Source: Bacteroidia bacterium (lineage in GTDB: Bacteria; Bacteroidota; Bacteroidia; JANWVE01). From it: a stretch of DNA of 32,723 nucleotides. The DNA lies in contig JANWVW010000008.1 of NCBI GenBank assembly GCA_025056095.1, positions 1-32,723 on the forward strand, in the 5' to 3' direction. Positions 1 to 32,723 of this stretch are shown here, in pieces. The position numbers were made by a program, and so were the translations under genes. Below the pieces are notes generated by a model. That model was not told where the DNA came from and did not search any database. It was given only the letters and a program-made list of their open reading frames with translations. How positions within the stretch are numbered: position 1 is the stretch's first letter; each line of letters starts with the position of its first letter.

Positions 1-1
1 C

Positions 2-325
2 TTACAAGCAATGCAGTACAAAGGTCGGTTAATAATTAAAACTGAGGTCAAGGAGAATGAGATTTTAGTTTCTATCAATGACAACGGACCAGGGATTCCT
101 GTTGAGATTCAGGATAAGATTTTTGAGCCATTTTTCACCACTAAAACTAAAGGGGAAGGTACAGGCTTAGGGTTAGATATTTGTAAAAAGATTATAGAAA
201 AGCATAATGGTAGAATGTACTTCACTTCTGAACCTGGAAATACTACTTTTTATGTATCCTTACCTATCAACCAAGCCACTGATGCTATAGAAGTGCATAA
301 AACCAGCAAAACTAGTGATGTATAA
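2..325 (+). CDS. Sensor histidine kinase, C-terminal ATPase domain (partial)
   Basis: The window opens inside this gene; the reading frame is open from base 2, reading LQAM before the first in-frame ATG at 11. The 108 visible residues are the end of a HATPase_c domain: the tail of an N box (LQAMQYKG), the G1 box (DNGPGIP), the F box (FEPFFTTK) and the G2 box (GEGTGLGLDICKKI). This is the ATP-binding fold that donates phosphate to the kinase's own histidine. A short tail (about 20 residues after the SLPI strand) closes the protein. The sensor and dimerisation parts lie outside the window, so the signal cannot be named, and no response regulator follows. A hairpin at 365-391 separates it from the convergent accB. 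Confidence 0.9.
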   Translation, partial: LQAMQYKGRLIIKTEVKENEILVSINDNGPGIPVEIQDKIFEPFFTTKTKGEGTGLGLDICKKIIEKHNGRMYFTSEPGNTTFYVSLPINQATDAIEVHKTSKTSDV

Positions 326-364
326 ACGCAGAGTAGAATTCACATATTAGCTTCAAATAAAGTA

Positions 365-391
365 AGCCTGTGTCTTAAATAAACACAGGCT
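365..391. terminator. Bidirectional hairpin between kinase and accB
   Basis: A perfect 9-bp stem (AGCCTGTGT, 365-373, with ACACAGGCT, 383-391) and a 9-base AT-rich loop sit between two convergent genes. The downstream T content is modest on both sides, so termination strength is uncertain, but location and symmetry fit a shared terminator. Confidence 0.6.
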
Positions 392-419
392 ATGCATGTT
401 ATTGTGTTACCAATCCAAT

Positions 420-923
420 TTAGTTTGTAGGTTCTATTAAAAACAAGGGCTGGTCATATTCTACGGGAGTAGCATTGTCTACCAATACTTTAACAATTTT
501 ACCATCTACATCTGATTCTATTTCATTAAAAATTTTCATAGCTTCAATCAAACAGAGTACTTTACCTTTGGTTACTATGTCCCCTACTTTAACAAAAGGT
601 TCTGCATCAGCTTTGGGAGCGCGGTAGAATGTACCTATCATCGGCGACCTGAAAGTAATAAGGTTTTTACTTTCTTCCTCTTGTGAAGTAGGTTTAGCTG
701 GTTTAGCATCCGTTTGCTGTGAGTTTTCCATGCTGGGTAGCTGATTTGAAGGGGATATTACTGGAGCAGTTACCACTTGTGGGGGAGTAGCTACAACTGT
801 GGGGGTTATTACTTCTTTCTCTTTGGAAATTTTTAGCACAAAATCCCCTTGCTTGATGCTCACAGCAGTTAAATTACTTTCATTGATAAGCTTGATTAGC
901 TCTTTTATCTCTTTGAATTCCAT
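420..923 (-). CDS. accB: Biotin carboxyl carrier protein of acetyl-CoA carboxylase
   Basis: This 167-residue protein carries the biotin of acetyl-CoA carboxylase, the first step of fatty acid synthesis. It has the usual layout: an N-terminal helical region (MEFKEIKELIKLINES), a Pro/Ala/Thr/Gln-rich flexible linker at about residues 35-85, and a C-terminal biotinyl domain with the biotinylation motif EAMKIFNEI, whose Lys is the attachment site. The domain end (VEYDQPLFLIEP) is typical. The accC gene that often follows accB is not here: the downstream neighbour is a convergent histidine kinase. A TAnnTTTG box lies about 43 bases upstream. Confidence 0.97.
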   Translation of the reverse strand: MEFKEIKELIKLINESNLTAVSIKQGDFVLKISKEKEVITPTVVATPPQVVTAPVISPSNQLPSMENSQQTDAKPAKPTSQEEESKNLITFRSPMIGTFYRAPKADAEPFVKVGDIVTKGKVLCLIEAMKIFNEIESDVDGKIVKVLVDNATPVEYDQPLFLIEPTN

Positions 924-966
924 TTTTGTAGTATAGTTTAGACTATTCTAATTTTACTTTTGATGG

Positions 967-974
967 CAAATATA
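967..974 (-). promoter_or_regulatory. -7 box for accB
   Basis: TATATTTG on the minus strand matches the Bacteroidota TAnnTTTG -7 element, giving a leader of about 40 bases. A TTG lies upstream at 991-993 but with a short spacer of 16, so the -33 box is doubtful. Confidence 0.5.
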
Positions 975-1015
975 GATAAAATCTTGATATCAAGCACCTG
1001 TTTTGATAAACTGTT

Positions 1016-1023
1016 TATTTTTG
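1016..1023 (+). promoter_or_regulatory. -7 box abutting the MazG-like gene
   Basis: TATTTTTG matches TAnnTTTG and ends 4 bases before the ATG at 1028, predicting a leaderless or almost leaderless mRNA. No convincing -33 box is seen at 19-21 bases. Confidence 0.5.
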
Positions 1024-1027
1024 TTTT

Positions 1028-1369
1028 ATGGACATTGAAACTTTGCAAAAAACTGTGGATAGCTGGATTAAATCGTATGGAGTAAGATATTACAATGAGC
1101 TAACAAATACTGCCCTTTTAATGGAAGAGGTAGGTGAGTTAGCAAGCTTGATGGCAAGAATTTACGGTGAGCAATCATTTAAGAACCCCGAGGAAGCCGC
1201 TCATGCTTCTGTGAATTTAGCAGATGAAATGGCGGATGTTCTTTTTGTATTAGTGTGTTTAGCCAATCAAACAGGTGTAAATCTCACCGAAGCTATACAA
1301 AAAAATCTGGATAAAAAAACTTTAAGAGATAAAGAGAGGCACAAGAATAACTTAAAGTTGAAAGGTTGA
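1028..1369 (+). CDS. MazG-like nucleotide pyrophosphohydrolase
   Basis: A 113-residue, single-domain, all-alpha NTP pyrophosphatase of the MazG/dUTPase-like superfamily. The metal-binding pattern is visible: EEVGEL in the first helix (EExxE) and DEMADVLF in the later helix (ExxD), which together bind Mg2+ for hydrolysis of nucleoside triphosphates to monophosphate and pyrophosphate. The length fits the short, one-domain group rather than the two-domain MazG of E. coli. The substrate cannot be told from sequence; removal of damaged or non-canonical nucleotides is usual. It stands alone, divergent from accB, and its end is followed by repeat copy A. Confidence 0.88.
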   Translation: MDIETLQKTVDSWIKSYGVRYYNELTNTALLMEEVGELASLMARIYGEQSFKNPEEAAHASVNLADEMADVLFVLVCLANQTGVNLTEAIQKNLDKKTLRDKERHKNNLKLKG

Positions 1370-1413
1370 GTTTATGTTTTTGTACCGAAAAAGATTAAGT
1401 TTTTAATTTTTTT

Positions 1414-1759
1414 GGGCGTGCCCTTGTGGGCGTTTCGCTGCGCTCATGCCCACAAGGTCGGCGTGCTTCGGGCTACGCTATCGCTTCGGTGCTTCGCTTC
1501 GCTACGCACTGGGCTAACGCCCACCCTTCGCATGCCTCACGCAAGGGATCTCTGAAACCATCGTTTCTTTGTTTCTTATGCCAAGTTTTAGCTTGTAAGT
1601 GATTGTACTTCAAGCTTAAACAAGGTAAAGACATAACTGCACAGGTCAACTGCGTGAGGGGCATGGAGCATGCCGTTAGGCAGTGCGAAGCGTTAGCGAA
1701 GTACCGAAGCGAAGCGCAGTGCGGAATGCCCCGACCCTTGCGCAGCAAGGGGCACGCCC
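1414..1759. repeat. Palindromic GC-rich repeat, copy A (long form)
   Basis: A GC-rich inverted-repeat element in AT-rich DNA. The left arm (1414-1543) starts GGGCGTGC, continues with a 10-bp stem hairpin (CCTTGTGGGC/GCCCACAAGG) and TCGG, and ends CCTCACGCA. The right arm (1651-1759) starts TGCGTGAG and ends CCGA, a 7-bp stem hairpin (CCCTTGC/GCAAGGG) and GCACGCCC. T7 precedes and A6 follows. About 107 AT-rich bases lie between the arms with no convincing gene. It lies between the convergent MazG-like gene and udk. Open frames read through it are by-products of the palindromes. It shares the 12-mer AAACAAGGTAAA (1618-1629) with the interior of the Rpn-carrying element (13649-13660). Confidence 0.9.
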
Positions 1760-1808
1760 AAAAAATCAAATTAAATTATACAAACTCAACAAAATTTTGT
1801 ACACTTAC

Positions 1809-2441
1809 TCACTTTGTAAACTCGTTATGTTGTTGAAGCAAATTACGTATATACAAAATGAGCATATCCGCAGCTTTGTTCATCTGTTTGTGGTTGGGAA
1901 TTATGATATCAGCATCATCTCTAAAAGGCTCTACATATCGTTTATACATTGGGGCTACATACTTGTTATATTCTTCCAAAACGTCTTCTAAGGTCCTACC
2001 TCTTTCTTTTTGGTCGCGAATAATTCTGCGTGTCAGGCGAACATATTCATGGGACTCAATGAATATCTTAAAATCTATCTGCCGAGCAATTTCAGGCTGA
2101 TAGTAAATAAAAAGTCCTTCCACGATGATAACAGGTGCAGGATGAACAGTAATAATCGATGGAACCTTGTTTGGATTATTGAAGGTATATTCTTTACGAG
2201 ATACGCTTTTTCCTTGTTTTAAGGCTTCAATATCAGCTGCTAGAGCGAGCAAATCCACAGATTGAGGGTGGTCAAAATTAACACTGCCATCAGGTTCTTT
2301 AATTTGTAGCTCATATTCTTTGTAGTAATTATCCTGTGAAATCAAACTAATCTGATGAGGTGAAAAAGCCTCTTCAATTCTATTGAGCAAATACGTTTTA
2401 CCTGATGCACTTCCCCCTGTAATTCCTATAAAATAGGGCAT
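1809..2441 (-). CDS. udk: Uridine kinase
   Basis: A 210-residue uridine/cytidine kinase that phosphorylates uridine and cytidine with ATP or GTP in pyrimidine salvage. The P-loop GGSASGKT is at the N terminus, followed by the substrate-loop motif SQDNYYK and the FDHPQSVD segment typical of Udk; RRIIRDQKERGR is the lid region and VEPFRDDADIIIPN the usual C-terminal strand. I place the start at the ATG reading MPYFIGITGG, since the longer frame needs a TTG. A TAnnTTTG box lies 8 bases before it. The window also holds a uracil phosphoribosyltransferase (28596-29525), so two pyrimidine salvage routes to UMP are present. Confidence 0.95.
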   Translation of the reverse strand: MPYFIGITGGSASGKTYLLNRIEEAFSPHQISLISQDNYYKEYELQIKEPDGSVNFDHPQSVDLLALAADIEALKQGKSVSRKEYTFNNPNKVPSIITVHPAPVIIVEGLFIYYQPEIARQIDFKIFIESHEYVRLTRRIIRDQKERGRTLEDVLEEYNKYVAPMYKRYVEPFRDDADIIIPNHKQMNKAADMLILYIRNLLQQHNEFTK

Positions 2442-2449
2442 AGTCAATA

Positions 2450-2457
2450 CAAAAATA
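2450..2457 (-). promoter_or_regulatory. -7 box for udk
   Basis: TATTTTTG on the minus strand, ending 8 bases before the udk ATG. No clear -33 element is seen. Confidence 0.45.
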
Positions 2458-2491
2458 GAAAATCTTTGCTGTAAGTAAATTGCTTATGGAG

Positions 2492-2522
2492 TTGTAATTT
2501 CAAAACTATAGAACTATTTTTG
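2492..2522 (+). promoter_or_regulatory. Promoter of the Nfu-type gene
   Basis: TTG (2492-2494), a 20-base spacer and TATTTTTG (2515-2522) match the Bacteroidota -33/-7 pattern. The predicted leader is about 35 bases. Confidence 0.65.
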
Positions 2523-2560
2523 CAAACAAATTGTATTATTTATACTGCTTCTAAATAGTT

Positions 2561-3100
2561 ATGGAACTGTATACTGAATATACGCCCAATCCAGATACCT
2601 TAAAATTTGTTTTAACAAAAGTGATTATGCCATTTGGTACAGCAGAATTTGCCGATGCTGAATCTGCTAAACGTTCGGGACTAGCCGCAGAGCTTTTTGC
2701 CATGAACTTTGTAACTCGCGTTTTTTTTGGAGCTAACTTCGTTACTGTTACTAAACGCCCTGAATTTGAATGGGATGCCATTATTCCGCATATTGGTGAG
2801 GTTATCCTGAAATATGTACAATCAGGCAAACCCATTGTAGAAAACGTAGAGAATATTGAAGAAGAAGATACAGATCCTGTTGTAAAAAAAATAAAAGAAA
2901 TTATAGAAACGCATATTCGCCCTGCGGTAGCTATGGATGGCGGAGATGTGATATTCAAAGGCTTCAAAGACGGAGTAGTACATTTACAAATGCAAGGATC
3001 TTGTCATGGATGCCCATCCTCTACTTTAACCTTAAAGGCAGGCATAGAAGGACTTTTGACCCGTATGATTCCCGAAGTCAAGGAAGTAGTACAAGTCTGA
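2561..3100 (+). CDS. NifU/Nfu-family Fe-S cluster carrier
   Basis: A 179-residue Nfu-type scaffold/carrier. Residues 1-85 form the Nfu N-terminal domain (YTPNPDTLKFV... and FFGANFVTVTK), and residues about 105-179 the NifU C-terminal domain, with MDGGDV and the CHGC motif (CxxC) that binds a bridging 4Fe-4S cluster between two subunits before delivery to apo-proteins. The domain order matches mitochondrial NFU1 and the Bacteroidota homologues. It has its own promoter and a strong terminator (3131-3172), so it is monocistronic. The Mrp/ApbC ATPase at 15866-16969 is a likely partner in the same cellular process. Confidence 0.93.
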   Translation: MELYTEYTPNPDTLKFVLTKVIMPFGTAEFADAESAKRSGLAAELFAMNFVTRVFFGANFVTVTKRPEFEWDAIIPHIGEVILKYVQSGKPIVENVENIEEEDTDPVVKKIKEIIETHIRPAVAMDGGDVIFKGFKDGVVHLQMQGSCHGCPSSTLTLKAGIEGLLTRMIPEVKEVVQV

Positions 3101-3130
3101 TAAATTTATTCATTGATTTACAGTAAGTTG

Positions 3131-3172
3131 TGTGCCAAAGTAAAATTTAGCTTTACTTTGGTACATTTTTTT
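3131..3172 (+). terminator. Intrinsic terminator after the Nfu-type gene
   Basis: A 10-bp perfect stem (CCAAAGTAAA, 3135-3144, with TTTACTTTGG, 3152-3161) can extend to 14 bp including one G-U pair, with a 7-base loop, and is followed by T7 at 3166-3172. Confidence 0.88.
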
Positions 3173-3174
3173 AT

Positions 3175-3182
3175 TAACTTTG
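3175..3182 (+). promoter_or_regulatory. -7 box for the 3207-3761 gene
   Basis: TAACTTTG lies directly after the terminator of the upstream gene and 24 bases before the chosen ATG. No -33 box is seen at the usual distance. Confidence 0.45.
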
Positions 3183-3206
3183 AGTTTAATTTGTGCAGTA
3201 GAGATT

Positions 3207-3761
3207 ATGAGGTATTTTATCATCACACTTTGGCTTGTATTTACGTGGAACTTACCTTGCTATGCTCAACCAGAAGTTTCTTTTGAAGAGAAGAAAAAAA
3301 TTGCTCAAAGTTATGGCTATATGCAAGATAAGGCAGAGAACATAGAAGCTATTTATCTAATCCATTTGTTGAGAGAAAACCCTTTACTTCCTCAAAGTAG
3401 AGATTTGAAACTCAAACTATTTGCTTGGATCCAGGATACTGATGATGTAGTTGTATATTACGATTCGCCAGAAGCCAAAGAAATAGAAATTTCTTCTTTT
3501 CAGTATAAAAAAGAACTCCTTCAGCAATACCTCAATGGATGCTGCATTTATGATCTCACTCATCCTGACAAAATTAAAGATCCAAGGGCAGACGTGGACA
3601 TGGGAATGAAATTTGTTTGCGAAGCATACGAAAAAATTATCTCTACTACTAACACACCTTCACATTACTATTTTGAAGCTCAATGCGAAAAGTATCTTGG
3701 ACGCAGAACTGCAAAAGGTATTGCAGAAGCTAAAAGTAAAAAAAATACTGAAAAAAAATAA
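3207..3761 (+). CDS. Secreted protein of unknown function
   Basis: I do not recognise this 184-residue protein. The first 21 residues (MRYFIITLWLVFTWNLPCYAQ) form a clear signal peptide with an Ala-x-Gln type cleavage site; an earlier TTG start at 3180 would put charged residues ahead of it and overlap the promoter box. The mature part is mainly helical and charged (SFEEKKKIAQSYGYMQDKAENIEAIYL), with three cysteines in the second half (two adjacent, in NGCCIYD) and a Lys-rich tail (AKSKKNTEKK). It converges on the asparaginase gene with a 7-base gap, and no terminator separates the two. A periplasmic or exported location is the only safe inference. Confidence 0.8.
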   Translation: MRYFIITLWLVFTWNLPCYAQPEVSFEEKKKIAQSYGYMQDKAENIEAIYLIHLLRENPLLPQSRDLKLKLFAWIQDTDDVVVYYDSPEAKEIEISSFQYKKELLQQYLNGCCIYDLTHPDKIKDPRADVDMGMKFVCEAYEKIISTTNTPSHYYFEAQCEKYLGRRTAKGIAEAKSKKNTEKK

Positions 3762-3768
3762 TAAATTG

Positions 3769-4788
3769 TTATACTGTTATTTCTCCTCTTATACTACGAG
3801 CTAAAAAGTTTTTTGCTTCCTCACTTCTATACTTTCCTAAAATATACATCAATTTGCAAAGTGCTGCTTCGGGAGTAATATCTAAACCTGAAATTGCTCC
3901 TGCTTTGAGCAAAGGCAAGCTGGTTTCATACTTTCCTAATTGAACACTTCCACTGATGCACTGTGTTAGAACATATAAAATAATTCCTTTTTGAGTTATT
4001 TTTTCAAGTACTTCTTGATATTTTTCAAAGTTCATCATATTTCCCATGCCAAAAACTTGTATGATATAAGCCTTAACACTGGGATTAGAAAGGGAATATT
4101 CAAGCTGTGCAGCAGACATACCCGGAAATATACTAACCCAACCTATATGAGTATCTAACTGTGTAAAAATGTTTAGCGTATTTTTAGGTTCGTAGCAAAA
4201 AAAATTGTACTTATATTGTAACGTTACTCCTACCTCTACCAAAGGTGGATAATTGGGTGATTCAAAAGCATTAAATTTTTCAGTGTGTAGTTTTCTTGCT
4301 CTGTTACCTCGCAAGAGTGTGTTTCCAAAATAAATGCAAACTTCACTAATATTCGGCATTCCTTTTTTGTACGCAGATGCTAATTCTACTGCGGTAATGA
4401 AGTTTTCACGTGCATCGGTGCGTAAAATATTCATAGGCAACTGTGAACCTGTAAGTATCACAGGCTTGGTCAGATCCTCTAACATAAAGGAAAGTGCGGA
4501 TGCAGTATAAGCCATTGTGTCTGTACCGTGCAAGATTACAAAACCATCAAACTCACTGAATCTGTTTTGAATAATTTGTGCAAAGGTAGCCCAATGTTCA
4601 GGTTGAATATTAGAAGAGTCCAAAGCGGGAGCGCAGGCTACACAAAAATCTAGTTCGCAGTCTAAACGCTGTAATTCAGGAATTTGACTAAGAATAGTAT
4701 TCAGGTCATAGGGAACTAGAGTACCATCACTATTTTTTATCATTCCGATAGTTCCGCCTGTGTAAATGATTAAAACTTTACTTTTCAT
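3769..4788 (-). CDS. ansA: Type I L-asparaginase
   Basis: A 339-residue asparaginase, hydrolysing L-asparagine to aspartate and ammonia. Both catalytic threonine motifs are present: TGGTIGM near the N terminus and HGTDTM near residue 90, with ILTGSQLP and the NTLLRGNRARK segment typical of the cytoplasmic type I (AnsA) group. There is no signal peptide, so it should act in the cytoplasm. Its ATG overlaps the TGA of the upstream lipoprotein gene by 4 bases (ATGA at 4785-4788), which suggests translational coupling; the pairing with an envelope lipoprotein has no obvious functional reason. An asparagine synthetase lies about 25 kb away in the window. Confidence 0.95.
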   Translation of the reverse strand: MKSKVLIIYTGGTIGMIKNSDGTLVPYDLNTILSQIPELQRLDCELDFCVACAPALDSSNIQPEHWATFAQIIQNRFSEFDGFVILHGTDTMAYTASALSFMLEDLTKPVILTGSQLPMNILRTDARENFITAVELASAYKKGMPNISEVCIYFGNTLLRGNRARKLHTEKFNAFESPNYPPLVEVGVTLQYKYNFFCYEPKNTLNIFTQLDTHIGWVSIFPGMSAAQLEYSLSNPSVKAYIIQVFGMGNMMNFEKYQEVLEKITQKGIILYVLTQCISGSVQLGKYETSLPLLKAGAISGLDITPEAALCKLMYILGKYRSEEAKNFLARSIRGEITV

Positions 4789-5504
4789 GGAAGTTCTTGC
4801 AGTAACTGAACAGTGTGGCGAATATACACAGGTTTAGGAACTTGGTCATTGTTATATTCTACAAGTTTGATTTCTTTGGCTATTTTACCGATATGTTTTA
4901 CGTAGATAGCTTGTGAATAATCTAAACCTGCGATGTTATCCTTGTTAGACTCTAATACTCGCATGCCTGAATATATACCTGCGGGGGTATTTACAAGAGT
5001 GTCTAAAGTTGTAATACGGTACATTTTTTTTCCCAAGATGTTATAGGCGTTTCCATCCCAAGATGCACCAGAAACGAAGGGCGTTTTAAGTATTATATAT
5101 CTGATATTTTCCAAAGTACGCTCTACTACATTTTTATCTTGATAGTCATAGCCTACTCGTATGCTATCAAAAATAGAGTAGAAATCTTTGGCAGTGTGTC
5201 CGGTGGGGCTATCTATAAAAACATATTCATTTTCAAATCTACGTATAGGTCTGTTCTTGGCATCTTTCTGTATTTCGCGAAAAGTTTCTATTAAATAGTA
5301 TCTAAAAACCGTCAGTACTGCTGGGGCAAAACCTTCTGTAATACTATCCACTACGTAGTACTTGTAAGTTTTATTTTCAGATATCGGATAGTACACGTAC
5401 GTAGAAACTAATCCAGGATTGTCTATTTTTTTATTACAACTTAAAAAAAATACAATACATAATATCACAAGAGCAAAAACTGGATTAAAATAGCGGTTGT
5501 ACAT
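4785..5504 (-). CDS. Hypothetical lipoprotein
   Basis: A 239-residue protein with a type II signal peptide: MYNRYFNPVFALVILCIVF followed by the lipobox FLSC with Cys near residue 23 and NKK just after. It is therefore predicted to be anchored by lipid in the envelope. The rest is beta-rich with many aromatic residues (YVYYPISENKTYKYYVVDS at the mature N terminus) and resembles small Bacteroidota outer-membrane lipoproteins of unknown role; I recognise no enzyme motif. The gene follows 5511-6050 after 6 bases and is overlapped by ansA, so the three form a likely operon. Confidence 0.8.
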   Translation of the reverse strand: MYNRYFNPVFALVILCIVFFLSCNKKIDNPGLVSTYVYYPISENKTYKYYVVDSITEGFAPAVLTVFRYYLIETFREIQKDAKNRPIRRFENEYVFIDSPTGHTAKDFYSIFDSIRVGYDYQDKNVVERTLENIRYIILKTPFVSGASWDGNAYNILGKKMYRITTLDTLVNTPAGIYSGMRVLESNKDNIAGLDYSQAIYVKHIGKIAKEIKLVEYNNDQVPKPVYIRHTVQLLQELP

Positions 5505-5510
5505 AGGATT

Positions 5511-6050
5511 TTACCAATCTGACATACTGGCGTGCATGTTCGGAGAATAAATGACAAAATAAGAGCGAATAGTATTGTTAGTACGTACGAATTCGTCGGT
5601 AAAAATAGATTTATCTTTCCATTCATTTTTGTAATATTCTATATAATTGCCATTTTTATCTTGAAAAGTGTATCGAGTTTGTGTATAGAGCCTTGATCCT
5701 GTGTAAATATTTTCTTTTTTTATTTCTGAACCATAAATGGACTGTAAGTATCCTAATATAGCATCAGCGTCGCCTTCTTTATCTTCGCGAAGAGTAACTT
5801 TGACTTTGACAAGCTTATTATCTTTGTAAAAGTACAGTATATTATGTAACCTAACTCCATTGATAAATTTAGGGTCTTTTCTATCTTCATAGCCATCATA
5901 GGATGCTATGCCATCACTTTCAGTTTCAGAATACTCTCTATTAGGTAAAGCGGAAACAGAACTACCCCACACTTTTCCCCTGAAAGCTTCCTGAGCATAC
6001 ATAGATAACAAAAAAGCACACTTAATAGCTAGTACAAGCCATACCTTCAT
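5511..6050 (-). CDS. Secreted protein of unknown function
   Basis: A 179-residue protein with a signal peptide, MKVWLVLAIKCAFLLSMYAQ, cleaved after Ala or Gln. The mature part contains FRGKVWGSSVSALPNRE, reminiscent of small periplasmic proteins that open with FRG.xWG.s, and a middle strand region rich in Tyr (LHNILYFYKDNKLVKVKVTL). The function is unknown. The start at 6050 is chosen because the upstream codons of the longer frame are themselves the TAnnTTTG promoter box. It heads the group lipoprotein-ansA, 42 bases after the PorE-like gene. Confidence 0.78.
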   Translation of the reverse strand: MKVWLVLAIKCAFLLSMYAQEAFRGKVWGSSVSALPNREYSETESDGIASYDGYEDRKDPKFINGVRLHNILYFYKDNKLVKVKVTLREDKEGDADAILGYLQSIYGSEIKKENIYTGSRLYTQTRYTFQDKNGNYIEYYKNEWKDKSIFTDEFVRTNNTIRSYFVIYSPNMHASMSDW

Positions 6051-6054
6051 ACTA

Positions 6055-6062
6055 CAAATATA
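6055..6062 (-). promoter_or_regulatory. -7 box abutting the 5511-6050 gene
   Basis: TATATTTG on the minus strand ends 4 bases before the ATG, between the stop of the PorE-like gene and this start. A leaderless mRNA is predicted; no -33 box is obvious. Confidence 0.5.
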
Positions 6063-6092
6063 CAAAAAAAGCGAATAGAATGTATGTGTTTT

Positions 6093-8000
6093 CTATTCTA
6101 TTATTTCGAGCTCTGTTCGCCGGTTTAGTCTTCTTCCTTCTTCGGTAGAATTATCTGCTATCGGCTGAGATTGTCCAAATCCTTTGGTTTGGATTCGGTC
6201 TTGGGCTATATTTGCTTTGATAAGATAATCTGCCACAGATTTAGCACGCTCCTCTGATAAAATTAAATTGGACTTCTCATCACCTTGATTGTCTGTATGT
6301 CCGTTGATGCGTATTTTCATACGTGGATTAGCCTGCATTAAAGCTACTACTCTATTAAGCTCCAAAATTGACTGTGGCTTTAGAGTAGCTTTACCTGTAT
6401 CAAAAAATATATTATTGAGAGTTACTTTTTCGCCCTTCGAAATAGGAGTTAGGAATTGGTTTTTAGTAATTTCTTGTGCCTTAGTATCAGCGGGGATAAC
6501 GATATTATCAGAGGTAAATAAGTATCCTGGTGCAGTAATAGAGATAGCGTATTCCTTACCCGGTGCCAAAATGATAGTATAAGAGCCATCTAAAGGGTCT
6601 GTGGTAAGTTCTGAAATTCGTTGTTTAGCTTGAATGTCTTCGATAATAATTTTGGCTTCCAAAGGCTTTTGTGTTCGTTTGTCTTTTACTACTCCTGTGA
6701 ATGAAACCGTAGCTAAACCTTCTAAACCTTTAGGTATATTTATTTGATAAATGTCTTGATAGCCTTCTCGCTCTTTAACATCTCCTCGTGAACAAGAATA
6801 AGCAACTTTACTTTTAGGTGAAATAACAAAACCCTCATCATCTCTATAAGTATTGATGGGTATACCTAAATTTTCAGGGGGTGTCCAGGTATTATTAGGT
6901 TGTAAAGTGGTTCGGAATATGTCAGTTTCTCCAATGCCTGGATGTTTGTTAGAGCTGAAATATAAAGTTTTGGTTTCTGCGTGATAAAAAGGAGCAAATT
7001 CATCACCATCAGTATTGATATTAAAGCCCATGAGCTGTGCAGGCTGCCATTCTCCTTTATCATCTTTGTAACTGATATATAAATCTTTTCCCCCTATTCC
7101 TCCTTCTCTATCACTAGTAAAAATAATCATTTTTCCATCGGGAGAGAGGGTAGCATCACCCTCATAACTATCAGGGCGGTTGATAGTAGGGGGTAAGGGT
7201 TGAGGAGGAGTACATTTACCTGTAGTGGGGTCCAATGTGGTTACATAAATATCACCTTCATTTTTGAGTGAGTTGAAAATGTATAAAGTTTTGCCATCGG
7301 GCATTAAGCATAATGGAATATCATAACCATTTGTGTTAACTGGTGGAGGTAGGCGCACAGGATTAGCATATTTTACTCCTGTTACTCGCCTTGCCATAAA
7401 AATATCTGTACTTCCACCTGCTGCAGTATTTTTATCTGGTCTATTTGAAGCAAACAAAATAAAACTTTCGTCAGGGGCGATAACTATGTGGTTATCTTCT
7501 TGAGGAGAGTTTATTTCGGGTCCCATATTAGTAGTAGTAGAGATAATAGGTCGTTTGAGCAGTTGAATACCTACTTTGCAATGTTTTACAGATTTTTCAG
7601 CGTCTACTGTGGTAATGTCTTTAATCGGACAAGTTACAAGATATTTTTGGAACATGTACAGTGCTTCTTGAAATTTCCCTTTACTCTTATAGTAATTTCC
7701 TACAATGTAGTATAATCGTGCTTCTATGTTTTTTCCACCTGACTTAGCTGCAGCAATAAAATATGACATAGCTTTTTCGGGCTGATTGAGCTTTTCCGCA
7801 TATACTTGTCCAATTTTATACTTAATCAGAGCATTACTAGTATCTTTTTGATATATCCGTTCATAAACTTTAAGTAAGTTTTGATAATCTTCTAAATCCT
7901 CATAGTACTTAGCTTCTTTGTAGTCAGCGGCAAACTCGGGTTGGGCAAATGATAAGGCTCTTATTAAAAATAATCCAATTATCGCTAATACACCTCGCAT
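6093..8000 (-). CDS. PorE-like TPR/PD40/OmpA outer-envelope protein
   Basis: A 635-residue exported protein. The signal peptide is MRGVLAIIGLFLIRALSFAQ, without a lipobox. The domains run: TPR-like helices at about 25-130 (QNLLKVYERIYQKDTSNALIK); a PD40/WD40-like propeller at about 165-410 with repeated blade motifs such as DESFILFASNR, DGKMIIFTSDR and ETKTLYFSSNK; a carboxypeptidase-regulatory-like beta domain at about 425-510; and an OmpA C-terminal domain at about 530-635 with the peptidoglycan-binding pattern INGHTDNQG...NLILSEERAKSV. This order matches PorE of the type IX secretion system, which links the secretion ring to peptidoglycan; many Bacteroidota have several paralogues, so the T9SS role is an inference. 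A paralogue lies at 24819-26621. Confidence 0.88.
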   Translation of the reverse strand: MRGVLAIIGLFLIRALSFAQPEFAADYKEAKYYEDLEDYQNLLKVYERIYQKDTSNALIKYKIGQVYAEKLNQPEKAMSYFIAAAKSGGKNIEARLYYIVGNYYKSKGKFQEALYMFQKYLVTCPIKDITTVDAEKSVKHCKVGIQLLKRPIISTTTNMGPEINSPQEDNHIVIAPDESFILFASNRPDKNTAAGGSTDIFMARRVTGVKYANPVRLPPPVNTNGYDIPLCLMPDGKTLYIFNSLKNEGDIYVTTLDPTTGKCTPPQPLPPTINRPDSYEGDATLSPDGKMIIFTSDREGGIGGKDLYISYKDDKGEWQPAQLMGFNINTDGDEFAPFYHAETKTLYFSSNKHPGIGETDIFRTTLQPNNTWTPPENLGIPINTYRDDEGFVISPKSKVAYSCSRGDVKEREGYQDIYQINIPKGLEGLATVSFTGVVKDKRTQKPLEAKIIIEDIQAKQRISELTTDPLDGSYTIILAPGKEYAISITAPGYLFTSDNIVIPADTKAQEITKNQFLTPISKGEKVTLNNIFFDTGKATLKPQSILELNRVVALMQANPRMKIRINGHTDNQGDEKSNLILSEERAKSVADYLIKANIAQDRIQTKGFGQSQPIADNSTEEGRRLNRRTELEIIE

Positions 8001-8021
8001 AACGTATCAACCAACGTCATG

Positions 8022-8029
8022 CAAAAATA
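8022..8029 (-). promoter_or_regulatory. -7 box for the PorE-like gene
   Basis: TATTTTTG on the minus strand, 21 bases before the ATG at 8000. No -33 match is clear. Confidence 0.45.
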
Positions 8030-8263
8030 GAATTTTTTGTAAAAAATGAAACTTTTAGAAATAGTTATTCAACTCAAATGGATAACTAAACACTATAACA
8101 GTAGCAATTGATTTTGTGGTTACTGTACTTTTTGGGATTGTTTCAAAAATCAAAAATTTTGTTGCATACTTTTTTGTGTCAAATCCGAAAAAAGACATTA
8201 TAGACTCTTGTTTGTTTTAATCAAATTTTTTATTATATTCGCACCACTTTTTTCAAAAGAGCT

Positions 8264-8485
8264 ATGTACTGGACATTAGAATTAGTTTCTTACCTTGAGG
8301 ATGCCCCTTGGCCAGCTACCAAAGAAGAATTGATTGATTATGCCACTCGTTCAGGGGCACCTTTGGAAGTTATAGAAAACTTGCAGCAATTAGAAGATGA
8401 TGGGGAACCTTATGAAAGTATAGAAGAAATCTGGCCAGATTATCCCACAGATGAGGATTTTCTATTCCCTGAAGATGAATACTGA
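8264..8485 (+). CDS. DUF2795 family small acidic protein
   Basis: A 73-residue, very acidic protein (MYWTLELVSYLEDAPWPATKEELIDYATRSG...) that I recognise as the DUF2795 type common in Bacteroidota, with WPATKEELIDYA and the SGAPLEVIENLQQLEDDGE helix. Its function is unknown; the fold is thought to be a small helical domain. The gene starts a two-gene unit: the next gene's ATG (8475) lies inside its last codons, an 11-base overlap. A terminator-like hairpin (8544-8577) lies just downstream, inside that next gene. Confidence 0.88.
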   Translation: MYWTLELVSYLEDAPWPATKEELIDYATRSGAPLEVIENLQQLEDDGEPYESIEEIWPDYPTDEDFLFPEDEY

Positions 8486-9197
8486 TTGTGTTCTAACTCT
8501 AAAAAACTTATCCTTGTCCTATTATGGACAAACTGTTTTGAAGAACACCTCGTTGTGCGCACGACGAGGTGTTTTTTATGCTCTTTTAGGACTAAACGGA
8601 AGTGGCAAAAGCTCATTATTCAAAGCCATCACTAAAAATATATTCTATCAAGGTACAATATATGTTGAAAACCAAGATATACAAAATCTATCTACTCGCA
8701 AATTAGCCCAAAAAGTAGCTCTACTTGCCCAACAGAATACAGTTTTTGCACCTTTAACCGTGTGGGAAATAGTCTTAATGGGTAGATATCCCTACCGCCC
8801 TGTATTTTGGCATTATTCAGCAGAGGATACTGAGATCTGCCAACAGGCTTTATATCGTACTCAAACAGATACCTTAAAACACAGAAAAATACGCGAGCTC
8901 TCAGGCGGTGAAGCACAAAGAGTATGGCTAGCTCAAAAACTTGCACAAAATACCCCAATTCTATTGCTAGATGAACCTACACAGCACTTGGATATTAAAC
9001 AAAAAAAACTATTTTATCACTTGTTGCAAAATATTATCCAAAATGAACGCAAAACCATTATTATGAGTACCCATGACTTGAATGAAATAAAACAAGTCAG
9101 CGGAACTATATGGTATATTTATCAAAAAAACATTCATGTCATAGAAAATTATACTGCCGAAGACGTTGATAAAGTCAAAGAAAAACTTTTAAGCTAA
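8475..9197 (+). CDS. ABC transporter ATPase, iron/heme/cobalamin type
   Basis: A 240-residue ATPase with all nucleotide-binding motifs: Walker A GLNGSGKSS, Q loop (LLAQQNTVFAPLTVWEIVLMGR), signature LSGGEAQR, Walker B ILLLDEPTQHLDI and H loop STHDLN. The Q-loop surroundings (LTVWEIVLMGRYPY) are typical of the FecE/HmuV/BtuD group, which power uptake of siderophores, heme or cobalamin. No permease or binding protein lies nearby, so it is an orphan ATPase here. The start at 8475 (MNTDCVLTLKNLSLSY) is preferred over the ATG at 8451, which gives 8 further residues unlike the family; either way the gene overlaps the DUF2795 gene. The codons for TSLCARRGVF form a terminator-like hairpin. Confidence 0.9.
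   Translation: MNTDCVLTLKNLSLSYYGQTVLKNTSLCARRGVFYALLGLNGSGKSSLFKAITKNIFYQGTIYVENQDIQNLSTRKLAQKVALLAQQNTVFAPLTVWEIVLMGRYPYRPVFWHYSAEDTEICQQALYRTQTDTLKHRKIRELSGGEAQRVWLAQKLAQNTPILLLDEPTQHLDIKQKKLFYHLLQNIIQNERKTIIMSTHDLNEIKQVSGTIWYIYQKNIHVIENYTAEDVDKVKEKLLS
8544..8577 (+). terminator. Terminator-like hairpin inside the ABC ATPase gene
   Basis: AACACCTCGTTGTGC (8544-8558) is followed directly by GCACGACGAGGTGTT (8559-8573), complementary over 15 bp with one G-U pair in RNA, then a T6 run (8572-8577). This is the structure of an intrinsic terminator, yet it lies about 70 bases into the ATPase coding sequence. It may end part of the DUF2795 transcript and limit ATPase expression. Confidence 0.6.
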
Positions 9198-9214
9198 GAT
9201 AGCACTGTACCGTT

Positions 9215-9889
9215 TTAACTCTTGGTCAGAATACCTACCCATTCTTGTATTGTTTTAGCTTGTTCTACGTGAAAACTCCCAATTTTTATACGGCGCAGCT
9301 GACTTAAATATGCCCCAGTGCCTAATTTTTGTCCTAAATCATGAGCTATACTTCGAATGTAAGTTCCTTTACTGCACTCTATTTCTACGTTTAAGTGTGG
9401 TAACCGCATGTCAATTAAATCAAAACGATAAATGTGCACTTTACGTGGTTCTAATTCTACTTTATTACCTTTTCGAGCTAACTGATATGCTGACTTCCCT
9501 TTTACTTTGATAGCCGAGTATATAGGGGGAACTTGTAGAATATCGCCCATAAATTCTTTCTCAATTATTGCTCTAACTTGGCTTTCAGTAATATGCTCAT
9601 AAGGTCTATGATTTTCAGGTGGAAATTCTGCATCGTATGTGGGAGTAGTGGCACCTAATGTAATTGTAGCTTGATAAGTCTTAGGCAAATTTTGGTATTG
9701 CTCAATAGTTTTAGTTTTTTGACCCGTGCATATAATTAGCAGCCCTGTGGCTAAAGGATCTAAGGTACCTGCATGACCTATTTTTTTTACCTTGCAAAGC
9801 GTTCTTAATTTAGCCACTACATCAAAAGATGTCCAATGCAAAGGCTTATCTACTAATAATACCTCACCTTTGGCAAAATCGTACTGCAT
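9215..9889 (-). CDS. truB: tRNA pseudouridine(55) synthase
   Basis: A 224-residue TruB, converting U55 in the T arm of tRNAs to pseudouridine. The catalytic motif GHAGTLDPLATGLL with its Asp is present, preceded by LLVDKPLHWTSFDVV, and the later KGTYIRSIAHDLG motif (a conserved TruB block) is intact. The protein lacks the C-terminal PUA domain of E. coli TruB, as in shorter Bacteroidota versions. I place the start at MQYDFAKGEVLL; the longer frame needs TTG. It converges on the ABC ATPase with a 17-base gap and diverges from the Smr-domain gene. Confidence 0.95.
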   Translation of the reverse strand: MQYDFAKGEVLLVDKPLHWTSFDVVAKLRTLCKVKKIGHAGTLDPLATGLLIICTGQKTKTIEQYQNLPKTYQATITLGATTPTYDAEFPPENHRPYEHITESQVRAIIEKEFMGDILQVPPIYSAIKVKGKSAYQLARKGNKVELEPRKVHIYRFDLIDMRLPHLNVEIECSKGTYIRSIAHDLGQKLGTGAYLSQLRRIKIGSFHVEQAKTIQEWVGILTKS

Positions 9890-9938
9890 GTAGCTAATTA
9901 ACAAAATTTAACGTTATCGTCCTTCCGCGTTTATTTAG

Positions 9939-9946
9939 TAAATTTG
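9939..9946 (+). promoter_or_regulatory. -7 box abutting the Smr-domain gene
   Basis: TAAATTTG ends 4 bases before the ATG at 9951, predicting a leaderless mRNA. The -33 region has no clear TTG. Confidence 0.5.
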
Positions 9947-9950
9947 CAAT

Positions 9951-10553
9951 ATGCACACGTTTAACATTGGAGATAAAGTAGCACTTATCCATGAAAAGTC
10001 AGCAGGAGTGATAACTAACATACAAGATAATCTTATCACTGTACATATTCAAGATATGGACATGGAGATTGAAATAGACGCTAAACTAATTATGTTAGTA
10101 GAAAAAGCCCCTGCACCACAAAAAGAATCCCAAAAAGACCAAACCAATCTACAAATTTCAGAAAATCAAGAAATTGCAGAAAAAATAAAAATTCTCAAAC
10201 AAGCGGGTATAGGCTACCAAGCAAAAGAGATAAAGACAACCAAAGATAAACCCAAATTAGCTACAGAAATAGACTTGCACTGGGAAGTACTTCAAAAATC
10301 TAACCCAATTTATGCTAAAATACCTAATGATGATGTGGATGAAATATTTAGAATACAGCGTTTAGAATTTGAAAATTTCTTTTTGCGAGCTCTACAATAC
10401 AATCTCAATAGCATAAGTATCATACATGGTATAGGTTCAGGCAAATTAAAAGAATACATTCATGCGTACATTAAACGACACGAAAAGAACGTTGATTCCT
10501 ACCAAGTAACAAATGATGGTGGATTAACCCAAGTAATTTTTAAGGCAGAGTAA
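9951..10553 (+). CDS. DUF2027/Smr-domain protein
   Basis: A 200-residue protein of the MutS2-tail-like Smr group. The N terminus (FNIGDKVALIHEKSAGVITNI) is a small beta-barrel as in DUF2027 proteins; a Gln/Lys/Glu-rich linker spans about 50-100; the C-terminal Smr domain has the EIDLHW motif (the usual DLHG with Trp for Gly) and the IIHGIGSGKLKEYI loop. Smr domains are DNA- or RNA-nicking or binding modules; the DLHx and HGxGxGxLr motifs bear the candidate active-site residues. No MutS ATPase part is present. It stands 56 bases upstream of recF in the same direction, and the two may be co-transcribed. Confidence 0.88.
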   Translation: MHTFNIGDKVALIHEKSAGVITNIQDNLITVHIQDMDMEIEIDAKLIMLVEKAPAPQKESQKDQTNLQISENQEIAEKIKILKQAGIGYQAKEIKTTKDKPKLATEIDLHWEVLQKSNPIYAKIPNDDVDEIFRIQRLEFENFFLRALQYNLNSISIIHGIGSGKLKEYIHAYIKRHEKNVDSYQVTNDGGLTQVIFKAE

Positions 10554-10609
10554 ACACTACTTCATGGGCAAAATAAAATTTTTCATCAACTATTTTGTAT
10601 TTTGTCAAA

Positions 10610-11683
10610 GTGTACATTCAAACATTGAGATTAGAGTATTTTCGTAATCATATCCAAAGGGAGCTAACCTTTGTCCCTGAAATCAATTTTATTACAGGTT
10701 TGAATGGAGTAGGTAAAACTAATATTCTGGACGCCATTTACTGCCTTGGCTTTACCAAAAGCTACTTTCAGCACTTAGATAGAGAAAACATTACCTACGG
10801 TTACGAATACACGGCAGTAGAAGGTAAATTTATTACTCAAAATCAAGTAGATACTATACGTTATGCTTATCACTCAAAAACAGGAAAAAGAATATGGCTT
10901 AATCAAAATGTTGTCCCAAATTTAAGTAAGTATGTAGGTAAAATAAACATGCTTTTTTTTGCCCCTTATGACGTATATGCGTTGATAGAAAGCCATGAGT
11001 TTCGCAAACGCAGCTTTGACCTTGTTTTAGCACAGTTATACCCTGAATATCTTCATGCCTTAATACAGTATCAAAAAGTGCTTAAACAGAGAAATAGCCT
11101 ACTCAAACAAATACAAGAAAATATACAACCTTACAACGCAGAGCTACTCATTACTTATGACAACCTGTTAGAGCAGTTCGGAGAAACGCTATTTATTTAC
11201 CGTAAGGAGTTTTTCAGCCATTTTGAACCTACTTTCAAAGAAGTATACTCAAAATTGTGTAATAGCACAGAATTACCTTCTATAGAATATCTATCCCACC
11301 ATAAACCGAATTTAGCAGCTTACTTGATGCAGCATCACAAAAGAGATATCAGTGCAGGAAGAACTCTATCAGGAGTACACAGAGATGAAATTGTTTTCAA
11401 AATAAATGGCCTAATTGCCCAATCTTTTGCTTCACAAGGACAGCAAAAAACGTTTATTTTATCTCTTAAATTAGCGCAGTACTTGTATATTGCCCAAAAA
11501 AAGCAAACTTATCCCATTTTACTTTTAGATGACATTTGCGACAAACTAGATCTTTCACGCTTGAAACATCTTTTTTGCTTTTTAGATAAATATATCCAGG
11601 GTCAAATATTTATCACTGATACGCAAAGAGATAGAATAAAGCACTTGTCCGTTCAAAAGAATGTTTATATTATTGACTTATGA
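10610..11683 (+). CDS. recF: DNA replication/repair protein RecF
   Basis: A 357-residue SMC-like ATPase that helps load RecA on gapped DNA through RecFOR. Walker A (GLNGVGKTN) is near residue 33, the ABC-type signature appears as FASQGQQKTFILSLKLAQ, and Walker B (YPILLLDDICDKLD) is near residue 305, followed by QIFITDTQRDRI. I choose the GTG at 10610, giving VYIQTLRLEYFRNH, which matches the usual RecF start; a TTG at 10595 would add five residues of weak likeness. Its stop overlaps the next gene's ATG by 4 bases, so it is coupled to the DUF721/DciA-like gene, as in many Bacteroidota. Confidence 0.95.
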   Translation: MYIQTLRLEYFRNHIQRELTFVPEINFITGLNGVGKTNILDAIYCLGFTKSYFQHLDRENITYGYEYTAVEGKFITQNQVDTIRYAYHSKTGKRIWLNQNVVPNLSKYVGKINMLFFAPYDVYALIESHEFRKRSFDLVLAQLYPEYLHALIQYQKVLKQRNSLLKQIQENIQPYNAELLITYDNLLEQFGETLFIYRKEFFSHFEPTFKEVYSKLCNSTELPSIEYLSHHKPNLAAYLMQHHKRDISAGRTLSGVHRDEIVFKINGLIAQSFASQGQQKTFILSLKLAQYLYIAQKKQTYPILLLDDICDKLDLSRLKHLFCFLDKYIQGQIFITDTQRDRIKHLSVQKNVYIIDL

Positions 11684-11976
11684 AAGAGCGGTTATACGGA
11701 GAAAGCACTTTATCGGACTGTATTCATTCTTTTTTGAAGCAAAGTAGTTTAGACAAACAAATGTATGAACAGTTAGTAATCTCTCATTGGAAGGACATTG
11801 TGGGAGAGCATGCCGCAGAACACACAGTTTCTTTGTTCATAAAAGATAAAGCGTTGCATGTAAAGCTCAATAATAGCTGCTGGCGCAATGAGCTTCATTA
11901 TCGTAAACAGCAGATTATTCAAAAAATAAATGCTTTTGTCAATTATGACCTCATTGGCGAAGTGCACGTGTATTGA
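11680..11976 (+). CDS. DUF721 (DciA-like) protein
   Basis: A 98-residue member of the DUF721 family. The core WKDIVGEHAAEHTVSLFIKDKALHVKLNNSCWRNELHYRKQQIIQKIN has the usual W..iVG....H.....l..g.L.V...ss.w..EL........ll..iN pattern. In other bacteria DciA members of this family take part in loading the replicative helicase DnaB; adjacency to recF supports a role around replication, but the helicase role is not shown for Bacteroidota members. The ATGA overlap with recF indicates translational coupling. Confidence 0.88.
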   Translation: MKERLYGESTLSDCIHSFLKQSSLDKQMYEQLVISHWKDIVGEHAAEHTVSLFIKDKALHVKLNNSCWRNELHYRKQQIIQKINAFVNYDLIGEVHVY

Positions 11977-12030
11977 CAAAACACAAAAATTTATCTAATA
12001 ATAAACCGTAAAAACATTTTTTAGAAACTA

Positions 12031-12064
12031 TTTTGGGCTTTATTAAGGAATTTTTATACATTTG
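12031..12064 (+). promoter_or_regulatory. Promoter of pdhA
   Basis: TTTTG (12031-12035), a 21-base spacer and TACATTTG (12057-12064) form a full Bacteroidota promoter. The -7 box ends 4 bases before the ATG at 12069. The in-frame TTG at 12033 is thus the -33 box, not a start codon. Confidence 0.75.
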
Positions 12065-12068
12065 TAGC

Positions 12069-13082
12069 ATGGCTAAAAAAGCACAGGTCAAAAAAGATGA
12101 ATATACTGCAGAGTTTTTGCTCAATTGGTATGAGCAAGCCCTTCTGATGCGCAAATTTGAAGAAAAAGCAGGATTTATCTATCAAACACAGCAAAAAATA
12201 AGAGGTTTTTGCCACCTGTACATTGGGCAAGAAGCCGTAGCCGTGGGCGTAGCCGCAGCCCTTCGCCCCGACGATTATATGATTTCTGCGTACAGAGAAC
12301 ATGGACAAGCCTTAGCTAAGGGAATGTCTGCTAATAGTATCATGGCTGAACTGTACGGTAAAATTACAGGTTGCTCAAAAGGAAAGGGGGGCTCTATGCA
12401 CTTATTTTCAAAAGAACATCGCTTTATGGGCGGACATGGCATTGTAGGTGGACAAATTCCCTTGGGCGCAGGGATTGCCTTCAAAATTAAATACATGAAA
12501 GAAGATAGTGTCTGTGTATGCTTTATGGGAGATGGCGCAGTACGCCAAGGATCATTTCATGAAACTTTTAATATGGCTATGCTGTGGAAGTTGCCGGTGA
12601 TATTTATTTGCGAAAACAATCTGTATGCAATGGGAACCTCCGTAGAGCGCAGCTCTAATGTTACCGACATTTACAAGTTAGGTTTAGCGTATGACATGCC
12701 CTCTGAACAAGTTAATGGAATGAAAGCAAGGGATGTTTATGAAGCTACCAAAAAATACGTAGAATTAGCTCGTAAAGGGCATGGACCAGCCTTTTTGGAA
12801 GTTAGAACCTACCGTTATCGTGGGCATTCTATGTCTGACCCTGCTAAATACAGAACCAAAGAAGAACTAGAGCAGTTTAGAAATCTTGACCCTGTCATGG
12901 ATCTCAAACGCGAAGCCATAGAAGCAGGTGCTACCGAAGCACAGTGCCAAGCCATAGAGCAAAAAGTTAATCAAATTGTAGAGGAGAGTGTAAAATTCGC
13001 CGATGAATCGCCCTTTCCTACGCCTGATGAACTTTACAAAGATGTGTATGCAGAACCAAACTATCCTTTTATAAACTACTAA
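12069..13082 (+). CDS. pdhA: Pyruvate dehydrogenase E1 component, alpha subunit
   Basis: A 337-residue thiamine-diphosphate enzyme subunit that decarboxylates pyruvate in the pyruvate dehydrogenase complex. The TPP-binding motif is GDGAVRQGSFHETFNMA...ICENN (GDG to NN), and the E1-alpha marks YRGHSMSDPAKYRTKEE (phosphorylation-loop region) and GSMHLFSKEHRFMGGHGIVG are intact. The Lys-rich start (MAKKAQVKKDEY) is placed at 12069 because a promoter box lies 4 bases upstream. The beta subunit (pdhB) and E2 are not next to it: a terminator and a tRNA on the other strand follow. Branched-chain E1-alpha is an alternative but the length and motifs favour PDH. Confidence 0.93.
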   Translation: MAKKAQVKKDEYTAEFLLNWYEQALLMRKFEEKAGFIYQTQQKIRGFCHLYIGQEAVAVGVAAALRPDDYMISAYREHGQALAKGMSANSIMAELYGKITGCSKGKGGSMHLFSKEHRFMGGHGIVGGQIPLGAGIAFKIKYMKEDSVCVCFMGDGAVRQGSFHETFNMAMLWKLPVIFICENNLYAMGTSVERSSNVTDIYKLGLAYDMPSEQVNGMKARDVYEATKKYVELARKGHGPAFLEVRTYRYRGHSMSDPAKYRTKEELEQFRNLDPVMDLKREAIEAGATEAQCQAIEQKVNQIVEESVKFADESPFPTPDELYKDVYAEPNYPFINY

Positions 13083-13126
13083 AACCGCGTTACACAATGC
13101 AGTTAGTACCTACATAAAAAAACAAG

Positions 13127-13152
13127 AGCAAGCTTTTTAGCTTGCTTTATTT
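13127..13152. terminator. Bidirectional terminator between pdhA and tRNA-Phe
   Basis: AGCAAGCT (13127-13134) and AGCTTGCT (13139-13146) form a perfect 8-bp stem with a TTTT loop. T-rich sequence follows on the plus strand, and A6 at 13116-13122 gives a U run on the minus strand. Confidence 0.85.
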
Positions 13153-13156
13153 CTTG

Positions 13157-13229
13157 TGGTAATGGAGGGAATCGAACCCCCGACACAAGGATTTTCAGTC
13201 CTTTGCTCTACCAACTGAGCTACATTACC
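13157..13229 (-). tRNA. tRNA-Phe (GAA)
   Basis: A 73-base cloverleaf on the minus strand. The 7-bp acceptor stem is GGTAATG/CATTACC with A as discriminator; D-arm GCTCAGTTGGTAGAGC; the anticodon loop CTGAAAA carries GAA, which decodes Phe codons; the T arm contains GGTTCGATTCC. CCA is not encoded. A complete promoter lies 20 bases upstream, and a shared terminator follows at 13127-13152. Confidence 0.97.
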
Positions 13230-13248
13230 ATTCTTTCAAAAGCGGTTG

Positions 13249-13280
13249 CAAAGATATAAAAAGAAGTTATATTTTGTCAA
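13249..13280 (-). promoter_or_regulatory. Promoter of tRNA-Phe
   Basis: On the minus strand TTG (13278-13280, in TTGAC), a 21-base spacer and TATCTTTG (13249-13256) match the Bacteroidota consensus. It ends 19 bases before the tRNA. Confidence 0.75.
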
Positions 13281-13455
13281 GGGGATTTTTAATTTCTTTT
13301 TAACATAAAAACGTTTTGCCGTTTTCTATTGGATTAAAGTTGGTTTTGCCACAACATGTTACACTTTTATGTCTTTCTCTCTCAAACGTTTTATTTTATT
13401 TAAGTGCCGCATAAAGCCTATTTTTCTTTTGTAAAAACGATATTTTAATTTTTTT

Positions 13456-13585
13456 GGGCGTGCCCTTGCCCACACTTCGCTGCGCTTGTGTGGGCAAGGT
13501 CGGCGTGCTACGGGCTACGCTATCGCTTCGGTGCTTCGCTGCGCTTCGCACTGGGCTATCGCCCACCCTCCGCATGCCTCACGCA
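13456..13585 (+). repeat. GC-rich repeat arm, copy B
   Basis: Left end of the Rpn unit. GGGCGTGC is followed by a 12-bp stem (CCTTGCCCACAC, GTGTGGGCAAGG) whose inner sequence differs from the other copies yet is fully paired, then TCGG, the TATCGCTTCGGTGCTTCGC tract, a small GGGC-TATC-GCCC hairpin (13553-13564), and CCTCACGCA. Confidence 0.9.
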
Positions 13586-13693
13586 GAAAGAACATACTAA
13601 ACGCATTTATCCAAAGTTTAACCTTTTACATACCTGATAATCAAATTAAAACAAGGTAAAACGCGCTATAAACTAAAATTAAGCTCTTCTGTT

Positions 13694-13701
13694 TATTTTT
13701 G
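13694..13701 (+). promoter_or_regulatory. -7 box abutting the Rpn-family gene
   Basis: TATTTTTG ends 4 bases before the ATG at 13706, as for several host genes. No -33 box is clear. It predicts a leaderless mRNA. Confidence 0.45.
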
Positions 13702-13705
13702 TACC

Positions 13706-14689
13706 ATGATAAAAATTGCCAATCCTGCGTATGACGTTGTATTCAAGTATTTGATGGAAGATAACAAAATTGCCAAGCTACTTTTATCGGATTTATTGCA
13801 GGAAGAGATTATTGAACTTGAAGTCAGACCGCAGGAATACATAATGGATGTTATTTCCATGACTGTGTATCGCATAGATTTTAATGCTAAAATAAAGAAC
13901 GCCGATGGCACAGAAAAAGTAGTCTTAATAGAAGTACAAAAAGCTAAATTTCCTACGGATATTTTACGGTTTAGGCGGTATTTAGCAGAACAGTACAGGG
14001 CAGAACAAAACTTGATGAGAACAGAAAAAGATAGGTTCAAAGCTTTACCGATTATTAGGGTATATTTTTTAGGTTATCCCTTGTCAAGCAATCCACCGTA
14101 TCCTGTAATCCGCGTACGCAGGAGTGTTACGGATAACAGCACGCAGGAAGTCATTGACATAAAAGATGAGTTTATTGAGTCTTTGACACATGATTGTGTG
14201 ATAGTACAGATACCGAAGTTAAAAGAGACACGGCGAAATGAGTTAGAGATGATATTGTCTTTGCTTGATGAGCAGGAGTATAAGTATGAGATTAGTATCA
14301 ATGAGGAGGATTATCCTGAGCGGTATCGTGAGGTAATAAGGCGGTTGTTGAAGGCAGCTGCGTCGGAGGAGGTAAGGAAGAGCATGGAGATAGAGGATGA
14401 GATAATAGAGAGTTTTAAGATGGTAGAACGAGATAAAGAGAAATTAGCAGAGGAATTAAAGTGGGAAAAACAACGTGCAGAACAAGAAAAACAACGCGCA
14501 GAACAACAAAAACAACGCGCAGAGCAAAAAGAAAAAGAACTAGAGCAAGAAAAGCAACGCGCAGAACAGTTAGAGCAAGATAAAATCAATATGATAAAGG
14601 AGATGCTCAAACAAGGTATATCCAAAGAGGTAGTCATGCAGATTGCCAAAGTAGACGAAGTATTTTTAAGAAAACATAATTTGATGTGA
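13706..14689 (+). CDS. Rpn-family PD-(D/E)XK nuclease / putative transposase
   Basis: A 327-residue protein of the Rpn (recombination-promoting nuclease, formerly transposase_31/PD-(D/E)XK transposase) type. The opening NPAYDVVFKYLMEDNKIAKLLLSDLL is typical, and the nuclease core is visible as YRIDFNAKI (Asp) followed by VVLIEVQKAKFPTDILRFRRY (the E-x-Q variant). Residues about 253-287 are heptads of EKQRAEQ type, predicted coiled coil, and the end (MIKEMLKQGISKEVVMQIAKVDEVFL) resembles the small helical tail of this family. Known Rpn proteins promote RecA-independent recombination and cleave DNA. It is the sole cargo of the inverted-repeat unit 13456-14942 and has its own -7 box; no stop or frameshift is seen. 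Confidence 0.88.
   Translation: MIKIANPAYDVVFKYLMEDNKIAKLLLSDLLQEEIIELEVRPQEYIMDVISMTVYRIDFNAKIKNADGTEKVVLIEVQKAKFPTDILRFRRYLAEQYRAEQNLMRTEKDRFKALPIIRVYFLGYPLSSNPPYPVIRVRRSVTDNSTQEVIDIKDEFIESLTHDCVIVQIPKLKETRRNELEMILSLLDEQEYKYEISINEEDYPERYREVIRRLLKAAASEEVRKSMEIEDEIIESFKMVERDKEKLAEELKWEKQRAEQEKQRAEQQKQRAEQKEKELEQEKQRAEQLEQDKINMIKEMLKQGISKEVVMQIAKVDEVFLRKHNLM
14465..14569 (+). repeat. 21-base tandem repeat in the Rpn-family gene
   Basis: Five consecutive 21-base units code the heptads EKQRAEQ, EKQRAEQ, QKQRAEQ, KEKELEQ and EKQRAEQ. The period equals one coiled-coil heptad, so copy-number change would keep both reading frame and coiled-coil register. Confidence 0.85.
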
Positions 14690-14824
14690 GTTAGAATATC
14701 ATTTAACTTTGTAAATATCTGAAAATAAGCGCAAAATAAGCTAAAAGGTTTTGTTTTACTTTATTTAGGCAAGAAATAAAGCAAAGAATATACATAAAAT
14801 GAAATAAAACATAAAAATACTGTT

Positions 14825-14942
14825 TGCGTGAGGCATGCGAAGGGCGTGCGTTAGCACGGTGCGGAGCGAAGCGAAGCACCGAAGCGTTAGCGTAGCCCGT
14901 AGCACGCCGACCTTGTGGGCTTTTGCCCACAAGGGCACGCCC
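14825..14942 (-). repeat. GC-rich repeat arm, copy C
   Basis: Right end of the Rpn unit, inverted relative to copy B. Read on the plus strand it runs TGCGTGAGG ... CCGA, a 10-bp hairpin CCTTGTGGGC-TTTT-GCCCACAAGG with only a 4-base loop, then GCACGCCC and A8. The inner small hairpin is CGTGC-GTTA-GCACG (14845-14858), another paired variant of the GGGC/GCCC stem in copies A and B. Confidence 0.9.
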
Positions 14943-14962
14943 AAAAAAAATTAAAACTTATA

Positions 14963-15746
14963 TTAAGTGTAATAATTAAGTTCACAAACTTTTTTGAGTT
15001 CGTCGTTAGGTTTAAGGAAGTGAGAGAACATTTTCCAAAACAGTATTTTTCTTTCGTGCAGGATTTGAATATAACGGTTATGTTTAATTTTTTTACGCAT
15101 GTACCACCAAGCCCTTTATGGGATTGGGTCAGGAGAATAAAGAGGTAAAAAAGAAATTCTATTCTTTATTGCGTTTTAACCATACTTGTACTTTTTTAGC
15201 CCGATGATACCTCACATTATCCAATACCTTTACCATCTTTCTGTCTTTGCGATAAACTTTGAGTACCCTTTAAGGTGGCTGATAAAAGTATCGGCATTTC
15301 CTGTCTTTTGAAAATGTACAGCTATTTGCCCTGTTAAATCCCTCTCACTTTCTGATACAAAAATCCCAGCCTCTTTATATACATCTGTGCATTCTTGTAA
15401 TACACATTATACTTGTTTTACATAGGACCTGTCCAAGTCCCGTGGCTATACCCATCGAACTTTCTCTTAACACGTCTTTTATTTTCTTCTTCTGCTCTTT
15501 ACTTAAACGCCTTGCTCTGACTTTGCGCTTCTTGTCTTTCTGCACCTGCTTCTACAAAATGCTTTACCCACAACGTAATAGACTTCAAACTTACCCCATA
15601 AAAGTTTGATAAGTAACAACTGCTATATCTTCCTGTGCTACCGCTTGTAACTTTATCCCAATACGTTTCTTTATTCTCTTTGCGTTAATCAGAAACTCTA
15701 CTCCCGCAAGTTCGTAATTCCCTACTTTTAATACTTTTCTGCCCAT
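14963..15746 (-). pseudogene. Degraded IS630-family transposase
   Basis: No long frame survives, but pieces of one IS630-type transposase follow in order on the minus strand. The N terminus starts at the ATG at 15746 (MGRKVLKVGNYELAG..., stopped after about 50 codons). Next come an HTH-like piece (GVSLKSITLWVKHFVEAG), RRLSKEQKKKIKDVLRESS, GYSHGTWTGPM, the DDE-region LDNVRYHRAKKVQVWLKRN, and the tail RAWWYMRKKIKHNRYIQIL then HERKILFWKMFSHFLKPND, ending at a TAA at 14963. Several frameshifts and stops separate the pieces; the usual PIE catalytic motif reads NPIK. At about 780 bases it is shorter than an intact gene of about 1 kb, so there are deletions too. It ends 20 bases from repeat copy C. 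No terminal repeats were identified. Confidence 0.85.
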
Positions 15747-15865
15747 AATTACTCCGCTATATTAACAAATAGAAAATAGACTTAATAATTTAATGCATTC
15801 ATTTTTTATACTTGTAACTTTTTGCTTAATTTGTTGTTTAGTACAAATAAGGTACTTCATGCACT

Positions 15866-16969
15866 ATGATAACCAAAGAAAAAGTTATTGAAGCACTTAG
15901 CCATGTACAAGAACCTGATTTAGGCAAAGACCTAATAAGCTTGAACATGGTCAAAGACATTGTAATTGATGGAAATAAAGTAGAATTTACAGTGGTATTG
16001 ACAACACCCGCTTGTCCGCTTAAAGAAGCTATAGAACAAGCTTGTATCAATGCTATTAAGCTCATGGTAGATCCGAATGCAGTGGTAAAGGTAAACATGT
16101 CCGCAAATGTTACCACACGAAGAGAAGAAGGTAGAACAGTACTACCAGAGGTAAAAAATATCATTGCTGTCGTTTCAGGCAAAGGAGGTGTGGGTAAATC
16201 TACCATAGCTGCTAATTTAGCTATATCTCTCGCACAAATGGGCGCAAAAGTAGGGCTAATAGATGCAGACATTTACGGTCCTAGCATGCCTTTAATGTTT
16301 GGATTAGAGGGCAAAAAACCAGGAGTAACTCAAATTAAAGGTAAAAACTACCTTGTACCGATAGAAAAATACGGTGTAAAAGTTTTGTCTATTGGCTTTT
16401 TAGTAGATCCTAAGCAAGCTACAATATGGAGAGGTCCAATTGCTTCCTCTGCACTACGCCAATTCGTCAATGATGTGGATTGGGGAGAATTAGATTATTT
16501 AATCGTAGATATGCCCCCAGGCACAGGAGACATTCACTTGACCTTAGTGCAGACCGTTCCTGTAACAGGCGTCGTAGTGGTAACTACTCCCCAACCTGTA
16601 GCTTTAGCAGATGCCCGCAAAGCAGCTAACATGTTTCAAACACCTCAAATCAACGTTCCTATATTAGGAGTAGTGGAAAATATGGCTTACTTTACGCCTA
16701 TGGAATTACCGCAACATAAGTACTATATTTTTGGGAAAGATGGAGGAGCTCAATTGGCAAAAGAACTTAACGTTCCTTTATTAGGTCAAATACCAATTGT
16801 GCAAAGCATCCGCGAAGGTGGAGATACAGGAATTCCTGCTGCCCTAAACGACAAAGATCCTATCACTCAAAAAGCGTTTTTGCTCCTATGCGAACAAGTA
16901 GCAAGACAAGTTGCTATACGTAACGCTTCATTAGCACCTACTCAAAAGGTAGAGATTACGATTTCTTAA
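15866..16969 (+). CDS. apbC: Mrp/ApbC (NBP35-type) P-loop ATPase, Fe-S cluster carrier
   Basis: A 367-residue protein with an N-terminal MIP18/DUF59 domain (residues 1-85; EALSHVQEPDLGKDLISLNMV) and a ParA-like ATPase domain with the deviant Walker A VVSGKGGVGKST near residue 105, a switch region LIDADIYGPSMP and Walker B YLIVDMPPGTGDIHL. It binds and hands on 4Fe-4S clusters to target proteins. The cluster-binding CxxC of classical Mrp is absent; the place reads MAYFTPMELPQHKYYIFGKDGG, a form I know from Bacteroidota. The gene stands alone after the IS630 remnant; no strong promoter box was seen in the 119 bases before it. Confidence 0.93.
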   Translation: MITKEKVIEALSHVQEPDLGKDLISLNMVKDIVIDGNKVEFTVVLTTPACPLKEAIEQACINAIKLMVDPNAVVKVNMSANVTTRREEGRTVLPEVKNIIAVVSGKGGVGKSTIAANLAISLAQMGAKVGLIDADIYGPSMPLMFGLEGKKPGVTQIKGKNYLVPIEKYGVKVLSIGFLVDPKQATIWRGPIASSALRQFVNDVDWGELDYLIVDMPPGTGDIHLTLVQTVPVTGVVVVTTPQPVALADARKAANMFQTPQINVPILGVVENMAYFTPMELPQHKYYIFGKDGGAQLAKELNVPLLGQIPIVQSIREGGDTGIPAALNDKDPITQKAFLLLCEQVARQVAIRNASLAPTQKVEITIS

Positions 16970-17024
16970 ACAAGCCTTCTTGAATGTAACCTACCTTTAC
17001 CTAATTTCGTATAATTATAATAAA

Positions 17025-17056
17025 TTTGCGTATCTTGAAAAATAAGTGTAAGTTTG
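17025..17056 (+). promoter_or_regulatory. Promoter of the 17071-17403 gene
   Basis: TTTG (17025-17028), a 20-base spacer and TAAGTTTG (17049-17056) match both boxes of the consensus, giving a leader of about 10 bases. Confidence 0.65.
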
Positions 17057-17070
17057 TAGTAAATTAGCCT

Positions 17071-17403
17071 ATGAAAGCATTAATATTCTCATTAGTGTTC
17101 TTGTTCTGTTCCATAACTATGGTTATGGGTGCAAATAGCAGCAAGTTAGTTTCAGAGAAAGTTCAAAGAACTGAAACAATGGAATTGAATAGCTACTCTC
17201 CTGTTCCAGGAGTAGGTCTAAAAACATTCATAGCTTACAAGACTATTGAAAAAGCAACCAAAAAAATTAATGAACTCAATAAGAAACGCAAATGTAAAAG
17301 AGGACCAGGAGCAATGTACTTTGTTTGGTTATCGTTGATAATATTAGTAGCTCTAGCAGGCATTGCAGCATTTGTTTATGTGTTCAGCAACTTGAAAGTA
17401 TAA
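17071..17403 (+). CDS. Small membrane protein of unknown function
   Basis: A 110-residue protein with an N-terminal signal peptide (MKALIFSLVFLFCSITMVMGA) and one C-terminal membrane segment (about residues 86-106, MYFVWLSLIILVALAGIAAF plus VYVF). The stretch between them contains SPVPGVGLKTFIAYKTIEKATKKINELNKKRKCKRGPG, positively charged and located before the membrane helix. This looks like the single-span proteins seen in many Bacteroidota with no known role. A promoter before it and a strong terminator after it show that it is transcribed alone. Confidence 0.8.
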   Translation: MKALIFSLVFLFCSITMVMGANSSKLVSEKVQRTETMELNSYSPVPGVGLKTFIAYKTIEKATKKINELNKKRKCKRGPGAMYFVWLSLIILVALAGIAAFVYVFSNLKV

Positions 17404-17424
17404 GTAAACAAATGCTGATTTTCA

Positions 17425-17464
17425 AAGTCCTGCTTGAGCAAATCAGGCAGGACTTAAATTTTTT
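17425..17464 (+). terminator. Intrinsic terminator
   Basis: AAGTCCTGC (17425-17433) and GCAGGACTT (17447-17455) form a 9-bp stem with a 13-base loop, followed by AAA and T6-7. Confidence 0.85.
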
Positions 17465-17499
17465 AACCTTAATGTATACGATAGTTCTAATCTTATTCA

Positions 17500-17507
17500 T
17501 ATATTTG
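17500..17507 (+). promoter_or_regulatory. -7 box for the 17519-17866 gene
   Basis: TATATTTG, 11 bases before the ATG at 17519. No -33 box is clear. Confidence 0.45.
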
Positions 17508-17518
17508 GCGTAAAAACA

Positions 17519-17866
17519 ATGAAAAAACGTGTCAGTTTGTATTCTGCTAAAAAAATACTTTCCAAAGCAATAGGTATAAAGTTTGACAAAAAGCTTCTTT
17601 GGAACGTGGAAAACCATCCTTTTCCTATCATAAATATACCTACGCTAAACCTTCTTATCAAAGAAAAGGCTAATGCCTTAGGTGAGGAAGGCACTATATT
17701 AGATATAATTGAAAGACATTATGGTAGTGAGGTTAAAGAAGCTTACTTAACTATTTTGCCAAGCATTCAAGTACTGTATGAGCAAGAAGGCGAAATGACA
17801 AACGACTATTGGCACTACGATCCCATTTGGGAAAACTTTAAGCAAGAAGATGAAGGTAGATATTGA
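17519..17866 (+). CDS. Hypothetical protein
   Basis: A 115-residue protein I do not recognise. It has a basic N terminus (MKKRVSLYSAKKILSKAIGIKFDKKLLW), a middle with ENHPFPIINIPTLNLLIKEKANALGEEGTILDIIERHYG and an acidic, aromatic tail (NDYWHYDPIWENFKQEDE). There is no signal peptide and no membrane segment, so it should be cytoplasmic. Codon use and base composition look like the neighbours, it has a -7 box 11 bases before the ATG, and overlapping frames on the other strand are not better. It is likely a real gene restricted to relatives. Confidence 0.7.
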   Translation: MKKRVSLYSAKKILSKAIGIKFDKKLLWNVENHPFPIINIPTLNLLIKEKANALGEEGTILDIIERHYGSEVKEAYLTILPSIQVLYEQEGEMTNDYWHYDPIWENFKQEDEGRY

Positions 17867-17903
17867 AAAGTATAGAAAAACTACTTTTGCACTTGAATTA
17901 TTT

Positions 17904-17934
17904 TTTGTTTTTTCAATAATACGTTGTATATTTG
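17904..17934 (+). promoter_or_regulatory. Promoter of the MaoC gene
   Basis: TTTG (17904-17907), a 19-base spacer and TATATTTG (17927-17934) form a near-ideal Bacteroidota promoter with a leader of about 27 bases. Confidence 0.75.
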
Positions 17935-17965
17935 TAGTAGCAAATTAGTATAACTTTACAAAAGT

Positions 17966-18550
17966 ATGAAGCGTTTTTCAGTTGGTCAAAAGGCAACCTA
18001 TACCAAAACCTTTACAGCCGATGATGTAAAACAGTTTGCAGAAGTGAGTGGCGATGACAATCCTATTCACCTAGACCCAGAGTACGCATCTAAGACTCCA
18101 TTTAAGCGCAATATTGTGCACGGAGCCTTGACTTCCTCTCTATTCTCTACAATCTTAGGAACAATATTTCCTGGGGAAGGTACTATCTACATGAGCCAAT
18201 GCACTAAGTTTGTCAAGCCCGTTTATGTAGGTGATACCATTACGGCTGAAGTAGAAGTAACCAAAATAGAAGGTGCCAAAAAAATTCTTTTCCTGGCTAC
18301 CCGATGTTACAACCAAAATAATGAATTGGTAGCTGAAGGAGAAGCCAAAGTCAAAGTACCTTTTGCTGAACTTCTACCCGATGCTGAACCTATCAAAACA
18401 AACAAAGTACAATGGTCAGGCTTAGAAAACATTATCAAACTAAATAAAATGAGTATGGACATGATTAAAGCCTGGAATAATATGGCATGGAATAATGTTT
18501 CTCATAACATGAAAACTTTTTATCAATCTTGGATGGCTATCAAAAATTAA
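17966..18550 (+). CDS. MaoC-type (R)-specific enoyl-CoA hydratase
   Basis: A 194-residue protein. Residues 1-140 are a MaoC hot-dog dehydratase: FTADDVKQFAEVSGDDNPIHLD contains the catalytic Asp and His of the (R)-specific hydratase motif, and IVHGALTSSLFSTILGTIFPGEGTIYMSQCTKFVKPVYVGDTI is typical of PhaJ-like enzymes, which hydrate trans-2-enoyl-CoA to (R)-3-hydroxyacyl-CoA. The family is usually about 140-150 residues; here a tail of about 45 residues (from about 149), rich in Met, Trp and Asn (MSMDMIKAWNNMAWNNVS), follows and looks like an amphipathic helix. No polyhydroxyalkanoate genes are next to it. It has its own promoter and terminator. Confidence 0.85.
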   Translation: MKRFSVGQKATYTKTFTADDVKQFAEVSGDDNPIHLDPEYASKTPFKRNIVHGALTSSLFSTILGTIFPGEGTIYMSQCTKFVKPVYVGDTITAEVEVTKIEGAKKILFLATRCYNQNNELVAEGEAKVKVPFAELLPDAEPIKTNKVQWSGLENIIKLNKMSMDMIKAWNNMAWNNVSHNMKTFYQSWMAIKN

Positions 18551-18566
18551 AATTATTTCAAAAAGC

Positions 18567-18601
18567 AGCAGCGTAGTATCCTTGTTAGATATTACGCTGC
18601 T
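18567..18601. terminator. Bidirectional terminator between maoC-type gene and lptC
   Basis: A 13-bp stem (AGCAGCGTAGTAT, 18567-18579, with ATATTACGCTGCT, 18589-18601; one mismatch/G-U position) and a 9-base loop lie between two convergent genes. A4 precedes it and TTACTTTT follows. It directly abuts the stop codon of the lptC-like gene at 18602. Confidence 0.85.
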
Positions 18602-19204
18602 TTACTTTTCTAAAGTTATTGTCCCAATAATGTTTTTGATTTGATATTGAGTAAAATTATCATTTGCCACAAAACCTATACCTTCAATAATTTCTGTAGG
18701 AGTAGTAATTTTTACAGGAGCATCTGAGTAAATTTTTTTAGCTCGTTGGTCATAAACTAGCGAATCGGTTTCTAGCCTTCCACCTTCACTATTAGTAAGT
18801 ACCACACCATTTTTGCCTATAATCTTTTGTTCAGTTTCATACCAATATCCACTATTGGCTTGCAGGTGTATGTCTTCTTTGCCATTCCAATAATAAGTTA
18901 TAACTCTTACTCCTTTTGGAAATGTACGATACTTACTTTCTATAAATTTAGTTTCTTTATTTTTTTTCTCAAAAGTTAACACTTGGGCAGCTGTGAGATA
19001 AAAACGCTTTTTAGCCGAGTCGCTGAAAGTATATTCTACACTATCTGCAATTTCTATAGGTGAATCTGCTTGAATATTCTCGGCAAAAGTATCTGTGGTA
19101 CGTCTACAAGCTGTATTCATTACTAAAAAAAGAGAAAGCACTGCGGCCATATACCCGTTTTTGTCTGAAAAAAGATAGACCTTCAAAACTTTTAGTACTT
19201 TCAT
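18602..19204 (-). CDS. lptC: LptC-like LPS export periplasmic protein
   Basis: A 200-residue lipoprotein-like LptC, part of the bridge that carries lipopolysaccharide from the inner to the outer membrane. The mature part is the expected beta-jellyroll material (SVEYTFSDSAKKRFYLTAAQVLTFE, LQANSGYWYETEQKIIGKNGVVL, TDSLVYDQRAKKIYSDAPV). A hydrophobic stretch (MAAVLSLFLVMNTAC) ends in a Cys that fits a lipobox. The start at 19204 gives a Lys-rich N region and a 101-base overlap with rsmD; a start at 19150 would still overlap by 47 bases. The overlap is unusual but both reading frames show conserved family sequence there. Confidence 0.82.
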   Translation of the reverse strand: MKVLKVLKVYLFSDKNGYMAAVLSLFLVMNTACRRTTDTFAENIQADSPIEIADSVEYTFSDSAKKRFYLTAAQVLTFEKKNKETKFIESKYRTFPKGVRVITYYWNGKEDIHLQANSGYWYETEQKIIGKNGVVLTNSEGGRLETDSLVYDQRAKKIYSDAPVKITTPTEIIEGIGFVANDNFTQYQIKNIIGTITLEK

Positions 19205-19658
19205 GTTCTAGAATTACTATACCTTCGGGTAAAACTAAGTGATTTTCAAAAATTTTTGATACTATCTTATCTGTATTTGCCATTTGATAAGGTGGGTCCA
19301 AAAATACAATCGTGTAAGGAAATAAACATGGTTGAGCTATAAAATCCCATACATCAGATGGTATAAGTGTTATTTGCGAACTGATATTCAAGTCTTGAAT
19401 TTGCTTTTGAATAAACGAGATGCATTTTTTATCTTTTTCTACCATTGTAGCACTTAGTGCGCCTCTGCTAATAGCTTCATACGTCATATTTCCTGTTCCT
19501 GCAAACAGTTCTAACCAACGAACTTCTGACCAATCAAATTTATGTTGTAAGATGTTAAACAGACCCTCTTTTGCTATATCCATTGTAGGTTTTGTGCATA
19601 GGTTTTTGGGAGGATATAAGCGCTTACCTTTGAATTTACCTGCTATTATTCGTATCAT
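19104..19658 (-). CDS. rsmD: 16S rRNA (guanine(966)-N(2))-methyltransferase
   Basis: A 184-residue RsmD, which methylates G966 of 16S rRNA using S-adenosylmethionine. Motif I is LELFAGTGNMTYEAISRGA and the N6/N2-type catalytic motif is FLDPPYQ; the N terminus MIRIIAGKFKGKRLYPPKN is the family start. The C terminus (RQKRVYGRSAFSFF) is also the conserved family end, so its overlap with the start of lptC is real. Upstream it is separated from the photolyase stop by 37 bases on the same strand. Confidence 0.95.
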   Translation of the reverse strand: MIRIIAGKFKGKRLYPPKNLCTKPTMDIAKEGLFNILQHKFDWSEVRWLELFAGTGNMTYEAISRGALSATMVEKDKKCISFIQKQIQDLNISSQITLIPSDVWDFIAQPCLFPYTIVFLDPPYQMANTDKIVSKIFENHLVLPEGIVILEHESTKSFEGLSFFRQKRVYGRSAFSFFSNEYSL

Positions 19659-19695
19659 TTTAATCGTATGCTATAAAAAATTTACTACCTATGTT

Positions 19696-21027
19696 TTAAA
19701 AACTATCTTCTTGAGCAAGTTTTTTCTCTTTTTTCTCTTTGACAGGTAAGGCTTGGCTATATCGTTGAATGGCTCTGTTTTTAGCGAATTCATGGTCAAT
19801 AATCGGCTTAGGGTAGTCTAGTGTGCCGTATTCAGGTAGCCATTTTTTAATATAAACAAAGTCAGGATCGAATTTTTGTTGCTGTAAAATAGGATTAAAA
19901 ACTCTAAAGTATGGGGAGCCATCGCAGCCTGAACCTGCTACCCATTGCCAACCTCCATTATTAGAAGCTAATTCAAAGTCTAATAATTTTTCAGCAAAAT
20001 ATCTTTCGCCCCAACGCCAATCTATCAATAAGTCTTTAACCAAAAAACTTGCTGTTACCATGCGCACGCGATTGTGCATATAACCCGTGGCGTTGAGCTC
20101 CCTCATACCCGCATCTACCAAAGGATAGCCTGTTTTGCCTTGACACCAAAGTTCAAAATGCTCGGAGTTATTTTCCCAAACAATATTGTCATATTCTGGC
20201 TTAAAAGCTTTATCTACTACGTGTGGAAAGTGCCATAAAATCATCATATAAAATTCCCGCCAAATCATTTCATTAACCCAAGTCTCACTCATGTTAAAAG
20301 CTTTTCGGATAAGCTCCCTGACGCTACGTGTGCCAAAACGAATGTGGACACTCAAACGAGAAGTTCCTACAATACCTGGAAAATCTCTTTTTTGTTTATA
20401 TTCTTGAATAATTCTTGGTGATATCTCTTTTTTAGGAAATTCAAAGTTAGTGTCAGGTACAAAACCTATATCTTGCAGCTTAGGAAAAGGAGCAGGTTGT
20501 CTGCAAAAATTATAGACTAGTTTTTCAGAAGGATAAGAGTTGAGTTGTTCCATTTTGAGTGTGGAACGCCATTTTTTCATGTAAGGGGTGTAAACCGTGT
20601 AAGGAGTTCCGTCAGGTTTGAGTAGTTCGTCTTTTTCAAAAATAACTTGGTCTTTGTAGGTGTAAAAAGGTATATTTTGCGTTCGTAAAAAGTCTTCAAT
20701 AAGTGCATCGCGCTCGCGTGCATACGGTTCATAGTCGTGATTGGTATATACTGCTTCAATTTTAAACTCTTCTACAATTTTTTTCCATACTTCTAATGGC
20801 TTACCATGAAAGATACGCAAAGAAGGTACTTGGGATTTTATCTCTTTCAGGGCTTCGTATATAAATTGCACTCGCCTATCTTGTTTAGATGGAAGCTTAT
20901 CTAAAATGTTCGTGTCAAAAATAAAAATAGGCAAAACAGGCGTATCTTTGCTCAAAGCATGATACAACCCTGTATTATCAAATAGACGCAAGTCTCTACG
21001 AAACCAAAAAATGCTTACTTTATCCAT
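19696..21027 (-). CDS. phrB: Deoxyribodipyrimidine photolyase (cryptochrome family)
   Basis: A 443-residue photolyase that repairs cyclobutane pyrimidine dimers in blue light. The N-terminal antenna domain starts VSIFWFRRDLRLFDNTGLYHAL; the C-terminal FAD domain contains GTSRLSVHIRFGTRSVREL, WVNEMIWREFYMMIL, CQGKTGYPLVDAGMRELNATGYMHNRVRM and DFELASNNGGWQWVAGSGCDGSPYFRVFNP, which carry the FAD-binding and electron-transfer tryptophan residues of class I enzymes. The length is usual for the family; a Lys-rich extension (PVKEKKEKKLAQEDSF) closes it. A cryptochrome or 6-4 role is less likely but not excluded. It is followed by rsmD and lptC on the same strand. Confidence 0.94.
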   Translation of the reverse strand: MDKVSIFWFRRDLRLFDNTGLYHALSKDTPVLPIFIFDTNILDKLPSKQDRRVQFIYEALKEIKSQVPSLRIFHGKPLEVWKKIVEEFKIEAVYTNHDYEPYARERDALIEDFLRTQNIPFYTYKDQVIFEKDELLKPDGTPYTVYTPYMKKWRSTLKMEQLNSYPSEKLVYNFCRQPAPFPKLQDIGFVPDTNFEFPKKEISPRIIQEYKQKRDFPGIVGTSRLSVHIRFGTRSVRELIRKAFNMSETWVNEMIWREFYMMILWHFPHVVDKAFKPEYDNIVWENNSEHFELWCQGKTGYPLVDAGMRELNATGYMHNRVRMVTASFLVKDLLIDWRWGERYFAEKLLDFELASNNGGWQWVAGSGCDGSPYFRVFNPILQQQKFDPDFVYIKKWLPEYGTLDYPKPIIDHEFAKNRAIQRYSQALPVKEKKEKKLAQEDSF

Positions 21028-21081
21028 ATTCGCTTACAAAAATATAGACTTTATGCTAGCTTGAACTTGTTAACAAAATAC

Positions 21082-21732
21082 TTACAGCAAATTTTTCTGA
21101 TGATCAGCTAAAAATTTTTCTAAACCTATATCAGTTAAAGGATGACGAAATAGCTGCTCTATGACACTAAAAGGCATAGTCGCTACATCTGCTCCGACTA
21201 AAGCTGCTTGCAATACATGCAAAGGGTGCCGAATGCTGGCTGCTAAAATTTCTGTTGCAAAACCATAGTTGTCATAAATAGTTCGGATTTGTTCAATAAG
21301 CTGCATTCCTTCTGTGCTAATGTCATCTAATCTACCTATAAACGGGCTAATGTAGGTAGCCCCTGCTTTTGCCGCTATTAAAGCTTGTGTAGCACTAAAA
21401 CAAAGTGTACAATTCGTTTTTACGCCTTGTTGATGAAAATACTGAATAGCTTTTATACCGCTTTTGGTTAAAGGAATTTTGATAACGATATTATCCGCTA
21501 TTTCTGCCAAAGCTGAACCTTCTTTTATCATTCCTTCTAAATCTGTGGCAATTACTTCGGCACTTACAGGTAGTTCTTTAAGTAAAGCGCAGATAGTTTT
21601 ATAGTGTTGCTCATAATTTTTTACACCTTCTTTTGCCATTAGGGAAGGATTAGTAGTTACTCCGTCTAAAATGCCCATGCTTGCCGCTTCTTCAATATGT
21701 TTAAGATTAGCGGTATCTATGAAAAATTTCAT
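21082..21732 (-). CDS. tal: Transaldolase / fructose-6-phosphate aldolase-like
   Basis: A 216-residue enzyme of the short (TalC-like) transaldolase group that moves a dihydroxyacetone unit between sugar phosphates in the non-oxidative pentose phosphate pathway. Visible marks are [54 protein letters not shown] (the Schiff-base Lys lies in this strand), [32 protein letters not shown] and [30 protein letters not shown] place the start at 21732, where a TAnnTTTG box lies 5 bases upstream; the longer frame adds 19 unlikely residues. Whether it acts as true transaldolase or fructose-6-phosphate aldolase cannot be told from sequence. It diverges from fusA. Confidence 0.93.
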
Positions 21733-21737
21733 GATTA

Positions 21738-21745
21738 CAAAGTTA
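21738..21745 (-). promoter_or_regulatory. -7 box abutting tal
   Basis: TAACTTTG on the minus strand ends 5 bases before the ATG at 21732. A possible TTG upstream is too close to count as a -33 box. Confidence 0.45.
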
Positions 21746-21805
21746 GCAAACTTTCTACTCAAAAATAAAAAATTATGCTCCTTTATCAAATTTGAATTAA
21801 ATCAA

Positions 21806-21836
21806 TTTGAAATACCGTTTTTTATCCTTAATTTTG
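21806..21836 (+). promoter_or_regulatory. Promoter of fusA
   Basis: TTTG (21806-21809), a 19-base spacer and TAATTTTG (21829-21836) match the consensus. The leader to the ATG at 21891 is about 50 bases, longer than for most genes here. Confidence 0.7.
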
Positions 21837-21890
21837 CAGGGCAAATACTTATATCAAAGCGAGTATCTTAGGAATAAATCAGTAACAGTT

Positions 21891-24008
21891 ATGCCAAAAG
21901 TAAAAGACCTAAATTTTCTGCGTAATATCGGTATCATGGCGCATATTGACGCAGGAAAGACTACTACTACCGAGCGGATTCTGTTTTATACAGGTGTAGT
22001 GCATAAAATGGGCGAAGTGCATGATGGTGCAGCTACAATGGACTGGATGGAACAAGAAAAAGAAAGAGGTATCACCATCACTTCGGCAGCTACCACTTGC
22101 ATGTGGAAGTACAGAGGTCAAGAGTATCAAATTAACATTATCGATACTCCTGGGCACGTAGATTTTACCGTAGAAGTAGAACGCTCTTTACGTGTATTAG
22201 ATGGTGCAGTAGCATTATTCTGTGCCGTAGGTGGTGTAGAGCCCCAATCTGAAACTGTATGGCGCCAAGCTAACAAATACAAAGTTCCCCGAATCTGCTT
22301 TGTCAATAAAATGGACAGAGCAGGGGCAAACTTCTTCAAAGTAGTTAAAGAAATCCGAGATGTACTAGGTGCCAAAGCAGTACCCCTCCAAGTCCCTATT
22401 GGCGAAGAAGATACTTTTAGAGGTGTAGTAGACTTAGTGCGCAACCAAGCTATTATATGGAATGAGCATGACTTAGGAATGACTTATGTAGAAGTACCTA
22501 CACCCGATGAACTCAAAGATTTAGTAGAGCAATACAGAAATGAACTATTTGAAGCCATTGCAGAGTTTGATGACCATCTACTAGAAAAATACTTAGGTGG
22601 AGAAGAAATTACAGAAGACGAAGTACGCACTGCAATACGCAAGGCTACCATTTCAATGTCTATATTTCCCGTTTTATGTGGTTCAGCCTTCAAAAATAAA
22701 GGCGTACAAACCATGTTAGATGCAGTTGTTTCTTACCTCCCCTCACCTCTTGACTTACCTCCTGTGGAAGGTGTAAACCCCAACACAGAAGAAAAAGAAA
22801 TTCGCAAAACTGATGAAAATGAACCTTTCGCAGGATTGGCTTTCAAAATTATGACAGACCCCTACGTAGGTAGATTAGCCTTTATCAGAGTATATTCAGG
22901 TAAGTTAGAAGCAGGTTCGTATGTTTTAAACACGCGCACAGGGGAAAAAGAACGCATTTCTCGACTAATTCAGATGCACGCCAATCGCCAAAATCCTATT
23001 GATGTGGTATCTGCGGGAGATATTGCCGCAGCCGTAGGCTTCAAAAATATTCGTACAGGGGATACGCTTTGTTTTGTAGAAAAACCTATCCGCTTAGAGT
23101 CTATTGAGTTCGCTAAGCCTGTAATAGACATGGCGCTAGAACCTAAGACCCAAGCCGATATGGAAAAAATGAGCGCAGCACTCCAAAAATTAGCTGAAGA
23201 AGACCCCACTTTCAAAGTCAGAATAGATGAAGAAACAGGGCAAACAATTATCTCAGGAATGGGTGAACTACACCTCGAAATTATTGTAGACCGATTGAAA
23301 CGAGAGTTCAAAGTAGAAGCTAATCAAGGACAACCCCAAGTAGCTTATCGTGAAGCCATAACAAAAACTGTTTCTAAGCGTGTAGTATTCAAAAAACAAA
23401 CAGGTGGTAGAGGTAAGTACGCAGACGTAGCCGTAGAAATAGGACCTCGTGAAGATGGACAACAAGGACTAGAATTTATCAATAACATTGTAGGGGGTGC
23501 TATTCCCAAAGAATTTATTCCTTCGGTAGAAAAAGGTATCCGAAGCGCTATGCAAAACGGCGTACTAGCAGGATATGAAGTAATTGCACTCAAAGTGCGC
23601 TTGTTTGATGGCAGCTATCACCCCGTAGATAGTGATTCCTTATCTTTTGAAATCGCAGGTAGAATGGCATTCAAGCAGTGCTGTTTAGAAGCCGATCCTA
23701 TTTTGCTTGAGCCCATTATGTCCGTAGAAGTAGTTACACCCGAAGAGTATTTAGGCGACGTGATTGGAGATTTGAACCGCCGTAGGGGAATTATTGAAGG
23801 TACAGACAGTAAAGCAAACGCACAGGTGATTAAAGCCAAAGTACCATTGAGTGAAATGTTCGGATATGTAACTACTCTACGTACAATTACTTCAGGGCGT
23901 GCTTCTTCAACTATGGTTTTTTCTCACTATGCAGAAGCACCCCGAAATATTGCCGAAGAAGTTATTGCACGTAATAAGGGCAAAAAAGTATTGGCAGAGG
24001 ACGAATAG
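21891..24008 (+). CDS. fusA: Translation elongation factor G
   Basis: A 705-residue EF-G, the GTPase that drives tRNA-mRNA translocation. The G domain shows [15 protein letters not shown] (P-loop), the switch region [18 protein letters not shown] and NKMDRAG; the later domains II to V are all present (for example [20 protein letters not shown]). I place the start at [14 protein letters not shown] (21891); the open frame extends 28 codons upstream but contains the promoter. In most bacteria fusA lies between rpsG and tufA in the str operon. Here it has its own promoter and terminator and no ribosomal neighbours, so it may be either the main or a second copy. Confidence 0.96.
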
Positions 24009-24052
24009 TGTTGTGTTGTTATTGTATGGCTATATTCTCTTAATTCTGCGTT

Positions 24053-24088
24053 GGCACTTACGGCGGTTTGCTGTAAGTGCTATTTTTT
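24053..24088 (+). terminator. Intrinsic terminator of fusA
   Basis: GCACTTAC (24054-24061) and GTAAGTGC (24073-24080) form an 8-bp stem with an 11-base loop, followed by TATTTTTT. Repeat copy D lies about 125 bases further downstream. Confidence 0.85.
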
Positions 24089-24212
24089 CATAGGTTATGG
24101 GACAAAGACAGGTTAAAAAACTCAAAAGCTGTTCAAATAATTGAGTTTTGAGTTCGAACAAGCTACATAGCTTTTTTTTTCAAAAATAAGAAGTTTTTTT
24201 GCTAATTTTTTT

Positions 24213-24318
24213 GGGCGTGCCCTTGTGGGCATTTCGCTTGCGCTCATGCCCACAAGGTCGGCGTGCTACGGGCTATGTGCGAAATGCCCCGACCCTTGCG
24301 TTAGCAAGGGGCACGCCC
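24213..24318 (+). repeat. Palindromic GC-rich repeat, copy D (short form)
   Basis: A complete 106-base unit that splits exactly into pairing parts: GGGCGTGC; stem CCTTGTGGGC with a 17-base loop and GCCCACAAGG; TCGG with a 27-base arm and CCGA; stem CCCTTGC, loop GTTA, GCAAGGG; and GCACGCCC. T7 precedes and A6 follows. It lies between the convergent fusA and GNAT genes. Apart from small changes it is the same unit as copy E in the opposite orientation. Confidence 0.92.
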
Positions 24319-24349
24319 AAAAAATAAAATCAACCTCATAATCAAATTA

Positions 24350-24796
24350 TCAGCTCTTTAACACAATTCTGCCATTCCACCATTCTCTTTCTATAACCGC
24401 TTGATACTTACTGTAAAATTTTTGTGCTTCTGTATTCCAATCCAATACTTGCCATTTGACTAACCTGCACTGCTGCTCATTAGCTTCGGCTATTACAGCG
24501 TCAAAAAGCATTTTGCCAATCCCCTGCTTTCTATATTCAGGCAGCACAAACAAGTCTTCAAGATAAAGCATCTTCCCTTTCCACGTAGAATAACCAATAT
24601 AAAAAAAAGCTATCCCTACTATTTTTTGGTCTTTTATAGCTACAAATACGTCAAATAAATTGTCTTCAAAATCTCTCTCATACTCTTCGACAGTAACCGT
24701 TACTTCTTGGGGTGCCCTTTCAAAAATTGCCAATTGTTGGACTAAATTCAAAACTTCTCCTAACTCTGAACGATGTGCTTTTCTAATCTCTACCAT
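24350..24796 (-). CDS. GNAT-family N-acetyltransferase
   Basis: A 148-residue acetyltransferase of the GNAT fold. The acetyl-CoA pyrophosphate loop is visible in LYLEDLFVLPEYRKQGIGKMLF (the R/Q-x-x-G-x-G/A pattern is RKQGIG), with the preceding AFFYIGYSTWKGKMLYLED typical of the diamine/spermidine N-acetyltransferase (SSAT-like) group; the tail WQVLDWNTEAQKFYSKYQA is also characteristic. A polyamine or thialysine amine is the usual substrate, but this is family knowledge only. It follows the PorE-like gene at 24819-26621 with a gap of 22 bases on the same strand. Confidence 0.92.
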   Translation of the reverse strand: MVEIRKAHRSELGEVLNLVQQLAIFERAPQEVTVTVEEYERDFEDNLFDVFVAIKDQKIVGIAFFYIGYSTWKGKMLYLEDLFVLPEYRKQGIGKMLFDAVIAEANEQQCRLVKWQVLDWNTEAQKFYSKYQAVIEREWWNGRIVLKS

Positions 24797-24818
24797 GATG
24801 TAAGCAAATATCTACATT

Positions 24819-26621
24819 TTATGGTATTATTTCAAACTCTACCCGGCGATTTTTATATCTACCTTCTTCTGTGGTATTGTCAGCAATAGGTCTTTGGCTA
24901 CCATAGCCCCGAGTGATAATTCGTTTGGTTTCAATTCCTTTGCTGATTAAGTACTGTGCTACACTTTTGGCACGCTCCTCAGAAAGTATAAGATTTTTAT
25001 TAGCACTACCTGTGTTATCTGTATGCCCGTTGATTTGTATGCGTATAGTAGGATTAGTTTTTAGCATAGATACTAACTCATCCAAAGCAGGATAGGACTC
25101 TGCTTCTAACTCACTGGAATTGAATTTGAAATAAATGTTCTTTATCACATAGCTTTTTTGATTTTGTATAGCTTCTAATGTGGGATAAAGCCATAAAGTA
25201 TCTTGCTGCGTGGTTATGATATCAAGGTTTTGAGATAAATAACCTTTGGCAGATACAGTAACCGCTAAACGAGTATTTTTAGGCAAAGTAAAATGCTGAA
25301 TAGGCGAATAAGTAGTGTCTATTTTTAGATTATCTTGGACTTGCAAGGTGAAAGGTACGTGTTGTTGCCGTTCGTTTTTAGCTGCAATAAAAACATCTAC
25401 AAAATTTCTTTGCACTTTCTTTTGAACAGGGTATTCTACAAGGTAGAGATTTGAATTTAGCTTGCTAAAACTTAGGCAAGGTCTATCAGAGGATAGGTAA
25501 GCATGCAAAGAGTCTATTACGTAGTAGTTTAACTCATTGTAAGGCGTATTTAGCGGGTAACCTACATTTTGGGGTTTAGTCCAATTGCCATTTTCAAAAT
25601 AACTCACAAATATATCAAAGCCGCCCAAAGTAGCATGTCCATTAGAAATAAAGTACAATTTTTTTCCGTCAGGACTAAGATGAGGATTGCTTTCATCACC
25701 TTGGGTATTGATAATATTGCCCATATTTAAGGCTGTTTTCCACTTTCCTTCGGCGTTTTTGACAGAAAAATATAAATCTGAACCACCGTAGCCCCCTTTT
25801 CTATCCGATGCAAAAACAAGTATTTTTTCAGCACTGTCTGTGGTTGGGGCTGTTTCCCAAGCTTTAGAATTGATAGAATCAGAAAGTTTTTCAGGTTTTG
25901 TCCAAGTGTGGTTTTCCAAAACTTGAATATAAATATCCCCATTTGTGCTAACATCAGCGTTATAGTAAAAATACAAGTGGTTATGGACAAAATGCGGCAT
26001 ACTTCTTTGAAACTTTTGGTCAAAATGTTTTTCTACTAACTTTTTGAGTGTGTCATTGTAAAGGTAAAATATCTCTTCCTGCCCGTTTATACTACGAGTA
26101 AAAGCTAATTGATTTTTGAACAGAAAAGGGGCATATTCATCATGCAAAGTGTTGATAGAATGTGTATCTAACAAAGTAATTCGCACATCAACGGGCTGCT
26201 TTAAATAAGTTTGTAGCATTTTTACTTGCTCAATAGCTTTTTCAGCTTTAATAGGGTTATTAGGCTTGTACCTTTCATAAGCTTGTATTGCTTTTTCGTA
26301 TTCCTGCTGGGCTGCATAGCACTTTCCTAAGTACCAAAACAGTAGAGGGTGGTAGTAAGGTTGTAAAGCTGCACATCGCTCTAAAAACGGCGTACTTTCT
26401 ACGGGGTTACTTTCCAAGCTGCACATTGCTCTTTTCCACAAAAAGTCTACATTATTTGGTTGCTGATTGAGTAAGATATCTAATCCCTTTTTAGCTTCTG
26501 AAAAGTTACCTTGTAAATACTGCTTGTATACTTCGCTCACTGTGGTATTTTTTTGTGCTAAAACTGTTGAAAGAGAAAATACAAAGCAGTACATCCATGC
26601 CAAGTGTAGGTTACATTTCAT
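24819..26621 (-). CDS. Second PorE-like TPR/PD40/OmpA protein
   Basis: A 600-residue exported protein with the same order of domains as 6093-8000: signal peptide MKCNLHLAWMYCFVFSLSTVLAQ, TPR-like helices (VDFLWKRAMCSLESN, ALQPYYHPLLFWYLGKCYAAQ), PD40 propeller blades (EKILVFASDRKGG, DGKKLYFISNGHA), a beta region and an OmpA domain (FKFNSSELEAES, INGHTDNTG, NLILSEERAKSV, RGYGSQRPIADN, EEGRYKNRRVEFEI). The propeller is more divergent than in the first copy, with fewer clear blades. I place the start at 26621 (16 bases after the -7 box); the longer frame would add 25 residues before the signal peptide. The T9SS/envelope-anchoring role is inferred as for the first paralogue. Confidence 0.87.
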   Translation of the reverse strand: MKCNLHLAWMYCFVFSLSTVLAQKNTTVSEVYKQYLQGNFSEAKKGLDILLNQQPNNVDFLWKRAMCSLESNPVESTPFLERCAALQPYYHPLLFWYLGKCYAAQQEYEKAIQAYERYKPNNPIKAEKAIEQVKMLQTYLKQPVDVRITLLDTHSINTLHDEYAPFLFKNQLAFTRSINGQEEIFYLYNDTLKKLVEKHFDQKFQRSMPHFVHNHLYFYYNADVSTNGDIYIQVLENHTWTKPEKLSDSINSKAWETAPTTDSAEKILVFASDRKGGYGGSDLYFSVKNAEGKWKTALNMGNIINTQGDESNPHLSPDGKKLYFISNGHATLGGFDIFVSYFENGNWTKPQNVGYPLNTPYNELNYYVIDSLHAYLSSDRPCLSFSKLNSNLYLVEYPVQKKVQRNFVDVFIAAKNERQQHVPFTLQVQDNLKIDTTYSPIQHFTLPKNTRLAVTVSAKGYLSQNLDIITTQQDTLWLYPTLEAIQNQKSYVIKNIYFKFNSSELEAESYPALDELVSMLKTNPTIRIQINGHTDNTGSANKNLILSEERAKSVAQYLISKGIETKRIITRGYGSQRPIADNTTEEGRYKNRRVEFEIIP

Positions 26622-26637
26622 CTGCTGTGTGCTTGTA

Positions 26638-26645
26638 CAAAAATA
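26638..26645 (-). promoter_or_regulatory. -7 box for the second PorE-like gene
   Basis: TATTTTTG on the minus strand, 16 bases before the ATG at 26621. No -33 box is clear. Confidence 0.45.
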
Positions 26646-26741
26646 GGTATTTTTTCGTAAATTAAGAGTGTTTTTTAAGTTTGCAGAAATATACACAAAT
26701 AAGTATTAAACTTGCAGCGCTATCCATTGGTTTATGAAGGT

Positions 26742-27440
26742 ATGATAATACAATATCTTAAAAAGAAGCAATTGGAATATTGGTTTCATACAGGTTTAGC
26801 AACTTTGGAAAATGGCTTATATGAGCGTGCAGCTAAATACGGCAAGCGCATTATAGCCCATTATCCTGATTTTTCAGGGGGATATGATATTTTAGCAAGT
26901 GCTTTGGAAGGTTTAGGTAAAAATGATGCAGCGCTTAGCATATTAGAGGAAGGCGTTAAAAGAGTACCGCAATCGTATATTTTATGGGAGAAGTTAGGAC
27001 TGCAGCACTCTCTTCGCCAAAAATATGAAGAAGCCATAGAATGCTTTGATAAAGCTATTGCCATTGAAGACAAGGTAGAAAGCTTGTACTATAATAAAGC
27101 CGTAGCATTAGCTAACATGAACAAGCTCTATGAGGCTTTAGCTTGTTTAGAAAAAATTATTGAGATTAACGATGAGTTTTTTATGGCTTATATTTTACAA
27201 GCCTCTATTCTTAATAGACTTGGCGCACTGTCCAATCAAATTGAACCAGTGGATAAAGCCATTGAGCGCATGGAAATATTGCGTAAAGTTCCTTTTGAAC
27301 GTTTCGGCGTAAGTAATAAACACGAATTAGAGTATAAAATTCATGAAAATTTGCTGCACTCTTATTTGCTCAAAGAGGATATGGAAAAAGTAGAAGAGCT
27401 TCAACAAAAATTAGAGGAACTAAAAAAGCAAAGAAAATAG
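26742..27440 (+). CDS. TPR-repeat protein
   Basis: A 232-residue cytoplasmic protein of tetratricopeptide repeats, a protein-binding scaffold. Repeats can be followed: WFHTGLATLENGLYERAAKYGKRIIAHYPD, YDILASALEGLGKNDAALSILEEGVKRVPQ, WEKLGLQHSLRQKYEEAIECFDKAIAIED and YYNKAVALANMNKLYEALACLEKIIEIND. There is no signal peptide. The ATG at 26742 is chosen over a TTG at 26712. The gene ends one base before the ATG of tsaD, so the two are translated from one message. The partner of the TPR protein is unknown, and a link to TsaD is only suggested by the tight spacing. Confidence 0.88.
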   Translation: MIIQYLKKKQLEYWFHTGLATLENGLYERAAKYGKRIIAHYPDFSGGYDILASALEGLGKNDAALSILEEGVKRVPQSYILWEKLGLQHSLRQKYEEAIECFDKAIAIEDKVESLYYNKAVALANMNKLYEALACLEKIIEINDEFFMAYILQASILNRLGALSNQIEPVDKAIERMEILRKVPFERFGVSNKHELEYKIHENLLHSYLLKEDMEKVEELQQKLEELKKQRK

Positions 27441-27441
27441 C

Positions 27442-28434
27442 ATGCTTTTAGCCATAGAGTCTTCGTGTGATGAAACTGCTGCAGCAGTATGCAATTTAGA
27501 AGGCAAAATCCTTTCAAATGTGCTGCGTAGCCAAGCCATTCATGCCAAGTATGGGGGAGTTATTCCTGAATTAGCTTCAAGGGCGCATCAACAGACGATA
27601 GTTACAGTAGTCAAGCATGCGTTAGAGCAGGCAGGAATTACAAAAAAAGACGTACAAGCTGTTGCAGTAACACAAGGGCCAGGCTTGATAGGTGCTTTGT
27701 TAGTAGGAATTCATTTTGCTAAGGGTTTTGCGTTAGCTAAAAATATTCCACTCATAGCCGTCAATCACATTCAAGCGCATGTTTTAGCCCATTTGATAGA
27801 AAATCCTCAAATAGAGTATCCTTTTTTGTGTTTGTTAGTTTCGGGCGGGCATACTCAAATTATGTGGGTTAAAAGTCCGTTAGAAATGCAGGTAGTAGGT
27901 CAAACTTTGGATGATGCCGCAGGAGAGGCTTTTGACAAAGGTGCAAAAATGTTAGGCTTTTCGTATCCAGGGGGTCCCTTGATAGACAAATACGCCCAGC
28001 AAGGCAATCCAAAATTTTATACTTTTCCTATTGCAAATGTACCTGATTTAAATTACAGCTTTTCGGGCTTAAAAACCGCGCTTTTGTATTATTTGCAAAA
28101 ACAGAGTTCTACTTTTATCCAAGAACATTTAGCGGATATTTGTGCATCTTATCAGCAGGCGATTACACAAGCACTGTTGGATAAGTTTATTTTAGCTATT
28201 GAGCGCTATAAACCAAAGGCTATTACGTTATCGGGGGGAGTAGCGGCTAACTCATACATTCGTACAAGGTTTATTGAAGTAGGTAGAATGCTCAATCTTA
28301 AAACGTATATTCCAAAGTTTGAATATTGTACAGATAATGCCGCCATGATAGCTATTGCGGGGCTTCATTTATGGAAAGCAGGTAAGGTTGCCAACCAAAC
28401 CTTAGTACCTTTTGCTACGTATCCAAAGGAATAG
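27442..28434 (+). CDS. tsaD: tRNA N6-adenosine threonylcarbamoyltransferase
   Basis: A 330-residue TsaD (Kae1/YgjD), which transfers threonylcarbamoyl to A37 of tRNAs that read ANN codons. The Fe-binding pattern HIQAHVLAH (HxxxH) and the nucleotide-binding blocks SSCDETAAAV, GPGLIGALLVG, LLVSGGHTQIMWV, TLDDAAGEAFDKGAKMLG and TLSGGVAANSYIRTRF are all present. Length is normal. It follows the TPR gene by one base; repeat copy E begins 47 bases after its stop. No other t6A gene (tsaB, tsaC, tsaE) is in the window. Confidence 0.96.
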   Translation: MLLAIESSCDETAAAVCNLEGKILSNVLRSQAIHAKYGGVIPELASRAHQQTIVTVVKHALEQAGITKKDVQAVAVTQGPGLIGALLVGIHFAKGFALAKNIPLIAVNHIQAHVLAHLIENPQIEYPFLCLLVSGGHTQIMWVKSPLEMQVVGQTLDDAAGEAFDKGAKMLGFSYPGGPLIDKYAQQGNPKFYTFPIANVPDLNYSFSGLKTALLYYLQKQSSTFIQEHLADICASYQQAITQALLDKFILAIERYKPKAITLSGGVAANSYIRTRFIEVGRMLNLKTYIPKFEYCTDNAAMIAIAGLHLWKAGKVANQTLVPFATYPKE

Positions 28435-28481
28435 TATTTAAGTTTGAAAGATAGTAAAGATAGTTTTATGATTATTTTTTT

Positions 28482-28586
28482 GGGCGTGCCCCTTGCTAAC
28501 GCAAGGGTCGGGGCATTCCGCACATAGCCCGAAGCACGCCGACCTTGTGGGCATGAGCGAAGCGAAACGCCCACAAGGGCACGCCC
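28482..28586 (-). repeat. Palindromic GC-rich repeat, copy E (short form)
   Basis: A complete 105-base unit, inverted relative to copy D: GGGCGTGC; CCCTTGC-TAAC-GCAAGGG; TCGG with a 27-base arm and CCGA; CCTTGTGGGC with a 16-base loop and GCCCACAAGG; GCACGCCC. T7 precedes and A5 follows. It lies between the convergent tsaD and UPRTase genes, ending only 9 bases from the latter's stop. Confidence 0.92.
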
Positions 28587-28595
28587 AAAAATTCA

Positions 28596-29525
28596 TTATC
28601 CTATCCTTTTACCTAATGCTAAATCACCTGCATCGCCCAAGCCTGGTATAATGTAAGATTGTATGTTCAATTCAGGGTCAATAGCTACTGTCCATATATG
28701 CGCTTGCGGCAAATTTTCTCTAATATACTGCACACCATAACGACTAGCAATAATAGATACCATGTGAATGGCTTTGGGCATGCCGTAGGTTTTAAGAGCA
28801 TTTACCGCTGCTATTAAAGTACTGCCCGTAGCTAACATAGGGTCAAGTAGAATTAAAGTCCTGTTATCTAGTTCAGGAGTGGCTACGTATTCCAAACGAA
28901 TTTCAAAATCATGATTGTAGGTCGTTTTACGGTAAGCAGCTATGTAAGCATTGTCTGCTTGTTCAAATATATTCAAAAAACCTTGATGCAAAGGCAAACC
29001 CGCTCGTAAAATAGAAGCTAAAACAGGCTGTTGGCGTAAAAACTTACCTTGTGTAGCAGAAAGAGGTGTGTCAATATATTCAGTAGAATACTCCAAATGC
29101 TCACTGACCTTATAGGCTAAAATCATCCCTAAACGCTCTACATTATTCCTAAATTTAGCGCGATCTTGCTGTGTGTTTAAGTTACGAAGCTCTTGCAGAT
29201 ATACATCGGCAATAGAAGTTTTGTCAGAAAGGACATGAATTTTTTCGTCTAAAACTAAGTGTCCTGAAAAACTCTGTTGTGTAATTTTTAAGGTTTTTTC
29301 AATTGTACAGATGCGTTCGCCTGCTTGAATGGTTTTGTCTTTTTCTACGTACCAACGGGTCAAAATTCCTGATGTGTCAGCTTCAACAGCTAAAAAGTCT
29401 TTTTCAAAAGATAAGGTACATATTACCTCGCCTTCCTTGACAAAATCTCCGATTTTTCTGTGAATAGATTCTACTTTGTAACTCAAAAAATGATGGGGCG
29501 CAGCTATTTCTACTGTGGAGTTCAT
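28596..29525 (-). CDS. upp: Lipoyl-like domain fused to uracil phosphoribosyltransferase
   Basis: A 309-residue fusion. Residues about 1-80 are a biotinyl/lipoyl-type barrel: VEIAAPHHFLSYKVESIHRKIGDFVKEGEVICTLSFEKDFLAVEADTSGIL aligns with E2/E3-type lipoyl domains, and Lys42 in FEKDF stands where the modified Lys of the usual DKA motif lies. Residues about 93-309 are a full UPRTase (uracil plus PRPP to UMP): VERLGMILAYKVSEHLEY, LRAGLPLHQGF, the PRPP loop LILLDPMLATGSTLIAA and the uracil loop SYIIPGLGDAGDLALG. A promoter box ends 4 bases before the ATG, which supports this start and so the fusion. Usual UPRTases are about 210 residues. Whether the Lys is lipoylated, biotinylated or unmodified is unknown. 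Confidence 0.9.
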   Translation of the reverse strand: MNSTVEIAAPHHFLSYKVESIHRKIGDFVKEGEVICTLSFEKDFLAVEADTSGILTRWYVEKDKTIQAGERICTIEKTLKITQQSFSGHLVLDEKIHVLSDKTSIADVYLQELRNLNTQQDRAKFRNNVERLGMILAYKVSEHLEYSTEYIDTPLSATQGKFLRQQPVLASILRAGLPLHQGFLNIFEQADNAYIAAYRKTTYNHDFEIRLEYVATPELDNRTLILLDPMLATGSTLIAAVNALKTYGMPKAIHMVSIIASRYGVQYIRENLPQAHIWTVAIDPELNIQSYIIPGLGDAGDLALGKRIG

Positions 29526-29529
29526 GATA

Positions 29530-29560
29530 CAAAGGTAAGAGATAATCTCTTAAATTTCAA
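29530..29560 (-). promoter_or_regulatory. Promoter of the lipoyl-UPRTase gene
   Basis: On the minus strand TTG (29558-29560), a 20-base spacer and TACCTTTG (29530-29537) match both boxes. The -7 box ends 4 bases before the ATG, so the mRNA should be leaderless or nearly so and the N-terminal domain belongs to the protein. Confidence 0.75.
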
Positions 29561-29601
29561 TCGTCAAAAGTAGCCAAGATAAAACAATTTTACACTTTGA
29601 A

Positions 29602-31437
29602 TTAGCTCTGATAAGTGTAACCGAGCATCAAATATTGCCAATATAGTTGCGGATATGATTTTACAATAACACCTTCCTTTTTCAATTTTTCAATAGAACT
29701 ATATACCATTTCTTTGAGTTTAGGGTTGTTGAACCACTCTTGTTGTGGAGGAGCAAATCCAATTTTGTCCTGCCTTTGGATAATCAAATCAGGTAAAATT
29801 CCTTGCATAGCTGCACGCAAAATTCGTTTGCTGTAACCGGGAGAAATCAAATAGTTATCAGGCAAGGAAAAAAGAAATTCAGCGATTCTATGATCTAAAA
29901 ACGGTAGACGCACTTCAACAGCGTGCGCCATAGAATTTCTATCTGCGTAGCGTAGGAGCTCATTTAAGCCTCTTTTGAGCAACATGAAATACAAATGTTC
30001 TTTGAGAGTAGGAGGACTCTCTATCGGGCTAGGTAACAGCCTGTATTTTTTGACTATATCAGGATGAATGCCCAAGTAGTATGGACTTTTTACAGAGATA
30101 AACTTTCTCTTGAAAACCGATAATTTTTTTTTAAGTGTATAAAACCATTGGTTAAGTAGGTTGAAACCAAAACTGCCTTCTAACTTAAAATTGGGAATTT
30201 TTTTGAATTCACGCCATTCTTTGTGAAAAGCTAACGGGCGAGTAAAAAGTAAATGCTTCAAGTATGTTTGCCAGAGAGGAGTATATCCTGCTAACATTTC
30301 ATCTGCGCCCTGTCCATCAAGGAGTACTGTAACTTGCTGTTGCTTTACCATTTGCATCACTTCATACTGTGCAGCAATACTAGCACTGCCATAAGGTTCC
30401 TCTTGGTGGTAGTTAATTTTGTCAATGTTTTTGATAAAAGAATTGCTGTCAGGAGTAACGTAGTTCGCTTTGAAGCCTGTTTTTTGTGCCACAGCTTGAA
30501 TGTACTTGCTTTCATCTAATTCAAATCCTGGAAATACAGCTGAAAAAGTCTGAAATTCTTTGATATTATTGCTAAAATATTGATGAATACTGCATACAAT
30601 AGAGGAAGAATCTAATCCCCCAGACAAGCTACTACCTACGGGTACATCGCTGCGTAAGCGCTTACGAATAGAATCAGTGAAAAGTGCTAAAAACTCTTCT
30701 TTTGCTTGCTCAAAAGAACCAGTATAAGTAGCGTTGATATTGGTAATATCCCAGTACTTATGCGTTTGGAAGTGTAGCCTATCTTGATCTATCCGTACAT
30801 AAGCATAATGGGCGGGTTCTATTTGAAAAATATTTTCATAAAATGTTTGGTATGGATAAATAGAGCTTTCAATCGTAGAGTATAAAAGATATTCAAATAC
30901 ACGTTTTAAGTTGGGTTTTTTACTTACTCCGTATTTCCAAAGTGCTTTCATTTCTGAAGCAAAAGCAAAAGAGTGAGTAGTGTAAGTGTAGTAGAGTGGC
31001 TTCTCTCCGAATCTATCCCTCGCTAAAAATAAGGTCTTATCTTTGTTGTTCCAAATAGCAAAAGCGTACATTCCTTCTACCTGTTTAAGACAAGCTTCTC
31101 CATACTCTATAAATAGGTTCAGTAAAACTTCAGTATCAGTCTGCGAATTAAAAGTATACCCCTTTTTGGTTAAGATTTCTCTTAGCTCAATGTAATTATA
31201 TATTTCTCCATTAAGTACAATGACATAGTTTCCATCTTTGCTGTGCATAGGTTGCGCCCCTCTTTCACTTAAATCTAAAATACTCAAACGGCGGTGCCCT
31301 AATCCAATTTTGCCATCTTTGCTTATCCAAATTCCCTCACTATCGGGACCTCTGTGAATGAGTGTATCATTCATTGCTTTAATCTGTTGAACTTGAACAG
31401 GATTTTGTGTAGATATTATGCCTGTAATACCGCACAT
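29602..31437 (-). CDS. asnB: Asparagine synthetase, glutamine-hydrolysing
   Basis: A 611-residue AsnB. The N-terminal Ntn glutaminase domain starts MCGITGII with the catalytic Cys2 (so the start is 31437, not an ATG further upstream), and has LGHRRLSILDLS and LVLNGEIYNYIEL-like blocks. The synthetase domain has the PPi loop SSLSGGLDSSSIVCSIHQYF, LLDGQGADEMLAGY and RLPFLDHRIAEF. It makes asparagine from aspartate, glutamine and ATP. Lying beside a GT9 glycosyltransferase, it might instead amidate a sugar acid of a surface polysaccharide, as some asnB homologues do; I favour ordinary asparagine synthesis. It has its own promoter. Confidence 0.93.
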   Translation of the reverse strand: MCGITGIISTQNPVQVQQIKAMNDTLIHRGPDSEGIWISKDGKIGLGHRRLSILDLSERGAQPMHSKDGNYVIVLNGEIYNYIELREILTKKGYTFNSQTDTEVLLNLFIEYGEACLKQVEGMYAFAIWNNKDKTLFLARDRFGEKPLYYTYTTHSFAFASEMKALWKYGVSKKPNLKRVFEYLLYSTIESSIYPYQTFYENIFQIEPAHYAYVRIDQDRLHFQTHKYWDITNINATYTGSFEQAKEEFLALFTDSIRKRLRSDVPVGSSLSGGLDSSSIVCSIHQYFSNNIKEFQTFSAVFPGFELDESKYIQAVAQKTGFKANYVTPDSNSFIKNIDKINYHQEEPYGSASIAAQYEVMQMVKQQQVTVLLDGQGADEMLAGYTPLWQTYLKHLLFTRPLAFHKEWREFKKIPNFKLEGSFGFNLLNQWFYTLKKKLSVFKRKFISVKSPYYLGIHPDIVKKYRLLPSPIESPPTLKEHLYFMLLKRGLNELLRYADRNSMAHAVEVRLPFLDHRIAEFLFSLPDNYLISPGYSKRILRAAMQGILPDLIIQRQDKIGFAPPQQEWFNNPKLKEMVYSSIEKLKKEGVIVKSYPQLYWQYLMLGYTYQS

Positions 31438-31449
31438 AGAAAACAAGGA

Positions 31450-31481
31450 CAAATGTAAGATAAAAACAACGATATTACCAA
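31450..31481 (-). promoter_or_regulatory. Promoter of asnB
   Basis: On the minus strand TTG (31479-31481), a 21-base spacer and TACATTTG (31450-31457). The -7 box ends 12 bases before the ATG at 31437. The promoter overlaps nothing coding: the upstream GT9 stop is at 31504. Confidence 0.65.
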
Positions 31482-31503
31482 GAATATACTAAATTTAGTC
31501 AGA

Positions 31504-32502
31504 TTACGTATTCTTATCAACGCAATTGGTAGCATATTGCATCATTTTATTGATGACCATTTCAGGTGTTATGTTAGCTAGGCAAACACAATTTTGAGGT
31601 TCTCTTTTGCACTTCGTACAATCTTCGGAGAAGCTTATATATGACGCTTGCCTACCGATGGGTTGCCATCTGCCTGGATGCATCGGGCGAATAGATGGAT
31701 AAATTCCTATTGCTTTTTTTCCTAACGCTGCGGCAATATGCAAAGGACCTGTGCTTCCTGCTACTAGTCCATCAACATGGGCAATAAGAGCAATTAAATC
31801 GCTTAAAGTGAGTTTTCCTGTAAGGTCATGAACGTAGTTGGGTAGAGCCTCAATCCATTGGCTTAAATATATTTTGTCTTTTTCTGTACCCGTAATGAAC
31901 AAATTGTACTTTTTAGGATCAAGCATATTGATAAGTGCTTGATACTTATACAAGCCCCATTCTCTTGCACTTCCTTGTGAAGTAGGATGAATAATCCAGT
32001 TTTCTTTTTCACTGCTTAGTAGTGTTTGAATGTTGTGTGGCAAAAGTGGTATTTTAGTCATACCGTAGTACTGACTAATTTCTGTTAAGGTATATGTAGC
32101 GTTTATTCCCAAAGGTTTGAGTAATTTTAGATTGAGTTGAGACTCGTGAAGTTGAGATCGCCTGCGATGCAAGTAGACTAACTTATTAGCATACCACCAA
32201 GCATACCAACGGCTATATGTACATATACGTAGAGGAATTTTTTGGGAATACGCCCATTTGAGAATTTCTTTACGTGGAAATACGTGTACAATAGCTTCTG
32301 CGGTAGGTTTGTAATTAGTAAGGTTTTTTACATCTACAAACTCATCTACATATTGGCAGGTTTGCACCACGGGGTGTGTATAGGCTTGTCCAAGAAAAGT
32401 GATTTTTGTGCTTGGAAAATGTGCTTTAAGTATTCCGCATAGAGGTAAAGTCAAAACTACATCGCCAATGGCATCTGTTCTGCTGATGATTATTTCGTTC
32501 AT
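31504..32502 (-). CDS. Glycosyltransferase family 9 (heptosyltransferase-like)
   Basis: A 332-residue transferase of the ADP-heptose:LPS heptosyltransferase family (GT9), which adds heptose or a related sugar to the lipid A-core. The N-terminal motif RTDAIGDVVLTLPLCGILK, the central IIHPTSQGSAREWGLYKYQALINML and the C-terminal GLVAGSTGPLHIAAALGKKAIGIY are typical of the family. A Cys-rich stretch (CTKCKREPQNCVC) near residues 297-309 is uncommon; its meaning is unknown. No strong promoter box was seen before 32502. asnB follows on the same strand from its own promoter. Confidence 0.92.
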   Translation of the reverse strand: MNEIIISRTDAIGDVVLTLPLCGILKAHFPSTKITFLGQAYTHPVVQTCQYVDEFVDVKNLTNYKPTAEAIVHVFPRKEILKWAYSQKIPLRICTYSRWYAWWYANKLVYLHRRRSQLHESQLNLKLLKPLGINATYTLTEISQYYGMTKIPLLPHNIQTLLSSEKENWIIHPTSQGSAREWGLYKYQALINMLDPKKYNLFITGTEKDKIYLSQWIEALPNYVHDLTGKLTLSDLIALIAHVDGLVAGSTGPLHIAAALGKKAIGIYPSIRPMHPGRWQPIGRQASYISFSEDCTKCKREPQNCVCLANITPEMVINKMMQYATNCVDKNT

Positions 32503-32640
32503 AGGCTATAGATTTGTTGTTAGCTACATAAAGCAGGCTTTTGTAGAAATTTAATTTCTGTAAAAATACACTAAATAGACACACGATGCATGCCTATTTT
32601 TGTTACGTGAAGGTGAGTAAAGAATTAAATTTATTTTTTT

Positions 32641-32723
32641 GGGCGTGCCCTTGTGGGCGTTTCGCTTCGCTCATGCCCACAAGGTCGGCGTGCTTCGGGC
32701 TACGCTATCGCTTCGGTGCTTCG
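32641..32723 (+). repeat. GC-rich repeat, copy F (cut by the window end)
   Basis: T7, then GGGCGTGC, the CCTTGTGGGC/GCCCACAAGG hairpin with a 16-base loop, TCGG and the CTACGCTATCGCTTCGGTGC tract that marks the long form as in copy A. The window ends inside it, so cargo and right end cannot be seen. Confidence 0.88.

Follow-up and report, generated by a model that had tools for sequence, protein, structure and literature searches.

In REPIN/RAYT systems, inverted pairs and solo copies of hairpin repeats lie between genes, leave no target-site duplication, and accompany a repeat-flanked gene for a Y1 HuH nuclease. Miniature inverted-repeat elements (MITEs) and their parent insertion sequences have inverted ends, shared junctions, and deletion derivatives that far outnumber the gene-bearing copies. 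By standard logic, the short copies descend from gene-bearing parents, as MITEs descend from autonomous elements. IS200/IS605 elements have subterminal hairpins, a T-rich site beside one side of the end, and no target-site duplication, a feature that some other families of transposable elements also lack. Rpn genes have long carried the label "putative transposase", and the C-terminal part of E. coli Rpn proteins is a hypervariable, separately translated antitoxin. In Bacteroidetes, members of TnpA-REP subclass 2.6 are described as bordered by "atypical secondary structures" that recur elsewhere in the genome (PMC6006769). E. coli RpnA, a DNA endonuclease, leaves a 3'-OH, and its overproduction promotes RecA-independent recombination (PMC5350276). 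Zhong et al. (2023) described Rpn as a non-specific nuclease and phage-defence toxin, reported that rpn genes have no inverted terminal repeats or duplications, judged a transposase role "highly unlikely", and proposed instead that the genes hitch-hike with mobile elements (PMC10327210).

The window analysed here, a stretch of 32,723 nucleotides, belongs to the 3.05-Mb genome of a Bacteroidia bacterium (G000), which we compared with two congeners, G001 (a sister species) and G002. G000 and G001 are related hot-spring bacteria. The samples comprised 414 kb of G000 (14%), 244 kb of G001 (8%, with Rpn loci guiding part of the choice), and 697 kb of G002 (24%); all three genomes are drafts whose contigs tend to break at these repeats, and they are the only ones of their order in the collection. 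Positions 13456-14942 of the window form a discrete element in which two full-length inverted structured modules enclose one intact Rpn-family gene. The original prediction had placed a single such gene between inverted ends that read GGGCGTGC-hairpin-TCGG and CCGA-hairpin-GCACGCCC; both ends were recovered exactly, and the repeat proved longer than described, extending inward to CCGCATGCCTCACGCA. Gene-less copies with the same ends, which had also been predicted, occur elsewhere in the window. The features are as follows.

13449-13455, plus strand: T-run adjoining the left end
13456-13585, plus strand: left inverted module, type 1, 130 bp (GGGCGTGC, hairpin CCTTGCCCACAC...GTGTGGGCAAGG, TCGG, inner helices, CCGCATGCCTCACGCA)
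13456-13463: left outermost end, GGGCGTGC
13464-13499: left hairpin, 36 nt
13500-13503: TCGG of the left end
13706-14689, plus strand: gene for a predicted Rpn-family PD-(D/E)XK nuclease, 327 amino acids
14825-14942, minus strand: right inverted module, type 1, 118 bp (GGGCGTGC, hairpin CCTTGTGGGC/GCCCACAAGG, TCGG ... CTCACGC)
14907-14910: CCGA of the right end
14911-14934: right hairpin, 24 nt
14935-14942: right outermost end, GCACGCCC
14943-14950, plus strand: A-run adjoining the right end, mirroring the left T-run
1414-1759: gene-less family member, 346 bp, with two full modules and a middle of ~107 bp
24213-24318: minimal member, 106 bp, with the outer parts of two modules only and a four-way-junction fold
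28482-28586: minimal member, 105 bp, in the opposite orientation
32641-32723, plus strand: module interrupted by the contig end

Modules are ~110-130 bp long, have CTCACGCA at their inner boundary, and exist in two types. Across the genome, the variable letters of their short GCT-N(1-2)-CG loops differ between copies (T, A, G, AT, AA, GA, TG), whereas the stems stay constant; an example is 13500-13585 of the window. Beside the right end, the minus strand of 14960-15800 contains an apparent remnant of a transposase-like gene. A tRNA gene lies 200-300 bp from Rpn elements both in the window (tRNA-Phe, 13157-13229) and in G001 (a different tRNA, L169:665-738), which may be a coincidence.

The encoded protein has the D..ExQ(K) PD-(D/E)XK active site of the Rpn family, and its match to TIGR01784 is sub-threshold (E = 1.2e-6; 28.6 bits against a cut-off of 52.1). 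D58, E76, Q78, and K79, which are catalytic by motif, are invariant across 40 homologues; the first three correspond by motif to D63, E82, and Q84 of RpnA. Like the E. coli genes rpnA-E (YhgA-like, COG5464, TIGR01784), the genes described here are multicopy. AlphaFold gave a confident model (pLDDT 86.9) of the protein, which contains a long C-terminal coiled coil. A Pfam search of the protein matched no family, and the PDB offered nothing significant by either fold or sequence, the best fold match being Avs3 (E = 0.02). Two other Rpn genes (L114:5011-6063 and L116:7887-8864) share 56-74% DNA identity with the window copy over most of their length and 81-84% near the 3'/C-terminal end, as if this region had been exchanged.

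Among the described systems, the element most resembles REPIN/RAYT pairs or MITE families in the way it works, but it lacks the enzyme that defines REPIN/RAYT. The inverted hairpin-repeat pairs, solo copies, intergenic location, and repeat-flanked nuclease gene recall REPIN/RAYT; the gene here, however, is a multicopy gene for a predicted PD-(D/E)XK rather than a Y1 HuH nuclease, and the repeats are modules of ~120-130 bp whose inner part also folds as a domain. A Y1/RAYT origin was rejected: Y1_Tnp (PF01797) was found in 0/3 genomes of the genus, and no module was matched at 11 Y1 loci from other Bacteroidia that carry the module. The hairpins, T-rich site, and lack of target-site duplication are common to IS200/IS605, but here one end is the inverted repeat of the other, and neither TnpA nor TnpB was found inside the elements. 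Unlike MITEs and their parents, these elements have folded modules as ends, produce no target-site duplication, and contain no DDE or serine transposase. Finally, their inverted ends make them an exception to the reported lack of terminal repeats at rpn genes, which reopens the judgement on a transposase role (PMC10327210). Searches of plasmid and phage collections for the element gave no match, and a literature search for the repeat found no description.

The search for such ends that the original prediction called for returned 173+188 exact matches to GGGCGTGC-N(5,30)-TCGG in G000 (about 360 ends), far more than expected by chance, compared with 1 for a reversed control pattern. Profile scans of the samples detected 102 modules in G000, 155 in G001, and 13 in G002. 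Facing module pairs of less than 2.5 kb numbered 36 in G000 (36/36) and 60 in G001; none was wider, and in G000 their spacings were clustered. Pair sizes in G000 are discrete (~106, ~347, and 1301-1500 bp), and those in G001 are mostly 540-620 bp (the ~600-bp class). Every tested pair is intergenic, as are the inverted hairpin pairs of REPINs, and terminal inverted repeats bound each copy, as they do in transposable elements and MITEs. The two modules around the window gene are both complete and face each other, as in nearly all pairs, which speaks against their separate arrival. The 13 modules of G002 are all solo, and most of them lie 11-68 bp downstream of the stop codon of a co-oriented gene.

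Modules at 25 (G000) and 63 (G001) per 100 kb are dense enough that two independent insertions might be imagined to have flanked Rpn by chance. Yet a correctly oriented module lies at each visible end of all 23 Rpn copies or fragments examined, 13 in G000 and 10 in G001 (a count that excludes four G001 contigs carrying Rpn fragments), with only a weak or partial module at two G000 fragments. The chance of both ends per Rpn gene is about 0.004 in G000 and 0.02 in G001, and ordinary genes are not enclosed. Chance flanking is thus extremely improbable, and we discarded it on these counts. The framed Rpn proteins of G000 and G001 include some that are only ~40% identical. In these two species, Rpn is very probably carried as an internal gene by a mobile element. 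The expectation that Rpn always sits between such ends held throughout the G000 and G001 copies examined but failed elsewhere: 0/10 Rpn loci are framed in G002, even though Rpn genes and solo modules are both present, and 45 Rpn loci outside the genus have no such ends and no inverted repeats above mismatched controls.

The middles found in the 347-bp and ~600-bp classes resemble untranslated stretches of gene-bearing copies over 29-218 bp at 80-97% identity, and those of Rpn elements in particular over 75-218 bp at 80-95%; the short copies consequently look like amplified deletion derivatives. One internal architecture is common to all 17 mid-size copies (17/17); of the 14 minimal copies, about 10 share a single junction, and some minimal copies are identical. 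Within-class identity has a median of 90.5% for the 347-bp class, reaches 100% among minimal copies, and is 82% in the G001 class. Given this shared arrangement, each short form (106, 347, or ~600 bp) appears to have arisen by internal deletion and then multiplied as a unit. All that the minimal copies retain of each end is GGGCGTGC, the hairpin, and TCGG; these three may well be the parts of the end that are recognised.

Of 80 elements, 96-100% have TTTT ahead of GGGCG, and the AAAA that follows the element is nearly invariant. In the same 80 elements, direct repeats at the two sides were no longer than in shuffled pairs, which provides no sign of target-site duplication, and an inverted target was not in excess over shuffled pairs. 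The proposed comparison of empty and filled sites could be made at one site, which is filled in G000 (L105:886-990) and empty in G002 (L226); the two species are ~80% identical and the boundaries are blurred. Synteny among the congeners is poor, and this was the only empty site found in total. At the site orthologous to the window Rpn element, the tRNA-Phe flank is rearranged in the congeners, and G001:C29 has a different tRNA. From the copy patterns and this single blurred site, we infer that the family has moved.

The original prediction held that the two ends fold together into a four-way junction. The 106-bp copy folds precisely in this way (z -5.1), but covariation instead supports a fold in which a single module, whether paired or solo, closes on itself through the helix GCGTG/CACGC. 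The conserved fold is therefore independent of a partner end, and end-to-end pairing into a junction is possible. In a 26-pair model of the single module, 96% of cells are paired and 12 pairs have changed on both sides; its covariation is 0.326, compared with 0.158 after shuffling and at most 0.087 when the model is slid. Helix 3 contains a conserved G-T pair. With a covariance model, 9 further genomes among 247 of the class proved to contain solo modules of diverged sequence (E 1e-6 to 1e-11). These modules, from other Bacteroidia families, are ~90-165 bp long, take the form TTT-GGGCGTG...GGTCGGGC...CCCTCACGC (L271-L290), and are intergenic, often immediately downstream of a gene. Where checked, they are not beside Rpn, except for one Rpn fragment ~4 kb away. 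At the Rfam gathering threshold the window yielded one tRNA only and 13 other module loci yielded nothing. The covarying module appears to be a conserved element of several Bacteroidia families, with no Rfam match in the searched loci.

Such conservation across families, the strong covariation, the G-T pair in helix 3, and the G002 solo copies shortly past stop codons would all suit a module that selection keeps mainly for its function as a structured RNA or 3'-end element rather than as a mobile end, its pairing being a by-product of duplication. This explanation fits poorly with hundreds of copies that share deletion junctions, with module densities that differ between congeners (2 to 63 per 100 kb), with the site that is empty in G002, and with the negative Rfam searches, and we regard it as quite improbable. 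Taken together, the paired inverted ends, fixed size classes, common junctions, and conserved module fold with compensatory changes point, at the level of sequence, to a mobile-element family.

In 658 kb of G000 and G001, there are ten facing pairs with more than 500 bp between their modules. Eight contain Rpn (one as a tandem pair), one contains an AAA-ATPase_like/PDDEXK_9 gene (PF09820, PF08011; AAA-PDDEXK_9), and one contains another ORF; a recognised transposase was found in none of the ten. The third type of ORF encodes an EPD...FEIQK motif and a coiled coil. Its assignment as a PD-(D/E)XK protein was dropped, since it had the motif alone and profile comparison was not significant. PDDEXK_9 copies carry a module at every visible end in 12/15 cases, on one side only in 1/15, and at neither in 2/15. 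AAA-PDDEXK_9 genes at G000:C3:11651-13354 (L237) and G000:C219 (L247) have no modules in their own genome, which indicates that this family also exists outside the element. The candidate mobile system of the original prediction is thus upheld insofar as Rpn lies inside a discrete, multiplied element family, but the ends are not Rpn-specific because AAA-PDDEXK_9 genes use the same ones.

The sharing of one chassis by different nuclease families, the mixture of module types (t1/t1 and t1/t2), and the tandem Rpn pair would be expected if modules and gene-less elements came first and nuclease genes entered later, by homologous exchange or homing-like break-and-copy through shared modules and untranslated regions. 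The Rpn 3' regions, with ~81-84% DNA identity against ~56-74% elsewhere in the gene, fit this order of events as well. We nevertheless consider it improbable: no gene-bearing copy seen in G000 has a mid-size middle cleanly split on both sides, and the mid-size middles of G001 resemble products of gene deletion.

The reading we favour, with a probability of roughly 0.42, is a mobile-element family whose PD-(D/E)XK nuclease is itself the mobiliser. The nuclease is a candidate motor because short copies derive from gene-bearing parents and the genus has no Y1 transposase. Long members carry a PD-(D/E)XK gene, usually Rpn, between ends flanked by TTTT and AAAA. Each end (hairpin 1 with GGGCGTGC and TCGG) would be recognised folded or single-stranded, the encoded nuclease would make the cut and act in trans on short copies, and host replication or repair would complete the process. 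It is tempting to go further and picture autonomous elements whose sole enzyme, Rpn or AAA-PDDEXK_9, acts on the folded ends and mobilises hundreds of short copies in trans; this stricter version is rather unlikely.

Scarcely less probable than a nuclease motor is an unlinked enzyme that moves the element in trans, with Rpn and AAA-PDDEXK_9 as defence or toxin cargo between the modules. One chassis common to two unrelated PD-(D/E)XK families, the spread of modules in other Bacteroidia with no linked Rpn, and the hitch-hiking and phage defence proposed for rpn genes (PMC10327210) all accord with cargo. Against it, facing ends in the 658-kb sample enclose no other identified gene type, short copies derive from nuclease-bearing ones in MITE-like fashion, and Y1 transposases are lacking in the genus. 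We give the motor reading a slight preference and hold the two nearly level because the shared ends, the unlinked Rpn genes and modules of G002, and the conclusions of Zhong et al. weigh against a motor.

With every examined Rpn copy of G000 and G001 set between inverted ends that are folded and conserved, and with short copies derived from such elements, the long-standing transposase question becomes testable. If the nuclease is indeed the motor, PD-(D/E)XK enzymes would join the candidate motors of short repeats in bacterial genomes; otherwise, the elements would exemplify how defence nucleases hitch-hike. The ~600-bp middles of G001 (for example, L145:12244-12857) also contain tandem-like imperfect palindromes of ~45 nt (AACCTTGTAAGTACTTGAAAATGAATRTTAAACAAGGTAAAA). 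Palindromes of the AACCTTGTAAGTACTTGAAAATGAATRTTAAACAAGGTAAAA type are found around Rpn as well and are candidate binding sites.

Follow-up and report, generated by a model that had tools for sequence, protein, structure and literature searches.

A 106-nucleotide Inverted Pair of Structured, Flavo-1-related Units as the Probable Smallest Form of a Putative Mobile Repeat Family in a Bacteroidia Genome

Introduction

The described systems closest to the repeat reported here are the REP/BIME sequences with their RAYT (TnpA-REP) gene, the MITEs, the Rfam family Flavo-1 (RF01705) and, for the gene that some copies enclose, the Rpn/YhgA-like nucleases (TIGR01784, PF04754). MITEs, such as the IS982-derived MITE of Cardinium (PMC9769881), are short, non-autonomous elements with terminal inverted repeats, fixed internal deletions and many copies. 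Flavo-1 entered the literature among the candidate structured RNAs of Bacteroidetes (Weinberg et al. 2010, PMC2864571), and its catalogue entry is that of an sRNA and not of a mobile repeat; in the transcriptome of F. psychrophilum its matches show no preference for sense or antisense, and many fall outside transcripts (PMC9723704). For the Rpn proteins, one study reports that they promote RecA-independent recombination (PMC5350276), and another describes them as anti-phage toxin-antitoxin genes (PMC10327210).

We analysed a window of 32,723 nt, a contig of a Bacteroidia bacterium (JANWVW010000008.1), in which a sequence-only reading had singled out a repeat of 105-106 nt that divides exactly into four arms, had likened it to a cloverleaf or Holliday junction and had judged it more elaborate than a REP hairpin. 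Here we show that this repeat is a fusion of two truncated copies of a larger structured unit that belongs with Flavo-1. Structured MITE/BIME-like repeats are already known as a kind; what is new is that Flavo-1 is brought together with the three-way unit and the inverted pairs. In the literature searched we found no earlier description of the family of units and pairs, although one may still exist, and among the matches listed for its terminal sequence GGGCGTGCCC there was no paper on a Bacteroidota repeat.

Results

The exact four-way division stands. Read directly, the strands of element D (Table 1) abut with zero unpaired bases at the junction, and the third arm is irregular past its TCGG/CCGA pairs. 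Folded as RNA, D reaches -61.5 kcal/mol compared with -42.7 +/- 3.6 for 200 dinucleotide shuffles (z -5.2), and folded as DNA it gives z -5.1 on the + strand and -5.2 on the - strand, with 0 of 200 shuffles folding equally well as either RNA or DNA. Element E, the second copy, does lie in the other orientation and, when folded together with its flanks, yields four arms equal to those of D. The D-type repeat is, as had been held, more elaborate than a REP hairpin.

Table 1. Positions of repeat elements, parts of element D and the Rpn-like gene in the window
Feature	Position	Strand	Basis or remark
Element A, left unit (L type)	1414..1542	+	R1 E 5.7e-4
Element A, right unit (R type)	1652..1759	-	R1 E 2.6e-5
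Element A, whole	1414-1759		~347-nt inverted pair
Element B, L unit upstream of Rpn-like gene	13456..13584	+	R1 E 2.1e-3
ORF, 327 aa, Rpn-like PD-(D/E)XK nuclease/putative transposase	13706..14689	+	TIGR01784 E 1.2e-6; EVQ at residues 76-78
Element C, L unit downstream of Rpn-like gene	14826..14942	-	R1 E 1.3e-5
T-run outside D	24206..24212	+	Sequence; A-run 24319-24324 at the other side of D
Element D, minimal 106-nt inverted pair	24213..24318	+	Left unit positions 1-65 fused to right unit positions 1-42
D outer stem, 5' strand	24213..24220	+	Pairs with 24311-24318, 8 bp; sequence
D hairpin 1 (P2 of left unit), 10 bp	24221..24257	+	24221-24230/24248-24257; compensatory changes
D TCGG...CCGA arm	24258..24292	+	TCGG 24258-24261/CCGA 24289-24292, 4 bp; fused P3-arm remnants of both units
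D hairpin 2 (P2 of right unit), 7 bp	24293..24310	+	24293-24299/24304-24310
Right half of D	24261..24318	-	R1 match, E 0.005
Element E, second D-type copy, 105 nt	28482..28586	-	Opposite orientation to D
Right half of E	28482..28539	+	R1 match, E 0.005
Element F, L unit cut by contig end	32641..32723	+	R1 only 32641-32705, E 1.9

The genome that carries the window (G000; 3.05 Mb in 397 contigs, 97.7% complete) was covered over 1.81 Mb in the repeat counts, with a GC content of 37% over that part, and these 1.8 Mb hold 63 D-type copies. Across 56 aligned copies the outer stem is retained in 45, hairpin 1 in 50, the TCGG/CCGA arm in 50 and hairpin 2 in 49; 39 copies keep all four arms, no arm having more than one broken pair, in line with the expectation that the pairings of D would recur elsewhere in the genome, and 17 fail at least one arm. 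Standard pairs fill 92.6% of the pair cells compared with 88.3% after shuffling. Helix by helix, hairpin 1 is 95.3% paired versus 83.4% when shuffled (0 of 300 shuffles reach it), and the corresponding values are 90.4% versus 90.0% for the outer stem, 87.5% versus 87.3% for TCGG/CCGA and 94.4% versus 94.0% for hairpin 2. Compensatory changes are found in 6 of the 10 pairs of hairpin 1, each in up to 17 copies, such as GTGGGC/GCCCAC becoming GCCCAC/GTGGGC, and the shuffle test on the 56 copies detected no compensation beyond column composition in the outer stem, the TCGG/CCGA arm or hairpin 2. The copies therefore retain the fold mainly through shared descent, with visible structural constraint on hairpin 1 only, and D is not a conserved four-way junction: the cloverleaf or Holliday-junction-like shape is exact as a fold and does not hold as a conserved entity.

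The constrained structure is instead the three-way junction of the complete unit, which brings the two ends of the unit together on one strand. An intact unit of ~85-140 nt runs from a T-run through GGGCGTK, hairpin P2, GGTCGGGC and a long arm P3 with a variable tip to MACGC; its 5' GCGTG pairs with its own 3' CACGC, and the unit ends read as GGGCGTG...CACGC. In the G000 genome the unit comes in an L type of 131 nt and an R type of 110 nt, both spanning from the T-run and GGGCGTG through CCTCACGC. The pattern TTTGGGCGTNNCC-(8-36)-GGTCGGGC is present in 25 of 395 sampled Bacteroidota genomes, compared with one match for the reversed-pattern control, and the gap between the two motifs is usually a hairpin of unrelated sequence, P2 being freely variable among units. 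Elsewhere, one genome from another family carries about 78 units, and two single-contig genomes carry 26-30. The closing stem P1 is GCGTG/CACGC in 20 units and GCGTT/AACGC in 9, with none discordant (chance about 1e-7). Among 24 aligned units from other genera, double changes affect 11 of 21 pairs, the covariation score is 0.326 compared with 0.120 for shuffled alignments (0 of 500), all three stems covary and the whole-structure measures lie above nearly every shuffle and every slid control; RNAalifold, unaided, predicts a matching core. The excess of G.T over A.C on the unit strand is weak (29 versus 12, p 0.01), and D-type copies do not have it (70 versus 56).

A covariance model trained on units of other genera only (R1) returned as its six best matches in the window element C, the right and left units of A, element B and one half each of D and E, and it also matched many units elsewhere in the same genome and genus. 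Because R1 was trained elsewhere, the kinship of the window units with those of other genera is tested and not assumed. In the R1 alignments the window units show the closing stem GCGTG/CACGC, and by sequence their P3 arm pairs GGCGTGC with GCATGCC in the L type and GGGGCAT with ATGCCCC in the R type.

Set against this unit, D is a head-to-head fusion of two 3'-truncated repeat units. The modules that it keeps are the T-run, GGGCGTG, the P2 hairpin and TCGG, and since both 3' ends are lost, its outer stem is the terminal inverted repeat of two outward-facing units. The internal 65/42 junction is identical in 38 of 50 pairs, and three groups of identical D-type copies lie in unrelated flanks. 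We also observed a form of ~53 nt, smaller than D, with the terminal repeats and one P2 hairpin only (L106:12155-12210, L108:12880-12930 and L254 upstream of the match).

The end motif GGGCGTG[C/T]CC occurs over 400 times in the 1.81 Mb, and many contigs end within one. Units stand alone or as facing pairs with their 5' ends outward, tail-to-tail pairs closer than 1 kb being absent from the 1.8 Mb, and T6 GGGCGTGCCC is the terminal inverted repeat at both ends of 107 pairs. The sizes of the facing pairs cluster at 104-106, 333-353, 563-616 and 1,301-1,500 nt; B and C of the window face each other in a pair of 1,487 nt. The interior of the ~570-nt pairs contains four palindrome-like repeats of ~45 nt, TTYAAYCTTGT...ACAAGRTAAAA (L108:4098-4354), which are recognisable also beside the Rpn-like ORF of the window. 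A T-run/hairpin/A-run motif, TTTTTTGCGCCCCCGCTTCGCGGGGGCGCAAAAAA and similar, adjoins solo units (L148 near 2841, L058 near 8153) and is possibly a separate repeat.

The pairs are intergenic, with only one mid-size pair and nine solo units inside ORFs. They lie between convergent genes in 35 of 100 cases versus 59 of 478 (p 3e-7) and are depleted between divergent genes. Nearly all units have a T-run and C depletion upstream: over the last 40 nt approaching a unit C drops from about 16% to 2-3% and T increases, as at 24170-24212 of the window, which reflects either a target preference or a C-to-T mutational trace. G shows a corresponding depletion on the downstream side of solo units. For the 107 pairs there was no convincing enrichment of a target-site duplication at any offset from 2 to 10 nt, and we therefore infer insertion from dispersal. 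The search for empty sites within G000 returned flank matches that are other copies of the family, and comparison with two genomes of the same genus, G001 (a MAG) and G002, gave no clean empty and filled site at about 77-84% identity. At the D and E loci G002 is without the element, with the neighbouring genes differing between the species too, and G001 carries there a pair of ~600 nt and a short form with a single hairpin.

Each of four gene-sized pairs (1,300-1,500 nt) encloses one ORF of about 325-360 codons. The window ORF scores 28.6 bits against TIGR01784, below the curated cut-off of 52.1; three Rpn-like copies score 28.6, 35.7 and 22.9 bits, and for each of them TIGR01784 is the best NCBIfam family. 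In the 1.8 Mb, every one of the four complete Rpn-like genes is enclosed by a gene-sized facing pair (chance about 1e-11); a fifth gene, truncated where its contig ends, has a unit next to its intact side, and the Rpn-like genes of G001 are enclosed by units as in G000. The end types around these genes are mixed, being L/L, L/R or R/L. G002 has 33 rpn matches, and 0 of the 10 loci examined there are flanked by a GGGCGTG unit; 15 other unit-bearing genomes contain no TIGR01784 gene. The Rpn protein tree requires at least three changes between the flanked and the unflanked state, so rpn genes and unit ends are not one travelling lineage. One unit pair of G001 holds two Rpn-like genes in tandem (L191; G001:C333), and a unit-less Rpn-like gene of G002 has imperfect direct repeats at its sides (L199:1396-1479 and 2517-2645; G002:C162). 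A tRNA gene (RF00005; window 13157-13229, - strand) adjoins the B-rpn-C element, whose insertion may be old because G001 (L212) has the same rpn-plus-unit neighbourhood.

Searched with Rfam, the window gave nothing but a tRNA and one chance match under the threshold, and the Flavo-1 model had no match in the window or in G000. Among 20 unit loci tested, all but one from other genera, Flavo-1 matches 17 with E values under 0.01 and one more at E 0.08, and the Rfam gathering cut-off is reached by 8 of 20 unit loci from other genera. The matches are always on the opposite strand of the unit and span P3 only. The unit belongs with Rfam Flavo-1, which is one arm of it, and the units of G000 have diverged too far for the Rfam model to match them.

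Discussion

We conclude that D is probably the smallest non-autonomous form of a MITE/BIME-like mobile family whose elements pair the structured unit with an inverted second copy. That D has been amplified suggests that a pair of inverted 5' modules suffices for mobilisation in trans, and 106 nt is likely to be the minimal mobile substrate, as narrowed by the ladder of deletion forms. In the mechanism that we propose, an enzyme encoded elsewhere would recognise the 5' modules, probably in folded single-stranded form, and the element would be copied into T-rich, C-poor intergenic sites without target duplication; the motor, the strand and the reaction are what we infer here. No transposase with these ends was identified.

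On balance, the Rpn-like genes appear to us to be passengers, selfish or defence genes that spread inside mobile pairs, which is compatible with D as the minimal form of a mobile family. At least three rpn lineages have gained or lost flanking units, rpn occurs without units in G002 and units occur without rpn in the 15 genomes, and the anti-phage role described in PMC10327210 would suit such genes, although the enclosure of every complete rpn gene seen in G000 and G001, and of hardly any other gene, is then left unexplained. That enclosure (4 of 4 complete genes in the 1.8 Mb of G000, with enclosure in G001 too) is what speaks for the nuclease as the motor in this genus, with the 1.3-1.5 kb pairs autonomous and D and the pairs of ~347 and ~570 nt as deletion derivatives. 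Parts of the ~347- and ~570-nt interiors do match the gene flanks in the large pairs, pairs and flanked rpn co-occur in both genomes, and promotion of RecA-independent recombination by Rpn proteins, reported in PMC5350276, is consistent with such a role. The unflanked loci of G002, from the same genus, the 15 genomes without the gene, the repeated changes of the flanked state and the mixed end types all count against it. Rpn as a general motor was rejected because of those 15 unit-bearing genomes, and since the link between Rpn and the units fails to generalise we prefer passenger status and treat a motor confined to this genus as a minority reading, and an unlikely one. The genus of the window nevertheless adds a tight local link to Rpn nucleases. 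It is a doubtful proposal that Rpn-family PD-(D/E)XK nucleases here mobilise Flavo-1-type inverted pairs in a REP/RAYT-like manner, with the 106-nt pair as minimal substrate; if true, the "putative transposase" label of Rpn proteins would gain its missing ends.

The strong covariation of the units, their slight G.T excess and the cataloguing of Flavo-1 as a candidate structured RNA (PMC2864571) would all be accounted for if Flavo-1 and its kin were functional regulatory RNAs, the covariation then being that of an RNA structure. We find this improbable: the Rfam models run on the strand opposite to that with the G.T excess, P2 is free to vary in sequence, closely similar intergenic copies number in the hundreds per genome here, and the indifference to sense or antisense in F. 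psychrophilum, with many matches untranscribed (PMC9723704), is expected of Flavo-1 as a dispersed DNA repeat. Much less likely again is selection on the four-way junction itself for use by a resolvase or nucleoid protein as a cruciform or Holliday-like site. Its exactness, with zero spare bases and z near -5, would suit such a site, but the outer, TCGG/CCGA and right arms are without compensation beyond column composition, the junction is absent from complete units and larger pairs, and 17 of the 56 copies do not have all four arms; nothing found in the analysis points to a Holliday-junction substrate. We give least credence to a bidirectional transcription terminator, to which GC-rich hairpins between convergent genes might be assigned, since on both strands the stem is preceded by the T-run and followed by the A-run, the reverse of the hairpin and U-run of an intrinsic terminator, which we rejected on that ground.

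On these data, Flavo-1 is recast as one arm of a larger structured DNA repeat in several Bacteroidota families. To our knowledge no function has been assigned to this RNA family since its proposal in 2010. Its extent is corrected, and probably its strand too, and dispersed-repeat behaviour is indicated over that of a regulatory RNA.

The family is like REP/BIME with RAYT in having high-copy, intergenic structured units that occur solo or as inverted pairs, some of which enclose a nuclease gene. The REP/BIME unit is a palindrome of 20-40 nt, whereas the unit described here is a three-way junction of about 100 nt, and the gene enclosed here is Rpn-like; the Y1 (HUH) transposase (PF01797) is absent from the 97.7%-complete G000 genome and was found in five control genomes. 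The characteristics given above for MITEs recur in these elements, terminal inverted repeats included, but the ends are folded, the target-site duplication is lacking and a parental DDE transposase was not found. With the Rpn/YhgA-like nucleases the window ORF has the E-x-Q motif and the best family in common; the structured inverted units that flank it are not mentioned in the searched passages of PMC5350276. Flavo-1 and the unit share the P3 arm, to which the unit adds three parts that the Flavo-1 model does not contain, namely the closing stem P1, the hairpin P2 and the T-run.

Follow-up and report, generated by a model that had tools for sequence, protein, structure and literature searches.

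The window analysed here – 32,723 nucleotides of a Bacteroidia genome (assembly GCA_025056095.1, contig JANWVW010000008.1, positions 1 to 32,723) – encodes on its reverse strand a uracil phosphoribosyltransferase (UPRTase) joined at its N-terminus to a domain of the lipoyl/biotinyl type. Both Pfam families lie within one frame of 309 residues and the same fusion recurs in two sister species, so that the fusion proposed in the earlier note is borne out. The elements of the gene are these:

28596–29525 (−): upp-like fusion ORF of 309 aa, barrel plus UPRTase, open from the ATG with both Pfam families in one frame
29295–29525 (−): Biotin_lipoyl-fold (barrel-sandwich hybrid) domain, residues 1–77, recognised by PF00364, by the lipoyl/biotinyl regions of sucB and PRK07051, and by its predicted fold
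29385–29411 (−): hairpin tip, residues 39–47, the lysine site in true carriers; 0/9 residues invariant in the genus
29400–29402 (−): codon of Lys42, which is Glu in sister L034 and Thr in sister L035
29244–29294 (−): linker, residues 78–94 (17 residues), 82–88% identical in the genus and not Ala/Pro-rich
28596–29243 (−): UPRTase, residues 95–309 plus stop, 89–91% identical in the genus
28821–28844 (−): PRPP loop DPMLATGS, residues 228–235; D228, P229, M230, A232 and G234 invariant over 27 UPRTases
28623–28655 (−): uracil-binding loop YIIPGLGDAGD, residues 291–301; Y291, I292 and P294–D301 invariant over 27 UPRTases
29530–29537 (−): TACCTTTG, a Bacteroidota −7 box with 4 nt between its end and the ATG; a leaderless mRNA is predicted

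The catalytic part matches PF14681 across residues 109–301 (E = 5.7e-42, Pfam) and the NCBIfam uracil phosphoribosyltransferase model PRK00129 above its cut-off (7.5e-60); it scores 178 bits against the stricter profile TIGR01091, below the cut-off of 208. A search of solved structures by sequence returned UPRTases. The domain begins at about residue 95, which is the start point of stand-alone Bacteroidia enzymes (about 216–230 aa), and is about 45–52% identical to them; it shares with stand-alone Upp (PF14681, PRK00129) the full catalytic domain and differs in the presence of about 94 additional N-terminal residues, namely barrel and linker. The conserved residues of the PRPP loop (D228–G234) and the uracil loop (Y291–D301) are common to 26 other UPRTases, and with these profiles and loops in place the enzyme is intact, as had been claimed from the letters. 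Its invariant active-site residues suggest that it would be catalytically normal, converting uracil and PRPP to UMP and PPi. It is, moreover, the only convincing UPRTase in each of the three genomes: a second, ordinary upp was sought in the genome and none found, the other PF14681 matches being weak, local and presumably to other phosphoribosyltransferases (the one in genome G001, at 26.4 bits, or 27.1 with neighbours, barely touches the cut-off of 27).

The chain of UPRTases that are activated by GTP in the manner of the Sulfolobus solfataricus enzyme ends at a conserved C-terminal glycine, and residues beyond this glycine are a trait of UPRTases without GTP/CTP control of that type (PMC3570474). 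The fusion proteins run on for 3–4 residues past the corresponding glycine, G305 (GKRIG or GKKI), and by sequence they fall outside the S. solfataricus type.

A central issue is the identity of the N-terminal domain. In the full protein PF00364 (Biotin_lipoyl) is matched at residues 9–75 with 32.8 bits (E = 6.1e-8, Pfam; curated cut-off 22.1 bits), and the cut-off is passed in all three genus members (32.8–36.8 bits); taken alone, the N-terminal domain matches over 68 residues with E-values of 2e-9 to 4e-9. NCBIfam matches fall on the lipoyl regions of sucB-type E2 proteins and on a biotinyl carrier (PRK07051), while the search of solved structures returned lipoyl and biotinyl domains. The domain search thus upholds the family assignment made in the earlier note. 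AlphaFold2 was run on residues 1–89 with an alignment of the three fusion sequences only; the best of five models (pLDDT 86, the four others being poor at 42–51) is all-beta and seven-stranded, residues 41–42 forming a hairpin turn. It resembles the BCCP of P. horikoshii (5gua) with Z 14.3 and an rmsd of 1.0 over 71 residues, and both Foldseek and VIA-align group it with BCCP and lipoyl domains: the flattened beta-barrel of this family is what the best predicted model gives. The likeness to E2 lipoyl and BCCP biotinyl domains (PF00364) is therefore one of sequence profile, predicted fold and hairpin position.

An artefact of annotation or frame is ruled out, because the ATG, the box upstream of it and the full frame are kept in three genomes. 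The sequence upstream of the fusion in the window reads TACCTTTG-TATC-ATG; each of the three species has a TAnnTTTG −7 box separated from the ATG by 4 or 5 nt, farther upstream the sequences have diverged, and the three proteins all begin MN(S/T)TVE. The argument that a promoter box four bases before the ATG speaks against misannotation of the domain is in this way strengthened by comparison. In Flavobacterium the −7 box lies at −12 to −5 (PMC9723704), and transcription is thus predicted to start at the ATG or one base before it.

The distribution of the fusion is narrow. The same full-length protein, 85% and 81% identical to that of the window, is encoded by two other genomes of the genus, the only others of the order examined. 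Among the matches listed in a protein search of 395 Bacteroidia genomes there was no other fusion, nor was there one in a profile search of 395 Bacteroidota genomes (E ≤ 1e-72), full-length matches occurring in the genus alone in both; about 48 stand-alone upp loci, unusually long open frames included, showed no barrel by lipoyl/biotinyl profile, and no relative of the fusion was found in viral contigs. Phyla beyond Bacteroidota were covered by an exact-pattern scan of 84,980 species, which diverged fusions could escape; its only matches were the two sisters and a single locus in Clostridia. The survey that the earlier note had called for therefore yielded the fusion in two sister genomes and nowhere else in the Bacteroidia and Bacteroidota samples. 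We found no fusion of this kind described in the open-access literature searched. Real and unusual, it gives a known enzyme a new domain architecture in one lineage.

Whether the barrel carries a cofactor hinges on residue 42. The earlier note had placed Lys42 at the modified position of a possible swinging arm, and as to register it was right: in profile alignments Lys42 falls on the modified lysine of the E2 and BCCP domains of its own genome. The lysine itself is peculiar to the window species. In the sisters the hairpins read SNAENCIAV (L034, Glu) and EHDTNILSI (L035, Thr), with no lysine nearby, and conservation of Lys42 in homologous fusions – a test set beforehand – fails accordingly. 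Neither the DKA/DKV motif of lipoyl domains nor an MKM-like biotinyl motif is present in any of the three species, which have EKD, AEN and DTN. The hairpin at 39–47 is the least conserved stretch compared; hairpin and beta1-beta2 loop together have 1 invariant column in 15, against 37 in 62 for the remaining columns of the domain (Fisher p = 1.7e-4). In true lipoyl domains recognition by E1 is chiefly a matter of the half that bears the beta1-beta2 loop and the lysine hairpin, and the lysine lies opposite the sheet bearing the termini (PMC6270654). These being the elements that have drifted, the carrier face of the barrel has drifted while its terminus-side end has held.

Genuine carriers provide the positive control. 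Over the same three species all nine hairpin residues are invariant both in BCCP (EAMKIFNEI) and in E2 (ATDKVDSEV), and a second E2, found in two of the genomes, has the identical sequence ETDKATMELES in both. Since the controls keep hairpin and lysine, the comparison is able to recognise a carrier that is being maintained, which the fusion is not. Most likely cofactor attachment is not a function of the genus as a whole, and the barrel would have lost, or never had, a carrier role. Compared with E2 lipoyl and BCCP domains it is without the conserved lysine and without a DKA or MKM motif, its hairpin and E1-facing loop have drifted, and its host enzyme has no acyl- or carboxyl-transfer chemistry; with the lysine missing from both sisters, the idea of a swinging arm is left unsupported.

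Lipoylation in the window species alone is unlikely. It would mean that Lys42 is lipoylated (or biotinylated) there and that UPRTase bears a true swinging arm, for which one may cite the register of Lys42, the acidic residue E41 that precedes it, and LipA, encoded in the window genome, so that machinery for lipoate synthesis exists at least in that genome. Yet the sisters lack the lysine and their hairpin is unconstrained, no neighbouring gene for acyl transfer is conserved, and Lys42 is followed by Asp, where lipoyl domains usually have Ala or Val (PMC6270654). We consider a true carrier in the window species highly improbable, and we extend as little credence to its more specific form, in which a lipoylated Lys42 would be a redox- or acyl-sensitive arm tying UMP synthesis to 2-oxo acid metabolism and the sisters would have lost the site.

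A non-carrier barrel is nonetheless not a decaying one. All three copies are open and nearly equal in length despite near-saturated synonymous divergence (pS 0.60–0.86 for barrel and UPRTase, 0.62–0.86 for the barrel alone); pairwise pN among the three genomes is 0.17–0.28 for the barrel and 0.05–0.06 for the UPRTase. The barrel is under purifying selection, looser than that on the enzyme, given that the copies are intact and pN is well under pS. By simple pairwise estimates over the three genomes, dN/dS is about 0.21–0.26 for the barrel, where computable, and 0.04–0.05 for the UPRTase. A difference of this size, about four- to sixfold, is also compatible with a passenger under loose constraint: a barrel acquired by a chance fusion, harmless, and kept only because it has to fold without interfering with the UPRTase. 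The restriction of the fusion to one small genus and its unconserved gene context agree with such a history. On the other hand no member of the genus has lost the barrel, and the linker and the terminus-side half are conserved more strongly than folding alone would obviously need: 9 of 10 residues are invariant in 24–33, as are all of 52–58 and 73–83, and the linker is more conserved than the barrel. A mere passenger is on balance unlikely.

The linker is instructive in another respect. Flexible linkers of E2 swinging arms are rich in Ala and Pro; that of the fusion is conserved and of different composition. The earlier note had left open a regulator or a structural remnant; the conservation of linker and remaining domain speaks for a structural or regulatory role that has been kept, rather than for a remnant in decay. 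We therefore regard it as probable that the barrel is a lineage-specific module of lipoyl/biotinyl type, no longer or never a carrier, fixed as a structural or regulatory accessory to UPRTase; the absence of the cofactor lysine from both sister species makes a repurposed structural or regulatory piece the most likely reading. Counted against it are the small number of genomes (three) from which the fusion is known, neighbours that differ in all three, and the low confidence of the barrel in a full-length model (pLDDT about 45–69).

How might such an accessory act? In this genus the barrel, joined to the N-terminus of UPRTase via the conserved 17-residue linker, would remain folded and most probably pack by its terminus-side end and the linker against the UPRTase oligomer, a contact that we infer, the barrel being of low confidence in the full-length model. 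In this role it would adjust the stability, oligomeric state or regulation of the enzyme. Oligomers of UPRTase vary in size from dimers to tetramers and beyond, and in some of these enzymes effectors work via the oligomeric state (PMC3570474).

There is precedent for a domain of this kind without its cofactor. Plant BADC proteins, BCCP-like but devoid of the motif for biotinylation, take part in the assembly of a complex (PMC11926652); the likeness lies in a lipoyl/biotinyl-type domain that has no modification site and a non-carrier role. The analogy is one of principle only, BADC proteins being separate subunits of acetyl-CoA carboxylase whereas the fusion barrel sits on a nucleotide-salvage enzyme. 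The same precedent of unmodified BCCP-like proteins in assembly can be enlisted for a docking role, in which the barrel, as a mimic, would tether UPRTase to 2-oxo acid dehydrogenase, acetyl-CoA carboxylase or another partner. Its fold is indeed close to lipoyl and biotinyl domains, and the two E2-like proteins and one BCCP of the window genome are possible partners, but the face used in E1 recognition, made up of beta1-beta2 loop and lysine hairpin (PMC6270654), is precisely the part that has drifted, and docking seems to us distinctly improbable. The BCCP gene accB, one of the positive controls for a carrier lysine that is kept, happens to lie on the same contig (window 420–923, minus strand; biotinyl domain 435–656), some 29 kb away from the fusion.

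As regards origin, the full-domain similarity would derive the barrel from lipoyl/biotinyl domains, among which profile scores do not separate BCCP from E2: in the profile search the BCCP and one E2 of the same genome score about equally (21.6 and 19.3 bits). A different source was considered in the C-terminal domain of pyrimidine nucleoside phosphorylases (PYNP/DeoA, PF07831). This beta-hammerhead, barrel-like domain is itself an accessory without cofactor on a pyrimidine-salvage enzyme, and might have been left on UPRTase by a deletion within a deoA-upp operon. Each of the three members does have a weak PYNP_C match (best E 0.00057), and the Clostridia locus retrieved by the pattern scan (L036, JAFVYN010000083.1) has a PYNP-like ORF, starting near 2429, directly upstream of upp, near 3753. 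We reject this locus as a fusion, its upp being a stand-alone gene beside the PYNP-like one. The C-terminal domain of the PYNP-like protein contains HKKIGDFVKEGDVL, almost identical to barrel residues 22–35, a hammerhead-turn motif common to both. The resemblance ends with this GD-turn stretch: the PYNP_C match covers about 18–26 residues against 68 for Biotin_lipoyl, none of the three genomes contains any PYNP_C match above the cut-off (the window protein scores 16.2 bits against 27, over the local stretch 21–38 and not the full domain), and the predicted barrel is all-beta. The PYNP domain, besides, is C-terminal and on a different enzyme. Descent from it is very unlikely indeed.

Our preferred reading, a barrel recruited as an accessory to UPRTase, has a bearing beyond this genus. 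It is a clean example from nature of a lipoyl/biotinyl-type barrel retained, without cofactor, by a metabolic enzyme to which it is unrelated, and offers a small, testable system for the recruitment of such domains as structural or regulatory modules. A Pfam match to 'Biotin-requiring enzyme' together with an in-register lysine in one species is not proof of a carrier; that inference was overturned here because sister species were compared.

Other features of the surroundings deserve mention. In L034 the fusion gene has guanylate kinase and PrsW genes as neighbours; in L035 its neighbours are Tex and a member of the phosphorylase superfamily. Short gaps between −7 box and start codon recur in the window, where, of the 29 ORFs with 120 aa or more, 5 have TAnnTTTG exactly 4 nt before the ATG: 5511–6050 (−), 9951–10553 (+), 12069–13082 (+), 13706–14689 (+) and the fusion itself, 28596–29525 (−). 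In a further ORF, 21082–21732 (−), the gap is 5 nt. Leaderless mRNAs are predicted for these genes in view of the 4–5 nt spacing. Across the genome there are 288 sites with a gap of 4 and 155 with a gap of 9, for which controls using the backward pattern give 89 and 69; the excess at gap 4 is roughly 130 sites. Very short or leaderless 5′ ends are reported at 3.7–5.5% in other Bacteroidota, and the excess seen here may be no higher than that. Finally, a GC-rich stretch resembling an inverted repeat (GGGCGTGCCC...GGGCACGCCC, noted by eye) lies at window positions 28480–28590 amid AT-rich surroundings, in the gap that separates the fusion gene from a convergent tsaD-like gene; it may be a terminator serving both genes or else a dispersed repeat.
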